Shown piece by piece: positions 1 to 64,000 of a DNA stretch of 64,000 nt; position 1 is the stretch's first letter; each line of letters opens with the position of its first letter. The stretch spans positions 62,001-126,000 of the forward strand of contig NZ_SMLB01000001.1 of the NCBI RefSeq assembly GCF_004349105.1. Direction: 5' to 3'. This DNA is from Jiangella aurantiaca. Lineage in GTDB: Bacteria > Actinomycetota > Actinomycetes > Jiangellales > Jiangellaceae. A program made the position numbers and the translations under genes. The notes beneath the pieces were generated by a model that was not told the DNA's origin, made no database searches, and saw nothing but the letters and a program-made list of their open reading frames with translations.

Positions 1-1
1 C

Positions 2-697
2 GTCCCGCTGCTGCGGAACACGTTCCTGATCTCGATCTACAAGATCATCTGGGGCACGATCCCGCCGTTGCTGCTCGCCCTCCTGCTGAACGAGTGCCGG
101 CGCACGTGGTTGCGGCGGTGGGTGCAGACGCTCAGCTACATGCCGCACTTCCTGTCGTGGGTGATCGTGTTCGGCATCACCGTGGCGTTCCTGTCGCAGA
201 GCACCGGCCTGGTGAATCGGACGCTGGAGTCACTCGGCGGGGACCCCATCGGGTTCCTGACGTCGAACGACTGGTTCCGGAGCGTTCTCGTCGGCGCTGA
301 CGCCTGGAAGGACCTCGGCTGGGGCGCGATCATCTACCTCGCCGCGATGATCGGCATCGACCCGCAGCGGTACGAGGCGGCGCGGGTCGACGGCGCGAGC
401 AGGCTCCAGCAGATCTGGCACGTCACGCTGCCGGGGATCCGCACCGTCGTCATCCTGCTGTTCGTTCTCCGACTCGGCCACATCCTCGAGGCCGGGTTCG
501 AACAGGTCTACATCTTCTACAACGTCCAGGTGTACCCGGTGGCCGACATCATCGACACCTGGGTGTTCCGCACCGGCCTGGAGAGCCTGAACTTCTCCCT
601 CGCCGCGGCGGTCGGACTGTTCAAAGCCATGATCGGATTGGTGCTGATCGTCGTCGCCAACCGGCTGGCCAAGCGATGGGACGGCCAGCTGTGGTGA
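2..697 (+). CDS. Sugar ABC transporter permease, LplB type (5' end outside window)
   Basis: Inner-membrane permease of a carbohydrate importer. The frame is open from base 2, before any plausible start, so the N-terminus lies upstream. Several hydrophobic segments are visible. The cytoplasmic EAA loop that contacts the ATPase reads EAARVDGASRLQQIWHVTLP. The C-terminus (KRWDGQLW) is typical of LplB/YtrC-like proteins. It overlaps the next permease by up to 22 nt, so the two are translationally coupled. Substrate is not deducible. No ATPase is encoded here, and such systems often share an MsiK-type ATPase encoded elsewhere. Confidence 0.9.
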   Translation, partial: VPLLRNTFLISIYKIIWGTIPPLLLALLLNECRRTWLRRWVQTLSYMPHFLSWVIVFGITVAFLSQSTGLVNRTLESLGGDPIGFLTSNDWFRSVLVGADAWKDLGWGAIIYLAAMIGIDPQRYEAARVDGASRLQQIWHVTLPGIRTVVILLFVLRLGHILEAGFEQVYIFYNVQVYPVADIIDTWVFRTGLESLNFSLAAAVGLFKAMIGLVLIVVANRLAKRWDGQLW

Positions 698-1548
698 CCG
701 GACGCGAGGACCGCATCGTCAACACGATCGTGAACACGCTGCTGGTGCTGGTGGCCGTGATGGCGGTGTTCCCCCTGCTGTTCGTCGTGTCGGCGTCGCT
801 CACTCCCTACAGCGAGGTGCTGCGCAACGGCGGTTATGTCGTCATTCCGAGCGAGTTCACCCTCGACGCCTACCGGCAGCTGCTCGACCGCCCGGAGATC
901 CCACGCGCGTTCGGTGTCACGGTGTTCATCACGGTCGTCGGAACGGCGGTCAACATGGTCCTCACCACGCTGTTGGCCTATCCGCTGTCCCGCAAGGACC
1001 TGCCTGGCCGGTCGGTGGTGCTGTTCGCGCTGCTGTTCACCATGATGTTCGGGGCCGGCCTGATCCCGACGTATCTGATCGTGAAGTCGACCGGGCTGCT
1101 CGACACGATCTGGGCGATGATCATCCCCAACGCGATCTGGGTGTTCAACGTCCTGATCATGAAGACGTTCTTCGAGAACCTGCCGATCGAGCTGATCGAG
1201 TCGGCCCGCATCGACGGTGCGGGGGAGTTCCGGATCCTGCTCCGCATCGTGTTGCCGCTCTCGGTTCCGGTCATGCTCACGCTCGGCCTGTTCTACGCGG
1301 TGGGGCATTGGAACGAGTTCTTCAACGCGATCATCTACATCCGCGACCAGGACCTGATGCCGTTGCAGGTCGTCGTGCGCAACCTGCTCGCGCAGTCACA
1401 GTCGATGGAGAACGTCGAGGCGGCCGTGCCCACGGTCACGGTTCAGATGGCCGCCGTCGTGGTGGCGGCCATTCCCATGATCGCCATCTATCCGTTCATT
1501 CAAAGGCACTTCCAGAAGGGTGTCCTCCTCGGCTCGGTCAAGGGCTGA
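676..1548 (+). CDS. Sugar ABC transporter permease, LplC/YtcP type
   Basis: Second permease of the importer, about 290 aa, the usual length. Hydrophobic segments lie near residues 18-42, 80-105, 110-135, 145-165 and the C-terminus. The EAA loop is near residues 174-190 (ESARIDGAGEF). The ending GVLLGSVKG is characteristic of this family. The start is uncertain: ATG 676 overlaps the upstream gene by 22 nt, while in-frame GTG codons at 691 and 694 would give shorter overlaps. It is followed 36 nt later by the binding-protein gene, forming a permease-permease-lipoprotein operon. Confidence 0.9.
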   Translation: MGRPAVVTGREDRIVNTIVNTLLVLVAVMAVFPLLFVVSASLTPYSEVLRNGGYVVIPSEFTLDAYRQLLDRPEIPRAFGVTVFITVVGTAVNMVLTTLLAYPLSRKDLPGRSVVLFALLFTMMFGAGLIPTYLIVKSTGLLDTIWAMIIPNAIWVFNVLIMKTFFENLPIELIESARIDGAGEFRILLRIVLPLSVPVMLTLGLFYAVGHWNEFFNAIIYIRDQDLMPLQVVVRNLLAQSQSMENVEAAVPTVTVQMAAVVVAAIPMIAIYPFIQRHFQKGVLLGSVKG

Positions 1549-1584
1549 GGAGCACGCCGCGGACGAGTCCCAATGGAGGTTGAC

Positions 1585-3087
1585 ATGTCCACCATCACGA
1601 AGGCCACGGCGGCCGCGCTCGGCGCCGGCGCTCTGGTGCTCACCGCATGCGGCGGGTCGTCCGACGACGCGGGCGGCGACGGACCCATCGGGATCTCCGT
1701 CCACATGATCGGGTATGGGACCGCGCCGCCGGACGACGACATCATCAAGACCGAGCTCGACAAGGCTCTGGACATCGACATCGAGCTGACTGTGGCCGCC
1801 GACGAGGAGGAGTACTACAACCAGCTCGCCACGTCGCTGGCCGGGGGCGATGCTCCCGATCTGTTCGTCGTCAACCGGGCTCATCTGTCGCAGTACGTCA
1901 GCCAGGGCCTGGTCCTCGACCTCAGCGACCGACTCGACGACCTGGCGGACTACAAGAACCTCTTGGGCGACGACGACAAGCTCAGGGCCGGAACCATCGA
2001 CGACAAGCTCTACGCGCTCCCGAAGCGGCTGAACTACGAGTACAACTCGTACTGGATCCGGAAGGACTGGCTGGACAACCTGGGCCTCGAGATGCCCGAG
2101 ACGGTCGACGACTTCTTCGCGGTCGCCCAGGCCTTCACCGAGCAGGATCCCGACGGCAACGGCCAGGACGACACGTACGGGCTGACCGGCGCCACGAACA
2201 ATGCGCTCTGGAATCCCCTGTGGGCCGCGTTCGGAGCCGCCCCGGTCGGCGCGACGGGTGGCGGCACTTTCTACGTCGAGGACGGGCAGGTCGTGAACAG
2301 TTACGACGACCCGGACCTGGCCGACGCGCTGACGTACTTCAACAGCCTGGTGGCGGCCGGATACGTCGATCCGGACTACGCCACCAACCAGAACCTGCAG
2401 GACCACGAGCGGGCGATGCAGGGCGTGGCCGGAATTCTCACCACGGACTGGCCGCACATGACGAAGCCGGAGTTCGTGGACCAGTACAAGGACGTGCAGC
2501 CGGACGCCGAATGGGTGCAGCTCGGCCCGCTGTCGGGCCCGGCTGGCCCCGGGGCGTTCCCGGTCGAGGGCTATGCCAGGACGATGTACGCGGTACCGTC
2601 CACGCTGAGCGACGACGACGCGAAGCTGTCGAAGATCGTCGAGCTGGTCAACTACCTGTCCGGCGACGAGGGCAATCGCCTCGCGTCCTACGGCATCGAG
2701 GGCGAGCATTACACCATGTCCGGGGACGAGGTGACCCTGACCGAGAGGGGCAAGACCGAAGGCGAGTACTTCTGGCTCTACCTGATCCCTGGACGCGATG
2801 ACGGCGAGTACCTTCCGGTGAAGTTCGCCGATCAGGCTGCCGAGATCGAGTTCGCCGCGAACCAGGCGCCGCTGACGATGCTCGGCAGCCTGGTGACACC
2901 GCCGGAGGGGTACAACTCGGCCGACGCGTCGACGTTCGCGAGCGAGCAGATCGCCCGGTTCATCAGCGGCGAGCTGCCGATGAGCGAGTACTCCGACTTC
3001 CTCGCGACGCTGAAAAACGACTTCGGCTACCAGGCATACATCGACTCCGGAATCGAGCAGCTCGAAGCCCTCGGCGTCGCCGAGTAG
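1585..3087 (+). CDS. Extracellular sugar-binding lipoprotein, LplA type
   Basis: Substrate-binding protein of the importer, anchored outside the membrane by a lipid. ATG 1585 is preferred over ATG 1573 because the latter overlaps the Shine-Dalgarno GGAGG (1575-1579), which sits 5 nt before 1585. The signal peptide ends in a lipobox Leu-Thr-Ala-Cys with Cys22. The mature protein of about 480 aa matches large family-1 solute-binding proteins of the LplA group, including the HxIGYGTAPPDDD-like N-terminal strand. It is the last gene of the operon, and an inverted repeat follows. Ligand unknown. Confidence 0.92.
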   Translation: MSTITKATAAALGAGALVLTACGGSSDDAGGDGPIGISVHMIGYGTAPPDDDIIKTELDKALDIDIELTVAADEEEYYNQLATSLAGGDAPDLFVVNRAHLSQYVSQGLVLDLSDRLDDLADYKNLLGDDDKLRAGTIDDKLYALPKRLNYEYNSYWIRKDWLDNLGLEMPETVDDFFAVAQAFTEQDPDGNGQDDTYGLTGATNNALWNPLWAAFGAAPVGATGGGTFYVEDGQVVNSYDDPDLADALTYFNSLVAAGYVDPDYATNQNLQDHERAMQGVAGILTTDWPHMTKPEFVDQYKDVQPDAEWVQLGPLSGPAGPGAFPVEGYARTMYAVPSTLSDDDAKLSKIVELVNYLSGDEGNRLASYGIEGEHYTMSGDEVTLTERGKTEGEYFWLYLIPGRDDGEYLPVKFADQAAEIEFAANQAPLTMLGSLVTPPEGYNSADASTFASEQIARFISGELPMSEYSDFLATLKNDFGYQAYIDSGIEQLEALGVAE

Positions 3088-3092
3088 ACGCC

Positions 3093-3157
3093 ACAGAACG
3101 ATGTCGCGCTCACGGTCTCACGGCTTCACGCCGGTGGGATCGTGAGCGCGATTCTGT
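3093..3157. terminator. Inverted repeat between convergent genes, probable bidirectional terminator
   Basis: The outer arms ACAGAA (3093-3098) and TTCTGT (3152-3157) pair exactly, and the inner arms TCGCGCTCACG and CGTGAGCGCGA also pair. The element lies between the stop of the lipoprotein gene and the stop of the convergent acyl-CoA dehydrogenase. There is no long T tract, so function is inferred from position and structure. Confidence 0.6.
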
Positions 3158-3185
3158 CTCGGTGCACATTTGCTCGGCGCTCGCG

Positions 3186-4355
3186 CTAGAAGCTCACGAC
3201 CCCTTTGAGCAGCTGTCTTGCCATGACCATGCGCTGGATCTGGTTGGTGCCCTCGTAGATCTGGGTGATCTTCGCGTCCCGCATCATTCGCTCGACCGGG
3301 TAGTCGCGCGTGTAGCCGTACCCGCCGAACAGCTGCACTGCGTCGGTCGTCACCTGCATGGCGACGTCGGAAGCGAAGCATTTCGCCGCGGCGCCCAAGA
3401 ACCCCAGCTCCGCCTCGTCCCGCTCGGACGCGGCGGCCGCGCGGTAGACCGTCTGGCGGGCCGCCTCGGTCTTCATGGCCATGTCGGCGAGCATGAACTG
3501 GACGCCCTGAAAGTCGGCGATGGGGCGCCCGAACTGCTGGCGCTCCTGCACGTACGCCGTCGCCGCGGCGACCGCGCCGGCGGCGATGCCGACCGCCTGC
3601 GCACCGATGGTCACCCGGGTGTGGTCGAGCGTGCGCAGCGCGATCTTCAGCCCCTGCCCGAGGTCGCCGACCACCCGATCAGAAGGAATCCAGCAGCTGT
3701 CGAACAGCAGCTCGCGGGTGGGCGAACCCTTGATGCCCAGCTTGCGCTCCGGTGCGCCGTACGAGAGCCCTTCGTCGGAGTCCTCGACGACGAAGGCGGT
3801 GATGCCGCGCGACCCCGCGTCGGGGTCGGTGACGGCCATGACGGTGTAGAACTTCGAGACGCCGGCGTTGGTGATCCACGACTTCTGGCCCGACAGCCGC
3901 CAGCCGTCGCCGTCGGGGACGGCGCGGGTCTTCATGGACGCGGTGTCGGAACCGGCCTCGCGCTCGGACAGGCCGTAGGAGAACATCGCCTCGCCGGTGG
4001 CCACCGGCGGCAGGTACCGCTCCTTGACGGAGTCGGACGCGGCCAGCAGCAGCGGCATGGTGCCGAGCTTGTTGACCGCCGGGATCAGCGAGGACGACGC
4101 GCAGGCGCGGGCGACCTCCTCGATGACGATGCAGGTGGCCAGCGCGTCGGCGCCGGCTCCGCCGTACTCGGCCGGGATGTGCGGCGCGTGGAAGTCGGCC
4201 GAGCGGAGGGCGTCGTACGAGGCCTGCGGGAACGAGCTGGTCTCGTCGGCCTCGGCGGCGTGCGGCGCCACCTTGTCGGTGCACAGCTCGCGCACCGCGG
4301 ACCGGATCGCCTCGTGCTCGTCGCTGAGCCGGTACAGGTCGAAGTCGGCATCCAT
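3186..4355 (-). CDS. Acyl-CoA dehydrogenase
   Basis: FAD-dependent alpha,beta-dehydrogenation of acyl-CoA, with electrons passed to ETF. The length of 389 aa is standard. Family signature 1 is [13 protein letters not shown], and signature 2 runs from QLFGGYGY to IYEGT. The Glu in YEGT is residue 368, the position of the catalytic base in short- and medium-chain enzymes. It stands alone between convergent and divergent neighbours. A TAGCAT box lies 6 nt before the ATG, suggesting a leaderless transcript. Chain-length preference cannot be read from sequence, although the architecture resembles the short-chain (butyryl) group. Confidence 0.93.
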
Positions 4356-4361
4356 TCTCCG

Positions 4362-4367
4362 ATGCTA
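4362..4367 (-). promoter_or_regulatory. -10 box of the acyl-CoA dehydrogenase gene
   Basis: TAGCAT on the minus strand ends 6 nt before the start codon, predicting transcription from or near the A of ATG. A possible -35 (TTGCGA) lies 19 nt further upstream. Confidence 0.5.
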
Positions 4368-4469
4368 CTCATCAGTAGGGTCGTTGTCGCAAGAGCGGCA
4401 TAGCGGCCCTGTCCGCCGACTTGTACTGTCGACCCCGACGAACCGGCCACAACGGGTGGGGGAATGATC

Positions 4470-5786
4470 GTGACCATGCGCATCTCCGTCATCGGCAACG
4501 GATACCTGGGTGCCGTCCACGCTGTCGGCATGGCGGAGCTGGGCTACACCGTCGTCGGCATCGACGTCGACGCGGAGAAGGTGGCGGCGCTCGCCCGCGG
4601 CGAGGCGCCGTTCTACGAGCCCGGGCTGGACGAGCTGCTGGCCAAGCACGCCGGCACTGGCCGCCTGACGTTCACCACCGACTTCGCCGCGGCCGCCGGC
4701 GCCGACGTCCACTTCGTCTGCGTCGGCACCCCGCAGCGCCGCGACGGCCTGGCCGCCGACATGCGCTACGTCGAGGCGGCCATCGACTCCCTCGCGCCGC
4801 ACCTCGACAGCGAGTGCCTGGTGGTGGGGAAGTCGACGGTGCCGGTGGGCACCGCCACGGCGCTGGCCGACCGGCTGGCCAAGACCGCACCCGTCGGCGC
4901 CGGTGCCGAGCTGGCGTGGAACCCGGAGTTCCTGCGCGAGGGGTTCGCCGTCGAGGACACCCTGCGCCCCGACCGCCTGGTCTTCGGCGTGACGTCAGGC
5001 GAGGCGGAGCAGAAGCTTCGCAAGGTCTACGCGCAGGCCATCGCCGCCGACACCCCGGTGATCGTCACCGACCTCCCGACCGCGGAGCTGGTGAAGGTCT
5101 CCGCGAACGCGTTCCTCGCCACCAAGATCTCCTTCATCAACGCGATGGCCGAGATCGCTGAGGTGGCCGGCGCCGACGTCACCAAGCTGGCCGACGCCCT
5201 CGGGCACGACGCCCGCATCGGCCGCAAGTTCCTCAACGCCGGCATCGGCTTCGGCGGCGGCTGCCTGCCCAAGGACATCCGCGCGTTCATGGCCCGCGCC
5301 GGCGAGCTGGGCGCGTCGCAGTCACTGGCGTTCCTCGCCGAGATCGACGCCATCAACCTGCGCCGCCGCCAGTACGTCGTCGACCTCGCCCGCCACCTCG
5401 TCGGCGGCAGCGTCGCCGACAAGCGCATCGCGGTGCTCGGCGCGGCGTTCAAGCCGCAGTCCGACGACGTCCGCGACTCGCCCGCGCTGAACATCGCCGG
5501 GCAGCTGCACCTGCAGGGCGTCCGCGTGTCGGTGTACGACCCGAAGGCCATGGACAACGCCCGCAAGGTCTTCCCGACGCTGCGGTACGCCGAGTCCGCC
5601 GTCGAGGCGTGCCGCGACGCCAGCGTCGTCCTGCATCTCACCGAGTGGCAGGAGTTCCGCGAGCTCGACCCCGCCGAGCTGGCCGGCATCGTCGAGACCC
5701 CGGTCGTGGTCGACGGCCGCAACTGCCTCGACGCCGACGCATGGCGGGCGGCCGGCTGGACCTACCGGGGCCTGGGCCGTCCCTGA
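4470..5786 (+). CDS. UDP-glucose 6-dehydrogenase
   Basis: NAD-dependent oxidation of UDP-glucose to UDP-glucuronate in the cytoplasm, a precursor for uronic-acid-containing glycans. The Rossmann motif VIGNGYLG is at the N-terminus, the substrate-domain motif NPEFLREGFAVEDTLRPDR follows, and the catalytic Cys lies in GFGGGCLPKD (Cys265 from this start). The length of 438 aa is typical. GGGGGA at 4458-4463 abuts ATG 4464 but is spaced 6 nt from GTG 4470, so GTG is favoured; ATG 4476 is also possible. A palindrome follows the stop. Confidence 0.93.
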   Translation: MTMRISVIGNGYLGAVHAVGMAELGYTVVGIDVDAEKVAALARGEAPFYEPGLDELLAKHAGTGRLTFTTDFAAAAGADVHFVCVGTPQRRDGLAADMRYVEAAIDSLAPHLDSECLVVGKSTVPVGTATALADRLAKTAPVGAGAELAWNPEFLREGFAVEDTLRPDRLVFGVTSGEAEQKLRKVYAQAIAADTPVIVTDLPTAELVKVSANAFLATKISFINAMAEIAEVAGADVTKLADALGHDARIGRKFLNAGIGFGGGCLPKDIRAFMARAGELGASQSLAFLAEIDAINLRRRQYVVDLARHLVGGSVADKRIAVLGAAFKPQSDDVRDSPALNIAGQLHLQGVRVSVYDPKAMDNARKVFPTLRYAESAVEACRDASVVLHLTEWQEFRELDPAELAGIVETPVVVDGRNCLDADAWRAAGWTYRGLGRP

Positions 5787-5808
5787 GCGAGATCCTGCCC
5801 GCCTGAGG

Positions 5809-5824
5809 GCCCTCCGCGGAGGGC
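5809..5824. terminator. Perfect 16-bp palindrome between convergent genes
   Basis: GCCCTCCGCGGAGGGC lies between the UDP-glucose dehydrogenase stop and the FkbM gene stop (5833). A strong GC hairpin at a convergent junction is a likely terminator for both strands. No T tract is present. Confidence 0.55.
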
Positions 5825-5832
5825 TCGACGGG

Positions 5833-7398
5833 TCAGCGGTGGGTCGCCTTCGGTGTCACCTCGAGCGCGGCGTGCCAGGCCCGCGCCGCGTCGATCATCC
5901 GCGGCTCGATCTGCGTGGGCGTGAACAGGTAGTTCATGTGCTGGAACGTCGGGTCGCCCACGATCACCCCGGTCTCCACCAGCGGGTCGGCGCCGTTCAG
6001 GTGGAAGAAGTGGTAGCCGAAGCCGCTCATCAGCGCCGTCAGCTCCTTCTCCGGTGCCCGGTTGGCCAGCACCTCGCAGAAGATCCACGGCCGGTTCCGG
6101 GCGACGACTTCGCGCGCGCCCCGTAGTACGTGATGCTCGGTGGTCTCGGTGTCGATCTTGAGCACAGCCGGGACCGAGCCGGTGCGACGGGAGTAGCGGT
6201 CCAGCGGTTCCACGAGCACGTCGAGCTGCCGCTTGGAGGTCCGGAACCCCTCGGCCAGCGAGTTGGAGGCATCGCTCGTCTCCGAGAGGTAGAACGTGGC
6301 GACACCCGGGGACTCGCCGGCGGCGACCTGCTCCAGCCGGTAGTCGAGATCGTTGTCCGCGGACAGCTGCCGGGCCCAGCCCGCAAGCTCCGGCGTCGGC
6401 TCGAACGCCACGACCTCACGATCGGTGTACGCCCGTGCGAGCAGGGCGTAGAGACCCAGGTTGGCGCCGACGTCCCAGACGGCCCCGGGCTGCACGGTGT
6501 CGCAGAGTGCCAGGTACCAGGCCATCATCGTCGGCTCATAGCCGCTCACGCCATTGCGGAACAGGCTACGCGCGACCATGGACGTCGCCGGCACGTCGAC
6601 CCGCAACGCGTCCGGCCGGTGCCGGCCTTCGCCCGGCGGGAACGGGATCGGCACCTCGAGACGCAACCTGCGCGGGCCACCGTGCGTCGCTCGGGAACGG
6701 CTGTCCAGCCGCCAGGCCCTCCGCAGCTTCCCGACGGATCGGCGGGCGGACGTGAACGGGTGCCGGGCCAGCGTCACGGCCGCCTGTCCGACCTGCGGCG
6801 TCGTGGAGCTACGGAGCGTCTCCAGGCGTGCCGCGGCGCGGTCCCATTGGACGGTCACGGCGTCGAGCCTCGCCTCGGCCGCGGCGAGCTCCGCCTCGGC
6901 CGCGCCGATCGTGTCGGCGTAGGTCTCGTGCCGTTCCGTCACCCGGGCGAAGGCCCGCCGGGCCTGCTCCCAGTCGGGCTCGCCATCGCCGACGGTGACC
7001 GCCGCCAGGTTCGCGGCGGCTAGGTCGCCGCGGGCACCGGTGCGCTGGAGCGACAGACCCGCCAGCACCTGGATGGTGGCGGCGTCGTCGATGTATACCG
7101 CGTGCAGGAGTTCGAGGCCGCGCTCCGCCAACTCGACGGCCAGCTCGCGGCTCACCGGCTCGGCCAGCAGCGCGTCGGTGAGGAGCACCGCACGGTCCTT
7201 CTCGGCCAGATCGTCGAGGATGGTCAGCGCGGCCGGCAGTTCGGCGGTGCGGATCGCGGACACCTGGACCACGACGCGCTCGCCCGCATCGGCCACCCGC
7301 ATGCCGGTGAACGCGGCGTGGTCGGGCAACGGCGAACCGGCCCATGCGAGGCCCTCCGGGTGCGGCGCTTGCGACGCGAGGAAGTCGCTGATGAGCAT
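5833..7398 (-). CDS. FkbM family methyltransferase with unusual N-terminal extension
   Basis: Predicted SAM-dependent O-methyltransferase acting on a sugar or other hydroxyl. The C-terminal half holds the FkbM domain (about 290-500), with SAM-binding WDVGANLGLYALL near 307-320, acidic strand AFEPTP, and LKIDTETTEHHVL followed by WIFCEVL. The first 280 residues are not part of the usual domain; 140-200 is Ala/Glu/Arg-rich and looks helical or coiled. ATG 7398 is chosen because AAGGA lies about 6 nt upstream. It follows the LCP gene by 28 nt on the same strand, so the two are probably co-transcribed and the substrate may be a wall glycan. Confidence 0.82.
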   Translation of the reverse strand: MLISDFLASQAPHPEGLAWAGSPLPDHAAFTGMRVADAGERVVVQVSAIRTAELPAALTILDDLAEKDRAVLLTDALLAEPVSRELAVELAERGLELLHAVYIDDAATIQVLAGLSLQRTGARGDLAAANLAAVTVGDGEPDWEQARRAFARVTERHETYADTIGAAEAELAAAEARLDAVTVQWDRAAARLETLRSSTTPQVGQAAVTLARHPFTSARRSVGKLRRAWRLDSRSRATHGGPRRLRLEVPIPFPPGEGRHRPDALRVDVPATSMVARSLFRNGVSGYEPTMMAWYLALCDTVQPGAVWDVGANLGLYALLARAYTDREVVAFEPTPELAGWARQLSADNDLDYRLEQVAAGESPGVATFYLSETSDASNSLAEGFRTSKRQLDVLVEPLDRYSRRTGSVPAVLKIDTETTEHHVLRGAREVVARNRPWIFCEVLANRAPEKELTALMSGFGYHFFHLNGADPLVETGVIVGDPTFQHMNYLFTPTQIEPRMIDAARAWHAALEVTPKATHR

Positions 7399-7426
7399 CG
7401 GAAGTCCTTTTGGGAGGCGGCGCCTC

Positions 7427-8695
7427 CTACGGTTGGGCATCGATGACCGAGGAGGGTATATCACTGCCGTTCTGCAGCGCCGACCACAACTCACCGGAGA
7501 GCTCCGGGTCCCAGGTGACGGTGTTGCCGACGTCGCCCAGCGGGACGGTGATGGTGTCGCCGGAGCCGCCGGAGACCGAGCCGATGGCGCGGACGAACGA
7601 GAACATGTCCAACGGGCCGGTGTCCTCGTCGAGCACCAGGGCGTCGCCGCCGGCCAGCGCCGTGCGGGTCAGCTCGATCGGGTTGACCAGGGTACCGGGG
7701 GAGAACGCCTTGTCGGCGATGGCGGAGATCAGCTCGCGCTGCCGCTGCACCCGGCCGATGTCTGAGGTCGGGTCGAAGTGCCGGGCCCGGGCGTAGCCGA
7801 GCGCGTCGGGACCCTGGAGCGTCTGGCAGCCGGCCGGCAGGTCGATGTGCGCCTGCTCGTCCTGGACCGGCTCGTCGAGGCAGATCTCGACGCCACCGAG
7901 GGCATCGACGATGCCGGCGAAGCCGCCGAAGCCGATCTGCACGTAGTCGTCGACGGCGACGCCGGTGGCCGCCTCGATCGTCTCGACCAGCAGCGGCGCG
8001 CCGCCGAACGCGAACGCGGCGTTGATGCGGTTCTCGCCGTGGCCCGGGATGTCGACGACGGAGTCGCGTGGGATGCTGATGAGCGCGTTACGGGCGCCGC
8101 CGCCGGGCACGTGCAGCAGCATGATGGTGTCGGTGCGCTGGCCCTCGACGCTGCCGGTGCCCAGCTCGCTCTGCTCCTCGGCGGAGAGGTCCTCGCGGCT
8201 GTCCGAGCCGACCAGCAGGAACACCCGGCCGTCAGAGACCGCCGAGCCGTGGTCGGACGGGATGGCGTCGACCTTCTCGATACGGCCCCACACGTACCAG
8301 CCGAGCACGCCGAGGGCGACGATGACGATCAGCCAGAACGCCAGGAACCAGCGGAGGAAGCGGCCGAAGCCGGAGCGCCGCTTCTTCGGCCGGCCCGGCG
8401 GCTCCGCGCCCTCGCGGCGACGGCGGGTGGGCGGCGTCGCGGGCGGTGCGCCGGCGCCGTCGGTGTCGGCCGGGCCGTAAGGGTCGGCCGGCATCACGCT
8501 GGTGCCGCCCGGCGCGGCCATCGCCTGCGCCGGCCCGGGTACGGCCTCGTCGTCGCGCGGGCTGTGGGCCACGCCGCCGCGATAGGACACACCCGGGACG
8601 TGGCCGGCCTGGTACGTGGTGACCTTGACGTCAGTCCCCCGTTCTCCGCCGTCCGCCCCGTGCGCCGCCATGCCTGCCTCGCCGTCTGCTCGCAT
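7427..8695 (-). CDS. LytR-CpsA-Psr (LCP) family glycopolymer ligase
   Basis: LCP enzymes move lipid-linked glycopolymers onto peptidoglycan outside the membrane. A disordered, Pro-rich N-terminus with a basic stretch (KKRRSGFGR) is followed by one membrane segment near residues 115-137, then the LCP domain near 157-325. Expected polyphosphate-binding residues are present: RTDTIML, SIPRDS, GENRINAAF, YARARHFD and GRVQRQR. The start is ATG 8695 or GTG 8698. A promoter GTTACA-17 nt-TATGGT ends 8 nt before the ATG, implying a leaderless or nearly leaderless message. The FkbM gene follows. Confidence 0.92.
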   Translation of the reverse strand: MRADGEAGMAAHGADGGERGTDVKVTTYQAGHVPGVSYRGGVAHSPRDDEAVPGPAQAMAAPGGTSVMPADPYGPADTDGAGAPPATPPTRRRREGAEPPGRPKKRRSGFGRFLRWFLAFWLIVIVALGVLGWYVWGRIEKVDAIPSDHGSAVSDGRVFLLVGSDSREDLSAEEQSELGTGSVEGQRTDTIMLLHVPGGGARNALISIPRDSVVDIPGHGENRINAAFAFGGAPLLVETIEAATGVAVDDYVQIGFGGFAGIVDALGGVEICLDEPVQDEQAHIDLPAGCQTLQGPDALGYARARHFDPTSDIGRVQRQRELISAIADKAFSPGTLVNPIELTRTALAGGDALVLDEDTGPLDMFSFVRAIGSVSGGSGDTITVPLGDVGNTVTWDPELSGELWSALQNGSDIPSSVIDAQP

Positions 8696-8703
8696 CACGC
8701 TCG

Positions 8704-8732
8704 ACCATACCGTCGCCGGACGGCTCTGTAAC
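8704..8732 (-). promoter_or_regulatory. Promoter of the LCP-FkbM operon
   Basis: On the minus strand GTTACA (8732-8727) and TATGGT (8709-8704) are separated by 17 nt. The -10 box ends 5 nt before GTG 8698 and 8 nt before ATG 8695. Confidence 0.55.
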
Positions 8733-8748
8733 CTGCCGATCTGGCGTG

Positions 8749-9555
8749 TCAGCCCTGGAGAGCGATGGCGTCACCGGCGCGCAGACCGAACTCGGCCGCC
8801 GCCGAGCCGCCGTTGACGACCAGCTCCAGGAATCCCGGGCCGGAGCTGCCGGTGACCAGCGCGGCCGTGCCGACGGGCACGTCGGAGAGCCGCTCGTGGC
8901 AGGGCACTTTCGACGAACCGACGGCGACCCGGTCGCCCGCGAGAATGCCCAGGTCAGCGGCGGTGCAGGTCAGCTTGCAATTGCCGAAGTTGTCGACCAG
9001 GGCGACGCGGACGCCGTCCGGCCGGTCGGGCGCGGGCAGCTCCACCGGCGTGAACGGCACCGGGCGCTCGTCGAGCACCCACTTCGCCAGCAGTGGCAGG
9101 TACCAGAGGCTGCGGAACTGCGTGCCGGCGAGGTCGGCCGCGTCCGGCTCACCGATGGCGGCCCACTCGGCCGCCGCCAGCACCGTCCGCGCGTCCGTCA
9201 CCGAGACCGACGACACGCCCAGATGACGTCGCACCGGGTCCAGCAGCACCGGGTCGTACGTTGTGAACACCGTGTGCCGGCCGTGCCCGAACCAGCCGAA
9301 CGGCGCGCCGTTGGGCCAGCGGCCGTCCCGGGGCGCCACGTTGACCAGCGTCACCGTCGGGAACCCGTCCTCACCGAGCAGCCGCGTCGACAGCAGCACG
9401 TCCAGCAGCGTCAGCCCGGCGGCCTCCAGCGGCGCCGGGCCGCCGAGCGGCAGCACCACCGGCGGCCGTCCGAACAGCGCCGCCATGCGGGTCGTCAGCC
9501 GGGCCTGCGCGTTGGTGTCCGAACAGTCGGTGAGATAGGTGATCGACGGATACAT
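8749..9555 (-). CDS. SAM hydroxide adenosyltransferase-like protein (DUF62 / chlorinase-fluorinase family)
   Basis: The family hydrolyses S-adenosylmethionine to adenosine and methionine; halide-using relatives exist. The match rests on an N-terminal TD-x-x-x-D motif (YLTDCSDTNAQ), a central TLVNVAPRDG strand, VDNFGNCKLT, and a C-terminal segment ending FLELVVNGGSAAAEFGL followed by a terminal GDAIAL, as in DUF62 proteins. At 268 aa it is typical in size but divergent: usual TDFG is TDCS. ATG 9555 has GAGGGG 4 nt upstream. Upstream lie a terminator, a Met-rich leader ORF and a promoter, so expression is probably attenuated according to methionine supply. Halide use cannot be judged. Confidence 0.72.
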   Translation of the reverse strand: MYPSITYLTDCSDTNAQARLTTRMAALFGRPPVVLPLGGPAPLEAAGLTLLDVLLSTRLLGEDGFPTVTLVNVAPRDGRWPNGAPFGWFGHGRHTVFTTYDPVLLDPVRRHLGVSSVSVTDARTVLAAAEWAAIGEPDAADLAGTQFRSLWYLPLLAKWVLDERPVPFTPVELPAPDRPDGVRVALVDNFGNCKLTCTAADLGILAGDRVAVGSSKVPCHERLSDVPVGTAALVTGSSGPGFLELVVNGGSAAAEFGLRAGDAIALQG

Positions 9556-9596
9556 GGTTCCCCTCGGGGCCGGATGCGGGCACGAGCACGTCACTG

Positions 9597-9632
9597 AAAA
9601 CAAAAATGGGCCCCCGCGCAGTGCGGGAGCCC
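9597..9632 (-). terminator. Rho-independent terminator / attenuator before the SAM hydrolase-like gene
   Basis: On the minus strand a 10-bp stem, GGGCTCCCGC pairing with GCGGGGGCCC around a 5-nt loop (9632-9608), is followed by ATTTTTGTTTT (9607-9597). This is a textbook intrinsic terminator placed 21 nt after the leader-peptide stop codon and 41 nt before the structural gene. Confidence 0.85.
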
Positions 9633-9653
9633 GGTGAGCTGACGGTGGACGCG

Positions 9654-9719
9654 TCAGGCCAGCATCGAACGGCCGCACATGGAGTGCAGCATTCGCATCA
9701 TGGCCTGGCCGTGCGTCAC
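9654..9719 (-). CDS. Methionine-rich leader peptide (21 aa)
   Basis: The minus strand from GTG 9719 to TGA 9654 encodes M-T-H-G-Q-A-M-M-R-M-L-H-S-M-C-G-R-S-M-L-A. Five internal ATG codons in 20 positions is far above background. The GTG lies 7 nt after a TACCGT -10 box, so it would be the first codon of a leaderless transcript. An intrinsic terminator and then a SAM-metabolism gene follow. The arrangement is that of a ribosome-mediated attenuator in which stalling at Met codons would prevent terminator folding. I did not identify the antiterminator pairing. A shorter start at the first internal ATG is possible. Confidence 0.72.
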   Translation of the reverse strand: MTHGQAMMRMLHSMCGRSMLA

Positions 9720-9726
9720 GGCGACG

Positions 9727-9756
9727 ACGGTACGGCGCTGAGTTCCTGGCGGTCAA
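9727..9756 (-). promoter_or_regulatory. Promoter of the leader peptide / SAM hydrolase transcript
   Basis: TTGACC (9756-9751), an 18-nt spacer and TACCGT (9732-9727) on the minus strand form a near-consensus promoter. The -10 box ends 7 nt before GTG 9719, so transcription should begin at the leader start codon. Confidence 0.7.
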
Positions 9757-9767
9757 GCCGCTCGCCT

Positions 9768-9773
9768 TACCCT
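9768..9773 (+). promoter_or_regulatory. -10 box of the thioesterase gene
   Basis: TACCCT ends 6 nt before ATG 9780, and no Shine-Dalgarno sequence is present, so the transcript is probably leaderless. It lies back-to-back with the divergent leader promoter. Confidence 0.45.
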
Positions 9774-9779
9774 GGCGGC

Positions 9780-10292
9780 ATGAGTCCCGAGGGTCGGCCG
9801 ACGTCGGCCGCGCAGACCAGCCTGTCGCGCATCATGACCGCGCTCGACACCAACCTGCTCGGCACGGTGCACGGTGGCGTCATCATGAAGCTTGTCGACG
9901 ACGTCGCCGGCGCGGTGGCGCAGCGGCACGCCGGCGGCCCGGCCGTCACGGCGTCGATGGACGAGATGACGTTCCTCGAGCCGGTGCACGTCGGCAACCT
10001 CGTGCACGCGCACGCGAGGGTGAACTGGACCGGCCGGACGTCGATGGAGGTCGGCGTGCGGGTGGTCGCGGAGCCGTGGAACGAGGTCAAGCCGCCCACT
10101 CCGGTGGCCACGGCCTACCTGGTGTTCGTCGCGCTCGGGCCGGACGGGACGCCGCGCGAGGTGCCGCCGGTGATCCCGGAGACCGACGAGGACCGCCGCC
10201 GGTTCGCCGAGGCGGAGATCCGCCGCACCCACCGGCTCGCCCGCCGCACGGCCATCCTGCGCTCCCGAGAGCGCGGCCACGCCGAGGTCTGA
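9780..10292 (+). CDS. Acyl-CoA thioesterase, hotdog fold
   Basis: Hydrolyses acyl-CoA to free acid and CoA in the cytoplasm. It is 170 aa with one hotdog domain. The HGG motif in NLLGTVHGGVIMKLVDD is the family's helix/strand junction, followed by D-E-M-T-F-L-E-P and AYLVFVALGPDG, resembling YciA/BFIT single-domain enzymes. ATG 9780 is chosen over the upstream in-frame ATG 9606, which lies inside the attenuator hairpin of the opposite strand. A perfect 20-bp palindrome lies 34 nt after the stop. Confidence 0.88.
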   Translation: MSPEGRPTSAAQTSLSRIMTALDTNLLGTVHGGVIMKLVDDVAGAVAQRHAGGPAVTASMDEMTFLEPVHVGNLVHAHARVNWTGRTSMEVGVRVVAEPWNEVKPPTPVATAYLVFVALGPDGTPREVPPVIPETDEDRRRFAEAEIRRTHRLARRTAILRSRERGHAEV

Positions 10293-10326
10293 CGGCGTCA
10301 GCCATCACCAGGACTTCTCCCGCTTC

Positions 10327-10346
10327 ACCAGGCATGCATGCCTGGT
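10327..10346. repeat. Perfect 20-bp palindrome
   Basis: ACCAGGCATGCATGCCTGGT is its own reverse complement and lies 34 nt after the thioesterase stop. It could be a dimeric regulator site or part of a terminator. Confidence 0.6.
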
Positions 10347-10458
10347 CGAGCGCGATGGGCCCTACTTGACCTGATCATTTCCGGCTCTCCTGCAGCTTCC
10401 GTGGGTGCGTTGCCCGGTGAGCGGCAGTGTCCGGAGGATCGACACCGCACGCGTGCGA

Positions 10459-10493
10459 TCACCATCGGCCCGTGCCGGCCGCTCCGATGGTGA
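10459..10493. repeat. Inverted repeat, 10-bp perfect arms
   Basis: TCACCATCGG (10459-10468) pairs with CCGATGGTGA (10484-10493) across a 15-nt spacer. Confidence 0.6.
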
Positions 10494-10519
10494 CGGCCCA
10501 CCGTGTGGCAGACACGACC

Positions 10520-10574
10520 GTGATCACGAGGGAGTTCTCCCTGCTATTGGCGGAGTGAACTCCATCCTGATCAC
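10520..10574. repeat. Nested inverted repeat
   Basis: Outer arms GTGATCA (10520-10526) and TGATCAC (10568-10574) enclose inner arms GGAGTTC (10531-10537) and GAACTCC (10557-10563). Nested pairing suggests one folded element. Confidence 0.6.
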
Positions 10575-10585
10575 GCGCCCGGATG

Positions 10586-10658
10586 ACACCTCACCCGCGT
10601 GAGGGCCGTGACGGGGACCCGTGGGCACGCCGCGTGGCGTTTCAGGCGGGTGAGGTGT
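10586..10658. repeat. Inverted repeat, 13-bp perfect arms
   Basis: ACACCTCACCCGC (10586-10598) and GCGGGTGAGGTGT (10646-10658) are exact reverse complements separated by 47 nt. Confidence 0.65.
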
Positions 10659-10688
10659 TCGCGCGGCAGGTGACGACACCGGCCGATG

Positions 10689-10783
10689 CCCGGGAAACCG
10701 GCGGATGCCCACCCCACCGACGGACGCCGGTCCGATCCCGGTGGTTGTCCGGCGGTCTCGCGGGCATCCGCCGGTTTCGCGGG
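10689..10783. repeat. Palindromic interspersed repeat, family A copy 1
   Basis: The 22-nt arms at 10689-10710 and 10762-10783 differ by one mismatch. Their core CCGGCGGATGCCC / GGGCATCCGCCGG recurs in the intergenic element at 28200-28279, so this is a dispersed repeat rather than a local terminator. Confidence 0.75.
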
Positions 10784-11054
10784 TACCACCGACGGCACGG
10801 TTCCGCGATCGAACCTGAGGCACGCACCCACCCACGGAAGCAGCGAAGAGCCTCATTTCCCGGGGTGGGTTCGGGGGGAATGTCGGTGGAGGGGGGTTAT
10901 GGCCCGGTTCGTCCTCGTTGTGTGACTGATGTGACAGACGAGGCCCTTGGGCTCGGCGTGCCGCCGGTGACATCGGCCGGGGCTGTGGTGATACTGACGA
11001 AGCGGCGAGCTCCAGGTACTCGCCGGCTTTGAACGGGGATATTGGGGGAAGTGC

Positions 11055-12623
11055 ATGACGACAGCGGCACGGCCGCCGGATCCACGGCGGGCGCGGGCCC
11101 GTCGCGAAGCCATCGCCGCGCTCCGCGCCCAGCGGGCCGAGGCGGCGCGGTTCCGTCGTTCGGTGACGCTCGTCGCGCTGTCCGTCGTCGCTCCCGGCAG
11201 CGCGCAGCTGATCGCCGGCCACCAGAAGACCGGCAGGATCGCGCTCGGCGTCTACGGCGGCCTGGTCGCCGTCCTGCTGATGGTGCTCTGGCTGGTGCCA
11301 CTGCAGGATCTCGCCGGACTCGCCGTCCGGCCCTGGCTGCTGACGACGTTCAAGCTGCTCGCGTTCGGGATCGCGGCCGCGTGGGTCGTGCTGCTGCTGG
11401 ACGCGTGGCGGCTCGGCCACCCGCCCGGCCTGAACCAGAAGCACCGGCTGATCATGATCGGCGCGACGCTCGCGCTGGCCGCGATGGTGTCGACGCCGTT
11501 CGTCGTCGCCGCCCGGTACGCGACGGCCGCGCACGACGCCGTCGTCGAGATGTTCCCGTCCGGCGAGGTCGCGGCGGCCAGCGACGGCCGGCTCAACATC
11601 CTGCTGCTCGGCGTCGACGCCGGTGACGGCCGCGTCGGTGTGCGTCCCGACAGCGTCAACCTGGTCTCCGTCGACGTCCGCACCGGCGAGCCGGCGATGA
11701 TCAGCCTGCCGCGCAACCTGGAGAACGCCCGCTTTCCCGACGGCACCCCGGCCGACGAGGAGTTCCCGCGCGGCTTCTCCGGCGACGGCGACGAGTCCGA
11801 CTACATGCTGAACGCGACGTGGACGTTCGGCGAGGAGAACCCGGAGCTGTTCGAGGGCCCGTCCGGTCCCGGGCCGACGGCGGTCAAGCAGGCCGTCGAG
11901 GGCACCCTCGGCGTGCCGGTGCACTACTACGTCGCCGTCGACCTGCAGGGGTTCCGCGACATCATCGACGCCATCGGCGGCATCACGCTCCGCGTCAACG
12001 AGGAGCTGCCGATCGGCGAGAAGGGCCGCGTCCTCGAGCCCGGCCTGCAGGAGCTCGACGGCTACCACGCGCTCTGGTACGCCCGGTCGCGCGAGGGATC
12101 GTCGGACTACGCCCGCATGGCCCGGCAACGCTGCGTCATCGGCGCGCTGGTCAACCAGGCCGACCCGCAGACCGTGCTGTCGAACTTCATCGAGCTGGCC
12201 GACGCGTCGAAGTCCGTCATCACCACCGACATCCCGCAGCAGGACCTCGCCAACCTCGTCGACCTCGCGTTGAAGGCGAAGGACGAGGAGATCACCTCGC
12301 TGCAGTTCGTGCCGCCGCTCATCGTGCCGGCCGACCCGGACATCGGGCTCATGCACGACGAGGTCGACGCGCTGCTGTCCGGTGACGCGGAGCCGGCGCC
12401 GTCGGAGTCCGCGTCTGACGAGCCCAGCGACGAGCCGTCGGACGAGCCCAGCGACGAGCCGTCCGACGACCCGAGCGACGAGCCGGCCGCGGAGCCGTCC
12501 GAGGAGTCCCGTGACGAACCGGCCGACGAGCCCGCCGACGAGCCCGCCGACGAGCCAACCCAGGACGAGGAGACGGACGAGACGGCGCCGGTCGAGATGT
12601 CGTCGGTCTGCTCCTACGAGTGA
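11055..12623 (+). CDS. LCP family protein with multi-pass N-terminus and acidic tail
   Basis: Predicted to link glycopolymers to peptidoglycan. A basic N-terminus is followed by several membrane segments (about 36-55, 62-84, 98-118, 134-153), unlike the single anchor of most LCP proteins. The LCP domain spans roughly 180-420: LLLGVDAGD, VRPDSVNLVSVD, ISLPRNLENARF, a GGITLRVNEELP strand, LWYARSR and RMARQR. The usual R-T-D-T is R-P-D-S here. The last 70 residues are a DEPS/DEPA low-complexity acidic tail ending VCSYE. Start ATG follows GGGGGAA. Convergent with the surface-protein gene 7 bp away. Confidence 0.88.
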   Translation: MTTAARPPDPRRARARREAIAALRAQRAEAARFRRSVTLVALSVVAPGSAQLIAGHQKTGRIALGVYGGLVAVLLMVLWLVPLQDLAGLAVRPWLLTTFKLLAFGIAAAWVVLLLDAWRLGHPPGLNQKHRLIMIGATLALAAMVSTPFVVAARYATAAHDAVVEMFPSGEVAAASDGRLNILLLGVDAGDGRVGVRPDSVNLVSVDVRTGEPAMISLPRNLENARFPDGTPADEEFPRGFSGDGDESDYMLNATWTFGEENPELFEGPSGPGPTAVKQAVEGTLGVPVHYYVAVDLQGFRDIIDAIGGITLRVNEELPIGEKGRVLEPGLQELDGYHALWYARSREGSSDYARMARQRCVIGALVNQADPQTVLSNFIELADASKSVITTDIPQQDLANLVDLALKAKDEEITSLQFVPPLIVPADPDIGLMHDEVDALLSGDAEPAPSESASDEPSDEPSDEPSDEPSDDPSDEPAAEPSEESRDEPADEPADEPADEPTQDEETDETAPVEMSSVCSYE

Positions 12624-12630
12624 CCCGAGG

Positions 12631-13896
12631 TCAGGGCCGGCGGGTGTGCAGGAGCAGCGCGCCGCCGGCCGCCAGCAGCGCGGCACCGGCCAGCAGGACC
12701 GGCAGCCGGCCCGTCCCGGTGTCGGGCAGCTCGTCGTCGCCGTCGGCCGCGCCGCCAGTGTCCGTGCCGGAGTCGTCGCCGTCGTCGGAGCCGGTGCCGG
12801 CGGTGACCGTCAGCACCGTCTCGGCGGTGTCGACCGTCAGCTTACCCCCCTGGTCGCCGACGCCGCGGGCCGTGACGACGCCCAGTTCGCCGGCCTCCGC
12901 GTCCTCGTCGATGCGCACCTGGAAGGTGGTGACGTAGTAGCCGTCGTACGCGACCAGCGTCGCCTCGGTGTGGCACTCGAGCCGGCGAGGCGTCACCAAC
13001 GCGCAGCCCTCATCGGGGCGTTCGGTGCCGTCGACGAGCTCCTGGCCGTCGACACCGACGATCGTCGCTCCCTCGGGCACATCGACGTCGAGGCCGGCGC
13101 CGTGGACGTCCTCGCCGCCGACGTTGGCCACCGTGGTCGTCAGGTCCACCACCTCGCCGGGCGCCGCCTCGGCCGAGGTGGGGTCGGTGACGACGAGGAA
13201 CCGGTAGCCGTCGTGCGGGCCGACCTCGAGCACCGAGGTGACGGTGTCCTCGCCGCCGTTGTCGCCGGCGACGTGCAGCGTGGCGTCGCCGACGACCGTC
13301 TCGGTGACGTTGCCCGGCAACTGCACCAGGAAGGTCGCGGTGACCGTGTCGCCGACGGCGAGCGTCTCGTTCGTGTGGCACTCGACGCGCTGCGGTGTCA
13401 CCAGCGCGCAGCCCTCATCGGGGCGTTCGGTGCCGTCGACGAGCTCCAGGCCCTCGATGCCGACGATCGTCACGTCGCCGACCACCTCGGTCACCTCGAA
13501 GTCCACGATGCCGCCCTCCATGTCGGCCGAACCGGTGTTCGTCACCGACGCCTCCAGCTCGGCGACGGAGCCGGGCGGGGCGAAGACGTTCTGCGGCTCC
13601 ATGGTCGCGTCCAGGACGACCTCGCCGGGCTCCTGGACGTCGGAGGTCTCCGCCGGCGCTTCGGCCGCGGGCTCGTGGGCGGGCGGCGCCGTCGGTTCTT
13701 CCGTGGGTGATGCCGTCGGCGTCTCGGTCGGCGTGTCCGACGGCGGTGCCGTCGGCGACTCCGTCGGCGTGACGTCGATCACGGCGCTCCCGTCCTGGGC
13801 CACCGCCGGAGCGGCGAGCGGACTCAGGGCGATGGCGAGAGCTCCCGGCAGTGCGAGTGCCGCGATTCGGAGTGGGTTGCGTGTTCCCGAGTTCAT
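12631..13896 (-). CDS. LPXTG-anchored surface protein with two DUF11-like repeats
   Basis: Secreted 421-aa protein. The signal peptide ends near APAVAQ, then comes a Pro/Thr/Ser-rich linker (PTESPTAPPSDTPTETP), and two beta-rich repeats of about 135 aa follow. Each repeat carries ELVDGTERPDEGCALVTP then a second Cys in ECHT, which may form a disulfide. The C-terminus has sorting motif LPDTG, a hydrophobic helix and HTRRP, so a sortase should attach it to the wall. No sortase gene is in the window. ATG 13896 follows GGGGG by 5 nt. Function probably structural or adhesive. Confidence 0.85.
   Translation of the reverse strand: MNSGTRNPLRIAALALPGALAIALSPLAAPAVAQDGSAVIDVTPTESPTAPPSDTPTETPTASPTEEPTAPPAHEPAAEAPAETSDVQEPGEVVLDATMEPQNVFAPPGSVAELEASVTNTGSADMEGGIVDFEVTEVVGDVTIVGIEGLELVDGTERPDEGCALVTPQRVECHTNETLAVGDTVTATFLVQLPGNVTETVVGDATLHVAGDNGGEDTVTSVLEVGPHDGYRFLVVTDPTSAEAAPGEVVDLTTTVANVGGEDVHGAGLDVDVPEGATIVGVDGQELVDGTERPDEGCALVTPRRLECHTEATLVAYDGYYVTTFQVRIDEDAEAGELGVVTARGVGDQGGKLTVDTAETVLTVTAGTGSDDGDDSGTDTGGAADGDDELPDTGTGRLPVLLAGAALLAAGGALLLHTRRP
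13001..13447. repeat. Near-identical DNA duplication inside the surface-protein gene
   Basis: A 42-bp block at 13001-13042 is repeated exactly at 13406-13447, 405 bp (135 codons) apart and in frame. It marks the start of each DUF11-like unit and indicates a recent or conversion-maintained duplication. Confidence 0.8.
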
Positions 13897-14060
13897 AGAT
13901 GCCCCCAACGAGCGTTCGGCAGTTGCCAAGACGGCCTGTCGTCGCGCGGGCGCAGGGCCGCCATGAAAGGACGACGCCCGAGCCCCGCGGGCGGTTGCAC
14001 GGCCGCCGTCGGCGGATGGACGGGCTGCGTGCAGCCGCACCGGGTAAGGTGCTCGCCGAC

Positions 14061-15158
14061 ATGAACGCCGCCGATCTTCCCCTCACCGGCCGCCCGGACA
14101 CGCCCGACCAGCGGGCGTGGCCGGCGGTGTCGGTCATCATGCCCGTGCTCGACGAGGAGCGGCACCTGGCCGAGGCCGTGTCCGGCGTGCTCGCGCAGGA
14201 GTACCCGGGCGAGCTCGAGCTGGTGCTGGCGCTCGGCCCGTCGCGCGACCGCACCGACGAGATCGCCCGCGAGCTGGCCGCCGCCGACCCCCGGATCCGG
14301 CTGGTCGCGAACCCGGCCGGTCGCACGCCGGCCGGGCTCAACGCCGCGCTGGGCGCGGCCCGGCACGGCATCGTCGTGCGGGTCGACGGCCACGGCGTGC
14401 TCTCGGACCACTACATCCGCACCGCCGTCGCCGAGCTGGAGCGCACCGGCGCGGCCAACGTCGGGGGCATCATGAACGCCGAGGGGCAGACCGACTTCGA
14501 GCGGGCCGTCGCCTGGGCGTACACGTCGCCGTTCGGGCTGGGCGGGGCGAAGTTCCACCTCGGCGGGCAGGCCGGGCCCGCGGACACCGTCTACCTGGGG
14601 GTGTTCCGGCGCGAGGTGCTCGACCGCCTCGGCGGCTTCGACGAGCACTTCGTCCGGGCCCAGGACTGGGAGCTCAACTACCGCATCCGGGCGGCCGGCG
14701 AGACCGTCTGGTTCACGCCCGACCTCGTCGTCAGCTACCGGCCGCGGCCGAACCTGCGCGCGCTGGCCCGGCAGTTCCTCAAGACCGGCCAGTGGCGCCG
14801 CGAGGTGGTCCGCCGCTACCCCGACACCGCGAACGTCCGCTACCTCGCCGCGCCCGCCGTGACGGTCGCCGTCGCCGTGGGGACGGTGGCCGGGCTGGCC
14901 GGGCTGGCCGGCCTCGTCGGGCCATCGTGGCTGCTGATCGGCTGGCTGGCGCCGGCCGGGTACGCCCTCGGGGTGACCGCCGCCGCGGCGGTGTCCGGCC
15001 GCGGGCTGCCCGCCAAGGCGCGCGCCTGGCTGCCGCCCGTCCTCGCGACGATGCACCTGACCTGGGGCGCCGGCTTCATCGTCGGGTCGCGCGACGCCGC
15101 CCGCTCCCGCCGGGCGGCCGGGCAGGACGCCGCGCCCGCGGGAGGACCGGCGACGTGA
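14061..15158 (+). CDS. Glycosyltransferase family 2, ExoA-like
   Basis: Inverting, nucleotide-sugar-dependent transferase with a membrane-attached C-terminus. The GT-A core begins VSVIMPVLDEERHLAEAV, with RVDGH in place of the DXD loop, then GGFDEHFVRAQDWELNYRI. Two to three hydrophobic helices lie near residues 270-345. This layout matches succinoglycan ExoA-type beta-glycosyltransferases, although the sugar is unknown. ATG 14061 is the first plausible start; a TAAGGT box lies 10 nt upstream. The stop overlaps the next gene (GTGA), so the two GTs are coupled. Confidence 0.85.
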   Translation: MNAADLPLTGRPDTPDQRAWPAVSVIMPVLDEERHLAEAVSGVLAQEYPGELELVLALGPSRDRTDEIARELAAADPRIRLVANPAGRTPAGLNAALGAARHGIVVRVDGHGVLSDHYIRTAVAELERTGAANVGGIMNAEGQTDFERAVAWAYTSPFGLGGAKFHLGGQAGPADTVYLGVFRREVLDRLGGFDEHFVRAQDWELNYRIRAAGETVWFTPDLVVSYRPRPNLRALARQFLKTGQWRREVVRRYPDTANVRYLAAPAVTVAVAVGTVAGLAGLAGLVGPSWLLIGWLAPAGYALGVTAAAAVSGRGLPAKARAWLPPVLATMHLTWGAGFIVGSRDAARSRRAAGQDAAPAGGPAT

Positions 15159-16321
15159 AGGTCCTGATGCTCGTGCAGTCACCGGTGGCCGGCGACTCGC
15201 GCGTGCTCCGCGAGGCCGCCACGCTGACGGCCGAGGGGCACTCCGTGCACATCGTCGGCCGCGACGTCCCGGACGGCTTCGACCCCGACGACGGCGTCAC
15301 CGTCGAGTCGGTCACCCGGTCCCGCGGCATGCGCCCACCCGGCACCCCGCGCGGCGCCGCGCTCGCGTCGTCGTCCGGCCCCAAGGCGGTGGTGCGCCGG
15401 GCCGGGCGCTGGCTGCTGCTGCCCGAGCACCGCCAGCGCACCGAGCGGCGCTGGCGCGACGACGCCGCCCGGCTGCTCACCGGCCGGCCCGCCCACGACG
15501 TCGTCCACGCGCACGACTACAACACGCTGGCGCTCGGCGAGAAGCTGGCCCGGCAGTGGTCCGCGCGGCTGGTCTACGACAGCCACGAGCTCTGGTTCGA
15601 CCGCGGGCTGCCCGGCCGGCCCACCCCGCTGGCCCGGTGGCACGGCCGGCGCACCGAGACCCGGCTGGCCGGGCAGGCGCAGGTGGTGCTCACCGTCAGC
15701 GAGGGGATCGCCGCCCGGCTGCGCGCTCGCGGCCTGCGCGACGTCCGCGTCGTCCGCAACACCTTCCCGCTGGCCGAGCACGAGCCGCCGGACCTGCCGG
15801 ACGCGCCCGCGGGCTTCGCCTACGCCGGGCGTATCGGCCCCGGCCGCGACCTCGAGGCCGTCGTCGGCGCCGCTGCCCGGCTGTCCTCGCTGCGCACCGT
15901 CGTCGCCGGTCCGGCCGACCCCGGCTACCGCCTCGACACCACCGGCGTCGAGGTGCTGCCGCCGATGGCGCTGCCCGACGTGGACCGGTTGTATCAGGAG
16001 GTCGGTGTGGCCGTCGTCACCCTCACCGATACCTGTGAGAACCACCGGCTCGCGCTGCCGAACAAGCTCTTCCACGCCGTGCGCGCCGGCGTCCCCGTGG
16101 TGGCGGCGAACCTGCCGGAACTCCACGCCTTCGTCCTCCGTTACGGCTTGGGTCGCCTATACGTGCCCGGCGATGCGTCGTCGCTGGCCACGGCCGTGGA
16201 AGCGGTGGCGGCCGACTACACTGGGTACGTCGAGGCAGTGCGCAAGGCGCGACTGGAACTGGCCTGGGAGCGCGACTCCCGCGTGCTCGCCGGCGCGTAC
16301 GCGGACCTGGAGGCGGCGTGA
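15155..16321 (+). CDS. Glycosyltransferase family 4
   Basis: Retaining GT-B transferase, 388 aa. The N-terminal domain opens VKVLMLVQSPVAGDSRVLREAATL and contains YDSHELWFDRG and TVSEGIAARLR. The donor-binding C-terminal domain has FAYAGRIGPGRDLEAVVGAA and NKLFHAVRAGVPVVAANLPE. GTG 15155 overlaps the preceding stop by 4 nt (GTGA). It likely adds a sugar to the same glycan as its GT2 partner. The ABC exporter follows 127 bp downstream. Confidence 0.87.
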   Translation: MKVLMLVQSPVAGDSRVLREAATLTAEGHSVHIVGRDVPDGFDPDDGVTVESVTRSRGMRPPGTPRGAALASSSGPKAVVRRAGRWLLLPEHRQRTERRWRDDAARLLTGRPAHDVVHAHDYNTLALGEKLARQWSARLVYDSHELWFDRGLPGRPTPLARWHGRRTETRLAGQAQVVLTVSEGIAARLRARGLRDVRVVRNTFPLAEHEPPDLPDAPAGFAYAGRIGPGRDLEAVVGAAARLSSLRTVVAGPADPGYRLDTTGVEVLPPMALPDVDRLYQEVGVAVVTLTDTCENHRLALPNKLFHAVRAGVPVVAANLPELHAFVLRYGLGRLYVPGDASSLATAVEAVAADYTGYVEAVRKARLELAWERDSRVLAGAYADLEAA

Positions 16322-16378
16322 GATGGTCGACATCGTCGCGCGTGGCCGACGGGTGCGATATTTCGTCAGTGTGTCGTC

Positions 16379-16384
16379 TACCCT
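16379..16384 (+). promoter_or_regulatory. Possible -10 box of the exporter operon
   Basis: TACCCT lies 64 nt before ATG 16449 in the only sizeable gap of this gene run. No clear -35 is seen, so this is weak. Confidence 0.3.
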
Positions 16385-16448
16385 TGACCCGATCCGGTGC
16401 GGATCCAGTCGATCCGGCACCCGGCCGCGGTAGAAAGGCAAGCCTTCG

Positions 16449-17309
16449 ATGAACGCCACTCGTACCGACGAGGACTTCACCTCGTCGGTGCACGTGTACG
16501 AGCCGCACCGGGCCGGGCTGCCCCGGCTCGGGCCGTACATCCGCACCCTGTGGCACCGCAGGCAGTTCGCCGCGGAGATGTCGCGGTCGAACATCCGCGC
16601 CGCGAACACGAACACGTTCTTCGGCCAGATCTGGCTGGTGCTCAACCCGCTGCTGCTGGCCTGCGTCTACTACGTGCTGATCACGATCCTGCGGAGCGAC
16701 AACACCGACGCGGCGGAGCGGTTCGTGCACCTGTGCGCCGGGCTGTTCGCGTTCTACTACTTCTCCGGCTGCCTGCAGACCGGCGCGTCCAGCGTGGTGG
16801 GCGGCGGCAAGCTGCTGCTCAACATGTCGTTCCCGCGGCTGCTGCTGCCGCTGTCGGCGGTGCGCACGGCGTTCTTCCGGTTCCTGCCCACGCTCATCGT
16901 CTACTTCCCGATCCACATCGGGTTCGGGCAGCCGCTGAGCTGGCACATGCTGCTGGCGCCGGTCTTCCTGCTGCTGCTGACGGTGTTCGGCGCGGGCATG
17001 GCGATGATCTTCGCGACGCTGCAGGTGTACTTCCGCGACACCGCCAGCTTCCTGCCGTACTTCGTGCGCATGTGGCTCTACCTGTCGCCGGTGCTGTGGT
17101 TCCCCGAGGACGCGCCGGAGCGGTTCGAGCCGTTCATGATCTTCAACCCGCTGTACTCGTTGCTGGGTGGGTGGACCGATCTCATCGTCCGCGGGCAGAT
17201 CCCCGACCTCACGCTGTGGATCTTCGGCGTCGCCTGGGCGGTCGCCGCCGCCGTGGTGGGGAGCCTGTTCTTCATGTCGAGGGAGCGCGAGTTTGTCGTC
17301 CGTCTCTGA
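16449..17309 (+). CDS. Polysaccharide ABC exporter permease, Wzm/TagG type
   Basis: Inner-membrane half of an ABC-2 type glycan exporter, 286 aa. The N-terminal amphipathic region ends FFGQIWLVLNPLLLACVYYVL, and about six hydrophobic segments follow. The conserved LSPVLWFPEDAPERF and NPLYSLLGGWTDLIVRGQ match O-antigen/teichoic acid exporters. GAAAGG lies about 9 nt before the ATG. The ATPase gene follows directly. Together they would flip or export a lipid-linked polysaccharide across the membrane. Confidence 0.92.
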   Translation: MNATRTDEDFTSSVHVYEPHRAGLPRLGPYIRTLWHRRQFAAEMSRSNIRAANTNTFFGQIWLVLNPLLLACVYYVLITILRSDNTDAAERFVHLCAGLFAFYYFSGCLQTGASSVVGGGKLLLNMSFPRLLLPLSAVRTAFFRFLPTLIVYFPIHIGFGQPLSWHMLLAPVFLLLLTVFGAGMAMIFATLQVYFRDTASFLPYFVRMWLYLSPVLWFPEDAPERFEPFMIFNPLYSLLGGWTDLIVRGQIPDLTLWIFGVAWAVAAAVVGSLFFMSREREFVVRL

Positions 17310-17319
17310 GGTTGGCGCC

Positions 17320-18105
17320 GTGACCACCACCCCGGCAGCCACGAACGCCGTCGTCGTCGAGAACGTCTCGCTGACGTACCGGACCACGTTCGAGCGCGTG
17401 CCGACGTTCAAGACCGCGCTCGTGCGCTTCGGCCGCGGCGAGCGCGCGGTCAAGGAGGTCCAGGCGGTCCAGGACGTCTCGTTCGAGGTGCCGCACGGCA
17501 ACGCCATCGGCATCATCGGCGCCAACGGCGCCGGCAAGTCCACGCTCATGCGCATGATCGCCGGCATCCTGCCACCCACCAAGGGCCGCATCCAGGTCAA
17601 CGGCCGGGTCAGCACGCTGCTGGCACTCGGCGTCGGCTTCAATGCGGCGCTGTCGGGGCGCGAGAACGTCGTCCTGGGCGGGCTGGCCGCGGGCCTGAGC
17701 CGCAAGGAGATCCAGGCGCGCTACGAAGAGATCGCCGACTTCGCCGAGCTGGGCGAGTTCATCGACATGCCGATGCGCACCTACTCCTCCGGCATGTTCC
17801 AGCGGCTCGCGTTCTCCGTCGCGGTCCATATGGATCCCGACATCCTGCTCATCGACGAGGCGCTGTCGGCCGGCGACGCCAAGTTCAAGCAGAAGGCCGC
17901 GGCCAAGATGAAGGACCTGGTGACCAACGCGCGCACCATGTTCCTCGTCAGCCACGCGCTCAGCAGCGTGCGCGACCTCTGCAACGACGCCCTCTGGCTG
18001 CACAAGGGCAAGCTGATGATGCGCGGCACCCCCAACGAGGTCATCGAGGCCTACAACACCTTCCTCAAGGTCGGCGAGGACGCCTTCAGCCTCGAGGACC
18101 TCTGA
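17320..18105 (+). CDS. Polysaccharide ABC exporter ATPase, Wzt/TagH type
   Basis: ATP-binding subunit of the exporter. Walker A is GANGAGKS (about 67-74), the signature is YSSGMFQRLAF, Walker B is ILLIDEALSAGD, and the switch His lies in LVSHALSS. At about 261 aa it lacks the extra carbohydrate-binding C-terminal domain of some Wzt proteins, so it should not depend on a terminal chain cap. GTG 17320 is taken as start (GAGG 8 nt upstream). TTG 17293 with AGGGAG is an alternative overlapping the permease. A GT follows after 3 nt. Confidence 0.93.
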   Translation: MTTTPAATNAVVVENVSLTYRTTFERVPTFKTALVRFGRGERAVKEVQAVQDVSFEVPHGNAIGIIGANGAGKSTLMRMIAGILPPTKGRIQVNGRVSTLLALGVGFNAALSGRENVVLGGLAAGLSRKEIQARYEEIADFAELGEFIDMPMRTYSSGMFQRLAFSVAVHMDPDILLIDEALSAGDAKFKQKAAAKMKDLVTNARTMFLVSHALSSVRDLCNDALWLHKGKLMMRGTPNEVIEAYNTFLKVGEDAFSLEDL

Positions 18106-18108
18106 GCC

Positions 18109-19209
18109 GTGGGCACTCCCCGTGTCGACGTCGCCATCGTGTCCGCCGGCCACGACGTCGCCGACGCGCGGGTGCACAAGATCACCGCGGCGCTGCGGCG
18201 GGTGGGCCTGAGCGTCGAACTGGCCGGGCTCGGTGACGCCGACGATGGGCCGGCCGGCATCCGGGTGCGCACCGCGGAGCGCGGCGGCATGGCCCGGCGC
18301 GCCGTGCGCGCGGCTGTCCTGCCGTGGCGCTCCCGCGCGCGGGTCCTCATGACGGTCGACCCCGACGTCGTGCCGGCGGCCCGCGCCGCCGCGTCGGTGC
18401 GCCGCTGCAAGGTCGTCGTCGACGTCCACGAGGACTACGCGCGGCTGCTGTCCGACCGGTCCTGGGCCCGCGGCGTCATCGGCCTCGGCGCCCGCATGAT
18501 CGTCCACGCCAGCACCCGGCTGGCCGCCGGCGCCGACATCACCGTCGTCGCCGACGACCACATCCCGCCGCAGCGGGCCCGCCGGCGCCTCGTCGTCGAG
18601 AACCTGCCCGACCTGCAGCTGCTCTCGCCCGGGCCGCCCGACGCCACTCCGCGCGCCGTCTACATCGGCGACCTGCGCGCCAGCCGCGGCCTGTTCGACA
18701 TGGTCGACGCCATCGCGGGCGCGCCCGCATGGACTCTCGACCTCATCGGCCCGGTGGCGGCCGCCGACCGCGACCAGCTGACCGCGCGCCTCGCCCGCCC
18801 CGACGTCGCCGGGCGGGTCGTCCTGCACGGCCGGCAGCCACCGGAGCTGGCCTGGCAGATCGCGAAGGGCGCCTGGGCCGGTCTGGTGTTCCTGCGTGAG
18901 ACGCCGGCGTTCCGCCAGGCGATGCCGACCAAGCTCTACGAGTACCTCGCCAGCGGCCTGCCGGTGCTCTCGACGCCGCTGCCTCGGCAGACGTCTGTCA
19001 TCAAGGAGTCCGGCGGCGGCGTGCTGATCGGCAACCCGGCCGAGGCCGCCGACGTGCTCTGCCGCTGGAGCGACCACCCCGAGGAGCTCGAGAGCTACCG
19101 CAAGGCCGCGCACGAGTGGACCGAGCGCAAGCTCAGCGAGCGCACGCCCTACGACCTGCTGGCCGAGACCGTCGCCGAGCTGCTCGGCCACCGCCGCGAC
19201 GTCGCCTGA
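18109..19209 (+). CDS. Glycosyltransferase family 4
   Basis: GT-B transferase, 366 aa, starting at GTG 3 nt after the exporter ATPase stop, so co-transcribed. N-terminal features are VDVAIVSAGHDVADARVHKIT and VVDVHEDYARLLSD. The donor domain has AVYIGDLRASRGLFDMVDAI and PTKLYEYLASGLPVLSTPLPRQ. The Glu of LYEYLASG corresponds to the usual EX7E-like position. Acceptor and donor unknown. The 3' end is followed by repeat elements, closing this transcription unit. Confidence 0.86.
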   Translation: MGTPRVDVAIVSAGHDVADARVHKITAALRRVGLSVELAGLGDADDGPAGIRVRTAERGGMARRAVRAAVLPWRSRARVLMTVDPDVVPAARAAASVRRCKVVVDVHEDYARLLSDRSWARGVIGLGARMIVHASTRLAAGADITVVADDHIPPQRARRRLVVENLPDLQLLSPGPPDATPRAVYIGDLRASRGLFDMVDAIAGAPAWTLDLIGPVAAADRDQLTARLARPDVAGRVVLHGRQPPELAWQIAKGAWAGLVFLRETPAFRQAMPTKLYEYLASGLPVLSTPLPRQTSVIKESGGGVLIGNPAEAADVLCRWSDHPEELESYRKAAHEWTERKLSERTPYDLLAETVAELLGHRRDVA

Positions 19210-19251
19210 TCGTTTCGGGCGCGACGGCCCGGCGTACCGTGCGCCGTCCTC

Positions 19252-19287
19252 CTGCTGCCCGTTCTTAGCCACGAAACCGCGCCTCAA
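19252..19287 (+). repeat. Interspersed repeat, family D fragment
   Basis: This stretch closely matches the reverse complement of 49480-49517. CTGCCCGTTCTTAG (19255-19268) also occurs exactly at 49412-49425. It sits directly beside a family B element here, as at the 49-kb locus. Confidence 0.65.
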
Positions 19288-19295
19288 CGATCGCG

Positions 19296-19368
19296 TACAT
19301 CACCAGGATTACCCGAGCCTCATCACGATTACAGGCGTGGTGAAGCTCCAGAAATCCTGATGATGGCC
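19296..19368 (+). repeat. Interspersed palindromic repeat, family B copy 1
   Basis: These 73 bp match the reverse complement of 49238-49310 at 68 positions (counted by hand). Internal arms GAGCCTCATCACG and CGTGGTGAAGCTC form a hairpin. The element overlaps the 3' end of the minus-strand gene at 19329-19907 and supplies its last codons and TAA. Confidence 0.85.
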
Positions 19369-19907
19369 CCCCGGGCGGCGAGGTCGCGGCCGGCCGCGGC
19401 GGCGCCGTTGAGGACCCGCGGAGCCGACGGCCGGCGGGCGAGCTGCCAGCCGGCCCGGATGGCCCGGCTGTCGAGGACGACGACGAGGTCGGCGCCGGTG
19501 GCGGCGGCCAGCGCGTCGGGGCGGGAGCGCAGCTGCGACCAGTACTGCGCCGCCAGCCGCCCGGCCTTCACCTGCCGCACCACCTTGCGCAGCCGCGAGA
19601 CCGGCCGCGCGGGAGTAGGCGGCGCGGGAGCGGGCGGCGTGGGAGCGGGCGGCGTGGGAGCGGCCGCCGGGACCTCGGCCGCCGGGACCTCGGCCGCTGG
19701 GGCGGCGGGCGCGGGCGCGACCGGCGCGCCGGCCGCCGGCGCCCGGCCGTTCAGCACGATGACATGGGGCACGACGTCGTCGACCGGGTCGAGCGGCGCC
19801 TGCCAAGAGATCAGCGTGAGTTCGAGGTCGTCACGCTGGAGGTCTTTGGCGACGGTGGCCAGCTGGGCGTGGCCCAGCTTCCCGGTGCCCAGCAGGGTGA
19901 CCTTCAC
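19329..19907 (-). CDS. Uncharacterised Ala/Pro-rich protein coupled to a glycosyltransferase
   Basis: Not recognised. It starts at GTG 19907 inside the stop of the upstream GT (GTGA overlap), so it is translated with it. The N-terminal 55 residues (VKVTLLGTGKLGHAQLATVA) look like a Rossmann-type beta-alpha unit. A repetitive linker of PAPTP and AAEVP units follows, encoded partly by 15-bp tandem repeats near 19610-19665. A second alpha/beta segment includes ADLVVVLDSRAIRAGWQLARR. The last 12 or so residues (AIIRISGASPRL) and the stop lie inside a dispersed repeat, so the original C-terminus may have been replaced. Confidence 0.65.
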   Translation of the reverse strand: MKVTLLGTGKLGHAQLATVAKDLQRDDLELTLISWQAPLDPVDDVVPHVIVLNGRAPAAGAPVAPAPAAPAAEVPAAEVPAAAPTPPAPTPPAPAPPTPARPVSRLRKVVRQVKAGRLAAQYWSQLRSRPDALAAATGADLVVVLDSRAIRAGWQLARRPSAPRVLNGAAAAGRDLAARGAIIRISGASPRL

Positions 19908-21286
19908 GGTGTCGCCTCCACGGTGAGCGCCGCACCGCCGGCGGACGTGCGCAGCGCCTCGATGCGCGGGTCGAGCTGGAGGTCGCGCCGGTAGCCCGCG
20001 CCGAACGCGCGGGCCCGGGCGCGCTGCTCGGGCGTGGCCGTGCGGGCGGCGTCGGCGGCCGCGGCCAGGGCGGCGGCGACGATCTCGGGCCGCAGGTCGG
20101 CGACGGGGAACCAGAGCGGGTGGCCGCGCAGCACCTCGGTGGCGGCGTTGCCGGGCTCGTGGACGGAGACGACCGGCAGCCCGGTGGCGAGGTACTCGAA
20201 GACCTTGCCGCTGGTGACGTAGCGGCCGGCGCCGAGGATGAGCAGCAGGACGTCGAAGTGCGCGTACGTGGCGGCGATGTCGGCCTTGCCGACCGGACCG
20301 CGGTAGCTGACGCCGTCGGCGGCCGCGGACTCGATGGTGGCGAGCATGTCCGGCCGCGGCTGCCCGTAGAAGCCGAGGTAGCCGTGGATGCGGGCCTCCG
20401 CGCCGGCCAGCGCGGGCTCGGTGGCGCGGCCGTGCTGCCAGCCGCGGGCGAACTCGGCCAGCGGGACCTTCGGGGTGACGGTGCCGACGTAGCCGAACAC
20501 GACGGGCCGGTCGCCGACCGGCGGCCGCTCTCCCGTGGGCGCCGGCGCCAGCTCGGGGTCGTAGCCGTTGGCGACGGTGTGCATCTTGGCGGCGTGCGCG
20601 GGGTAGAGCCGCTGGTGCCAGTCGCGGATGGGGTCGTTGACGAACCACACCTCGCGGGCGCCGGCGACCAGCCGGCGCTCCCAGCGGGCCGCGCGGCTGC
20701 GCTCGGAGTACAGCCGCTCGCCGCTGAAGACGTCGAGCAACCAGGCGTCGCGGTAGTCCATGACGTACGGGACACCGTGCTTGCGGTGCAGCCGCCAGGC
20801 GGCGGTGAACGCGACGTGGGGGTTGGCGGTGGCGAGCACGAGGTCAACGGGGTCGGCGGCGTGGATGCGCTCGGCGGCGGCCTCGATGACGCGGCGCCAC
20901 GGGCCGTACCCGACCTCGGGGAACGGCACGGTGTCGCGGCGGGCTCGTAGCTTGGCCCAGGCCCGCGGGAAGCGGGCCCGGAACCGCGACCACCGGCGCA
21001 GGTCGGGCTCGTGGATGGGCCACGCGAACGGCACCCTCACCACCTCGACGGCGGGGTCGACGCGGTCCTCGAGCGTGGGATCGGTGCCGGTGAAGCGGAC
21101 GAATGTGTCACGCTCGACCGTCAGCACCGTGACGCGCCAGCCCAGCCGGGCGAAGCGGTTGGCGGTGGCGAGCCCGCGGTAGACGCCGCCACCCCGGCAC
21201 GGCGGAAAGCCCCAGGCCACGTAGAGCAGGTGCGGCCGGTGGTCGGGGGGCGGACCGGCCCGCCCCGAGCTGGCGTGCGTCATCAT
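19904..21286 (-). CDS. Glycosyltransferase family 4 (GT-B)
   Basis: About 460 aa. The N-terminal domain has HLLYVAWGFPPCRGGGVYRG, typical of WcaI/Fut-like GT4 enzymes, and YVMDYRDAWLLD. The C-terminal donor domain has VVFGYVGTVTPKVPLAEFARG and SGKVFEYLATGLPVVSVHEPG. Starts at ATG 21286, ATG 21283 or GTG 21295 are all possible; no clear Shine-Dalgarno is visible. Divergent from the next GT. It shares a GTGA overlap with the downstream unknown gene, which implies the two products act together. Confidence 0.83.
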   Translation of the reverse strand: MMTHASSGRAGPPPDHRPHLLYVAWGFPPCRGGGVYRGLATANRFARLGWRVTVLTVERDTFVRFTGTDPTLEDRVDPAVEVVRVPFAWPIHEPDLRRWSRFRARFPRAWAKLRARRDTVPFPEVGYGPWRRVIEAAAERIHAADPVDLVLATANPHVAFTAAWRLHRKHGVPYVMDYRDAWLLDVFSGERLYSERSRAARWERRLVAGAREVWFVNDPIRDWHQRLYPAHAAKMHTVANGYDPELAPAPTGERPPVGDRPVVFGYVGTVTPKVPLAEFARGWQHGRATEPALAGAEARIHGYLGFYGQPRPDMLATIESAAADGVSYRGPVGKADIAATYAHFDVLLLILGAGRYVTSGKVFEYLATGLPVVSVHEPGNAATEVLRGHPLWFPVADLRPEIVAAALAAAADAARTATPEQRARARAFGAGYRRDLQLDPRIEALRTSAGGAALTVEATP

Positions 21287-21319
21287 GTCACGCACAGGTT
21301 ACGACACCCGGAGGGCTCC

Positions 21320-22510
21320 ATGGCACTGCGCACGGCGGCGAGGCGCTGGCTGCCCGGCGCCCTCGTCGACGCCCTCGCTCGGGCCGCTCGGCGGGCCACC
21401 TGGCTGCGCCGGCCGCTGCCGCCCCAGGAGCCGTTCCCGCAGGTCCGCGCGGCTGCGGCGCGGCTGCTGGTCGGCCCGACGAACTCCGCCGGCCAGGGCT
21501 GGGCCTGGGCGCGCGCCGCCGAGCGGGTGGCCGGGGACGACGTCGCCGCCGCCTGCTTCGCCGTCCGGCGCAACAGCTACGGGTTCGCCGACGACTACGG
21601 CGTGCCGGTGCCGGTCTACGCGCACCCGCAGTGGCAGCGGGCGCACGAGCGGTACGTGGTCAGCACGTTCACGCACGTCGTGATCGAGTCGATGCGGCCG
21701 CTCTTCGGCTCGCGGCACGCCCGCGACGCCCGCGGCGACGTCGCCGTGCTGACGGAGGCCGGCCTGCGGGTCGCGCTGGCGTTCCACGGGTCCGACGTCC
21801 GGCTGCCCAGCCGGCACGCCGAGCGCGAGCCGTGGTCACCGTTCCGGATCCGCGACGACCTCACCGAGCGGCTGGAGGAGCAGGCCCGGCGCCTCGCCGC
21901 CTTCGCCACGGCGTTCGAGCGCGACGGCGGGCCGGTCCTGGTGTCGACGCCGGACCTGTTCGACGACCTGCCCGGCGCCATCTGGCTGCCGGTCGTCGTC
22001 GACCCCGATCGCTGGCAGGCGCCGCCGTCGCCGCGGCGCCGCCGTCCGGTGGTGGTGCACGCGCCGTCGAACTCGCGGCTCAAGGGGACGGAGATCGTCG
22101 AGGCGGCCATGGCCGAGCTGAGCGCCAAACGCGTGGTCGAGTACCGCCGGCTCGAGGGCGTCCCCAACGACCGCATGCCGGCCGCGCTGGCCGACGCCGA
22201 CATCGTCGTCGACCAGCTGACCATGGGCCTGTACGGGGTCGCCGCGTGCGAGGCCATGGCGGCCGGCCGCACGGTGGTCTCGTACGTGGGCGACGCCGTC
22301 CGCGAGCGGGTCCGCGAGCGCACCGGCCACGACGTCCCCATCGTCGAGGCGACGCCCGACGACCTCGCCGATGTGGTCGCCGCCCTGGCCGCCGACCCCG
22401 ACGTGGCGGGGGAGCGGGCGGCCCGCGGCCCCGGGTTCGTGCGCGCGGTCCACGACGGCCGGGTCTCCGGGTCCGTGCTCGCCGATTGGCTTCGGCGGAC
22501 GACCCGATGA
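21320..22510 (+). CDS. Stand-alone AGQG-domain protein, probable glycosyltransferase
   Basis: This 396-aa protein consists almost entirely of a domain also found in the two fusion proteins at 22627 and 32970. Conserved blocks in order are LLVGPTNSAGQGWAWARA, FTHVVIESMRPLFG, AFHGSDVRLPSRH-x-EPWSPF, STPDLFDDLPGAIWLPVVVD, VVHAPSNSRLKGTEI and DADIVVDQLTMGLYGVAACE followed by AMAAGR. The last blocks resemble the donor-binding half of GT-B enzymes (HAPS-KG, EAMAAGR), so transfer activity is inferred. GGAGGG lies 5 nt before ATG 21320. Its 3' neighbour is a fusion carrying the same domain. Confidence 0.72.
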   Translation: MALRTAARRWLPGALVDALARAARRATWLRRPLPPQEPFPQVRAAAARLLVGPTNSAGQGWAWARAAERVAGDDVAAACFAVRRNSYGFADDYGVPVPVYAHPQWQRAHERYVVSTFTHVVIESMRPLFGSRHARDARGDVAVLTEAGLRVALAFHGSDVRLPSRHAEREPWSPFRIRDDLTERLEEQARRLAAFATAFERDGGPVLVSTPDLFDDLPGAIWLPVVVDPDRWQAPPSPRRRRPVVVHAPSNSRLKGTEIVEAAMAELSAKRVVEYRRLEGVPNDRMPAALADADIVVDQLTMGLYGVAACEAMAAGRTVVSYVGDAVRERVRERTGHDVPIVEATPDDLADVVAALAADPDVAGERAARGPGFVRAVHDGRVSGSVLADWLRRTTR

Positions 22511-22548
22511 TCTGATAGGAACCGGCGGAGCCCCTCTGCGAGACTGGG

Positions 22549-22554
22549 TATATT
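22549..22554 (+). promoter_or_regulatory. Possible -10 box upstream of the AGQG-GT4 fusion gene
   Basis: TATATT is an AT-rich hexamer in otherwise GC-rich DNA, 72 nt before GTG 22627. A hairpin follows between it and the start codon. Confidence 0.4.
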
Positions 22555-22559
22555 CGCCG

Positions 22560-22597
22560 ATCGGCCGGCAACGGCTCCGGGACGTCCCGGGGCCGAT
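22560..22597 (+). repeat. Hairpin in the 5' leader of the fusion gene
   Basis: Outer arms ATCGGCC (22560-22566) and GGCCGAT (22591-22597) enclose the perfect palindrome CCGGGACGTCCCGG (22577-22590). It could be an operator or an RNA stem upstream of the ribosome-binding site. Confidence 0.5.
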
Positions 22598-22626
22598 ATC
22601 TCGTGAAGGGCGTGGAGGGCAACACG

Positions 22627-25479
22627 GTGGCGAGGGGAACAGACAGGCGCCGAGACGGCCGGCCAGGGCCGGAGGCCGACGACGCACCCGCCACCCGCGA
22701 CGGCCTGCCGCCGCGGCTCGACGCGCCGGTTCGCCTGCTGGTCGGGCCGGCCAACTTCGCGGGTCAGGGCACTCGCTGGGCGCGCGCACTCGAGGAGCGG
22801 GTCCCCACCACGAAGGCGACCTCCTACGCGTTCCTCAAGGGCGTCCTCGACTATCCGGTCGACTACGGCATCCCGGCCGGCACCTACCGGCGCAGCCGCC
22901 GCTGGCAGCTGAACTTCGTCAACCACGTCATCCGCAACTACACGCACGTGCTCATCGAGGCGTCGCGGCCCATCTTCGGCACCTGGTACGGCCAGGACGC
23001 GTCGTACGACATCCCGCCGCTGCTCGCCAAGGGCCTGCAGGTGGGGCTCATCGCGCACGGCTCCGACGTCCGCATTCCGAGCCGGCACGTCGAGACCGAG
23101 CCGTGGTCGCCGTTCCCCGACCTCGAGGACGAGACCGTCGAGCTACTCGAGCGCAACTCCACCCGCGCGGTCGAGCTGTTCACGTCGTTCCCGGGCGCGG
23201 TCTACGTCTCCACCCCCGACCTCCTCGACTACGTCCCCAACGCGGTCTGGTGCCCGGTGGTCGTCGACGTCGACACCTGGCGCAGCGACGCGCCGGTGCT
23301 CGAGCACGAGAAGCCGGTGGTGGCGCACGCACCGAGCAAGTCGGCCATGAAGGGCTCCGAGCTCATCGACCCCATCATGGAGGGCCTCGCCGAGCGCGGC
23401 CTCATCACCTACCGCCGGGTCGAGGGCGTCGACCCCGCCGACATGCCGGGGGTCTACCGCGACGCCGACATCGTCCTCGACCAGTTCCGCGTCGGCAGTT
23501 ACGGCGTCGCCGCGTGCGAGGCGATGGCCGCGGGCCGGGTCGTGGTCGGCCACATCGCCCAGCACGTCCGCGACCGCGTCCTGGCCGACACCGGCCTCGA
23601 GCTGCCCATCGTCGAGGCGACGCCCGACACCATCGAGCAGGTCGTCCTCGACCTCGTCTCGCACCCCGAACGCGGCCGCGAGGTCGCCGCGCGCGGCCCG
23701 GCCTTCGTCGAGCAGGTGCACGACGGCCGCCGCTCGGCCGAGGCGCTGGCCTCGTTCGTCGAACGGCCGAGCGCTGTGCCGGCCGACTGGAAGCCGTCCT
23801 GGATCCGGCCCAAGGTCGTCATGATGGCCGGCAACGACATCGTCGTCGACGCCCGCGTGCTCAAGTACGCGCAGACGGTGGCCAACTGGGACCTCGACGT
23901 CACCTGCATCGGCATTCCCGGCCGCAAGCTCAAGGGCGCCCGCGAACTCGGCAAGGTGCACGTCCTCTGCCCGCCCATCCAGTCGAAGGTGCTGGTCACC
24001 GGGTGGCGCAAGCGGCTGGCCAACCTCAAGCCGTGGTTCAGCTCCGAGGCCGAGTACACGCTGGCCTACGGCCGCTGGCAGTACGCCAGCCGCGAGCTGC
24101 GCGGCGACCGTGGGCGCGACCGCCGCGACCGCGAGCGCGCCGGCGGCGTCGCAGCGGCGCCCGCGCCGGCCCGGCGACCCACCCGGGAGCGGCTGCTGCG
24201 GGCGGCGCGCTGGCGCTCGCTGCGGCTGCACCGCGCCATCCTCGATGCCCGCGCGTACCCGATCCGGCGGGCCAAGCGCAAGGTCGCCACGACCGACATG
24301 GGCATCGGCAAGCGGCGTGAGCGGCAGCTGGCCCTCTACCGCTACCTGCCCTCCGGCCGGTGGCGCCGGGTGATGCCCGAGGTGGTCGACCAGGAGCTGA
24401 CGCTGGGCCCGCTGCTCGACCGCATCCAGCCCGAGGTCATCCACGTGCACGACGTGTTCATGCTCGGCATCGCGGCGCGCGCGGCGCACCGTGCGGCCCT
24501 CGACGACCGCACCATCAAGATCATCTACGACGCGCACGAGTACATCCCGGGCGTGCCGGTCGTGGCGCCGCGCCGGGTCGCGGCCTACAGCGACCTCGAG
24601 CGCGAGTTCATCCACGACGCCGATCGCGTCATCACGGTGTCCGAGCCGCTGGCCGGGTGGCTGCAGCGCGACCACAAGCTGGCCACCCTGCCCGACGTCG
24701 TCCTCAACGCGCCTGTGGAGCCGCCGGAGGATGCCCAGGTCAAGGGCCTGCGCGAGCAGCTGCGGCTGCCCGAGGACGTCCCGCTGCTGGTGTACGGCGG
24801 CGGGGTCAACCGCGCCCGCGGCGTCGGGACGGCAGTCGAGGCGCTGCGGCAGCTGCCCGACGTCCACCTCGCCATCGTGGCTCGGGCCAACCCCGTCACC
24901 GCGGAGCTGCAGGCGCGCGCCGTCGAGCTGGGCGTGGGCGACCGCGTGCACCTGGCGCCGTTCGTCGACGCCGAGGTCGTGCCGCTGTACCTGCGCTCGG
25001 CCACCATCGGCCTCAGCCCGCTGCTGCACGCGCCCAACCACGACATCGCGGTGACGAACAAGTTCTGCGAATACATCGCCGCCGGGCTGCCCATCGTCAC
25101 CAGCGACACCCCGGCCCAGGCCGACCTGGTACGCGAGCTCGACCTCGGCGCGGTCTACAGCGCCGGCGACGTCGACGGCTTCGTGCGGGCGGTCCGGACG
25201 GTGCTCGCCGACCGCGACCGCATCGCCAAGCGCATCGCCGACGACCCCCAGCTGCGGCACCGGTTCTCGTGGGCCGCACAGGCCGAGGTCATCCGGTCGG
25301 TGTACGCCGAGGTCATGGAGAAGCTGCCCGACGCCGCCTGGGCGCCCGGCGCCACCATCGTCAAGCGGCTCGTGCCCGACCCGCCGGAGCCGCCGGAGAC
25401 GAAGTGGCGCGCTTTCAAGGACGCCGCAAGCGCCGCCGAGCGGGACCAGGAACAGACCCAGGAGAAGAAGCAGCGGTGA
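22627..25479 (+). CDS. Two-domain glycosyltransferase: AGQG domain then GT4
   Basis: The 950-aa protein has an N-terminal AGQG domain (about 30-380; LLVGPANFAGQGTRWARA, AHGSDVRIPSRH, DADIVLDQFRVGSYGVAACE) and a C-terminal GT4 (about 390-900). The GT4 opens VVMMAGNDIVVDARVLKYAQ and has IYDAHEYIPGVPVV, VITVSEPLAGWL, LVYGGGVNRARGVGTAVEAL and NKFCEYIAAGLPIVTSDTP. A basic insert (RDRRDRERAGG) lies between the GT4 lobes. Start GTG 22627 has GGAGGG 7 nt upstream; GTG 22603 is less likely. Two catalytic modules in one chain could add consecutive sugars. The stop overlaps the acetyltransferase start (GTGA). Confidence 0.8.
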   Translation: MARGTDRRRDGRPGPEADDAPATRDGLPPRLDAPVRLLVGPANFAGQGTRWARALEERVPTTKATSYAFLKGVLDYPVDYGIPAGTYRRSRRWQLNFVNHVIRNYTHVLIEASRPIFGTWYGQDASYDIPPLLAKGLQVGLIAHGSDVRIPSRHVETEPWSPFPDLEDETVELLERNSTRAVELFTSFPGAVYVSTPDLLDYVPNAVWCPVVVDVDTWRSDAPVLEHEKPVVAHAPSKSAMKGSELIDPIMEGLAERGLITYRRVEGVDPADMPGVYRDADIVLDQFRVGSYGVAACEAMAAGRVVVGHIAQHVRDRVLADTGLELPIVEATPDTIEQVVLDLVSHPERGREVAARGPAFVEQVHDGRRSAEALASFVERPSAVPADWKPSWIRPKVVMMAGNDIVVDARVLKYAQTVANWDLDVTCIGIPGRKLKGARELGKVHVLCPPIQSKVLVTGWRKRLANLKPWFSSEAEYTLAYGRWQYASRELRGDRGRDRRDRERAGGVAAAPAPARRPTRERLLRAARWRSLRLHRAILDARAYPIRRAKRKVATTDMGIGKRRERQLALYRYLPSGRWRRVMPEVVDQELTLGPLLDRIQPEVIHVHDVFMLGIAARAAHRAALDDRTIKIIYDAHEYIPGVPVVAPRRVAAYSDLEREFIHDADRVITVSEPLAGWLQRDHKLATLPDVVLNAPVEPPEDAQVKGLREQLRLPEDVPLLVYGGGVNRARGVGTAVEALRQLPDVHLAIVARANPVTAELQARAVELGVGDRVHLAPFVDAEVVPLYLRSATIGLSPLLHAPNHDIAVTNKFCEYIAAGLPIVTSDTPAQADLVRELDLGAVYSAGDVDGFVRAVRTVLADRDRIAKRIADDPQLRHRFSWAAQAEVIRSVYAEVMEKLPDAAWAPGATIVKRLVPDPPEPPETKWRAFKDAASAAERDQEQTQEKKQR

Positions 25480-26090
25480 ACGTGCGCATCATGGCCTCGG
25501 CCGACGTCGACGACAACGCCGAGATCGGTGCGGGCTCGTCGGTCTGGCACCTGGCCCAGGTCCGCGAGAAGGCCGTGCTCGGCCGTAACTGCGTCATCGG
25601 CCGCGGCGCCTACATCGGCACCGGCGTCCGGGCCGGCGACAACTGCAAGGTCCAGAACTACGCGCTGGTCTACGAGCCGGCGGTGCTCGAGGACGGCGTG
25701 TTCGTGGGCCCCGCGGCGGTGCTCACCAACGACACCTTCCCGCGTGCGGTGAACCCGGACGGCAGCGCCAAGAGCGCCGCTGACTGGGACGCCGTCGGCG
25801 TCACGCTGCGCGAGGGGTGCTCCGTGGGCGCGCGGGCGGTGTGCGTGGCTCCGGTCACCGTGGGACGATGGGCTACCGTAGCCGCCGGAGCCGTCGTCAC
25901 CCGCGACGTCCCCGATTTCGCGCTGGTGGTGGGCGTGCCGGCGCGGCGGGTCGCGTGGGTGGGACGCGCCGGTGTCCCGCTCGAGGACGCCGGCGGGGGC
26001 ACGTGGCGGTGCCCGCGCACCGGCGAGCTGTACATCGAAGAGCACGGGCACCTGCGGGAAGCCGGTCAGAGCACGGAGGACAACGCATGA
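25476..26090 (+). CDS. UDP-amino-sugar N-acetyltransferase, WlbB/WbpD type
   Basis: Hexapeptide-repeat (left-handed beta-helix) acetyltransferase, 204 aa. Repeats run through NAEIGAGSSVWHLAQVREKA, then CVIGRGAYIGTGVRAGDNCK and ALVYEPAVLEDGVFVGPAAV. The trio with the next two genes (aminotransferase and Gfo/Idh/MocA dehydrogenase) matches WlbB-WlbC-WlbA, which makes UDP-2,3-diacetamido-2,3-dideoxy-glucuronate from UDP-GlcNAcA; this enzyme would acetylate the 3-amino group using acetyl-CoA. GTG 25476 overlaps the previous stop; GTG 25482 and ATG 25491 are alternatives. The last 25 residues are an extension beyond the helix. Confidence 0.88.
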   Translation: MNVRIMASADVDDNAEIGAGSSVWHLAQVREKAVLGRNCVIGRGAYIGTGVRAGDNCKVQNYALVYEPAVLEDGVFVGPAAVLTNDTFPRAVNPDGSAKSAADWDAVGVTLREGCSVGARAVCVAPVTVGRWATVAAGAVVTRDVPDFALVVGVPARRVAWVGRAGVPLEDAGGGTWRCPRTGELYIEEHGHLREAGQSTEDNA

Positions 26091-27178
26091 GCACCAGCCC
26101 GATCCCCGCCGCGAAGCCGATCATCGGCGACGAGGAGCGGGAGGCGGTCGACCGCGTGCTGCGCACCGGCATGATGGCGCAGGGACCGGAGGTCGCGGCT
26201 TTCGAGCAGGAGTTCTCGGCCGAGCTGGTGGCCGGGCGCGCCTGCGTCGCCGTCAATTCCGGCACCTCGGGCCTGCACCTGGGCCTGTTGGCCGCCGGCG
26301 TGGGCCCCGGTGACGAGGTCATCGTCCCGTCCTTCACCTTCGCCGCCACCGCCAACTCCGTCGCGCTCACCGGCGCCACCCCGGTGTTCGCCGACATCGA
26401 GCCGCAGTACTTCTGTCTCGATCCGGCCTCCGTCGAGGCCGCGGTCTCGGAGCGGACCGTCGGCATCATGCCGGTCCACCTTTACGGCCACCCTGCCGAC
26501 ATGACGGCGCTCGGCGACATCGCCGAGCGGCAGGGCCTCAAGCTGTTCGAGGACGCCGCCCAGGCGCACGCCGCCACCTGGAAGGGCGCGCCGGTTGGCT
26601 CGTTCGGCACGTTCGCCATGTTCAGCCTGTACCCGACGAAGAACATGACGTCGGGCGAGGGCGGCATGGTCAGCACCGGCGACACCGACCTCGAGCGCCG
26701 GCTGCGGCTGCTGCGCAACCAGGGCATGCTGCGCCAGTACGAGAACGAGCTGGTCGGCCTGAACAACCGGATGACCGACATCCACGCCGCCATCGGCCGT
26801 GTGCAGCTGAGGAAGCTGGCCGGCTGGACCAAGCAGCGGCAGGAGAACGCGGCGTTCCTCGACGCCAACCTCGAGGGTGTCGTGGTCCCGCCGGTGTCCG
26901 AGCACGCGACGCACGTCTACCACCAGTACACGATCCGGGTGGCCGGCGACCGCGACCGCTTCGCCGCGGCGCTGCGCGACGAGCACGGTGTCGGCTGCGG
27001 GGTCTACTACCCGATCCCCAACCACCGGCTGCCGTCGTTCGGCCGCGAGGCCGACCTCCCCGAGACGGAGCGGGCCGCCGCCGAGGTCCTCTCGCTGCCG
27101 GTCCATCCGTCGCTGAGCTCCGACGACCTCGACCGCATCGCGACGGCTGTGAACACGCTGGCGAAGGCGGGTGCGTGA
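26087..27178 (+). CDS. UDP-3-keto-sugar aminotransferase, DegT/WlbC/WbpE type
   Basis: PLP-dependent sugar aminotransferase, 363 aa. Motifs include NSGTSGLHLGLLAAGVGPGD, PSFTFAATANSV, PVHLYGHPADM, FEDAAQAHAA and SLYPTKNMTSGEGG, where Lys185 should form the Schiff base. It is predicted to convert the 3-keto intermediate made by the following dehydrogenase to a 3-amino sugar. ATG 26087 overlaps the acetyltransferase stop (ATGA) and is preceded by GGAGGA 6 nt upstream. Strong operon coupling on both sides. Confidence 0.92.
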   Translation: MSTSPIPAAKPIIGDEEREAVDRVLRTGMMAQGPEVAAFEQEFSAELVAGRACVAVNSGTSGLHLGLLAAGVGPGDEVIVPSFTFAATANSVALTGATPVFADIEPQYFCLDPASVEAAVSERTVGIMPVHLYGHPADMTALGDIAERQGLKLFEDAAQAHAATWKGAPVGSFGTFAMFSLYPTKNMTSGEGGMVSTGDTDLERRLRLLRNQGMLRQYENELVGLNNRMTDIHAAIGRVQLRKLAGWTKQRQENAAFLDANLEGVVVPPVSEHATHVYHQYTIRVAGDRDRFAAALRDEHGVGCGVYYPIPNHRLPSFGREADLPETERAAAEVLSLPVHPSLSSDDLDRIATAVNTLAKAGA

Positions 27179-28170
27179 TGACCAACCTGCGAGCCGGGCT
27201 GATCGGCCTGGGCATGATGGGCCGGCACCACGCGCGGGTGCTGCGCTCCATCGACGGCGTCGACCTCGTGGGCGTGGCCGACCCCGCCGGCGACCCGCAC
27301 AAGGTGGCCGGCGGCCTGCCCGTGCTGCCCGACATCGAGTCGCTCATCGGCGTCGGCCTCGATTACTGCGTCGTCGCCACGCCGACGGCCTACCACGAAG
27401 AGGTCGGCCTGGCGCTGGCCGCTGCGGGCGTGCACGCGCTCGTCGAGAAGCCGCTGGCCAAGGACAGCGAGGGCTCGGCCAAGCTGGCCGCGGCGTTCCA
27501 GGCGGCCGGCCTGGTCGGCGCCGTCGGCCACATCGAGCGCTACAACCCGGCGCTGCAGAGTCTGCGCTCGCGGCTGCTCGACGGCGAGCTCGGCGACATC
27601 TACCAGATCATCACCCGGCGGCAGGGCCCGTTCCCGGCCCGCATCGCCGACGTCGGCGTCGTCAAGGATCTTGCCACGCACGACATCGACCTCACCGCCT
27701 GGGTCGTGGGCTCGCCGTTCGTGTCCGTGGCGGCCCGGACGGTGCACAAGAGCGGCCGCGACCACGAGGACCTCGTCGCCGTGACCGGCCAGCTGGCCGA
27801 CGGCACCGTCACCAGCCACCTGGTCAACTGGCTGTCACCGATGAAGGAGCGGGTCACCATCGTCACCGGTGACCGCGGCGCCTACATCGCCGACACCCTG
27901 CACGCCGACCTCACGTTCCACGCCAACGGGTCCATCCCTACGGCCTGGGACGACCTCGCCCAGTTCCGCGGCGTGTCCGAGGGCGACGTCGTCCGGTACG
28001 CCATCGCCAAGCCGGAGCCGCTGCGCACCGAGCACGAGGCGTTCCGCGACGCCCTCCTCGGCAAGGAGACCGACATCGTCACCATGCAGCAGGGCCTGGC
28101 GACGGTCGAGGTCGCCGAGGCCGTCCTCGCCTCCGCCCGCGACGGCAGCACCGTGCGGTTGCCACACTAG
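27178..28170 (+). CDS. Gfo/Idh/MocA sugar dehydrogenase, WlbA/WbpB type
   Basis: NAD(P)-dependent oxidoreductase that would oxidise C3 of UDP-GlcNAcA. The 330-aa protein has the N-terminal Rossmann motif GLIGLGMMGRHHARVL and a VEKPLAKD motif carrying the conserved Lys. A GHIERYNPA block and KDLATHDIDLTAWVVGSP, with the active-site Asp/His region, follow. ATG 27178 shares one base with the previous stop; GTG 27175 is one codon upstream in frame. Last gene of the operon; a family A palindrome follows. Confidence 0.9.
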   Translation: MTNLRAGLIGLGMMGRHHARVLRSIDGVDLVGVADPAGDPHKVAGGLPVLPDIESLIGVGLDYCVVATPTAYHEEVGLALAAAGVHALVEKPLAKDSEGSAKLAAAFQAAGLVGAVGHIERYNPALQSLRSRLLDGELGDIYQIITRRQGPFPARIADVGVVKDLATHDIDLTAWVVGSPFVSVAARTVHKSGRDHEDLVAVTGQLADGTVTSHLVNWLSPMKERVTIVTGDRGAYIADTLHADLTFHANGSIPTAWDDLAQFRGVSEGDVVRYAIAKPEPLRTEHEAFRDALLGKETDIVTMQQGLATVEVAEAVLASARDGSTVRLPH

Positions 28171-28199
28171 CGTCCCGCGGCAGCGACGGATGCCCGGCA

Positions 28200-28279
28200 A
28201 TCCGGCGGATGCCCGCCGATCCGGCCGGTCAGGGTCGGATCACGGCTGCAAGCGTCGGATTCGCGGGCATCCGCCGGAT
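28200..28279. repeat. Palindromic interspersed repeat, family A copy 2
   Basis: Perfect 16-bp arms ATCCGGCGGATGCCCG (28200-28215) and CGGGCATCCGCCGGAT (28264-28279) lie between convergent genes. The core matches 10689-10783. Here it may also act as a bidirectional terminator. Confidence 0.75.
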
Positions 28280-28314
28280 CCACCGGCAACTCGTTGGGGC
28301 GGGATGGAGGGCGG

Positions 28315-30489
28315 TCACTCCTGCGGCGTCATCGCCCGGTTCAGCCGTTCGCCCAGAACCGGAGCCAGCGCCGCAGCGTACTCCCGTGTGAGGTGGCTGT
28401 AGTCGCGGTAGACGATGACGTCGCCCACCACCGGGTAGCAGTACTCGTCGTCGCAGAAGCGGTCGGTGAGGTCGGCCACGTGCACCTTGGGGTCGTCGAG
28501 GCGCTCGGCCGCCACAGCCGCGGCGTCGTCGGGCAGGTCGTCGGGCGACGTGGCACAGTCGATCGGGTCGCCCGGATGCGCCGACAGGCAGGTGGGCACG
28601 TACTCGCCGTTCGTCGGCGGCACGTCGCGGAGCACGACGACGTCCTTGCCCGACTCCGTCCACTCGTCCCAGATCGGTGCGAAACCGTCGTGGGCGGGGT
28701 CGTCGAACTCGGTGTCAGCGCCGTCGGTGAACCCGTAGGCGTTGGTGAACGACGAGGTCAGGACCATGGAGATGGCGTCGTCGGCAGCGACCTCGTCGCG
28801 GACGTCGCGCACCCACTGGTCGCAGCTGTCGGCGGCCTCGCCGGTCTGCTCGGAGTCGAGCTCGCGGCGCGCGGCCGTCACCGGGCAGGAGCCCTTGAGG
28901 TAGGTGACGATCGTCCAGTGGCTCGACTCGGCGATGAGCTCGAGCGCGGGCAGCCAGTGGGTGGCGTGGGAGTCGCCGACCAGCGCGATGACCCGCTTGG
29001 GGTCGGGCCCGGTGTAGCCCTTTTCGCACCGGATGACGTCGGGCTGGGTGATGGCCTGCTGGCACTCCTGGTAGTCGGAGCGCCGGTTCTGCTCGACCGC
29101 GACCTCGGGCGGCGGGATGAGCGGTCCGGAGCCGACGGGGTCGCAGCCGCTGTCAGCGGCGAGCGCGGCCGGCCCCACGCACGGCTCGGTGACGGCCTCG
29201 GCGGACAGGACGGCCTCGGCGCGGGCCTCTGCCTCGGCCTCACGGCGGTCGAGGTCGTCGGTCACGGCGACGGTGCCGGCCACGACCAGCGCCATGCCGG
29301 TGACGGCGAACGCGAACGACCGCCACGGGGCGGCGGCGAGGAACGTGCGGGTGCGCAGCGGATCCTCGACGTAGACCTTGCTGAGCCAGGCCAGCACCAG
29401 GGTGGCCGCGAAGATGCCGAGCTTGTCGCCGACGCGCAACTCCGTGCCGGTGACGTGCGGCAGCACCACGATCAGCGGCCAGTGCCACAGGTACACCGAG
29501 TAGGAGATGTCGCCGACGAACGTGGCCGGGCGGCGGGTCAGCCACCAGTGCGGCGTGAACCGGCGGGACGTCGGGCCGGCAGCCATGACGGCCACCGTGC
29601 CCAGCACCGGCAGCAGTGCCACCCAGCCGGGGAACAGCGTGGCGCCGTCGTAGGTGACGCCGGCGACGACGATGGCGGCCAGCCCGGCGCCGCCGAGCAG
29701 CGCGCGGACGATGCCGCGGCGGGCCGTACGGACGGGCAGCAGCGCCAGCAGCGCGCCCGCGGCGAACTCCCAGATGCGGGTGGGCGTGACGAAGTAGGCG
29801 GCGGCAGGATCGGCGTACGTGGCGACGACGGACCAGGTCAGCGACGCCGCGCCGAGGACCGCGATGCCGGCGGCCAGCAGTCGCCGGGTGGACCACCGGA
29901 CCCACGCGCGGCGGCTCAGCACGACGATGCCCAGCACCAGCACCGGCCACACGACGTAGAACTGCTCCTCGACCGACAGTGACCAGTAGTGCTGCGCCAG
30001 CGTGGGCGCGGTGTCCTGGGCCATGTAGTCGACGGCGTCGGAGGCCAGCGCCCAGTTCTGCACGTAGAGGGCGCTGGCGGCCAGCTGGCGCGCGGTGGCG
30101 GCCCACTCCGTCGCCGGCAGCAGCGTGACCGCCGCGACCGCGCCCAGCGCCAGCACCAGCAGCGACGCCGGCAACAGCCGGCGGATACGGCGTGCCCAGA
30201 ACCGGCGCAGCGACAGCGTGCCGGTGCGGATGGTCTCGCGGTGGATGTGGTCGGTGATGAGGTAGCCGGAGATGACGAAGAACACGTCGACGCCGACGAA
30301 CCCGCCGCTCAGCTCGGTGGGCCAGAGGTGGAAGAACACCACGAGCAGCACGGCGACCGCGCGCAGCCCCTGGAGCTCCGGCCGGTGCCGGGTCACCCCC
30401 GCGGCCGTGGCCGTGGTGGTCCGCCGCCGCGCCGCCGGCGCCGCGGGCTCGGCCGGGTGGTCCGGACGGACCTGGGCATCGGTGCTCAT
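28315..30489 (-). CDS. OafA/YrhL-type sugar O-acyltransferase with SGNH domain
   Basis: Integral-membrane acyltransferase of 724 aa that would O-acylate glycans at the membrane. The N-terminal acyltransferase-3 domain (about 30-390) carries HRPELQGLRAVAVLLVVFFH, VDVFFVISGYLI, HYWSLSVEEQFYVVWP and SYSVYLWHWPL across some ten hydrophobic helices. The C-terminal periplasmic SGNH domain (about 430-720) shows block I GDSHATHW and the catalytic Asp-His pair in DYSHLT, plus several Cys. ATG 30489 overlaps the epimerase stop (ATGA), so both are co-expressed. Acyl group and acceptor unknown. Confidence 0.92.
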   Translation of the reverse strand: MSTDAQVRPDHPAEPAAPAARRRTTTATAAGVTRHRPELQGLRAVAVLLVVFFHLWPTELSGGFVGVDVFFVISGYLITDHIHRETIRTGTLSLRRFWARRIRRLLPASLLVLALGAVAAVTLLPATEWAATARQLAASALYVQNWALASDAVDYMAQDTAPTLAQHYWSLSVEEQFYVVWPVLVLGIVVLSRRAWVRWSTRRLLAAGIAVLGAASLTWSVVATYADPAAAYFVTPTRIWEFAAGALLALLPVRTARRGIVRALLGGAGLAAIVVAGVTYDGATLFPGWVALLPVLGTVAVMAAGPTSRRFTPHWWLTRRPATFVGDISYSVYLWHWPLIVVLPHVTGTELRVGDKLGIFAATLVLAWLSKVYVEDPLRTRTFLAAAPWRSFAFAVTGMALVVAGTVAVTDDLDRREAEAEARAEAVLSAEAVTEPCVGPAALAADSGCDPVGSGPLIPPPEVAVEQNRRSDYQECQQAITQPDVIRCEKGYTGPDPKRVIALVGDSHATHWLPALELIAESSHWTIVTYLKGSCPVTAARRELDSEQTGEAADSCDQWVRDVRDEVAADDAISMVLTSSFTNAYGFTDGADTEFDDPAHDGFAPIWDEWTESGKDVVVLRDVPPTNGEYVPTCLSAHPGDPIDCATSPDDLPDDAAAVAAERLDDPKVHVADLTDRFCDDEYCYPVVGDVIVYRDYSHLTREYAAALAPVLGERLNRAMTPQE

Positions 30490-31556
30490 GCCGGACCCCC
30501 GCGGACCAGGGCGTCGACCACCTGACCCGCGGCATGGCCGTCGCCGTACGGGGTGCCCTGCGGCGCCGACGGCACCGGCCGGGTGACGGCGTCGGCGAGG
30601 TCGGCAGGCTCGGGCACCAGCACGTTCCAGTCGTCGTGCAGGGTCTCCAGCCACTCCGTCTCGGTGCGCAGCGTGCTGCAGGGCCGGCCCAGCAGGTAGG
30701 CCTCCTTCTGCAGGCCGCCGGAGTCGGTGACCACGCCCGCGGAGTGCAGGACGGCCGCGACCATGCCCGGGTAGGGCAGCGGCGACGCGGTGTGCAGCGC
30801 GCTGCCCGGCCGCTCGAGGGCGATGCCGAACTCGCGGCAGCGGACCACCAGGCGCGGGTGCGCCAGCAGCAGCACCGGCACCGGCAGCCCGGCCAGCGCG
30901 TCGACCACCGCGGTGAGCCGCTTGGGGTCGTCGGTGTTCTCGGCCCGGTGGATGGTGGCCGCGACGTAGCCGCCCGGCTCGAACCCGGCCGGCAGCTCCG
31001 GCGCGGTGTCGCGGACGGCGTCGCGGACCCGGAAGCAGACGTCGGTCATGACGTCGCCGACCCGGACGGTGCGCTCGGCCAGGCCCTCGCGGGCGAGGTT
31101 CGTCACGGCGACGTCGGTGGGCGCCAGCAGGAGGTCGGCGGCATGGTCGGTGAGTACCCGATTGTGCTCCTCGGGCATCGCCCGGTTGAACGAGCGCAGG
31201 CCGGCCTCGAGGTGGGCGACGGGCAGGTGCAGCTTGACCGCGGCAAGCGTTCCGGCCAGGGTGGAGTTGGTGTCGCCGTAGACGAGCACCCAGTCGGGGC
31301 GGCGGTCGGCCAGCACGCTGTCCAGCGCCGCCAGCATGGTGCCGGTCTGCGTGCCGTGGCTGCCCGAGCCGATGCCCAGGTGCACGTCGGGTGCGGGGAT
31401 GCGCAGGTCGGCGAAGAACACGTCGGACATGTCGGCGTCGTAGTGCTGCCCCGTGTGCACGATGACGTGCTCGTGTCCGCCCGCCGTCAAGGCCTCGGCC
31501 ACCGGAGCGAGCTTGACGAATTGCGGGCGGGCTCCGACGATGCTGAGCACCTGCAT
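30486..31556 (-). CDS. wecB: UDP-N-acetylglucosamine 2-epimerase (non-hydrolysing)
   Basis: Interconverts UDP-GlcNAc and UDP-ManNAc, or acts on the 2,3-diacetamido uronic acid as WbpI does. The 356-aa length is standard. Catalytic neighbourhoods are present: GARPQFVKLAPV, YGDTNST, HLEAGLRS, PEEHNR and the His in TIHRAEN. SPLPYPGM and DSGGLQKEAYLLG complete the family signature. ATG 31556 has GAGGA upstream. The divergent gene encodes a nucleotide-sugar dehydrogenase, so the pair could yield UDP-ManNAcA. Which substrate is used in vivo is not decided by sequence. Confidence 0.93.
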   Translation of the reverse strand: MQVLSIVGARPQFVKLAPVAEALTAGGHEHVIVHTGQHYDADMSDVFFADLRIPAPDVHLGIGSGSHGTQTGTMLAALDSVLADRRPDWVLVYGDTNSTLAGTLAAVKLHLPVAHLEAGLRSFNRAMPEEHNRVLTDHAADLLLAPTDVAVTNLAREGLAERTVRVGDVMTDVCFRVRDAVRDTAPELPAGFEPGGYVAATIHRAENTDDPKRLTAVVDALAGLPVPVLLLAHPRLVVRCREFGIALERPGSALHTASPLPYPGMVAAVLHSAGVVTDSGGLQKEAYLLGRPCSTLRTETEWLETLHDDWNVLVPEPADLADAVTRPVPSAPQGTPYGDGHAAGQVVDALVRGGPA

Positions 31557-31665
31557 GGAAGACCGTCCTCGAAACCTCTGCACGACCAGACGTAGGGCAA
31601 GGCCGCAAGCCAACCCCGGTAGCCTATACGCCGGACCGAATCCGCCATCACGACCGAGGTCATAC

Positions 31666-32973
31666 GTGAGAATCACCGTCGTCGCCCTGGGCAAGATAGG
31701 GCTGCCACTCGCCGTCCAGTTCGCCGCCAAGGGTCACGAGGTCATCGGCGTCGATGTCAACGAGACCGTCGTCGACCTCGTGAACAAGGGGGACGAGCCC
31801 TTCCCCGGTGAGGACCAGCTGGCCGAGAAGCTGTCCGAGGTGGTGACCGCCGGCCGGCTGCGGGCCACCACCGACTACGCCGACGCCGTCCCCGGCAGCG
31901 ACGCCGTCGTCCTGGTGGTGCCGTTGTTCGTCGACGACACCACCGGAGAGCCTGACTTCGGCTGGATGGACTCCGCCACCCAGTCGCTGGCCGAGAACCT
32001 GACGCCGGGCACGCTGGTCTCCTACGAGACCACACTGCCGGTCGGTACCACCCGGAACCGGTGGCGGCCGCTCATCGAGAAGGTGTCCGGCCTCACCGAG
32101 GGCACCGACTTCCATCTGGTGTTCTCGCCCGAGCGGGTGCTCACCGGCCGAATCTTCGCCGACCTGCGGAAGTACCCGAAGCTCATCGGCGGCCTGACGC
32201 CGTCCGGCGCCGAGCGGGCGCGCGCGTTCTACGAGGCCGTCCTCGACTTCGACGAGCGGCCCGACCTCGCCCGCGGCAACGGCGTCTGGGACCTCGGCAG
32301 CGCCGAGGCGGCCGAGATGGCCAAGCTCGCCGAGACCACTTACCGCGACGTCAACATCGGCCTGGCCAACCAGTTCGGCCGGTTCGCCGCCGCCAACGGC
32401 ATCGACGTCTTCCAGGTCATCGAGGCGTCGAACTCGCAGCCCTACAGCCACATCCACCGGCCCGGCATCGCGGTCGGCGGGCACTGCATCCCGGTGTACC
32501 CGCGGCTGTACCTGTGGACCGACCCCGACGCCTCCGTCGTCCGGGCCGCCCGCGAGGCCAATGTCGGCATGCCGGAGTACACGATCGGCCTGGTCGAGGC
32601 GGCGTTCGGCGGCTCGCTGACCGGCGCGCGGGTCGTCGTGCTGGGAGCGGCGTACCGTGGCAAGGTGAAGGAGACGGCATTCTCCGGCGTCTTCCCGACG
32701 GTGCGCGCGCTGCGCGACCGCGGCGCCGAGGTGTTCGTGCACGACCCCATGTACACCGACGACGAGCTGCGCGGGCTCGGCTTCGAGCCGTACCACTTGG
32801 GTGAGCCGGCCGACGCCGTCGTCGTGCAGGCCGACCACCCCGAGTACGCCGAGGTCGGCTCCGCCGACGTCCCTGGCGCGAAGGTCCTGGTCGACGGCCG
32901 CGACGTCACCGACGCCGCGCGCTGGGACGGCGTCACGCGCATCGTCGTCGGCCAGGCATCCTCCCCGGCATGA
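31666..32973 (+). CDS. Nucleotide-sugar dehydrogenase, WecC-like
   Basis: NAD-dependent C6 oxidation of a UDP-sugar, likely UDP-ManNAc given its divergent partner wecB. The 435-aa protein starts VRITVVALGKIGLPLAVQFA, with Ala in place of the first Gly of the dinucleotide motif. Substrate and catalytic features are SPERVLTGR, KLAETTYRDVNIG and GGHCIPVYP with Cys274. GTG 31666 is preceded by GAGGT 6 nt upstream. The stop overlaps the next gene (ATGA). UDP-GlcNAc as substrate is an alternative. Confidence 0.88.
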   Translation: MRITVVALGKIGLPLAVQFAAKGHEVIGVDVNETVVDLVNKGDEPFPGEDQLAEKLSEVVTAGRLRATTDYADAVPGSDAVVLVVPLFVDDTTGEPDFGWMDSATQSLAENLTPGTLVSYETTLPVGTTRNRWRPLIEKVSGLTEGTDFHLVFSPERVLTGRIFADLRKYPKLIGGLTPSGAERARAFYEAVLDFDERPDLARGNGVWDLGSAEAAEMAKLAETTYRDVNIGLANQFGRFAAANGIDVFQVIEASNSQPYSHIHRPGIAVGGHCIPVYPRLYLWTDPDASVVRAAREANVGMPEYTIGLVEAAFGGSLTGARVVVLGAAYRGKVKETAFSGVFPTVRALRDRGAEVFVHDPMYTDDELRGLGFEPYHLGEPADAVVVQADHPEYAEVGSADVPGAKVLVDGRDVTDAARWDGVTRIVVGQASSPA

Positions 32974-35546
32974 CCTCCGACCCGGCCACGGCGGCCGGCC
33001 GCCCGCACGTCGTCATGCTGGTGGCCAACGACGTCATCACTGATAGCCGGGTCAAGAAGGAGGCGCAGGCCGTCGCCGATGCCGGGCACCGGGTCACTGT
33101 GCTCGGCGTCGCCGCGGACGGCCGCCGGTCGCTGGAGCTGCTCGGCGACGTGCTGGTCGTCCGGGTGCCGGTGGCGTTCCAGCTGCGCGACGAGCGGGAC
33201 CGGAAGCGCCGCTCGCACCGTGACTGGCGCCCGCCGTTCGTCGGGTATCCGGTCAAGTCCGCGCAGGTGGCGCGCAAGCAGGCGCTGAAGGCGCGGCGCG
33301 GCGAGCTGGCCGGCCGGTCCAGCGGTGGCCTCGGGGACAGGCTTGCGGGATTGCGGCTGAGCGCCGCCGAGCGGGCTGCCTGGCTGCGTGCCGGCGTCGG
33401 CAACCGGGCCGACAAGGCGTTCCGGTTCGGCTGGCGGGCCTGGGACGGCGTCGCCGCCCGGACCCCGTGGCCGGCCCGCTGGCGGCTGGTGCACCCGCAG
33501 GCCTACGACTACGAGCTGGCGTTCGGGCCGCTGCTGGACCAGCTGGCGCCCGACGCCGTCCACGCACACGACATGCACGTCATCGGCGTCGCGATGCGCG
33601 CGGCCGAGCGGGCCCGTCGGCAGGGCCGCCGGCTCGCCGTCGTCTACGACGCGCACGAGTACGTCCCCGGGCTGTCGCGCTACGGCGCCCGGACGCCTCG
33701 GTTCATCGCCGCCTGGGCGCACCACGAACGCGAGTACATCGGCCGCGCCGACCGCGTCGTCACCGTCAGTCCGGCCATCGCCCGCACGCTGCACCGCCGG
33801 TACCGCCTCGACCGCGAGCCGGCCGTCGTCATCAACTCGCCGAGCATGACGGAGCTGGCCGACGGCGACGTGCCCGGGCTGCGGTCGCGCATCGGCCTCG
33901 CGCCGGACGTGCCGCTGCTGGTCTACAGCGGCGGCGTCACCAAGGCCCGCGGCGTCGAGACCGCCGTCGAGGCGCTGCCGTCGCTGCCCGGCGTGCACCT
34001 GGCGGTCGTGTCCGTCCCGCACATCGACATCGCACCGGTCGAGCAGCTGCGCGCGCTGGCCGGGCGGCTCGGCGTCGAGGACCGCGTGCACTTCCTCGAC
34101 CCGGTGCGGCCACACGAGGTGGTGGCGTTCCTCTCCTCGGCCGACGTCGGGCTGATCCCGATTCTGCGCTACCCCAGCCACGAGATGGCGCTGCCGAACA
34201 AGGTCTTCGAGTACGCCTTCGCCGGCCTGCCGGTCGTCACCAGCGACATGCCGAGCCTGACGGAGTTCATGGAGCAGTCCGGCATCGGCGAGGTGTACCG
34301 CGTCGGCGACGCCGCCGACCTCGCCGCCAAGGTCCGCACCGTCCTGGCGGACCCCGCACCGTACCGGGCCCGGCTGGAGCGGCCGGAGTTCCGCCAGGAG
34401 GTCTCCTGGGAGGGCCAGGCGCTGCGGCTGCGCCAGCTGTACGCCGACCTGCTCGGGACGGTGGGTGCAGATGCGCCGGCCGTGGCGCCGGCTGCGACCG
34501 AGAAGTCGACGCCGCACCTGCTGATCGGCCCGTCGAACAGCGCTGGGCAGGGCTGGCGGTGGGCGCGCGCCGTCGAGCGGTACGCGCCGCCGGCGACGGC
34601 CGAGAACCTCATGGCCGAAGCGGGCACGTTCGCCTTCCGGGCCGACCACGTCGTACCGGCCGAGCGGTTCCTGAACGACGCCGCCTGGGTGGTCGGGTTC
34701 GCCGACCACGTGCTGCGCACCGCCACCCATGTGCTGTTCGAGGCGGCCCGGCCGGTGCTCGGCCAGGCCCGCGGGCAGCTGTTCGTCGAGGACCTGCCGA
34801 CGCTGCGGGCGGCCGGCATCGCGGCAGGGGTGATCCTGCACGGATCCGAGGTCCGCGACCCGCGCCGGCACCGCGAGCTGTTCCGGTACTCGCCGTTCGC
34901 CGACCGCGACGACCCCCTGACGCAGCGGCTGCAGCAGGCCACGCAGGTGGTGCTGGGACACCTCCGCGACTTCGACGGCCCGCGCTTCGTCACCACGCCC
35001 GACCTGCTCGACTTCGTCGACGGCGCCCAGTGGCTGCCCGTGGTGGTCGACGCCGACGACCTCGCCACCGACCGGCCGGTGCTGGAGCGGCCGGTGCCGG
35101 TCGTGCTGCACGCGCCGTCGCGGGGCGCGCTCAAGGGCTCCGCCGCCGCCGATCCCGTGCTGCGCGACCTGCACGACCGCGGGCTGATCGAGTACCGGCG
35201 GGTCGAGGGCGTGCCGCACACCGAGCTGATGGCCCGCGTGCGGGAGGCCGACATCGTGGTCGACCAGTTGCTGCTCGGGTCGTACGGCGTGCTGGCCTGC
35301 GAGGCGATGGCGGCCGGCCGGGTCACCGTCGGGCACGTCGCGGATCACGTCCGGGCCGCGATTCCGGCCGAGCTGCCGATCGTCGAGGCGACGCCGGACG
35401 ATCTCGGCGCCGTCGTCGAGCGCCTGGTGGCCGAGCGCGAGCCCGCGATCAAGACGGCGGCGGCCGGCCCCGACTTCGTCCGCCGGTTCCACGACGGACG
35501 GGCGTCGGCGCGGGTCCTGGCGCCGTTCCTGGGTGTGGGGGACTGA
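32970..35546 (+). CDS. Two-domain glycosyltransferase: GT4 then AGQG domain (reverse order)
   Basis: The 858-aa protein carries the same two modules as the gene at 22627 but in opposite order. GT4 (about 10-495) has VVMLVANDVITDSRVKKEAQ, VVYDAHEYVPGLSRYG, VVTVSPAIARTL, LVYSGGVTKARGVETAVEAL and NKVFEYAFAGLPVVTSDMPS. The C-terminal AGQG domain (about 505-855) has LLIGPSNSAGQGWRWARAVE, LHGSEVRDPRRH, VVLHAPSRGALKGS and EADIVVDQLLLGSYGVLACE followed by AMAAGR. ATG overlaps the dehydrogenase stop. A small hairpin follows the stop. Confidence 0.82.
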   Translation: MTSDPATAAGRPHVVMLVANDVITDSRVKKEAQAVADAGHRVTVLGVAADGRRSLELLGDVLVVRVPVAFQLRDERDRKRRSHRDWRPPFVGYPVKSAQVARKQALKARRGELAGRSSGGLGDRLAGLRLSAAERAAWLRAGVGNRADKAFRFGWRAWDGVAARTPWPARWRLVHPQAYDYELAFGPLLDQLAPDAVHAHDMHVIGVAMRAAERARRQGRRLAVVYDAHEYVPGLSRYGARTPRFIAAWAHHEREYIGRADRVVTVSPAIARTLHRRYRLDREPAVVINSPSMTELADGDVPGLRSRIGLAPDVPLLVYSGGVTKARGVETAVEALPSLPGVHLAVVSVPHIDIAPVEQLRALAGRLGVEDRVHFLDPVRPHEVVAFLSSADVGLIPILRYPSHEMALPNKVFEYAFAGLPVVTSDMPSLTEFMEQSGIGEVYRVGDAADLAAKVRTVLADPAPYRARLERPEFRQEVSWEGQALRLRQLYADLLGTVGADAPAVAPAATEKSTPHLLIGPSNSAGQGWRWARAVERYAPPATAENLMAEAGTFAFRADHVVPAERFLNDAAWVVGFADHVLRTATHVLFEAARPVLGQARGQLFVEDLPTLRAAGIAAGVILHGSEVRDPRRHRELFRYSPFADRDDPLTQRLQQATQVVLGHLRDFDGPRFVTTPDLLDFVDGAQWLPVVVDADDLATDRPVLERPVPVVLHAPSRGALKGSAAADPVLRDLHDRGLIEYRRVEGVPHTELMARVREADIVVDQLLLGSYGVLACEAMAAGRVTVGHVADHVRAAIPAELPIVEATPDDLGAVVERLVAEREPAIKTAAAGPDFVRRFHDGRASARVLAPFLGVGD

Positions 35547-35549
35547 ACC

Positions 35550-35567
35550 GAATCGTCCGAACGATTC
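35550..35567. terminator. Short hairpin after the GT4-AGQG gene
   Basis: GAATCGT (35550-35556) and ACGATTC (35561-35567) pair across CCGA, starting 4 nt after the stop codon. It is probably part of a terminator, without a T tract. Confidence 0.45.
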
Positions 35568-35661
35568 CCGACAACGGGTTGCGTGGCTTGTGTGACTGGT
35601 GAGACTGTTGATGCATCAGTAGTCATCTGAAGCATCACACCTGGTCGGCGGGGGACGAGTC

Positions 35662-37599
35662 GTGACGGTCACCAAGGCGGGTCTGGCGGGCGCGCTCGTC
35701 GCGTTCGCGATGGCGCCGGTCGTGCCCTCGTGGGCCGCTCCGGAGGTGCCACCGACGGGGACGGGCACGCCGGCCGTGCCGGCGGAGACCGCGCCGACCG
35801 CCGACGACCTGCAGATGATCAGCCTCCCGGTCGCGGCCGGCGGGTTCGGGCGGCTGCCCAGCCTGCCGCCGGCGCCCGGCGGTGCGCCGCGCGAGTTCGC
35901 CGACGTCACCGCGCAGATCCCCATCGTCTACACCGAGGAGTACACCGTCCGGCCGTTCCGGCTGGCGGCCGTCACCTGGACCGGCGCCGCCCCGGTGCAG
36001 GCGTGGGTGCGCGTGCGCTCCGACGGCACGTGGTCGCCGTGGTACGAGCTGCCGGGCGGCGACGACCACCAGCCCGACCCCGGCACCGCCGAGGCGGCGG
36101 CCACCCGCAACGGGACCGACCCGCTGCTGGTGCCGGAGTCCGACGGCATCCAGGTCCGCGTCGACGGCGCGCAGGCCGGAGCCCGCCGGCCGGCCGACCT
36201 CAGGCTGGACCTCGTCGAGCCGGGCACGGCGCCGGCCATGAAGTCCGACGCGCCGGAGCTCGCCGTCAGCGGCGGCCCGACGATCTACAGCCGGGCGCAG
36301 TGGGGCGCCGACGAGTCGCTGCGGGCCGACCCGCCCAGCTACGGCGAGGTGCGCGGCGCGTTCGTGCACCACACCGTCAGCGCGAACGCGTACAGCTCCG
36401 GCGACGTCCCCGCGCTGATCAGGTCGATCTACGTCTACCACGTGCGGTCACGCGGCTGGAACGACATCGGCTACAACTTCGTCATCGACCGCTTCGGCCG
36501 CATCTGGGAGGGCCGCTACGGCGGCGTCGACCGCGCGGTCGTCGGCGCGCACACCCAGGGCTACAACGACGACGCCTTCGCCGCGTCCGCACTGGGCACC
36601 TATGAGAACACCGCGCCGCCCAGCGTCATGCTCGGCGCGTACTCCCGGCTGTTCGCGTGGAAGTTCCGCCTCCACGGCGTCCGCCCGCTGCGCCAGGTCA
36701 ACTACGACGGCGAGGCGTGGCCGGCCATCGCCGGGCACCGCGACGCCGCCGCGACGGCCTGCCCCGGCGACGCCCTGTACGCGCGGCTGGGCACCATCCG
36801 CTCCGGCACGCTGCGGCAGATGGGCATCGGCGGCGACGCCACCGGCGGCCGCGACGTCAACGGCGGCGGCCGGTCCGACCTCATGGCCCGGCAACGGTCG
36901 GACGGCTCGTTCTGGCTCTGGCCGGGCGGTAGCTCGGCCGGGTACGGCAGCCGCATCCCGTTCGGCACCGGCTGGTCGTCCATGGTCTCCGCCGCGCTGC
37001 CTGGCGACTGGGACGGCGACGGTCACGACGACGTCATCGCCCGTAGCTCGACCGGCGGCCTCTGGCTGTACTCCGGCCGGTCCGACCGGGGTTTCGCGGC
37101 GCAGCGGCGCATCGGCACCGGCTGGGCCGGGTTCACCGCCGTGGTCGCGCCGGGCGACTGGGACCGCGACGGCCGGGTCGACCTCATCGCCCGCCGCCGC
37201 GACGGCGTGCTCGTGCTGTACCCGGGCGACGGCCGCGGCGGGTTCCGCACCGCTCGCGTCATCGGCACCGGCTGGGCCGGGTTCACCGCCATCGTCGGCC
37301 CGGGCGACTGGAGCAGCGACGGCGTCGCCGACCTCATCGCGCGGCTGCCCAACGGCGGACTGCTGCTCTACCCGGGCAACGGCTCGGGCGGCTTCGGCAA
37401 GGCGCGGAGCATCGGCACCGGCTGGGCCGGGTTCACGGGCATCGCCGCGGCGGGCGACGTGGACGACGACTACGTCCTGGACCTCGTCGCGTGGAAGGCG
37501 GACGGCACGATGATCCTCTATCCCGGCAGCGGGACGGGCGCCTTCCTGCCGAGCCGGGCCATCGGTACCGGCTGGAACGCCTTCGACCTGCGCAGCTGA
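35662..37599 (+). CDS. Secreted PGRP/Amidase_2 N-acetylmuramoyl-L-alanine amidase with FG-GAP repeats
   Basis: Predicted zinc amidase cleaving the lactyl-amide bond of peptidoglycan outside the cell. The signal peptide ends near VPSWAAP. A jelly-roll-like region spans about 60-195, and the amidase domain about 205-385. That domain has IYSRAQWGADESLR, VHHTVSANAYSS, GWNDIGYNFVIDRFGRIWEG, and AGHRDAAATACPGD with the second zinc His. The C-terminus holds about five FG-GAP-like repeats (PGDWDGDGHDDVIAR, IGTGWAGFTA, LYPGDGRGGF), probably wall-binding. Start GTG follows GGGGGA. Confidence 0.93.
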   Translation: MTVTKAGLAGALVAFAMAPVVPSWAAPEVPPTGTGTPAVPAETAPTADDLQMISLPVAAGGFGRLPSLPPAPGGAPREFADVTAQIPIVYTEEYTVRPFRLAAVTWTGAAPVQAWVRVRSDGTWSPWYELPGGDDHQPDPGTAEAAATRNGTDPLLVPESDGIQVRVDGAQAGARRPADLRLDLVEPGTAPAMKSDAPELAVSGGPTIYSRAQWGADESLRADPPSYGEVRGAFVHHTVSANAYSSGDVPALIRSIYVYHVRSRGWNDIGYNFVIDRFGRIWEGRYGGVDRAVVGAHTQGYNDDAFAASALGTYENTAPPSVMLGAYSRLFAWKFRLHGVRPLRQVNYDGEAWPAIAGHRDAAATACPGDALYARLGTIRSGTLRQMGIGGDATGGRDVNGGGRSDLMARQRSDGSFWLWPGGSSAGYGSRIPFGTGWSSMVSAALPGDWDGDGHDDVIARSSTGGLWLYSGRSDRGFAAQRRIGTGWAGFTAVVAPGDWDRDGRVDLIARRRDGVLVLYPGDGRGGFRTARVIGTGWAGFTAIVGPGDWSSDGVADLIARLPNGGLLLYPGNGSGGFGKARSIGTGWAGFTGIAAAGDVDDDYVLDLVAWKADGTMILYPGSGTGAFLPSRAIGTGWNAFDLRS

Positions 37600-37634
37600 G
37601 CGGCGGTTCGCGGTGGGTGGGTGAGCGGTATCAC

Positions 37635-38600
37635 TCAGAGCAGTGTCGAGCTGCGACCGCCCGGCGCCGGGTAGCGCAGGTACGCCAGCCGAGCGGCCTC
37701 CTCGCGGCCGCGCCGGATCGTCTCGAGCAGGTAGCCGATGCCTAGCGTGCCCACCGCGATGATGGAGACGGCCGCCGCCAGGAACGCCGTGGGGAACCGC
37801 GGTACCAGTCCGGTCTCGAGGAACTCGGCGATCACGGGAATGCCGAGGATCAGCGCCACCGCGCCGAACAGGCCGGCGAGTACGCCGTGGAACAGCGTGG
37901 GCCGTTCGTGACGGGTGACCGTGACGAGCCATCGGAGAATCCGCAACCCGTCGCGGTAGGTGCGGAGTTTGCTCTCGCTGCCGTCCGGGCGCTCTTTGTA
38001 TCCGACCGGCATCTCGGCCACCGGAACGCGTAGCCGCAGCGAATGGATGGTCAGTTCGGTTTCGATCTCGAATTCCCGGGACAGGGCCGGGAACGATTTC
38101 ACGTACCGCCGGGAGAACGCACGGTAGCCGCTGAGCAGGTCGGTGATCTGGCGGCCGAACAGGGTGCCGACAACGCCGTTGAACAGCCGGTTGCCCAGGA
38201 CGTGGCCAACCCGGTAGGCGGTCTCGCTGACGTGTGTCCGGACCCCGACGACGTGATCGTACGGGCCGTCGAGCAACACCTTGACCAGCATGGACGCGGA
38301 TGAGGCGTCGTACGTGTCGTCGCCGTCGACCAGCACGTAGACGTCGGCGTCGACGTCGGCGAAGGCGCGGCGCACGACGTTGCCCTTGCCCTGCCGTGAC
38401 TCGGTGCGGACGACGGCGCCCGCGGCGAGCGCCTCCGCGACAGTCGCGTCGGTGGAGTTGTTGTCGTAGACGTAGATGGTCGCGTCGGGCAGTGCGGCCC
38501 GGATGTCGGTCACCACGGCCGCTATTGCGACCGCCTCGTTATGGCACGGAATGATCACAGCGATGGCCGGCCCACCCGATTCTTGCACGCCATCCTCCAT
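37635..38600 (-). CDS. Membrane glycosyltransferase family 2, polyprenyl-phosphate type (DPM/GtrB-like)
   Basis: About 321 aa with a GT-A domain (IAVIIPCHNEAVAIAAVV, VYDNNSTDATV, VLVDGDDTYD with DXD, TDLLSGYRAFSRRYVKSFP, FEIETELTIHSLR) and two C-terminal hydrophobic helices. It is predicted to transfer a sugar to polyprenyl phosphate on the inner face, supplying donors to extracytoplasmic transferases such as the divergent YfhO-like protein. A TAGATA box ends 6 nt before ATG 38600 (leaderless). GTG 38588 with GGAGG is an alternative, as is ATG 38606. Confidence 0.88.
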   Translation of the reverse strand: MEDGVQESGGPAIAVIIPCHNEAVAIAAVVTDIRAALPDATIYVYDNNSTDATVAEALAAGAVVRTESRQGKGNVVRRAFADVDADVYVLVDGDDTYDASSASMLVKVLLDGPYDHVVGVRTHVSETAYRVGHVLGNRLFNGVVGTLFGRQITDLLSGYRAFSRRYVKSFPALSREFEIETELTIHSLRLRVPVAEMPVGYKERPDGSESKLRTYRDGLRILRWLVTVTRHERPTLFHGVLAGLFGAVALILGIPVIAEFLETGLVPRFPTAFLAAAVSIIAVGTLGIGYLLETIRRGREEAARLAYLRYPAPGGRSSTLL

Positions 38601-38622
38601 TGTCATTATCTAATGAATGACA
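38601..38622. promoter_or_regulatory. AT-rich palindromic divergent control region
   Basis: TCATTATCTAATGA (38603-38616) has perfect 6-bp arms, and wider arms TGTCATT / AATGACA also pair. It contains the TAGATA -10 box (minus strand, 38612-38607) of the GT2 gene and lies 22 nt before the YfhO-like gene. The low GC content is exceptional here. Overlap with a -10 box would suit a repressor site. Confidence 0.5.
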
Positions 38623-38644
38623 TGATACGGTCTACCTGATCGGA

Positions 38645-41287
38645 GTGCCGAATTTGTTACTCCCTCGTGACCTGATGGATTGGGGCATCACTGTGTATAC
38701 GCGCAGACCGCTGGTGAGGTTGCATGGATTGCCGGCTCTCGTGGCCGCGGTCCTCGCCGCGGGCGGCTTCGTCGTGAGCGGGATGATCCGCGGGACGTTC
38801 CCCTTCGGCGACGTGTCGCGTAACACCAACGACCTCGGCCAGCAGTTGATCCCCATGCACGCGCACCTGCGCGACGTGCTCACCGGGAGCGCCGCGGGCG
38901 ACCTGACGTTCACCTGGGGCAGCGGGTTCGGCGTTCCGTTCCTCGGCGACTACATGTCCTACATCGGCAGCACGCTGTCCTGGCTGGTGCTGCTGTTCCC
39001 GCGGGACGGCATGGACCTCGCGCTGTTCGCCATCGCCGTCGTGGCGCTGGCGTCGGCGGCGGCCGCCATGACGGCCTACCTGCGCCTGCTGCGTCCCGCC
39101 GGGCCGGCCTGGCTCGCCGTCGTCGCCGGGGTTTCGTACGCCCTGTGCGGCTGGGCCCTCGACGACGGCGCCTACATGACCATCTGGCTGCACGGGCTGG
39201 TGGCGTTCCCGGTGCTGTGCCTGCTGTGCGAGTGGATCCTGCGGCGGCGGCGGTCGTGGCTGCCCGTCTGTGTGGCCCCGTTCGTGGTGGCGCTGCTGTG
39301 GACGTCGCACTTCTACACCGTCTACATGGCGACCATCGGCGCGGCGATCGTCGTGCTGGTGCGGGTGATCTCCTACGACGCGTCGGTCTCGTGGCGAGTG
39401 CGGGTGGCCGGCGTGCTGCGCTGCGCGGTCGCCGTCGCGGCCGGCATCGGAGTGGCCGCGCCCCTGCTGGTGCCGACATTCTGGGCGGTGCGGTACTCGC
39501 GGCCGAGCCCCGAGGTCGAGTTTCATGTCATGGACTGGCTCGACTTCCTGTCGCGGCTGCTGGCCGGCAGCGAGGGCGTCGGTTCCAGCCCCGGGCTGGC
39601 CGTCGGGACGCTGATGCTGCTGCTGGCGGTCAGCCTGCCGTTCAACGCGGCGGTGCGGTGGCGCGAGCGGCTGGTGTGGACGGTCGCCATCGGGCTGACG
39701 GTGCTGAGCATGCAGGTCGCGCTGACGCACGCCGTGTGGCACGGATTCGACACCCCGAACGGCAGCCCGTTCCGTCAGGCGTTCGTCGTCGCCGGGCTGC
39801 TGGTGATCGCCGGCTGGATCTCGGGCTCGGCCGGGCTGCGCGGCGTCGTGCCGGTGGTGGCGCCGCTGGTGGTGGTCGCGGGGCTGTACGTCGCGGTGCG
39901 TTCCGGCCCGTTCGTCACACCGACCACTCGCGTGGTCGTGCCGGTGGTCGCGGCGATCGCCCTGGTCGCGTGGCTGGTCCGGCGGGTTGCGGAGCGCGGC
40001 CGGTCGCGTCCGCCGTCGTGGGTCGCGGCAGTGGCGGCGGGTGTCGTCGGTGCCGCCGTCGTGGCCGAGGCGACGGCCGGCGCGGTGGCCATCGACCAGG
40101 CCCGGGCGCAGTTCCTGTACGCCTATCCCGTCTGGAGCGACGAGAACGACCACGTCCGCGCGCTGGTGCAGGCGGCGGACGAGTGGCCGGCGGCGCGGGT
40201 GTCGCCCGGGGCACACGTCACGCAGAACGACCCCATGCTGCTGGGCGGGCAGGGGTCGCAGTACTACTCGAGCACCATCCCCGACGACCTCTCCGAGGTG
40301 CTGGCGGGCCTGGGTTTCGGGTACAGCGCCTACGTGCGGGCCAACATCGACCCTGCCAATCCGGTGCTCGACGCGGTGTTCGCCATCGGCGCCCGGGTCG
40401 TCGCCGACGACGACGGATCGCGGCCGCGGCTGGCGGAGAACCCTGACGTGGCGCCGCTGGTCACCGTCCGCCCCGCCGACCCGTGGACGTCACCGGACCC
40501 GGCGCCGTTCGGGAACCAGGAGACCGCGCTCGGCGCCGACGTCTACACCGTCCCGCGGGTGCAGCTGGCGCCCGACCCCGCGTTGTCGGTCACCGGGCGG
40601 CGGAGCGACTTCCTGCTGGAACTGGTGCCGGACGCGGTGGTGCCGGTCGAACTGCGGGTGAGGGCGTCCTGCCCGGCCGGCTCCGAGGTGTACCTCGCGG
40701 CGCCCGCCTTCGTCGGCGAGGTGCTCGACGACGCCGCCGGCTGGCGGACCGTCCTGCGGCAGACGACGCGAGCTCCGGGCGTCTACACCGGCGCTCCCGT
40801 CCTGCGGGTCGGCACCGCCGGCCCCGACGGCGCCGTCGAGGTGGCGCTGCGCGTCTACGGTCCGGCGCGGCTGCCGGCCAGCCCGCTCGGCTGCCTCGAC
40901 CGTGGGCTGCTGTCGGCCGCGGTGGCGGAGTTGCGGGCCGGCGCGCCCACGTCGATCGACGTCAGCGGCCACGGGGTCGCTGTCTCGCTGCCGCCGTCGT
41001 CGGCCACCGCGACAGTGGTGTTCGGCGTGGTGCGCACGCCCGGCTGGCGGTGCTCGGCCGGCGACGGCGCTGCTGATACGCCGGCGACGGTGGGCGGGCT
41101 GATCGCGGTGCCGGTCGAGGCCGGGGTCAGCGAGGTCTCGTGCACCTACCGGCCGCGTGGCCTGCGCATGGGCCTCGCCGTCGGCGCGGGCGCCCTTGCT
41201 GTTGTCGCCGCGCTGGGCGTCGTCGCCGTCGTCCGCCGCCGTCGTGACGACGCGGTGCTCAGCGGAGCAGGCGGAAGAACGTCCTGA
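38645..41287 (+). CDS. YfhO-like multi-pass membrane protein (GT-C type)
   Basis: An 880-aa membrane protein. The first 460 residues contain about a dozen hydrophobic helices with periplasmic loops such as FGDVSRNTNDLGQQLIPMHA and FTWGSGFGVPFLGDYMSYIG, as in YfhO proteins proposed to glycosylate wall polymers with polyprenyl-linked sugars. The remainder is a large extracytoplasmic region (about 480-845), then a final helix and RRRRDDA tail. GTG 38645 is the first in-frame start. The divergent GtrB-like gene could provide its lipid-linked donor. Its 3' end overlaps the convergent epoxide hydrolase gene by 29 bp. Confidence 0.8.
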   Translation: MPNLLLPRDLMDWGITVYTRRPLVRLHGLPALVAAVLAAGGFVVSGMIRGTFPFGDVSRNTNDLGQQLIPMHAHLRDVLTGSAAGDLTFTWGSGFGVPFLGDYMSYIGSTLSWLVLLFPRDGMDLALFAIAVVALASAAAAMTAYLRLLRPAGPAWLAVVAGVSYALCGWALDDGAYMTIWLHGLVAFPVLCLLCEWILRRRRSWLPVCVAPFVVALLWTSHFYTVYMATIGAAIVVLVRVISYDASVSWRVRVAGVLRCAVAVAAGIGVAAPLLVPTFWAVRYSRPSPEVEFHVMDWLDFLSRLLAGSEGVGSSPGLAVGTLMLLLAVSLPFNAAVRWRERLVWTVAIGLTVLSMQVALTHAVWHGFDTPNGSPFRQAFVVAGLLVIAGWISGSAGLRGVVPVVAPLVVVAGLYVAVRSGPFVTPTTRVVVPVVAAIALVAWLVRRVAERGRSRPPSWVAAVAAGVVGAAVVAEATAGAVAIDQARAQFLYAYPVWSDENDHVRALVQAADEWPAARVSPGAHVTQNDPMLLGGQGSQYYSSTIPDDLSEVLAGLGFGYSAYVRANIDPANPVLDAVFAIGARVVADDDGSRPRLAENPDVAPLVTVRPADPWTSPDPAPFGNQETALGADVYTVPRVQLAPDPALSVTGRRSDFLLELVPDAVVPVELRVRASCPAGSEVYLAAPAFVGEVLDDAAGWRTVLRQTTRAPGVYTGAPVLRVGTAGPDGAVEVALRVYGPARLPASPLGCLDRGLLSAAVAELRAGAPTSIDVSGHGVAVSLPPSSATATVVFGVVRTPGWRCSAGDGAADTPATVGGLIAVPVEAGVSEVSCTYRPRGLRMGLAVGAGALAVVAALGVVAVVRRRRDDAVLSGAGGRTS

Positions 41288-42407
41288 TCTCGTCGACGAC
41301 GACGTCCGGCTGTTCGAGGGCGGCGAAGTGGCCGCCGCGGGCCGGCTCGTTCCAGTGCCGGATGTTCGTGAACCGGCGCTCCGCCCATCGCCGCGACGGC
41401 CGCTGCAGTTCCTTCGGGAACACCGTGCACCCGGCCGGGACGTCGACGGCGACGCCGGCGCTGCCGGAGATCCACTCGTCGACCTGGCGGATGCTCTCCC
41501 AGTACAGCCGCGCGGCCGACGCGCCGGCGGCGGGCAGCCAGTAGAGCATGACGGTGTCGAGCAGCTCGTCCCGGCTGACGACGGAGTCGAGCGAGCCGTC
41601 ATGGTCGGCCCAGAACCAGTACTTCTCCGCGATCCACGCGCACAGCGCCGCCGGCGAGTCGACCAGCCCGTAGCCGACGGTCTGCGGCCGGGTGGCCTGC
41701 TGCCGCGAGTAGCCCGAGCCCCACTCGTCGGCCTCGCGCAGGCTGTCCAGTGCCGACCGTTCGGCGTCGGTGAGGTCGTCGAAGGTGGCGGGGTCGGGCG
41801 GCGCGAGCGGCGGCATCAGGTGGATCCCGGCGACGCGGTCGGGATGCGCGACGCCGAGCAACGTGGACACCGTCGTGCCCCAGTCGCTGCCCTGCGCGCC
41901 GTAGCGGTCGTAGCCGAGCCGCTCCATGAGCGTCGCCCATGCCACGGCGATCCGCTCGACGCCCCAGCCGGTGCGGGCGGGCTTGTCGCTGAACCCGTAC
42001 CCGGGCAGCGACGGGACGACGACGTGGAAGGCGTCGGCCGCGCTGCCGCCGTAGGCCACAGGATCGGTGAGCGGCCCGATGACCTTGCGGAACTCCAGGA
42101 TCGAGCCCGGCCAGCCGTGCGTCAGCACCAGCGGGAACGCGTCGTCGTGCGGTGAGCGGACGTGCAGCAGGTGGATGCCCAGCCCGTCGACGACCGTCCG
42201 GAACTGCGGCAGCCCGTTCAGCCAGCCCTCCGCGCGCCGCCAGTCGTACCCCGCCGCCCAGTACTCGCAGAGGTCGCGTAGGTAGTCCAGTGGCACGCCC
42301 TGCGACCAGTCGTCGACGGTGGCCGGCTCGGGCCAGCGGGTGGCGCGCAATCGCCGGCGGAGGTCGTCGAGCTGGTCGTCGGGGACGTCGATGCGGAACG
42401 GTTCCAC
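41259..42407 (-). CDS. Epoxide hydrolase, alpha/beta fold with EHN domain
   Basis: Hydrolyses epoxides to diols through a covalent ester. The N-terminal EHN motif FRIDVPDDQLDDLRRRLRAT is followed by oxyanion HGWPGS, nucleophile Asp in GSDWGT, and the terminal His in GGHFAALEQPD. GTG 42407 is chosen because TAGGGT lies 7 nt upstream, a classical leaderless arrangement; an ATG at 42458 would place that box inside the gene. At 382 aa it matches microsomal-type bacterial enzymes. Unrelated to glycan synthesis. Confidence 0.9.
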   Translation of the reverse strand: MEPFRIDVPDDQLDDLRRRLRATRWPEPATVDDWSQGVPLDYLRDLCEYWAAGYDWRRAEGWLNGLPQFRTVVDGLGIHLLHVRSPHDDAFPLVLTHGWPGSILEFRKVIGPLTDPVAYGGSAADAFHVVVPSLPGYGFSDKPARTGWGVERIAVAWATLMERLGYDRYGAQGSDWGTTVSTLLGVAHPDRVAGIHLMPPLAPPDPATFDDLTDAERSALDSLREADEWGSGYSRQQATRPQTVGYGLVDSPAALCAWIAEKYWFWADHDGSLDSVVSRDELLDTVMLYWLPAAGASAARLYWESIRQVDEWISGSAGVAVDVPAGCTVFPKELQRPSRRWAERRFTNIRHWNEPARGGHFAALEQPDVVVDEIRTFFRLLR

Positions 42408-42414
42408 ACGCACG

Positions 42415-42420
42415 ACCCTA
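42415..42420 (-). promoter_or_regulatory. -10 box of the epoxide hydrolase gene
   Basis: TAGGGT ends 7 nt before GTG 42407 on the minus strand and decides the start. No canonical -35 is seen. Confidence 0.55.
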
Positions 42421-42545
42421 CGGGCGGTCACCGACAGGTTCGGGTGCGCTTCATCCACTCATCACCGCGGCGACGGCTGCTGGTGCCCATCGCTCACTAG
42501 CGTCCCCGCTGACCACTCACCGCCGCACGAGGAGATGGGGACGCC

Positions 42546-43751
42546 ATGAGCGAGCACGACCAGCAGCCGGCCGAGCAGGAGCCCGGCTGGGACCGGCGCG
42601 ACTTCGTCCGGATGGGCGGCCTGGGCACTGCCGCCCTCGCGCTCGGCGCCACCGGCGCGCTCGCGGGCGCGGCGCCGGCCGGCGCGACGGACGACGACCG
42701 GCCGCTGCGGTTCAAGGCCGACGGCACATTCACGATCGTCCAGTTCAACGACACCCAGGACGACGAGCGCATCGACCGGCGCACGATCGAGCTGATGGAG
42801 AAGGTCCTCGACAGCGAGCGGCCCGACCTCGTCGTCCACAACGGCGACAACATCACCGGCGGCTGCGCGAACGCCACCGAGATGAAGCAGGCGATGAACA
42901 ACATCGTCCAGCCGATGGAGGAGCGGCGGATCCCGTGGGTGATCACCTACGGCAACCACGACGAGGACTCCACGCCGGACACCGGGATGGACGAGGAAGC
43001 CATGCTGGCCTTCTACCGGTCCTACGGCTACAACCTGAACCAGCCGAGCCCGCGCGGCGTCACCGGCTCGGGCAACATGAACCTGCTGATCCGCGGCTCC
43101 CGCGGCCAGCGTCCCGCGTTCAACCTGTTCCTGCTGGACAGTGGCCGGTACGCCCCGGAGACCATCGCCGGGCAGGACTTCGCCGGCTACCCGACGTGGG
43201 ACTGGCTGCGGATGAACCAGGTGCACTGGTACACCGAGACCTCCGAGCTGGTGGAGAAGCGGGCCGGGTACAAGGTCCCGGCGCTGATGTTCATCCACAT
43301 CCCGCTCTGGGAGTACCGCTTCATGTGGTTCGCCAGCGTCGACAGTCGCACCGCTGCCGACCACGAGCGCGCCGTCGCCAAGCACGGCATCGTGGGCGAG
43401 CGCAACGAGGACGAGTGCCCCGGGCCGTTCAACAGCGGCATGTTCTCCGCCATCCTCGACCGCGGCGACGTCCGTGGCGTGTTCTGCGGCCACGACCACG
43501 TCAACACCTACATGGGCAACTACTACGGCGTCATGCTCGGGTACTCGGGCAACACCGGCTTCGGCACGTACGGCCTCAGCGGCGCCGAGCGGAACCGGCT
43601 GCGCGGCGCCCGTGTCTTCAACCTCACCCAGCAGGGCGACGACGTCGACATCGAGACGCACATGGTGTTCGCGGGCGACCTCGGCATCGACCTCACGGCG
43701 AACGACCAGAGCGTCGACCCGCTGCCGCTGCCGGGCTCGCGCCGCAAGTAG
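42546..43751 (+). CDS. Tat-exported metallophosphatase (calcineurin-like)
   Basis: A twin-arginine signal RRDFVRMGGLGTAALALGAT predicts export of the folded enzyme. The metal-binding blocks of the calcineurin-like superfamily are in order: IVQFNDTQD, VVHNGDNITGG, YGNHDED, FIHIPLWE and FCGHDHVN. At 401 aa with the DTQ variant of block 1 it resembles purple-acid/Dcr2-like phosphatases. ATG 42546 has GGGGA about 4 nt upstream. Substrate unknown. It is followed by a large palindrome. Confidence 0.9.
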   Translation: MSEHDQQPAEQEPGWDRRDFVRMGGLGTAALALGATGALAGAAPAGATDDDRPLRFKADGTFTIVQFNDTQDDERIDRRTIELMEKVLDSERPDLVVHNGDNITGGCANATEMKQAMNNIVQPMEERRIPWVITYGNHDEDSTPDTGMDEEAMLAFYRSYGYNLNQPSPRGVTGSGNMNLLIRGSRGQRPAFNLFLLDSGRYAPETIAGQDFAGYPTWDWLRMNQVHWYTETSELVEKRAGYKVPALMFIHIPLWEYRFMWFASVDSRTAADHERAVAKHGIVGERNEDECPGPFNSGMFSAILDRGDVRGVFCGHDHVNTYMGNYYGVMLGYSGNTGFGTYGLSGAERNRLRGARVFNLTQQGDDVDIETHMVFAGDLGIDLTANDQSVDPLPLPGSRRK

Positions 43752-43774
43752 GGCGTCTCTCGTCGCCCCGCCGC

Positions 43775-43846
43775 GTTGATCTTGGAGTAACTGGGGGATC
43801 AACCGGACGAATCGCCCGGCAACTCCCCGGTTACTCCAAGATCGAC
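43775..43846. terminator. Large palindrome between convergent genes, family C
   Basis: The arms 43775-43796 and 43825-43846 pair over 22 bp with two mismatches (core GATCTTGGAGTAAC and GTTACTCCAAGATC) around a 28-nt loop. It lies between the metallophosphatase stop and the acetoacetyl-CoA synthetase stop. It may be a bidirectional terminator or a REP-like element; only one copy is in the window. Confidence 0.65.
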
Positions 43847-43903
43847 TTGGGCTGGTGGCGTCGCGGGCGCTGGGCGGCCTGGGCAGCCTCGCGGCCGGGC
43901 CCG

Positions 43904-45865
43904 TCAGCGGGCGCCGGCCAGGGCGACGAAGGGGTCGAGGGCCGCGGGGTTGCGCAGCGCCTCGCGGCTGACCGCCTTCTCGGGCGCTACCCCGGCGAGG
44001 ATCCGCTTCACCGGGACCTCGCACTTCTTGCCCGTCAGGGTCCGCGGCACGTCGCCGACCGCCACGAAGCGGTCGGGGACGTGCCGCGGCGACAGCTCCG
44101 CGCGCAGCGCCTTGCGCAGCTCCGGCTCGACCTCGTCGAGCGCCACACCCGGCGCCAGCACCAGGAAGCAGAGCAGCTCGCCGTCGGACGAACCCGCGCT
44201 GGACGTGTCGATGACCAGCGAGTCCAGCACGGCCGGGTGGGCCTCGACGACGCGGTAGAACTCGGCGGTGCCCATGCGGACGCCCCCGCGGTTGAGGGTG
44301 GAGTCGCTGCGGCCGTGGATGACGGCGGACCCGCGCGGCGTGATGGTGATCCAGTCGCCGTGCCGCCAGACACCCGGGAAGTCCTCGAAGTAGGCCGCCC
44401 GCAGCCGTGAGCCGTCGGTGTCGCCCCAGAAGGAGACCGGCATCGACGGCAGCGGCGCGGTGAGCACCAGCTCGCCGACCTCGCCGATGACGGGGTGCCC
44501 GGCCTCGTCGAACGCGGCAAGTGCTGCGCCCAGCGCCGGCCGGGACAGCTCGCCCAGCCACACCGGCACGTCCGGCGCCGGGCCGACGAACGCGGTGCAC
44601 GCGTCGGTACCCCCGGAGAGGCTGGCGATCTGCACCGACGGGCCGAGGTTGCGGCTCAGCCAGCGGAAGCCGTCGGTCGACAACGGTGCGCCGGTGCTGC
44701 CCACCGCGCGCAGCTCCGGCAGCGCCGACGGGTCCAGCGTCAGGCCGTCCTTGAGGCAGGCCTGCACGAACGGCGCCGACGTGCCGGAGACGGCGACGCG
44801 CTCCTCGGCCGCCAGGTCCCACAGCGACCGCAGCGACGGATGACCCGGGCTGCCGTCGTACAGCACCACCGTCGAGCCGACGAGCAGGCCGCCGATGAGG
44901 AAGTTCCACATCATCCAGCCGGTGGTGGTGAACCAGAAGAACCGCTCGCCGGGCTTCAGGTCCAGCTGCAGGCCGACCGCCTTGACGTGCTCCAGCACGA
45001 TGCCGCCGTGGCCCTGGACGATGCCCTTCGGCAGGCCGGTCGTGCCGGACGAGTACAGCACCCAGAGCGGGTGGTCGAACGGCACCGCCTCGAACTCAAG
45101 CGGCGCGCCGTCGTGCCGGGCCAGCAGGTCGTCGAAGCCCACGGCGTCCGGGAGCGCCGCGCCGCCGAACGGGATGCCGACGACGGCGCGGACGGTGGGC
45201 AGCTGGGCCCGCAGCGCTGCCACCGTCGGCCGGACGTCGACCGCCTTGCCGTTGTAGACGTAGCCGTCGCAGGCCACCAGCACCACCGGCTCGATCTGCG
45301 CGAACCGGTCCGCCGCCGCGCGCACGCCGAAGTCGGGGGAGCAGGACGACCAGACGGCGCCCAGACTGGCCGTGGCCAAGAACGCGACCAGCGTCTGCGG
45401 CGCGTTGGGCACCAGCGCGGCCACGCGGTCGCCGCGGCCGACGCCGAGCTCGGCCAGGGCGGCGCACATCGCGGCGACCCGCCGGCGCAGCTCGCCGTAC
45501 GTCAGCTCCGTCCGCAGCCCGTCCTCGCGGCGGAAGATCACCGCGACGTCGTCGTCGCCCTTGCCGTCGCCGGGGCGCAGCGCTTGCTCGGCGTAGTTGA
45601 GCGTCGCGCCGGGGAACCAGCGGGTTTCCGGCATCGCGACGTCGGGCAGCACGTCGTCGGGCGGGGAGTGGAACGTGACGTCGAAGAAGCGGGCGACCGC
45701 GCCCCAGAACGCGCCCGGCTCGCCGACCGACCAGCGCCACAGCTCGTCGTAGTCGGCGGCGTCGACCAGGCCCTCGTCGCGCAGCCAGCTGCGGAACGCG
45801 GCCATCCGGCTCGCGGCCACCCGCTCCGGATCGGGCCGCCACACGACCTCGGCGTCGTCGCTCAT
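43904..45865 (-). CDS. Acetoacetyl-CoA synthetase
   Basis: Adenylates acetoacetate and transfers it to CoA. The 653-aa length and N-terminal region (WRPDPERVAASRMAAFRSWL, RWFPGATLNYAEQAL) fit AacS rather than acetyl-CoA synthetase. The ATP motif is LYSSGTTGLPKGIVQGHGG, followed by FFWFTTTGWMMWNF, the adenylate motif GDWITITPRGSAVIHGRSD, and the acetyl-site Lys region LTGKKCEVPVKRIL. ATG 45865 lies 7 nt after TAGGTT, suggesting a leaderless transcript. Likely role is ketone-body or PHB-derived acetoacetate use. Confidence 0.93.
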   Translation of the reverse strand: MSDDAEVVWRPDPERVAASRMAAFRSWLRDEGLVDAADYDELWRWSVGEPGAFWGAVARFFDVTFHSPPDDVLPDVAMPETRWFPGATLNYAEQALRPGDGKGDDDVAVIFRREDGLRTELTYGELRRRVAAMCAALAELGVGRGDRVAALVPNAPQTLVAFLATASLGAVWSSCSPDFGVRAAADRFAQIEPVVLVACDGYVYNGKAVDVRPTVAALRAQLPTVRAVVGIPFGGAALPDAVGFDDLLARHDGAPLEFEAVPFDHPLWVLYSSGTTGLPKGIVQGHGGIVLEHVKAVGLQLDLKPGERFFWFTTTGWMMWNFLIGGLLVGSTVVLYDGSPGHPSLRSLWDLAAEERVAVSGTSAPFVQACLKDGLTLDPSALPELRAVGSTGAPLSTDGFRWLSRNLGPSVQIASLSGGTDACTAFVGPAPDVPVWLGELSRPALGAALAAFDEAGHPVIGEVGELVLTAPLPSMPVSFWGDTDGSRLRAAYFEDFPGVWRHGDWITITPRGSAVIHGRSDSTLNRGGVRMGTAEFYRVVEAHPAVLDSLVIDTSSAGSSDGELLCFLVLAPGVALDEVEPELRKALRAELSPRHVPDRFVAVGDVPRTLTGKKCEVPVKRILAGVAPEKAVSREALRNPAALDPFVALAGAR

Positions 45866-45872
45866 GCGGCTC

Positions 45873-45878
45873 AACCTA
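45873..45878 (-). promoter_or_regulatory. -10 box of the acetoacetyl-CoA synthetase gene
   Basis: TAGGTT on the minus strand ends 7 nt before ATG 45865; no Shine-Dalgarno is present. Confidence 0.5.
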
Positions 45879-45936
45879 ACGCAACGCGGATCGGGCCTGC
45901 GCACGTCCAACGAGTGAGCCCGGAGAGGACGGAACC

Positions 45937-46536
45937 ATGCGGTCGAGACGATGGTGGCGGGTGCTGCCCGCCGCACTGCTGGTCGCCCTGTCCGTCGGGT
46001 GCGCCGGACAGCAGGACGATGTGACGGCGGCACCGTCGCCCGAGCCGCCGAGCTGGCAGGAGCGGGTCCTCCCCGACGAACGGACGACGATCCGCCCGTC
46101 GCCCGAGGTGGCGGCCGCGACCGAACTCGTCCTCCAAGTGTTCGCCGACCCGAGCCGGGACGCGATCTGGGCCAAGTACCACTACACCGACGGCGGCGAT
46201 GGTGTCGTGGTGAACCTCGTGGCCGGCTGGGAGAACACGGTTGTCGGGCCGGAGATCCGACGGGTGATCGCCACGGCGCCGGCGCCGGTCGAGGTGCGAG
46301 AGGTCGAGCACAGCCACGACGACCTCATGCAGCCCGTCTTCGACCTCTTCGGCGAGGAGCCGCGCTCCTTCGCCGGCGCCTCGATGACGACGGCGTCAGT
46401 GGACGCGGAGCGGAACGCACTCGTCGTCGGGTTGACACGAGTCGACGAGGAGTCCGTCGCCGCGGTCACCGAGCTGTTCGGCCCGGACGTCTACGTGCGC
46501 CAGGGAGTGCAAGCGACATTAGCGCCGGCTTGGTGA
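45937..46536 (+). CDS. Hypothetical lipoprotein
   Basis: A 199-aa protein with a basic N-terminus (MRSRRWWRV), a hydrophobic core and lipobox Leu-Ser-Val-Gly-Cys (Cys22), so it should be lipid-anchored outside the membrane. The mature part (ERVLPDERTTIRPSPEVAAA, WAKYHYTDGGDGVVVNLVAG) has mixed alpha/beta character and no recognised domain. A region with GGAGAGGACGGA precedes the ATG. The stop abuts the convergent dehydrogenase stop. Function unknown. Confidence 0.75.
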   Translation: MRSRRWWRVLPAALLVALSVGCAGQQDDVTAAPSPEPPSWQERVLPDERTTIRPSPEVAAATELVLQVFADPSRDAIWAKYHYTDGGDGVVVNLVAGWENTVVGPEIRRVIATAPAPVEVREVEHSHDDLMQPVFDLFGEEPRSFAGASMTTASVDAERNALVVGLTRVDEESVAAVTELFGPDVYVRQGVQATLAPAW

Positions 46537-47820
46537 TCACATGTGCTCGACGTTGTCGCCCAGTGGGGTGATGCCACGGGTGTCGAAGACCCGCTTGGCG
46601 CTCTTGGCGATGAGGTTGCCGTCGTAGTCGCTGTGCGGCTGCAGGACGACGGTGAGGTCGGCCGTGGCCAGCGCGGCCTCGAGGTCGGGCACGGACTCGA
46701 GGACGGTGTCGTCGACCTTCCAGGTGGGGACCTTGGGGTCGTGGAAGACGACGTTGGCGCCGAGCGAGGCGAGCCGCTTGGCCAGCGGGACGGCGGGCGA
46801 CTCGCGCTGGTCGGCGATGTCGGGCTTGTACGTGACGCCGAGCAGCAGGACGGTCGAGCCGTTCAGCGCCTTGCCGTCGACGTTGAGCAGGTTCTGGATC
46901 CGCTGGACGACGTACGCCGGCATGGTGGCGTTGATCTCCTGCGCCAGCTCGACGAACCGGAACGGGTAGCCGAGGCGCACGCGCACGTTGTGGCTCAGGT
47001 AGTTCGGGTCGATCGGGATGCAGTGCCCGCCGACGCCCGGGCCGGGGTAGAACGCCTGGAAGCCGAACGGCTTGGTCTTGGCCAGCCGGATGACGTCCCA
47101 GAGGTCGATGCCGAGCTCGTGGCAGAACCGCGCCATCTCGTTGACCAGCGCGATGTTGACGTGCCGGTAGGTGTTCTCGAGCAGCTTCGCGGTCTCGGCC
47201 TCGCGGGTGCCCTTGGCCTCGACGACGGTGTCGACGAAGCGGCGGTAGAACGTGGCCGCCCGCTCGGTGCAGGCCGGCGTCTGGCCGCCGACGACCTTGG
47301 GGGTGTTGCGCATGCCGAACTTCGGGTTGCCCGGGTCGATGCGCTCGGGCGAGAACGCGAGGTGGAAGTCGCGGCCGGCGGCCAGCCCGGAGGCCTCCTC
47401 CAGCATCGGCCGGACCACCTCGTCGGTAGTGCCAGGGTAGGTGGTGGACTCCAGCACCACCAGCATGCCGGCGGACAGGTGCCGGCCGACCGTGGCGACC
47501 GCGGCTTTGACGGCGCCGAGGTCGGGCCCGCCGTCGTCGGACAGCGGCGTCGGCACGCAGATGACGATGGCGTCGGCACCGTCGAGGTCGGCCTCGTCCG
47601 CCGTCGCCCGGAAACCCGCCGCCCGCATCTCCGCGATGTCGGCGTCGGAGAGGTCGTCGACGTGCGACCGGCCCTCGTTCAGACCTTCGACGACCTTGGC
47701 GCTGACGTCGAAACCCATGACCTGCAAGCCGGACCGGCTGGCCTCCTGTGCCAGCGGCAAGCCCACGTAACCCAGTCCAACCACTGCGACATCTGTCGAC
47801 ACTGCTTCGTTCCCGTCCAT
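46537..47820 (-). CDS. wbpA: UDP-N-acetylglucosamine 6-dehydrogenase, WbpA type
   Basis: NAD-dependent oxidation of UDP-GlcNAc to UDP-GlcNAcA, the entry step for the WlbA/C/B enzymes at 25.5-28.2 kb. The 427-aa protein has AVVGLGYVGLPLAQEASRSG, ICVPTPLSDDGGPD, the STTYPGTT loop, SPERIDPGN and catalytic GGHCIPIDPNYLS (Cys267), the form typical of WbpA. ATG 47820 is used; GTG 47802 is also in frame. A palindromic site lies in the divergent region with the next gene. UDP-ManNAc as substrate cannot be excluded. Confidence 0.88.
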   Translation of the reverse strand: MDGNEAVSTDVAVVGLGYVGLPLAQEASRSGLQVMGFDVSAKVVEGLNEGRSHVDDLSDADIAEMRAAGFRATADEADLDGADAIVICVPTPLSDDGGPDLGAVKAAVATVGRHLSAGMLVVLESTTYPGTTDEVVRPMLEEASGLAAGRDFHLAFSPERIDPGNPKFGMRNTPKVVGGQTPACTERAATFYRRFVDTVVEAKGTREAETAKLLENTYRHVNIALVNEMARFCHELGIDLWDVIRLAKTKPFGFQAFYPGPGVGGHCIPIDPNYLSHNVRVRLGYPFRFVELAQEINATMPAYVVQRIQNLLNVDGKALNGSTVLLLGVTYKPDIADQRESPAVPLAKRLASLGANVVFHDPKVPTWKVDDTVLESVPDLEAALATADLTVVLQPHSDYDGNLIAKSAKRVFDTRGITPLGDNVEHM

Positions 47821-47899
47821 GTGGCGCTCGTGACCGGACGACTTTACAGCAGGTCTGGGCGGAGAGCGCTTCCCACGCCCCGCGGCACCCGTCCGGATG

Positions 47900-47915
47900 A
47901 TGAGAGCACTCTCAT
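47900..47915. promoter_or_regulatory. Palindromic operator candidate between divergent genes
   Basis: ATGAGAG-CA-CTCTCAT is a perfect 16-bp palindrome, 80 nt upstream of the wbpA-like start and 56 nt upstream of the phosphotransferase start. Confidence 0.4.
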
Positions 47916-47958
47916 GAAATTCCCCTCCAAACCGGGCTGAACCGCGACGTCGCGCTGG

Positions 47959-47964
47959 TAGATA
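47959..47964 (+). promoter_or_regulatory. -10 box of the phosphotransferase gene
   Basis: TAGATA ends 6 nt before ATG 47971, favouring a leaderless transcript and this start over GTG 47968. Confidence 0.5.
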
Positions 47965-47970
47965 TATGTG

Positions 47971-49101
47971 ATGCATGCCGCCTCCGACGCCGTCCGGTCC
48001 CTCGAATGGGCCGCTGTGATCGAGCGGACGACGGAGAGTCTGCCGTCCGCTCGGGGCGTCGCCCGGCTGCGCCGCCGGCACTTCTTCCACGACAACCGCA
48101 TCGCCTTCTCCGTCCGGCTGGATCCGGCGACCCCGTTCCCGTCCAGCGGCGTCTTTGTCGACCAGCGCACCGGGGCGTCCGTTCTGGTCGCGGGCGACCG
48201 GCCGCCGGTGCGGTCGGCGGCCGTCGCGGACGTCGTCCTCGCCGGGGCGATGCGCACCGCCGAGCAACTGCGGTTCCGCGCCTTCTATGTCACCGAGATG
48301 CACCGGACCCTCGTCGTGCAGCAGCGATTCGCCCCCGGGACGCCGACGCCGCTGGTCGCGGGCAGTGCGCACCAGCGGGCGCTGGCCGGCCGCACGCCGT
48401 TCGCCGTCCCCCGGGTGCTGGAGAGCGGGCTGGCCGGGCAGGGGCTCTCCGGCGATGCCGTCGTCGACTGGCTGGTCGAGGAGGCCGTCGACGGCGCGGC
48501 CGTCCGACCCGAGGACGCCGAGGACACCGTCCACGAACTGCTCGCCCTGCTGGGCGAGACCTGGCAGCGGCTGGGCGTGACGCATGAGCCGCTCGGCGGC
48601 GAGCAGCGGTCCCGCGCGCTGGCCGCGTTCTCCAGCCTGGCCGACGCCCCGCCGCGCGACAGCTGGCCCGGCGACCTCGACCCGCACGGCGTCTTGCTGC
48701 GCGCCCGCGCCCTGCTCGACGACGCACGGCCGCTCACCGTCGGGCTCAGCCACGGCGACCCCGGCCTGGGCAACGTACTGCGGACGACCGGCGGCCGGCT
48801 GGCCCTGGTCGACTGGGAGGACGCCGGCTACCGGCCGCTCGCCCACGACGTGCTCAAGGTGCTGATGTCCGCGCCCGACCCGTTGGCCCTCGTGGCGGCG
48901 CTGGAGGCGCCGGCGTCGCTGCGGCCCGCCCTGACCTCCGCCGGCGCCGTCCCGTGGCGGCTCCAGGTCGCGGTCGCGCTGCTGCTGTTCCTGAGCGGCT
49001 GGCGCAACCGTTACTTCCGCGCCGTCAAGCGGGGCAGTGGCAGGGTCGCCAGCCGGCGCATACACACGATGCTCGCCATGCTCGACGACCTGCTGCCGTG
49101 A
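47971..49101 (+). CDS. APH-like phosphotransferase (aminoglycoside/choline kinase fold)
   Basis: A 376-aa predicted small-molecule kinase. The catalytic loop is SHGDPGLGN (Asp base, Asn metal ligand), and the DFG-equivalent is ALVDWEDAGYRPLAHD. The C-terminal region contains two hydrophobic helices (WRLQVAVALLLFLSGWRNRY). The N-terminal lobe is weakly conserved. Antibiotic resistance is unlikely on context; a sugar, nucleoside or lipid acceptor is more plausible. Divergent from the wbpA-like gene and followed by about 480 bp of repeats. Confidence 0.75.
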   Translation: MHAASDAVRSLEWAAVIERTTESLPSARGVARLRRRHFFHDNRIAFSVRLDPATPFPSSGVFVDQRTGASVLVAGDRPPVRSAAVADVVLAGAMRTAEQLRFRAFYVTEMHRTLVVQQRFAPGTPTPLVAGSAHQRALAGRTPFAVPRVLESGLAGQGLSGDAVVDWLVEEAVDGAAVRPEDAEDTVHELLALLGETWQRLGVTHEPLGGEQRSRALAAFSSLADAPPRDSWPGDLDPHGVLLRARALLDDARPLTVGLSHGDPGLGNVLRTTGGRLALVDWEDAGYRPLAHDVLKVLMSAPDPLALVAALEAPASLRPALTSAGAVPWRLQVAVALLLFLSGWRNRYFRAVKRGSGRVASRRIHTMLAMLDDLLP

Positions 49102-49237
49102 GCAGCGCCCCGTATGGGAAGGAGTCGCGTCGGGTTTCGACCGTTCGCCGAAGTTTGCCGCGTTGGGGGAGTGTGGCGACGGGCCGGTCCGGGTTCGGCT
49201 GGAGCGTCCACATGGTGAGATTTGCTGGCGTTTCGCG

Positions 49238-49310
49238 GGCCATCATGAGGTTTTCTGGAGCCTCACCACGCCTGTAATCGTGTTGAGGCTCGGGTGATCC
49301 TGGTGATGTA
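49238..49310 (-). repeat. Interspersed palindromic repeat, family B copy 2
   Basis: The reverse complement matches 19296-19368 at 68 of 73 positions by manual alignment. Internal arms GAGCCTCAACACG / CGTGGTGAGGCTC differ by one base. Confidence 0.85.
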
Positions 49311-49411
49311 CGCAATCCTTGATGATCATCGCTGTCCACAGGCGCCAACGGCACACCGGACCACGCCAAGCGACCTCGAGCTGTGCCCAGACGCGCCCCG
49401 TCCCCTGATAG

Positions 49412-49514
49412 CTGCCCGTTCTTAGGCCGCGGGGCCGCCGGTCAAGCGGTCATCGCCGCGCGAAGCGCCAATAGTCCGCTTGAGGCGCGGTTTCGCGGCC
49501 AAGAGAATGGGCAG
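49412..49514. repeat. Inverted repeat, family D
   Basis: The left end begins CTGCCCGTTCTTAGGCCGCG. The right end, read on the other strand, begins CTGCCCATTCTCTTGGCCGC. Ends about 20 nt long enclose about 60 bp, like the termini of a small mobile or REP-type element. The right part matches 19252-19287. Confidence 0.65.
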
Positions 49515-49580
49515 CAGGGGGACGGCGACGGTACGACCTCGACGAACGTACGCCCGGCCAACGCCGTACACCAGGCATAC

Positions 49581-51749
49581 TCACAGCCCAGACGCCGGGT
49601 CGAGCTTGGCGCGCGGCGAGCAGGCGACGGTGAAGCCGGAGCCGGTGCTCAGGTGGTACCGCCACTGCGATTCGCCGCTGCCTCTGCCGCAGCGGCCGCG
49701 GTAGCCGAGGTCCGCGTCGCCGTCGCCGTCGACGTCGCCGACCGAGAGGCCGAAATGGGCGGTCGACCCGTCGGCCTCGGGCCAGAACGCGGCGCCCCAG
49801 CTGCGCACCGTGAAGCCGTTCTCGCCGCTGACGTGCATCCGGAAGCACGGCTCGCCTCCGCGCGGCCCGCACGCGCCGCGGTAGGCGACGTCGTCGCGGC
49901 CGTCGCCGCTGAAGTCGGCCACGAGCAGCCCGTACACGTCCGTCTCGGTCGTCCAGGCGGCGTCGTCGCCCCAGGAGGCAGCCTGGAAGGCCTCGCCGTC
50001 GCTGCCCAGCATGCGCCAGCACGGTTCGCCGGGCTGGCCGCAGGCGCCCCGGTAGAGGAGGTCGTCGCGGGCGTCGCCGTCGAAGTCGCCGACCTGGACG
50101 CCGAACCGGGTGGTCTCGTCCGTGGTCGGCCCGAGCCGCGCCCACGGCCGCGGCGGCGCGAACCCGTCGTCGCCGGCCAGCGCGACCCGCCAGCAGTTCC
50201 CCTGGTCGCGGCAGGTGCCGGCCCAGGCGAGGTCGTCGCGGCCGTCGCCGTCGAAGTCGCCGACCTCGACGCCGAGCCGCGCGGCCAGCTGGGCGCCGCC
50301 GACGTGCGCCGGCCACCGCTCGATCTGGACGCCGTTGCCCGCGCTCAGGTGGGCCCGCCAGTACGGGTCGTCGCCGTCGTCGCGGACCAGCTGCACGAAG
50401 TCCTCGCGGCCGTCGCCGTCGAAGTCGCCGCGCTGCACCCCGGCGAACGGCTCCTCCCACTCCGGTGCGGCGCCGCAGTCGGTGGTCCGGACCGAGCCGA
50501 GGTGGGAGATCAGCGCGGCCTGGTTGTTGCCCTGCACGCAGAACGCGGCCGCCCGGTCGGTGGAGACGGAGATCAGCCCGCCGTCGACGAACGCGTTGCC
50601 GCCGATGAACACGTCGCTCTCCGGCGTGCCCTGCGCGCCGAGGATCTCCGCGTCGCGCCAGTACGTCACGCCGCAGTAGTGCCGGCAGCCGGTCGCGCCG
50701 CGCATGTCGATGGTGTTGTCGCGCAGCGACACCCGGCGGAACACCTCGGGCATGTGCGTGCTGGCGTAGACGTAGCTGAGGATGCCCGACGAGCGCAGCC
50801 GGTTGCCGACGACGAACGTGTCGGTCTGGTTGCGCAGCTTCATCGAGCCGCCGGCCGGCGAGGCGTCCCAGCCGTCGGCGCGGTTGCCGACGATCGACAG
50901 CCGCCGGCTGCCCCACGCGTACAGGCCGTGGTCCTGGCAGAACTTGCACCCGGCCGGCGCGCCGATACCGGGCGTGCGCCGCCACACGTTCCCGTCGACG
51001 ACGACCTCGTCGTTGCCCGTGCCGGTCGCGAGGTCATGACCCCAGAAGTTGATCGCGGTGCGGAACCAGCCGTCGGGCACGGCCGGGTCGAGGTCAGCGG
51101 TGGTGCCGAACCAGGAGTCCTTGACGACGGTGTACCGGGTGCTGTCGGCGACCACGCCGCGGCCGGGGTGCGCGCTGTCGCGGAGGAACTCGCAGCCGTC
51201 GACCGTCACCCCGCTGGTGTGCCGGAGCAGCACGTGCGCGACGCCCCACTCGCTGCCGAGCGGCCCGTTGCGGAACGTGCAGTCGCGCAGCGTCACGTCG
51301 GCGACGGACTCGAAGTCGTCCGAGCCGTTCAGCTCCAGACGGACGTTGTCGAACTCCAGCCCGCCGATCGTGACGTCGCGGAGCCGGTCGTGGGCGAGGG
51401 TGACGCCGTCCTCGCCGGAACCGCGCAGCACCACCCGCGCGCCGTCGGCGGCCACGTAGTTGCGCTCCGACGCGAACCGGACCGAACGGTCCAGCTCGTA
51501 CACGCCCGCCGGGAAGACGACCGTCTGGCCGGGGTCGGACGCGTCGATCGCGGCCTGGATGGCGGCGGCGTCGTCCCGGCCGGAGGCGAGGAAGACGCCG
51601 ACGTCGACGGTCTTGGAGGCGGGCCGGCGGACGTCGCGCGGCGCATCGGACGCATCGCCAGGTCCACCGCCGGGCCAGCCGGGCGACCAGCCCGTGAGAA
51701 GGGCCGCCGCCAGCACCGTCGCCACGATGACGCCGATCCCACGCCGCAA
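49581..51749 (-). CDS. Exported right-handed beta-helix protein with FG-GAP repeats
   Basis: A 722-aa protein with an N-terminal hydrophobic signal (IVATVLAAALLTG). A pectate-lyase-like parallel beta-helix (about 45-430) opens GVFLASGRDDAAAIQAAIDA and VVFPAGVYELD, followed by rungs such as VTIGGLEFDNV and VTLRDCTFRN. The C-terminal part has five calcium-binding FG-GAP units (GDFDGDGRDDLAWAG, GDVDGDGDADLGYRG) with paired Cys. Start TTG 51749 has GGGAGGA upstream. It could be a polysaccharide lyase, hydrolase or binder acting on the wall glycan; no catalytic residues could be assigned. Convergent repeats lie downstream. Confidence 0.8.
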   Translation of the reverse strand: MRRGIGVIVATVLAAALLTGWSPGWPGGGPGDASDAPRDVRRPASKTVDVGVFLASGRDDAAAIQAAIDASDPGQTVVFPAGVYELDRSVRFASERNYVAADGARVVLRGSGEDGVTLAHDRLRDVTIGGLEFDNVRLELNGSDDFESVADVTLRDCTFRNGPLGSEWGVAHVLLRHTSGVTVDGCEFLRDSAHPGRGVVADSTRYTVVKDSWFGTTADLDPAVPDGWFRTAINFWGHDLATGTGNDEVVVDGNVWRRTPGIGAPAGCKFCQDHGLYAWGSRRLSIVGNRADGWDASPAGGSMKLRNQTDTFVVGNRLRSSGILSYVYASTHMPEVFRRVSLRDNTIDMRGATGCRHYCGVTYWRDAEILGAQGTPESDVFIGGNAFVDGGLISVSTDRAAAFCVQGNNQAALISHLGSVRTTDCGAAPEWEEPFAGVQRGDFDGDGREDFVQLVRDDGDDPYWRAHLSAGNGVQIERWPAHVGGAQLAARLGVEVGDFDGDGRDDLAWAGTCRDQGNCWRVALAGDDGFAPPRPWARLGPTTDETTRFGVQVGDFDGDARDDLLYRGACGQPGEPCWRMLGSDGEAFQAASWGDDAAWTTETDVYGLLVADFSGDGRDDVAYRGACGPRGGEPCFRMHVSGENGFTVRSWGAAFWPEADGSTAHFGLSVGDVDGDGDADLGYRGRCGRGSGESQWRYHLSTGSGFTVACSPRAKLDPASGL

Positions 51750-51834
51750 GTCCTCGAATCCTCCCGATCCACCACAGGTCGACTTCGAGTATCCCCCGGA
51801 CCGGACCGCTTCAACCGTGCGGACGGCCCGTGGG

Positions 51835-52809
51835 TCAGCGGTTCTTCAGCGGCTCCCACCACGACCGCTGGTCGCGGTACCAGGCCACGGTCTGCGCCAG
51901 ACCCGACGCGAAGTCCTGCCGCGGCGCGTACCCCAGCTCGGCGCGGATCTTGCCGTCGTCGACGGAGTAGCGACGGTCGTGCGCGAGGCGGTCCTCGACG
52001 TGGTCGACGCGGCTCCAGTCGGCGCCGCACGCCTCCAGCAGCAGGCCGGTGAGCTCCTTGTTCGTCAGCTCGCGGCCGCCGCCGATGTTGTAGATCTCGC
52101 CGGACCGCCCGGCCGACCGGACCAGCTCGATGCCCTGGCAGTGGTCGTCGACGTGCAGCCAGTCGCGCACGTTGAGGCCGTCGCCGTACAGCGGCACGTT
52201 CAGCCCGTCGAGCAGGTTCGTCACGAACAGCGGGATGACCTTCTCGGGGTACTGGTACGGCCCGTAGTTGTTGGAGCAGCGGGTCACCGAGACCGGCACG
52301 CCGTGGGTGCGGTGGTAGGCCAGCGCGACGAGGTCGCTGCCGGCCTTGCTGGCGCTGTACGGCGAGTTGGGCGCCAGGACGTGGTCCTCGGTCCAGGAGC
52401 CTGACTCGATGGAGCCGTAGACCTCGTCGGTGGAGACGTGGACGAACCGCTCGACGCCGTGCCGCCGGGCCGCGTCGAGCAGTGTCTGCGTGCCGACCAC
52501 GTTGGTCTGGACGAACGCGGCCGCGCCCTGGATGGAGCGGTCGACGTGGCTCTCGGCGGCGAAGTGGACGACCTGGTCGCACTCGGCCAGCAGTTCGTCG
52601 ACGAGGCCGGCGTCGAGGATGTCGCCCTTGACGAAGGTGAACCGCGGATGGTCGGTGACCGGTTCGAGGTTGGCGGGGTTGCCGGCGTAGGTCAGCTTGT
52701 CCATCACGACGACGTCGGCGCCGTCGAGACAGGGGTACGCGCCGGACAGCGCCTGACGGACATAGTGCGAGCCGATGAAGCCGGCACCGCCAGTGATCAA
52801 CAGCCGCAT
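51835..52809 (-). CDS. rmlB: dTDP-glucose 4,6-dehydratase
   Basis: Second step of dTDP-L-rhamnose synthesis. The 324-aa SDR protein has NAD motif TGGAGFIGSH, FAAESHVDRSI, the catalytic STDEVYG with Asp-Glu pair, YSASKAG with Tyr/Lys, and RCSNNYGPYQYPEKVIPLF. The Shine-Dalgarno AGGAGGGG lies 5 nt before ATG 52809, one of the strongest in the window. Divergent from rmlA with a 48-bp shared control region. Confidence 0.96.
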   Translation of the reverse strand: MRLLITGGAGFIGSHYVRQALSGAYPCLDGADVVVMDKLTYAGNPANLEPVTDHPRFTFVKGDILDAGLVDELLAECDQVVHFAAESHVDRSIQGAAAFVQTNVVGTQTLLDAARRHGVERFVHVSTDEVYGSIESGSWTEDHVLAPNSPYSASKAGSDLVALAYHRTHGVPVSVTRCSNNYGPYQYPEKVIPLFVTNLLDGLNVPLYGDGLNVRDWLHVDDHCQGIELVRSAGRSGEIYNIGGGRELTNKELTGLLLEACGADWSRVDHVEDRLAHDRRYSVDDGKIRAELGYAPRQDFASGLAQTVAWYRDQRSWWEPLKNR

Positions 52810-52843
52810 CTCGTCCCCTCCTGGAGCGGTCGCTTTCGCGGGC

Positions 52844-52849
52844 TATCGT
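52844..52849 (+). promoter_or_regulatory. -10 box of rmlA
   Basis: TATCGT ends 8 nt before ATG 52858, and no Shine-Dalgarno is present, so rmlA may be translated from a leaderless or near-leaderless transcript. Confidence 0.45.
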
Positions 52850-52857
52850 AGGCGCTC

Positions 52858-53844
52858 ATGCGAGGAATCATCCTGGCGGGCGGCTCGGGAACACGGCTGC
52901 ATCCGCTCACGGTGGCGGTGAGCAAGCAGATGCTGCCGGTCTACGACAAACCGATGATCTACTACCCGCTGACGACGCTGATGATGGCCGGCATCCGCGA
53001 CATCCTCGTCATCACCACGCCGCGGGACGCCGATCAGTTCGCCACGTTGCTCGGCGACGGCTCCGATCTGGGGCTGTCCATCTCCTACGCCCAGCAGCCC
53101 AGTCCCGAGGGCCTGGCGCAGGCGTTCGTCATCGGCGCCGAGTTCGTCGGCTCCGAGCACGTCGCGCTCGTCCTCGGCGACAACATCTTCTACGGTGGCG
53201 GGCTCGGCACCCAGCTGCGCAAATACGCCGAGGTCGACGGGGGGTTGGTTTTCGCCTACCACGTCGCCGACCCCACCGCGTACGGCGTCGTCGAGTTCGA
53301 CGCCGACGGCCGGGCGGTCAGCCTGGAGGAGAAGCCGGCGAAGCCGCGCAGTAGCTTCGCCGTACCCGGCCTCTACTTCTACGACAGCGACGTCGTCGAG
53401 ATCGCCCGCGGGCTGAAGCCGTCGGCTCGCGGCGAGCTGGAGATCACCGACGTGAACCGCACCTACCTCGATCGCGGCTCGCTGCACGTCGAGGTGCTGC
53501 CGCGCGGCACCGCCTGGCTCGACACCGGCACGTTCGACAACCTCATGGCCGCCGGCGAGTACGTCCGCGTCATCGAGGCGCGGCAGGGCCAGAAGATCGG
53601 CTGCCCCGAGGAGGTGGCCTGGCGCATGGGCTTCATCGACGACGACCAGCTGCGGGCCCGTGGCGAGGCGCTGGCGAAGTCCGGCTACGGCGACTACCTC
53701 ATCGGGCTGCTCGACGGGGAGCGGCCCAGGGAGGCTCATGCGGCACCGACGGCGACGCGGGGCCGGAGGTCCCGCCGAGTCGTCGGTCGAGACCACTTGC
53801 CGAATGGTGTGAATGAGGTGTCGCCGCATGAGCCGACCGACTGA
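52858..53844 (+). CDS. rmlA: Glucose-1-phosphate thymidylyltransferase
   Basis: Joins dTTP and glucose-1-phosphate to give dTDP-glucose. The nucleotidyltransferase motif [66 protein letters not shown] and [14 protein letters not shown] are intact. The usual end ([10 protein letters not shown]) is followed by an extra tail of about 40 residues rich in Arg and charged residues, which runs 17 nt into rmlC. The tail could be a late loss of the original stop. Confidence 0.95.
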
Positions 53845-54484
53845 TGTCATGAGCCCGAAGATCGAGCCGCTGTCCGTGCCCGGCTCGTGGATGGTGACGC
53901 CGCAGCAGTTCGGCGACGCCCGCGGCGTCTTCCTCGAGTCGTTCCGCGGCGACCTGCTCGCCCCGCACGTCGGTCACCGGCCGGACATCGTCCAGACCAA
54001 CCTGTCCGTGTCGGCCGCCGGCGTGCTGCGCGGCCTGCACTTCGCCGACGTCCCGCCCAGCCAGGCCAAGTACGTCACCTGCGTGAGCGGTGCCGTCCTC
54101 GACGTCGTGGTCGACATCCGGGTCGGCTCGCCGACGTTCGGCCGCTGGGAATCGGTGCTGCTCGACGACGCCGACCGGCGGGCCGTGTACGTGGCGGAGG
54201 GGCTCGGGCACGCGTTCCTGTCGCTGGCCGACGACTCCGCTGTCTTGTACCTGTGCACGGCCCCGTACGCGCCCGGCCGCGAGCACGGGATCGACCCGCT
54301 CGACCCCGAGCTGGGCATCGACTGGCCGGCGACCGCCCGCGACGGCCGGCCGATCACTCCGGTCCTGTCCGACAAGGACCGCGCGGCGCCGTCGCTGGCC
54401 GAGGCGCGCGAAGCGGGCCTGCTGCCCGACTACGCCGCCACCCTGGAGTTCTACGCCTCGCTCGCGGCGCGGTCGCGCCCCTGA
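53828..54484 (+). CDS. rmlC: dTDP-4-dehydrorhamnose 3,5-epimerase
   Basis: Epimerises the 4-keto-6-deoxyglucose intermediate. It is a 218-aa cupin. Motifs are [31 protein letters not shown] with the catalytic His, [20 protein letters not shown], and the [19 protein letters not shown] segment. ATG 53828 is preferred because GAGGTG lies 7 nt upstream; it overlaps rmlA by 17 nt. ATG 53849, 4 nt after the rmlA stop, is an alternative. Confidence 0.94.
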
Positions 54485-54622
54485 GCCAGGCAACCCGGCG
54501 GCCCCGCGGCGCGTCTTTCCTGACGAGGGGAACCGCTGGCGACAGGGTTCACCGGGGGGCCGGGGCGCCCGTGACGTCCGAGAAATCGAGTCGAAACGGG
54601 ACGCGCCGGAACCGCCCGTAGT

Positions 54623-54646
54623 GTCCGCCGCCAGAACGCGGCGGAC
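54623..54646 (+). promoter_or_regulatory. Hairpin just upstream of the giant GT ribosome-binding site
   Basis: GTCCGCCGC and GCGGCGGAC form a perfect 9-bp stem with loop CAGAAC, extendable by CCGT/ACGG. It ends 7 nt before GGAAGG, the likely Shine-Dalgarno of TTG 54668, within a 183-bp gap. It could be a terminator for rmlAC, an operator or a translational control stem. Confidence 0.5.
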
Positions 54647-54667
54647 AGCACGGGAAGGTGGCCGGCC

Positions 54668-57600
54668 TTGGGCACAGTCAGCAGGATCGGGCGGTTGCCC
54701 CGGCGGGTGCGGTCGGGCCTCATCCGGCGGCGGGTCGCGCTGGGCGCCGGGGTCCGGGCTTACCGCAGCCGGGTCAGCCGGCCGCTCGGACCCTGGCCGC
54801 CGCGGCGGCCGGTCCTCGCCGAGCCGGTCGAGGAGCTCCTCACCTGGAACGTGCTGGACCGGGACTTCTACGCCGCCCAGTCAGGCAAGGAGTTCGCCGA
54901 CGACACCGTCGCGGCCCGGCACTACCTACGCTGGGGGCTGCAGCGAGGGCTCTCGCCGCACCCGCTGTACGAGCCGGAGTTCCACGACCCGAAGTACCGG
55001 GCACGCAAGGGCGTCGACCCGTTCCTCCGAGCCCGCCGGGCCACGACCGGCGCACTGGGACCGCTGTTCGACGTCGCGACGTATCTCGACCAGCATCCGG
55101 AGGCGGTCGAGCACCCCGGCGGTGCGCTTGGCCACTTCCTCTCCTGGGCGACGCCGGAGACACCGCTACCGGTGCGGCCGGACCACGTCGGCGCCGTGCC
55201 GACGCTGGCCGCCGTCCGCGACCGGGCGATCGCGGCCGCCCGACGATGGCGCGAGCAGCACACCACCGGCCACGGCACCCGGCTGACCGACGACTTCGAC
55301 GCGGCCGCCGAGCGGGACTGGATCACCCGGGTGTCCCGGCTGCCGCTGCCCGTCGCCGGGGACGAGCCGCTGGTCAGCGTCGTCATCGCGGTGCGGAACC
55401 GGCCGGCGCAGATCCGGGCGGCGGTCGCGTCGGTGCTCGGGCAGAGCCTGCGCGACCTCGAGCTGATCGTCGTCGACGACGGGTCGTCCGACGAGACGCC
55501 CGAAGTGCTGCACGAGCTGGCCGGCCGTGACTACCGGGTCCGGGTGCTCGCCGGGCCGTGGCGCGGGGTGTGCGCCGCCAGGAACACCGGGATCGCGGCG
55601 GCGCGCGGTCGCTACGTCGCCTTCCTGGACTCGGACGACGTGTACCGCCCGCGGTTCCTGGAACTGGCGGTGAAGGCGATGGCCGGCGACGGACTGCGCG
55701 CCGTGCACGCCGTCCTCGATCACGGCCCGGGTGCGTCACCGCGGTATCTCGCCTTCGACGGCACCCACGACCACCTGCTGGTCAAGAACCACGTGAACAT
55801 GATCTCGCTGGTCGTGGAGCGCTCCTTGCTCACGGCGATCGGCGGGTTCGACGAGTCGCTGCGCCGCTGGGTCGACCACGATCTGGTCATCCGGATCGCC
55901 CGCGAGACGCCGTTGCGGCTGCTGCCGTTCGTCGGCGGGGCAGCGGGCGGGACGGCCACGAGCAAGGACCGGATCACCCTGACGGAGGCGCCCGGCTGGG
56001 AGTACGTCGTGCTGGCCAAGCACCACGTGGACTGGTCCGCCGTCGCCGACGGGCTGGCCGGGCGGGTGCCGGGACGCGTGTCGGTGCTGATCCCGACGTT
56101 CCAGGACTGGCGGATGACGACGGACGCGGTGACGTCGGTGCTGGCCGCCGCCGCGGTGGAGGGCGACGACGTCGAGGTCGTCGTGGTCGACAACGGGTCG
56201 CGGCGGGCGGTGTCGGCGATCCTGGCGGCGCGGTTCGCGGCGACGCCGGAGGTGACGGTGGTGCGTGCGGCCCGGAACCTCAACTTCGCGCTCGGCTCGA
56301 ACCTGGCGTTCGCGCACTCGACGGGCTCGACCGTGGTCTTCCTCAACAACGACACCGTCGTGCGGCCTGGCTGGCTGCGGCCGCTCGTGGACGCGCTCGC
56401 CGACGACGCCGTCGCCGGGGCCCAGCCGCTCCTGGTGTACCCCGACGGGACGATCCAGTCGGCCGGCACGGTGTTCGCCGGCGGCGACAGCTTCCCGCAC
56501 GCGTTCCTGGCACACCACCCGATGGAGGACGCGCAGGCGCTCGGCACGATGACTGGCTTCACCGCAGTCACGGCCGCTGCCCTGGCCATGCGGGCTACCG
56601 ATGTCGTCGCGCTGCGCGGCTTCGACCCGATGTTCATCAACGGCTGCGAGGACGTCGACCTGTGCCTGCGCGCCGGCGCCGAGCTGGGCCGGCGGTTCGC
56701 GGTCGTCACCGCGTCCGTCGTCGAGCACCTCGAGAGCAAGACACCGGGCCGGTCCGCCTTCGGCGGGGCGAACCGGCAGCAGTTCGCGGCGCGGTGGGCC
56801 GGTCGGTTGCCGGCCCCGGAGCTGGACCGGTACGAGGCGGCCGGGTTCGCGGTGGCGCACCTGCAGCCCGGTGTGGTCGACCCGGCCGGACTGCGGACGG
56901 CGCTGCCGGTGCTGGTCCGCCCGTCGCGCGCCTCGGTCGCCGCCGTCGACGAGCGGCCCCCCGAGCTGCGGTGGGCGCTCAAGATCGGCGCGCATGCCGG
57001 GCCGCGCGGCGACACGTGGGGCGACGTGCACTTCGCCCGCGACCTCGCGGCCGCGCTGCGCCGGCTCGGCCAGCAGGTCGTCGTGGACCGGCGGCTGGCC
57101 TTCGAACGCCCCACCGGTTACCTCGACGATGTCACGCTCACGCTGCGTGGCCTCGAGCCCTACGCGCCCGGCCCCGGCCGGACCAACCTGCTCTGGGTGA
57201 TCAGCCATCCGGACGCGGTGACCGCTGAGGAGGCACGCCGCTACGACGCGGTGTTCGCGGCGTCCGTGCCGTGGGCGGCCTCGGTGTCCGAGCAGTGGGC
57301 CCTGGACGTGCGGCCGCTGCTGCAGGCAACGGAGCCGTCCCGGTTCCAGCCGGGGACGTCCGCTGCGTCGGCCGGTCCGGTGCTGTTCCTCGGCTCCGGC
57401 CGGCGCGGCGAGGTCCGGCCGATCGTCCGCGACGCCATCCAGGCCGGCGTCGACCTGCACGTCTACGGGTTGAACTGGCGTGACGAGATCCCGGCGCGGT
57501 ACCTGCGCGGTGAGTACCTGGCCAACGACGCGGCTGGTGCGGCGTACGAACAGGCCCGCGTGGTGCTCAACGACCACTGGGCGGACATGCGGGCGCACGG

Positions 57601-57877
57601 CTTCGTGTCGAACCGGGTCTTCGACGCGGTGGCGGCGGGCGGGCGAGTGATCAGCGATCCGGTCGAGGGCCTGACCGAGCTGTTCGGGCCGGCCGTGCGG
57701 ACGTACTCGTCGCCGGAGGAGCTGGCGGCGCTGTGCGCGCTGGAGCCCGAGGAGTTCTGCCCGCCGGAGGCGCTGAAGCTGGTGTCCGAGGAGGTCCGGA
57801 CGGTGCACTCGTTCGACGCCCGCGCCCGGGTGCTCCTGGACGCCGCGCTGGCCGCCCGCGCCCGGACCGCGGTCTAG
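54668..57877 (+). CDS. Giant multidomain glycosyltransferase (SPHPL repeats, two GT2, C-terminal GT1-like)
   Basis: A 1069-aa cytoplasmic enzyme. The N-terminal 60-165 carries short repeats of the type HYLRWGLQRGLSPHPLYEPE, seen before GT2 modules in rhamnan-type synthases. First GT2 about 235-460: VSVVIAVRNRPAQIRAAVAS, VVDDGSSDET, AFLDSDDVY. Second GT2 about 475-700: VSVLIPTFQDWRMTTD, VVVDNGS, FLNNDTVVRPGWL. The C-terminal part (about 760-1060) resembles CgeB/GT1: LLWVISHPDAVT, FLGSGRRGEVRP, NDHWADMRAHGFVSNRVFDA. TTG 54668 has GGAAGG upstream. Position between rmlC and rmlD suggests rhamnose transfer (inference). Confidence 0.85.
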   Translation: MGTVSRIGRLPRRVRSGLIRRRVALGAGVRAYRSRVSRPLGPWPPRRPVLAEPVEELLTWNVLDRDFYAAQSGKEFADDTVAARHYLRWGLQRGLSPHPLYEPEFHDPKYRARKGVDPFLRARRATTGALGPLFDVATYLDQHPEAVEHPGGALGHFLSWATPETPLPVRPDHVGAVPTLAAVRDRAIAAARRWREQHTTGHGTRLTDDFDAAAERDWITRVSRLPLPVAGDEPLVSVVIAVRNRPAQIRAAVASVLGQSLRDLELIVVDDGSSDETPEVLHELAGRDYRVRVLAGPWRGVCAARNTGIAAARGRYVAFLDSDDVYRPRFLELAVKAMAGDGLRAVHAVLDHGPGASPRYLAFDGTHDHLLVKNHVNMISLVVERSLLTAIGGFDESLRRWVDHDLVIRIARETPLRLLPFVGGAAGGTATSKDRITLTEAPGWEYVVLAKHHVDWSAVADGLAGRVPGRVSVLIPTFQDWRMTTDAVTSVLAAAAVEGDDVEVVVVDNGSRRAVSAILAARFAATPEVTVVRAARNLNFALGSNLAFAHSTGSTVVFLNNDTVVRPGWLRPLVDALADDAVAGAQPLLVYPDGTIQSAGTVFAGGDSFPHAFLAHHPMEDAQALGTMTGFTAVTAAALAMRATDVVALRGFDPMFINGCEDVDLCLRAGAELGRRFAVVTASVVEHLESKTPGRSAFGGANRQQFAARWAGRLPAPELDRYEAAGFAVAHLQPGVVDPAGLRTALPVLVRPSRASVAAVDERPPELRWALKIGAHAGPRGDTWGDVHFARDLAAALRRLGQQVVVDRRLAFERPTGYLDDVTLTLRGLEPYAPGPGRTNLLWVISHPDAVTAEEARRYDAVFAASVPWAASVSEQWALDVRPLLQATEPSRFQPGTSAASAGPVLFLGSGRRGEVRPIVRDAIQAGVDLHVYGLNWRDEIPARYLRGEYLANDAAGAAYEQARVVLNDHWADMRAHGFVSNRVFDAVAAGGRVISDPVEGLTELFGPAVRTYSSPEELAALCALEPEEFCPPEALKLVSEEVRTVHSFDARARVLLDAALAARARTAV

Positions 57878-58722
57878 CCGTGGGGGAGGACGACGGGGGC
57901 GGCGGCGGCCAGCGCCCCCTCCCAGGGGCGCAGTGGCGGCAGGCCGGCGCGGGTCCAGCCGGCGTGGCCGAGGACGGAGTACGCGGGCCGCGGCGCCGGG
58001 CGCGGGAACTTGTCCGTGGTGGTGGGCCGGACCCGCGCGGGGTCGAGGCCGAGATGCGCGAATACCGCGCGGGCCAGGCCGAACCACGTCGTCTCGCCGC
58101 TGTTCGTCGCGTGGTAGATGCCGGCCGGCGCGTCGGCTCGGACGATCTCGACCAGCCGCGTCGCGACGTCCATCGACCACGTCGGCTGGCCGCGCTGGTC
58201 GTCGACGACGTCGAGGAACTCGCGGGCCGCCGAGAGCCGGGCCATCGTCGCGACGAAGTTGCCGCCGTGTTCGCCGTACAGCCACGCGGTGCGGACGACG
58301 TAGCCGGCGTCCGGCAGTGCCGACAGCACCGCCCGCTCGCCGGCCAGCTTGCTCCGTCCGTACGCCGACCGCGGCGCCGTGGGCGCGTCCTCGGCGTAAG
58401 GCGCCGAAGCGGCGCCGTCGAAGACGTAGTCGGTGGAGACATGCACCAGCCGGGCGTCGTGCCGGGCGCACGCCGCGGCCAGGTTCGCCGGGCCGGTGCC
58501 GTTGACGGCCGTCGCCTCCGCCTCGGCCGTTTCGGCGCCGTCGACGTCCGTCCAGGCCGCGGTGTTGACGACGACGTCGTGACCGCGGACCGCGGCGTCG
58601 ACGGCGTCAGCGTCGGTGACGTCGAGCTGCGCGCGGCCCAGAGCCGTCACGTCGGCGCCGTCGAGCACGGCCACCACGTCGCGGCCGAGCATGCCCGCCG
58701 CGCCCGTGACCAACCACCGCAC
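57874..58722 (-). CDS. rmlD: dTDP-4-dehydrorhamnose reductase
   Basis: Final NAD(P)H-dependent reduction to dTDP-L-rhamnose. A 282-aa SDR with VTGAAGMLGRDVV, NTAAWTDVDGAE, VHVSTDYVFDG and the catalytic YGRSKLAGE. The start is GTG 58722, preceded by AGGAGGTG. It is convergent with the first giant GT (stops overlap by 4 nt) and divergent from the second. Separate from rmlBAC but completes the pathway. Confidence 0.94.
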   Translation of the reverse strand: MRWLVTGAAGMLGRDVVAVLDGADVTALGRAQLDVTDADAVDAAVRGHDVVVNTAAWTDVDGAETAEAEATAVNGTGPANLAAACARHDARLVHVSTDYVFDGAASAPYAEDAPTAPRSAYGRSKLAGERAVLSALPDAGYVVRTAWLYGEHGGNFVATMARLSAAREFLDVVDDQRGQPTWSMDVATRLVEIVRADAPAGIYHATNSGETTWFGLARAVFAHLGLDPARVRPTTTDKFPRPAPRPAYSVLGHAGWTRAGLPPLRPWEGALAAAAPVVLPHG

Positions 58723-58811
58723 TCGGCACCTCCTGTCGTCGTCGAACGTCTGGTTTCCTTTTCCCTTGCGCGACTTGCCGCCGCCGGGGGCCTGCGCGGC
58801 CGGCGCCCAGA

Positions 58812-58817
58812 TAGGAT
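58812..58817 (+). promoter_or_regulatory. -10 box of the second giant GT gene
   Basis: TAGGAT lies 86 nt before ATG 58904 in the divergent gap with rmlD; no clear -35. Confidence 0.4.
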
Positions 58818-58903
58818 ACCGAGGGTCCGAATGCGGCCGATGCACTTGGGTCCGATGGCCTGGGGCACTCTGGGTCAAGATCGTTCCCGAGGAGATTCAT
58901 CGT

Positions 58904-61900
58904 ATGAAGCTGCCGGTCGGCAGGGTCCGTCGGTTGGTCAAGAAGGTGCTGCCGCAGGCGTACCTCGACGACGTCGCGCGGCGGCGTCGCATCGCGTCGG
59001 CCATCCGCGCCAGCGGGTTGTTCGACGCCGCCTGGTATCGCGAACAGCTGAACGAGCCGATCCCGGCCGGCGTCGATCCCATCGACCATTACGTCATGGT
59101 CGGGTCGGCCACCGACGTCTCGCCCAACCCGTGCTTCGTCAGCGAGTGGTACCGCGACCACCCCAAGAGCCCGAAGAAGCTCGACGTCGCGCCGTTCATC
59201 CACTACGTCAACCGCGGCATCGCCCGCGGCCTGTCGCCGCATCCGCTGTTCGACCCCGAGTTCTACACCGAGCGGCACCCCGACGCCGCGAAGCACCGCG
59301 GCGGTCCGCTCGGCCACTACCTCGAGACCGGCTGGAAGACCGGCGCGCAGCCCAGCGCCGCCTTCGACGTCGACGTCTACGCCGCGAACGTCGGCGACGT
59401 GCAAGGCCCGTCGCTGGCCGACTTCGCCCGCCGCGCCCGCCGGCTCATGCGGGAGACCCGCGGCTGGGAGCACCTGCCGCGCACCGCGGACACCTTCGAC
59501 CACGAGGCCGCCGAGGCGTTCAAGCGCCGCGTCCTGGCCGAGTACGCCGAGCGCGGCGAGGAGCCGCCGCTGGTCACCGTCGTCATCCCGACGAAGGACC
59601 GGCGCGACGGCGTGCTCACCGCCATCGCGTCCGTCGTCGCGCAGACGTACCGGAACTGGCAGCTCGTCGTCGTCGACGACGGCTCCACCGACGGCACCGC
59701 GGAGGCCATCGAGCCGCTGCTGGCCGACGAGCGCATCGAGCTGGTCCGCCGCGAGCGGGCCGGCGGCGTGTCCGCGGCCCGCAACGCGGGCCTGGCGCTG
59801 GCCCGCGGCGAATACGTCGCCTACCTCGACAGCGACAACATCTGGACGCCGGACTTCCTCGAGGTCATGGTGGCGTTCGTCCGCACCCGGTCGCTGCGGT
59901 TCGGCTACGCCGTCTCGGAGCTGCTGGAGGAGAAGAAGAACGGCCGCCGCGGCTACCGGTCGCTGCCGTTCAACCGGGCGGCGCTGGTCGAGCGCAACTT
60001 CATCGACTGCATCGTCGTCCTGCACGAGCGGTCGCTGCTCGACGAGGTCGGCATGTTCGACGAGAACCTGCGCCGCAACGTCGACTGGGACCTGTTCATC
60101 CGGATGTCCGCGGTCACCGACTTCGAGCTGGCACCGTTCGTCGCCACCCGCTACGACGCGTGGGAACAGCGCAGCGACCGCATCACCATCAACGAGCTGT
60201 TCGGCTACCGCTTCGTCATCCGGGCCAAACACCTGGTCGACTGGGCCGCCGTCGACGCCGGGCTGGCCGCGCGCCGGCCCGGCACGGTCTCCGTCGTCAT
60301 CCACGCCGGCGAGGAGGCCCAGGCCGTCACGGCCACCGTCCAGCGGCTGATGGAGGGCGCGGACGCCGATGACCTCGAGGTGGTGATCGTCGACGCGAAG
60401 GCCGACGAGGCCGAGGCGATGCGGCTCCAGTTCCTGCCGATCCGCTTCCCGAACGTGCGGGTGCTGCGGCAGACCCAGCGGCTGTCGACGGAGCTCTCGC
60501 GGACCATCGGCGCCGCGTATTCCACTGGCGAGACCATCGTCTTCCTCACCCCGGCCAGCTGGGTCGAGACCGGCTGGCTGGAGCCGCTGACCGCCGCGCT
60601 GGCCGACGGCGCCGCGGCCGCCCAGCCGCTGGTGCTGCTGCACGACGGCACGGTGTGGTCGGCCGGCGTGGCGTTCGCCCGCGGCGCGCACCCGCACAGC
60701 CTCTTCCGGCGGTTCCCCGGCGACGCGCACGAGGTGGTCGCGCGGTCGTCGCCGGCCGGGCTGTCGCCGGTCGCGCTCGCCGTCCGGGCCGCCGACTTCG
60801 CCGCCGTCCGCGGCTTCGACCCGCTGTTCGTCAACGACATCGACAACCCCGACCTCAGCCTCCGGCTGGCCCGCGAGACCGGCCGCCCGCTGCGGTACGT
60901 GCCGTCGAGCCTGGTCGCGCTCACCGAGACCCCGGTGCGGCGCACGACGGCGTCGGCGACGACCACCGCGACTGACAACCAGGAGCTGTTCACCGGCCGC
61001 TGGCAGGACACCGTCGCCCAGGACGACGTCACCGTGTGGGGCGAGCGCGGCTACGCCATCGTCGGCTACGACGGCGCGGCGCCGACGCACTGGGGCTTCG
61101 ACCCGATCGTCGTGCACGACCGGCCGGAGCGGCCGCTGCGCTGGGCGATCAAGATCGGCGCGCCCGACGTCGAGCGGCGCACCAACTGGGGTGACTGGCA
61201 CTACGCCATCGGCCTCAAGGAGGCGCTTGAACGGCTCGGCCACGAGGCCGTCATCGACGCCAAGCAGGCGTGGTACCGGCCGACGTCCCGGCTCGACGAC
61301 GTCGCCCTCGTGCTGCGCGGCGTCAGCGTGTACACGGTGAACCCGCAGCAGATCAACCTGTCCTGGGTGATCAGCCACCCGGAGCGGGTCACCCGGCGCG
61401 AGCTGGCCTCGTTCGACGCCGTCTTCGCGGCGTCGACGAGCCTGGCCCGGCGAATGTCCACCGACCTCGGCGCGCCGGTGCGGCCGCTCTTGCAGGCCAC
61501 CGACAAGTACCGCTTCCACCCCGTCCCCGCCGACCCGCGCCGCCGCCACGACGTGCTGTTCGTCGGCAACGCGCGCGGCATGCGGGCCTCGGTCGGCGCG
61601 GCACTGGAGGCCGGCATCGTCCCGTCCGTCTACGGCGTGCGCTGGCGCGGCCTGCTGCCCGAGGGTGCCTGGCTGGGCGAGTACATCCCCAACGAGGACC
61701 TGCCGGCCGTCTACGCCGGCGCCGGCGTCGTCCTCAACGACCACTGGGAGGACATGAAGGCCGAGGGCCTGATGTCCAACCGGCTGTTCGACCTCGCGGC
61801 CTGCGGCGCCCGCATCGTCACCGACGTCGTCCCCGGCATCGAGGACGTCTTCGGCGATGTCGTGCTGACCTTCTCGACGCCGCAGGAGCTGGCCGCCGCC

Positions 61901-62050
61901 GTCAACACCCAGCTGGCCGAGACGCCGGAGCGTGCGGCCGCCCGCGAGAAGCTGTCAGAGCTGGTCCGGCGCGAGCACTCGTTCGACGCACGCGCCGAGG
62001 AGCTGGTCGAGACGGTGCGCAAGCTCCAGGCCGAGCGGGCCGTCGGCTAA
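58904..62050 (+). CDS. Giant multidomain glycosyltransferase with degenerate second GT2 domain
   Basis: A 1048-aa paralogue of the protein at 54668 with the same layout: N-terminal repeats (YVNRGIARGLSPHPLFDPEF), first GT2 about 223-450 (VTVVIPTKDRRDGVLTAIAS, VVDDGSTDGT, AYLDSDNIW), second GT2-like about 465-660 and a C-terminal GT1-like part (LSWVISHPERVTRRE, VLFVGNARGMRAS, NDHWEDMKAEGLMSNRLFDL). In the second GT2, VVVDNGS is VIVDAKA and FLNNDT is FLTPAS, so the metal-binding motif is lost and that domain is probably inactive. ATG 58904 has GAGGAG 9 nt upstream. A long palindrome follows the stop. Confidence 0.85.
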   Translation: MKLPVGRVRRLVKKVLPQAYLDDVARRRRIASAIRASGLFDAAWYREQLNEPIPAGVDPIDHYVMVGSATDVSPNPCFVSEWYRDHPKSPKKLDVAPFIHYVNRGIARGLSPHPLFDPEFYTERHPDAAKHRGGPLGHYLETGWKTGAQPSAAFDVDVYAANVGDVQGPSLADFARRARRLMRETRGWEHLPRTADTFDHEAAEAFKRRVLAEYAERGEEPPLVTVVIPTKDRRDGVLTAIASVVAQTYRNWQLVVVDDGSTDGTAEAIEPLLADERIELVRRERAGGVSAARNAGLALARGEYVAYLDSDNIWTPDFLEVMVAFVRTRSLRFGYAVSELLEEKKNGRRGYRSLPFNRAALVERNFIDCIVVLHERSLLDEVGMFDENLRRNVDWDLFIRMSAVTDFELAPFVATRYDAWEQRSDRITINELFGYRFVIRAKHLVDWAAVDAGLAARRPGTVSVVIHAGEEAQAVTATVQRLMEGADADDLEVVIVDAKADEAEAMRLQFLPIRFPNVRVLRQTQRLSTELSRTIGAAYSTGETIVFLTPASWVETGWLEPLTAALADGAAAAQPLVLLHDGTVWSAGVAFARGAHPHSLFRRFPGDAHEVVARSSPAGLSPVALAVRAADFAAVRGFDPLFVNDIDNPDLSLRLARETGRPLRYVPSSLVALTETPVRRTTASATTTATDNQELFTGRWQDTVAQDDVTVWGERGYAIVGYDGAAPTHWGFDPIVVHDRPERPLRWAIKIGAPDVERRTNWGDWHYAIGLKEALERLGHEAVIDAKQAWYRPTSRLDDVALVLRGVSVYTVNPQQINLSWVISHPERVTRRELASFDAVFAASTSLARRMSTDLGAPVRPLLQATDKYRFHPVPADPRRRHDVLFVGNARGMRASVGAALEAGIVPSVYGVRWRGLLPEGAWLGEYIPNEDLPAVYAGAGVVLNDHWEDMKAEGLMSNRLFDLAACGARIVTDVVPGIEDVFGDVVLTFSTPQELAAAVNTQLAETPERAAAREKLSELVRREHSFDARAEELVETVRKLQAERAVG

Positions 62051-62060
62051 GAACCGGCCG

Positions 62061-62123
62061 TCACGAGGATTACCCGAGCCTCAACACGCCTGCACCGTGT
62101 TGAGGCTCGGGCAATCCTCGTGA
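62061..62123. terminator. 28-bp-arm palindrome, family B copy 3
   Basis: The arms 62061-62088 and 62096-62123 pair with one mismatch around a 7-nt loop. The core AGGATTACCCGAGCCTCA matches the 19.3-kb copy. It lies 10 nt after the giant GT stop and 25 nt before the convergent gene stop, so it probably terminates both strands. Confidence 0.8.
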
Positions 62124-62148
62124 TGTAGAGCCCCGGGCTCACGTCTCA

Positions 62149-63318
62149 CTACGCCGTGCGGGCGAAGTAGGAGGCGTAGCCGGGGTCGATCCGGCCCGTC
62201 CCGTCGACCTGCCGCCCGCCCGCCCGCAGCGCCGCGTCCACCGTCGCCGCGTCGCGGGCGATGCGGCGGACACCGAGGTCGTGGATGGCGTACCCGTCGT
62301 CGCCGACATCCACGGTTGCCGCCGGGGCGTCCGACCGGTCCAGCCCGAGCGCCAGCAGGTCGGCCGGCGAGCCGAGCACCGTCGCCGCGGTCAGTGTGCG
62401 GGCCGGCCGTTCGCCGCCCTCGCCGGCCGCACGCACCGTCGTGTCGAGCGCCGGCAGGAAGGTGCGCCGCATCAGGACGCCGCTCACCGGGCGCTGGCCG
62501 TATCCGCGCCCGAGCACGAGGTCCTCGACGTGCTCCGGCGCGTAGCTCAGCCCGGCCACCGGCAGCGTGACGAGGTCGGTCTCGCAGGTCTCCAGCGCCT
62601 GCCGCCGCTCCGCCGCACCGTCGGCGACCCGAACGGTCACCGCCGGCCACGTCTGCCGGCGCAGGTCGCGCAGCAGCGCGGCGTCGCCGGGCGCGACGAC
62701 GGCGGTGACCGACGGCGGTGACGACGCGACGCCGGCGGCCGCGGTGGCCGCGCGCAGGGCGGCGCGGCGGGCCGCGACCGACCAGCGCTCGCGCCGGTAG
62801 GGGTCGGCCAGCGTCGACGGCGTCAGCGTCGCCACCAGCTCGCCGAGCACCGGCCCGAGCAGCCGCCGGACCACCAGGGGGAGGTCCGGCGCGTACACCG
62901 GGACGCCGCCGACCAGCAGCTGGCGCAGGAACCCGGCCAGTTCCACCGGGCCGGGCGCCGCGCCGAACGGCACCTGCACGCCGGCGTACGGGCGCAGCCG
63001 CGTCAGCGCCGTGGGGTCGAGGATCGCGGGCCGGCCGAGGTCGGCGAGCCGCGTGCGCCCGGCGTAGAGCCGCATCACGCCTGACGCCGTGGTGCGCAGT
63101 TGCGCGAGCGGCCGGGGCGGCGTGCCGGGGCCGTCGTCGTCGAACGCGTCGAACCCGGCGGGGGAGACCAGCGTGGTGTTCACCGCAGGCAGCGGCGCCG
63201 CGATGACGGCGCCGGCGGCGGCCCGCAGCGCGGCCGGGTCGAGTGCGGCCAGGCCGGTCCACTTCGGGACAAACGGCTCAGCGATCGGTGCTGGTGGGAG
63301 GTCGGTTTTGGTCGGCAT
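62149..63318 (-). CDS. Degenerate GT2-like protein of unknown function
   Basis: A 389-aa protein without a recognised active domain. A segment near residues 200-300 follows the GT2 layout (SVTAVVAPGDAALLRDLRRQ, TWPAVTVRVADGA, TDLVTLPVAGLSYAPEHVED, GVLMRRTFL) but has no acidic VVDDGS or DXD motif, so it is probably a pseudoenzyme or a very divergent transferase. The N-terminal 190 residues are Pro/Ala/Leu-rich and unassigned. ATG 63318 is the first Met before a plausible core. Divergent from a normal GT2 gene. Confidence 0.6.
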   Translation of the reverse strand: MPTKTDLPPAPIAEPFVPKWTGLAALDPAALRAAAGAVIAAPLPAVNTTLVSPAGFDAFDDDGPGTPPRPLAQLRTTASGVMRLYAGRTRLADLGRPAILDPTALTRLRPYAGVQVPFGAAPGPVELAGFLRQLLVGGVPVYAPDLPLVVRRLLGPVLGELVATLTPSTLADPYRRERWSVAARRAALRAATAAAGVASSPPSVTAVVAPGDAALLRDLRRQTWPAVTVRVADGAAERRQALETCETDLVTLPVAGLSYAPEHVEDLVLGRGYGQRPVSGVLMRRTFLPALDTTVRAAGEGGERPARTLTAATVLGSPADLLALGLDRSDAPAATVDVGDDGYAIHDLGVRRIARDAATVDAALRAGGRQVDGTGRIDPGYASYFARTA

Positions 63319-63395
63319 CACAGGGCCCGGTAGGTTCTCAGCGTGGCGCCGCCCGGAGAGCGGCGACCCCACACTACCCGGCTAGCGGAGGAACG

Positions 63396-64000
63396 ATGTC
63401 GCCCACGGCCCGGACACCGGTCGCCGTACCCCGTCAGGAGTGGAACACCGTCCAGGTGCCCGAGCTCGGGGCCTGGGCGCCGACCCTGACGGTGACGGTG
63501 GTGCTCCCGGCGAAGGACTGCCAGGACGAGCTGGACCTCACGCTGGCCGCCCTGGCGGCGCAGACCTACCCGGCCGAGCTGCTCGACGTCATCGTCGTCG
63601 ACGACGCGTCCGCGGAGCCGCTGCGGCTGCAGGCCGTCCACCCGGAGCGGACCCGTGTGCTGCGGCAGCCGCCCGGCGACGGTCATGGCTCCGGACGGGC
63701 GCGGCACGCCGGCGCCGAGGCGGCCACCGGCGACATCGTGCTGTTCCTCGACGCCGACATGGTCGCCACCCGCACGCACGTCGAGGCGCACGCCCGCTGG
63801 CACCACACCCTTGCCGACGCCGTCGTGCTCGGGCACAAGCTGTTCGTCGACTTCGACGACATCACCGCCGCCGACGTCCTCGCGGCAACCCGCGACGACA
63901 CCTTCGACCAGCTGCTCGACGGCCGGAAGCTGAAGAAGCACACCTGGCACGAGGACTTCATCCGCGAGGCCGGCCGGCTCACCACGTATGCCGACGACAC
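63396..64000 (+). CDS. Glycosyltransferase family 2 (3' end outside window)
   Basis: The reading frame stays open to the window edge, giving about 201 residues. GT2 motifs are VTVVLPAKDCQDELDLTLAA, LAAQTYPAELLDVIVVDDAS, ARHAGAEAATGDIVLFLDAD with DXD at DADM, all in the first 125 residues. GGAGGA lies 2 nt before ATG 63396 (tight spacing), with TAGGTT at 63331-63336 as a possible -10. It is another transferase of the glycan locus, and the cluster continues beyond the window. Confidence 0.85.
   Translation, partial: MSPTARTPVAVPRQEWNTVQVPELGAWAPTLTVTVVLPAKDCQDELDLTLAALAAQTYPAELLDVIVVDDASAEPLRLQAVHPERTRVLRQPPGDGHGSGRARHAGAEAATGDIVLFLDADMVATRTHVEAHARWHHTLADAVVLGHKLFVDFDDITAADVLAATRDDTFDQLLDGRKLKKHTWHEDFIREAGRLTTYADD

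Follow-up and report, generated by a model that had tools for sequence, protein, structure and literature searches.

The locus in Jiangella aurantiaca

The minus strand of a 64,000-nucleotide stretch of DNA from Jiangella aurantiaca (the window hereafter) harbours a gene for a divergent DUF62/SAM_HAT protein, which is preceded by a promoter-like sequence, a short open reading frame with several ATG codons and an intrinsic terminator (Table 1). This succession of promoter, GTG-initiated ORF, terminator and gene had been described in the original prediction and is exact to the base. The leader ORF extends over 21 codons from a GTG (9719-9717), located 7 nt after the TACCGT box, to a TGA stop codon (9656-9654), with ATG at codons 7, 8, 10, 14 and 19. 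As ATG constitutes 1.4% of the codons in the long ORFs of the window, five ATG in 20 codons are far above expectation. Equally, on both strands of the 64-kb window the leader is the sole ORF of 8-35 codons in the exact arrangement TAnnnT-N7-RTG. The terminator hairpin of 10 bp, one of them G-U, has a folding energy of -23.3 kcal/mol (z -4.3), and 0 of 200 shuffled sequences were as stable. The DUF62-like gene starts 41 nt past the T-rich tract, with a Shine-Dalgarno-like GAGGGG (9565-9560) ahead of its ATG.

Across from the leader, the ORF 9606-10292 on the plus strand contains a gene of the 4HBT thioesterase family; as this neighbour is divergent, the hairpin in the window is not its end terminator. 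Two genes of the LytR-CpsA-Psr family flank the locus (7430-8680 on the minus and 11055-12623 on the plus strand). The former is found behind the DUF62-like gene in each of the 15 other Jiangella-genus loci examined and, as judged by eye, possesses its own promoter.

Table 1. Positions within the window of the features upstream of and including the DUF62-like gene
Feature	Position	Strand	Basis
Promoter: TTGACC 9756-9751, 18-nt spacer, TACCGT 9732-9727	9727..9756	-	sequence
Leader peptide ORF VTHGQAMMRMLHSMCGRSMLA, probably leaderless, five internal ATG	9654..9719	-	sequence and conserved build
Invariant TGCGAATG: end of Met8, CGA Arg9, ATG Met10 (proposed control codon)	9690..9697	-	leader alignment
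Region 2, putative antiterminator 5' strand: GTGCGG 9678-9673, GTTC 9670-9667	9667..9678	-	folding
Region 3, 5' arm of the terminator plus the first loop bases: GGGC 9632-9629, CCGCAC 9626-9621	9621..9632	-	folding
Intrinsic terminator hairpin, arms 9632-9623 and 9617-9608	9608..9632	-	folding
T-rich tract of the terminator ATTTTTGTTTT	9597..9607	-	sequence
Putatively regulated gene, divergent DUF62/SAM_HAT protein, 268 aa, 807 nt, ATG at 9555, end at 8749	8749..9555	-	Pfam and fold

Conservation of the leader

A protein scan of genome contigs retrieved 63 loci. Named actinobacteria contribute 42 of them, and the other 21 belong to MAGs that are of Patescibacteria type or unplaced. Leader and terminator of the same build, in agreement with the expectation that a short Met-containing ORF and a terminator would recur upstream of orthologues, are found at 41 of the 42 actinobacterial orthologous loci, which comprise the genera Jiangella, Kribbella, Streptomyces, Kitasatospora, Streptacidiphilus, Actinospica and Catellatospora. 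The single miss, L061, lacks TGCGAATG, and its gene match is partial, covering residues 142-264 only. Terminator hairpins equivalent to that of the window occur at all 41 loci, including the Kribbella locus L016. The leader-terminator arrangement of the window is not due to chance. A further set of ten Jiangella-genus loci has the same leader throughout; several of these come from species already counted. A frameshift extends the leader of L050, and this frameshifted locus was left out of the leader alignment A2, which consists of 40 loci and the window.

All 41 leaders share the octamer TGCGAATG, which encodes [M/L]-Arg-Met, with the arginine always specified by CGA, a rare codon that accounts for 2.8-5.9% of the Arg codons in the long ORFs of these loci. 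As the motif was first spotted by eye and TGCGAATG then served to locate the leaders, this invariance is partly by construction, and the fair figure is 41 of 42. The remainder of the leader varies much by clade, as seen in VTHGQAMMRMLHSMCGRSMLA of Jiangella, MQHTATLAMMRMMPPPPEALR of Streptomyces, VTWYAAMRMLSPRCGRTSAA of Kribbella, MTAGFAMMMRMMPRSPEALR of Actinospica and VTSPEPQPSLRMMRPVGRETAGA of Catellatospora. The Met codons around CGA differ equally, reading MMRM, MMMRMM, MMMMRM or MRML, and internal Met codons number from 1 to 5 per leader. Kribbella and Catellatospora have no more than one or two, so that the true invariant is CGA-AUG, not a run of Met codons.

The distance between the TAnnnT box and the start codon is 7 nt in 39 of the 41 loci, with 6 nt in L023 and 8 nt in L018, and this short gap is a sign of a leaderless transcript. 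Upstream, TTGACC was recognized by eye in four of the five other Jiangella loci and in nine of the ten further Jiangella-genus loci. The stretch from the start codon to the codon preceding CGA measures 18, 21, 24, 27 or 30 nt, five distances that all preserve the frame. With any frame allowed, an in-frame start behind the -10 box was present in 41 of 41 leaders, with an out-of-frame candidate in addition in L004. This keeping of the frame provides good evidence that the ORF is translated up to the Met codons.

Association of leader and gene

Leader and DUF62-like gene are linked exclusively. A covariance model built from 41 leaders gave 11 matches at E <= 0.01 in 295 Streptomyces-type genomes, a search with stricter filters in which weak matches are lost. 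Five strong matches (E < 1e-26) all precede a DUF62-like gene, and the loci of the six weak matches (E 0.005-0.009) contain neither QFRS nor DNFGNC; at least L113 and L114 among the latter resemble ordinary terminators, and L110 does hold TGCGAATG. Eight gene-bearing genomes have one strong leader match each (E <= 1.6e-9), with all others at E 0.097 or worse, and in the one gene-less Jiangella-genus genome among the nine chosen the leader match was no better than E 0.21. The designations of the searched genomes as Streptomyces-type or Jiangella-genus derive from matching named loci. A general element of a Met regulon was rejected, as a second strong leader copy is absent from the eight gene-bearing genomes. 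TGCGAATG is also missing upstream of all 21 Patescibacteria-type orthologues, where 400 nt (173 nt in L042) were searched, and likewise in 28 of the 30 loci that hold other DUF62-type genes.

The full-length gene family was found in one of 396 genomes of a phylum-wide sample, the one of the window itself, with 44 other genomes matching only from profile position 139 or later. In a class-wide sample, the gene is present in 12 of 393 genomes, 11 of these from the genus of the window, in which 11 of 12 genomes carry it. A plasmid or phage origin was considered and rejected upon no tblastn match in the plasmid or phage collection.

Folding of the leader RNA

Region 3 can pair with either region 2 or region 4. 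In RNA left free by a ribosome that stalls on Met10, with the AUG after CGA in its A site, the Jiangella leader would pair GUGCGG with CCGCAC; the corresponding predicted pairs are CCGGAGG with CCUCCGG in Streptomyces and Actinospica and UCGGGA with UCCCGA in Catellatospora, while the Kribbella helix is longer and interrupted, becoming 9 bp in L016, where the 5' arm reads CCTCCG as compared to CCCCCG in most other Kribbella and a terminator G-C pair turns into G-U. Stall folds are represented by 17 leaders, and the pair count covers all 41 of A2: before the 3' arm of the terminator is made, at least five region 2-3 pairs form in 41 of 41 leaders, a count taken without shuffle control. Read by hand in four clades, region 2 lies about 14-17 nt downstream of the AUG following CGA, with the lower bound of this spacing set by folding windows that began 13 nt past the AUG.

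When the 3' arm has been made as well, the stall-freed RNA of each of the 41 leaders retains the terminator in its minimum-energy fold, so that the antiterminator could win only kinetically. The region 2-3 duplex of the window has an energy of -15.5 kcal/mol, with 429 of 2000 shuffles as good. Among 23 chosen representatives in eight groups, a cross-group permutation of duplex energies was as good as the true pairing in 1134 of 40320 cases; shuffling of single leaders, with their GC-rich RNA, gave values at or under 5% in 7 of 23, including 0 of 8 from Jiangella. A pair flanking GUGCGG-CCGCAC forms in four of nine Jiangella leaders as counted by eye, approximately the level of chance, and covariation proof of the antiterminator was not reached in the duplex test of 23 leaders. 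An antiterminator, which the original prediction had proposed to look for by folding, is foldable in 41 of 41 leaders with the ribosome at a Met codon, but the pairing statistics are modest; we consider it no more than likely.

The gene product

In the window protein, Pfam recognizes only the C-terminal SAM_HAT domain (PF20257, E 1.2e-11), while the predicted structure (pLDDT 90) has the DUF62 fold end to end with N- and C-terminal domains. At E <= 0.001, Foldseek gave 29 hits, all of them entries of the DUF62 superfamily, hydrolases as well as chlorinases, and structure comparison gave Z 20.4 to 2zbv, with the first entry outside of the superfamily at Z 6.7. A canonical PF01887 gene is present elsewhere in the J. 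aurantiaca genome. Protein alignment A1 (44 of the 64 available sequences, from actinobacteria and Patescibacteria-type MAGs) delineates a clade of its own common to both, with D10, R19, R23, D52, N72, R76, N82, Q146-F-R-S149 and D188-N-F-G-N-C-K194 among the invariant positions. Compared with eight canonical DUF62 proteins, taken from 8 of 30 loci, DPGVG is replaced by APRxG and F[H/D/A]GRD by QFRS.

The water-activating His-Arg-Asp triad, for which we take the respective residues of PH0463, is not conserved in the clade: Ala74, itself invariant, replaces the Asp of DPGVG, and all 44 aligned sequences read QFRS in the FHGRD segment. At the His position, some canonical actinobacterial proteins also carry D or A. 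The original proposal that the gene raises SAM turnover to recover methionine requires a SAM hydrolase; as the triad is not conserved, hydrolysis of SAM to methionine must not be assumed. According to a review, the triad occurs only in DUF62 hydrolases, and halogenases are without it (PMC10491745). The segment of fluorinase Ser158, which is reported as a residue of the fluoride site in PMC3999930, corresponds in the clade to F147-R148-S149, where two alignments disagree by one residue. The clade protein may bind SAM; by alignment, its invariant arginines Arg76 and Arg148 would lie in the pocket.

Methionine as the proposed signal and competing explanations

Two elements characteristic of an attenuator are found in combination, a seemingly translatable leader ORF with Met codons (ORF and frame at 41 of 42 loci) and an intrinsic terminator between leader and gene (window and 41 loci). 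We favour, as the probable reading, a ribosome-mediated transcription attenuator that senses charged tRNA-Met from a leaderless leader in front of a divergent DUF62 gene, for which we infer transcription start, stalling, antitermination and methionine as the signal. Transcription would begin at or beside the GTG, so that the mRNA would offer its very 5' end as the loading site for the ribosome. With ample Met-tRNA, the ribosome would reach the stop codon and cover region 2, so that the region 3-4 terminator forms and little read-through occurs. If Met-tRNA is short, the ribosome would wait at the Met codons that flank CGA, in particular at the invariant AUG after CGA, leaving region 2 free to pair with region 3 ahead of the synthesis of region 4, and RNA polymerase would continue into the divergent DUF62 gene.

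Methionine would be the natural reading of the AUG codons flanking CGA and of some neighbours, as metK and an amino-acid ABC transporter suggest a relation to sulphur amino acids. In Catellatospora tritici (L018), metK (3509-4681) is located directly downstream of the DUF62-like gene; there are two metK copies in this genome, and the second copy is not special, since two of four other gene-bearing genomes also have two. The amino-acid ABC transporter occurs near the gene in Streptomyces, Kitasatospora, Streptacidiphilus and Actinospica; its binding protein is encoded at 23 of 24 loci, and the L019 permease scores best with a cystine permease model, though below cut-off. In the Jiangella and Kribbella loci inspected, neither metK nor the amino-acid ABC transporter was a partner, and the 14 of 21 Patescibacteria loci inspected displayed no repeated gene partner. 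In one of these MAGs, the Parcubacteria L060, a methionyl-tRNA synthetase gene (3326-4798) lies directly downstream of the orthologue.

A separate short ORF ending in RCA(A/G)DLC(R/C/S) is situated between the DUF62-like gene and the ABC transporter in 16 of 23 loci, which makes a shared operon of the two in Streptomyces doubtful. In L019, this second short ORF (3393-3479) ends in LVRRRHVDNVRCAADLCR, with likewise a second ORF in 15 other Streptomycetaceae loci, and reaches 13.4 of the 27 bits required by the NCBIfam model 'putative leader peptide' NF042934, below cut-off. The Streptomycetaceae loci may thus hold two leader peptides in a row.

The one or two internal Met codons of the Kribbella and Catellatospora leaders are thin for a Met sensor, and CGA is as invariant as AUG, yet the attenuator model has no need of CGA. 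A rival reading is a sensor of translation stress or of the nascent peptide, which would use the same switch: [M/L]-R-M or the slow CGA would arrest the ribosome together with a ligand or an antibiotic, and Met-tRNA would not be the signal. That the invariant part is TGCGAATG including the rare CGA, and not a Met run, is consistent with such an arrest, as are the patchy occurrence of the gene in the class-wide sample, often displayed by resistance genes, and the antibiotic-sensing uORF reported for E. coli topAI (PMC12121999). With the number of AUG varying by clade on both sides of CGA, which suits a tRNA sensor better, and with some of the neighbours metabolic, we consider an arrest sensor unlikely, though credible.

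We judge it highly unlikely that the terminator only acts as a constitutive brake or stops transcription arriving from upstream, with the ORF a by-product of a leaderless promoter. In the three Kribbella loci examined, a same-strand gene ends 15-20 nt ahead of the leader, so near that the hairpin could end that upstream transcript, and even post-stall the terminator is the minimum-energy fold in all 41 leaders; the divergent orientation of the gene on the other side in the window and the conservation of frame and codons across genera argue against it. A metabolite-binding riboswitch overlapping the leader ORF, for which eight bases invariant at the nucleotide level might speak, is barely credible: the reading frame is kept, and the cross-clade RNAalifold consensus has only six pairs, located in the terminator. 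A known Rfam RNA was equally rejected, with no family at the gathering threshold in the window and, in four orthologous loci, a single match up to E 1 (E 0.42) far under the gathering score.

In a further extension, the clade could represent a new SAM-adenosyl-transferring enzyme, neither hydrolase nor halogenase, whose pocket with Arg76 and Arg148 would take another anion as nucleophile. Patescibacteria possess it without the leader element, and a few actinobacteria would make it only under methionine shortage, with the stall set by CGA-AUG, in which a rare and slow codon precedes the sensing one; as a whole, this scenario is a decidedly long shot. The reason why cells hydrolyse SAM is called unknown in PMC12120602. 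A DUF62-fold gene under seeming methionine control offers a handle to predict when the protein is wanted. Furthermore, the element may provide Streptomyces with a short and portable sensor of methionyl-tRNA, and its invariant rare codon poses the question how the speed of a codon is tuned to antitermination when the leader is leaderless.

Comparison with known systems

The original prediction had considered a leaderless leader peptide unusual, which it is not, as leaderless leader peptides have been reported for other Streptomyces genes, for leu, trp and ilv in S. lividans among them (PMC8079986). In the same source, the leader peptide metL, MSTTSDRTPATEATTTPGARCMCRRMCAF, is described upstream of metNIQ in Streptomyces lividans TK24. 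Like the window leader, metL is leaderless, Met-containing, actinobacterial and upstream of a methionine-related gene, but peptide and target are different and the authors found no typical terminator, whereas the window leader has a strong terminator and the invariant CGA-AUG.

A survey from 2005 observed no conserved RNA regulatory structure upstream of actinobacterial methionine operons (PMC1262725). The Streptomyces trp and leuS attenuators presented there have in common with the window a leader with regulatory codons, an antiterminator, a GC-rich terminator and a U tract; unlike for these attenuators, the target in the window is no known biosynthetic enzyme or tRNA synthetase. The survey also recounts that mutation of candidate leader codons of S. 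coelicolor ilvB left regulation unaffected, a case which serves as a warning for leader predictions like the present one and counts against it. The literature searched, which covered papers outside subscription, yielded no account of a leader in front of a DUF62 gene.

The (R,S)-SAM hydrolase StDUF62, the fluorinase and the chlorinase, as presented in PMC10491745 and PMC12120602, share with the clade the full-length fold and the C-terminal VDxFGN. Unlike these enzymes, the clade has APRxG and QFRS, a triad that is not conserved, and C193-K194 after VDNFGN. The locus combines a putative attenuator leader, marked by an unusual invariant codon pair, with a gene from an uncharacterised enzyme clade.
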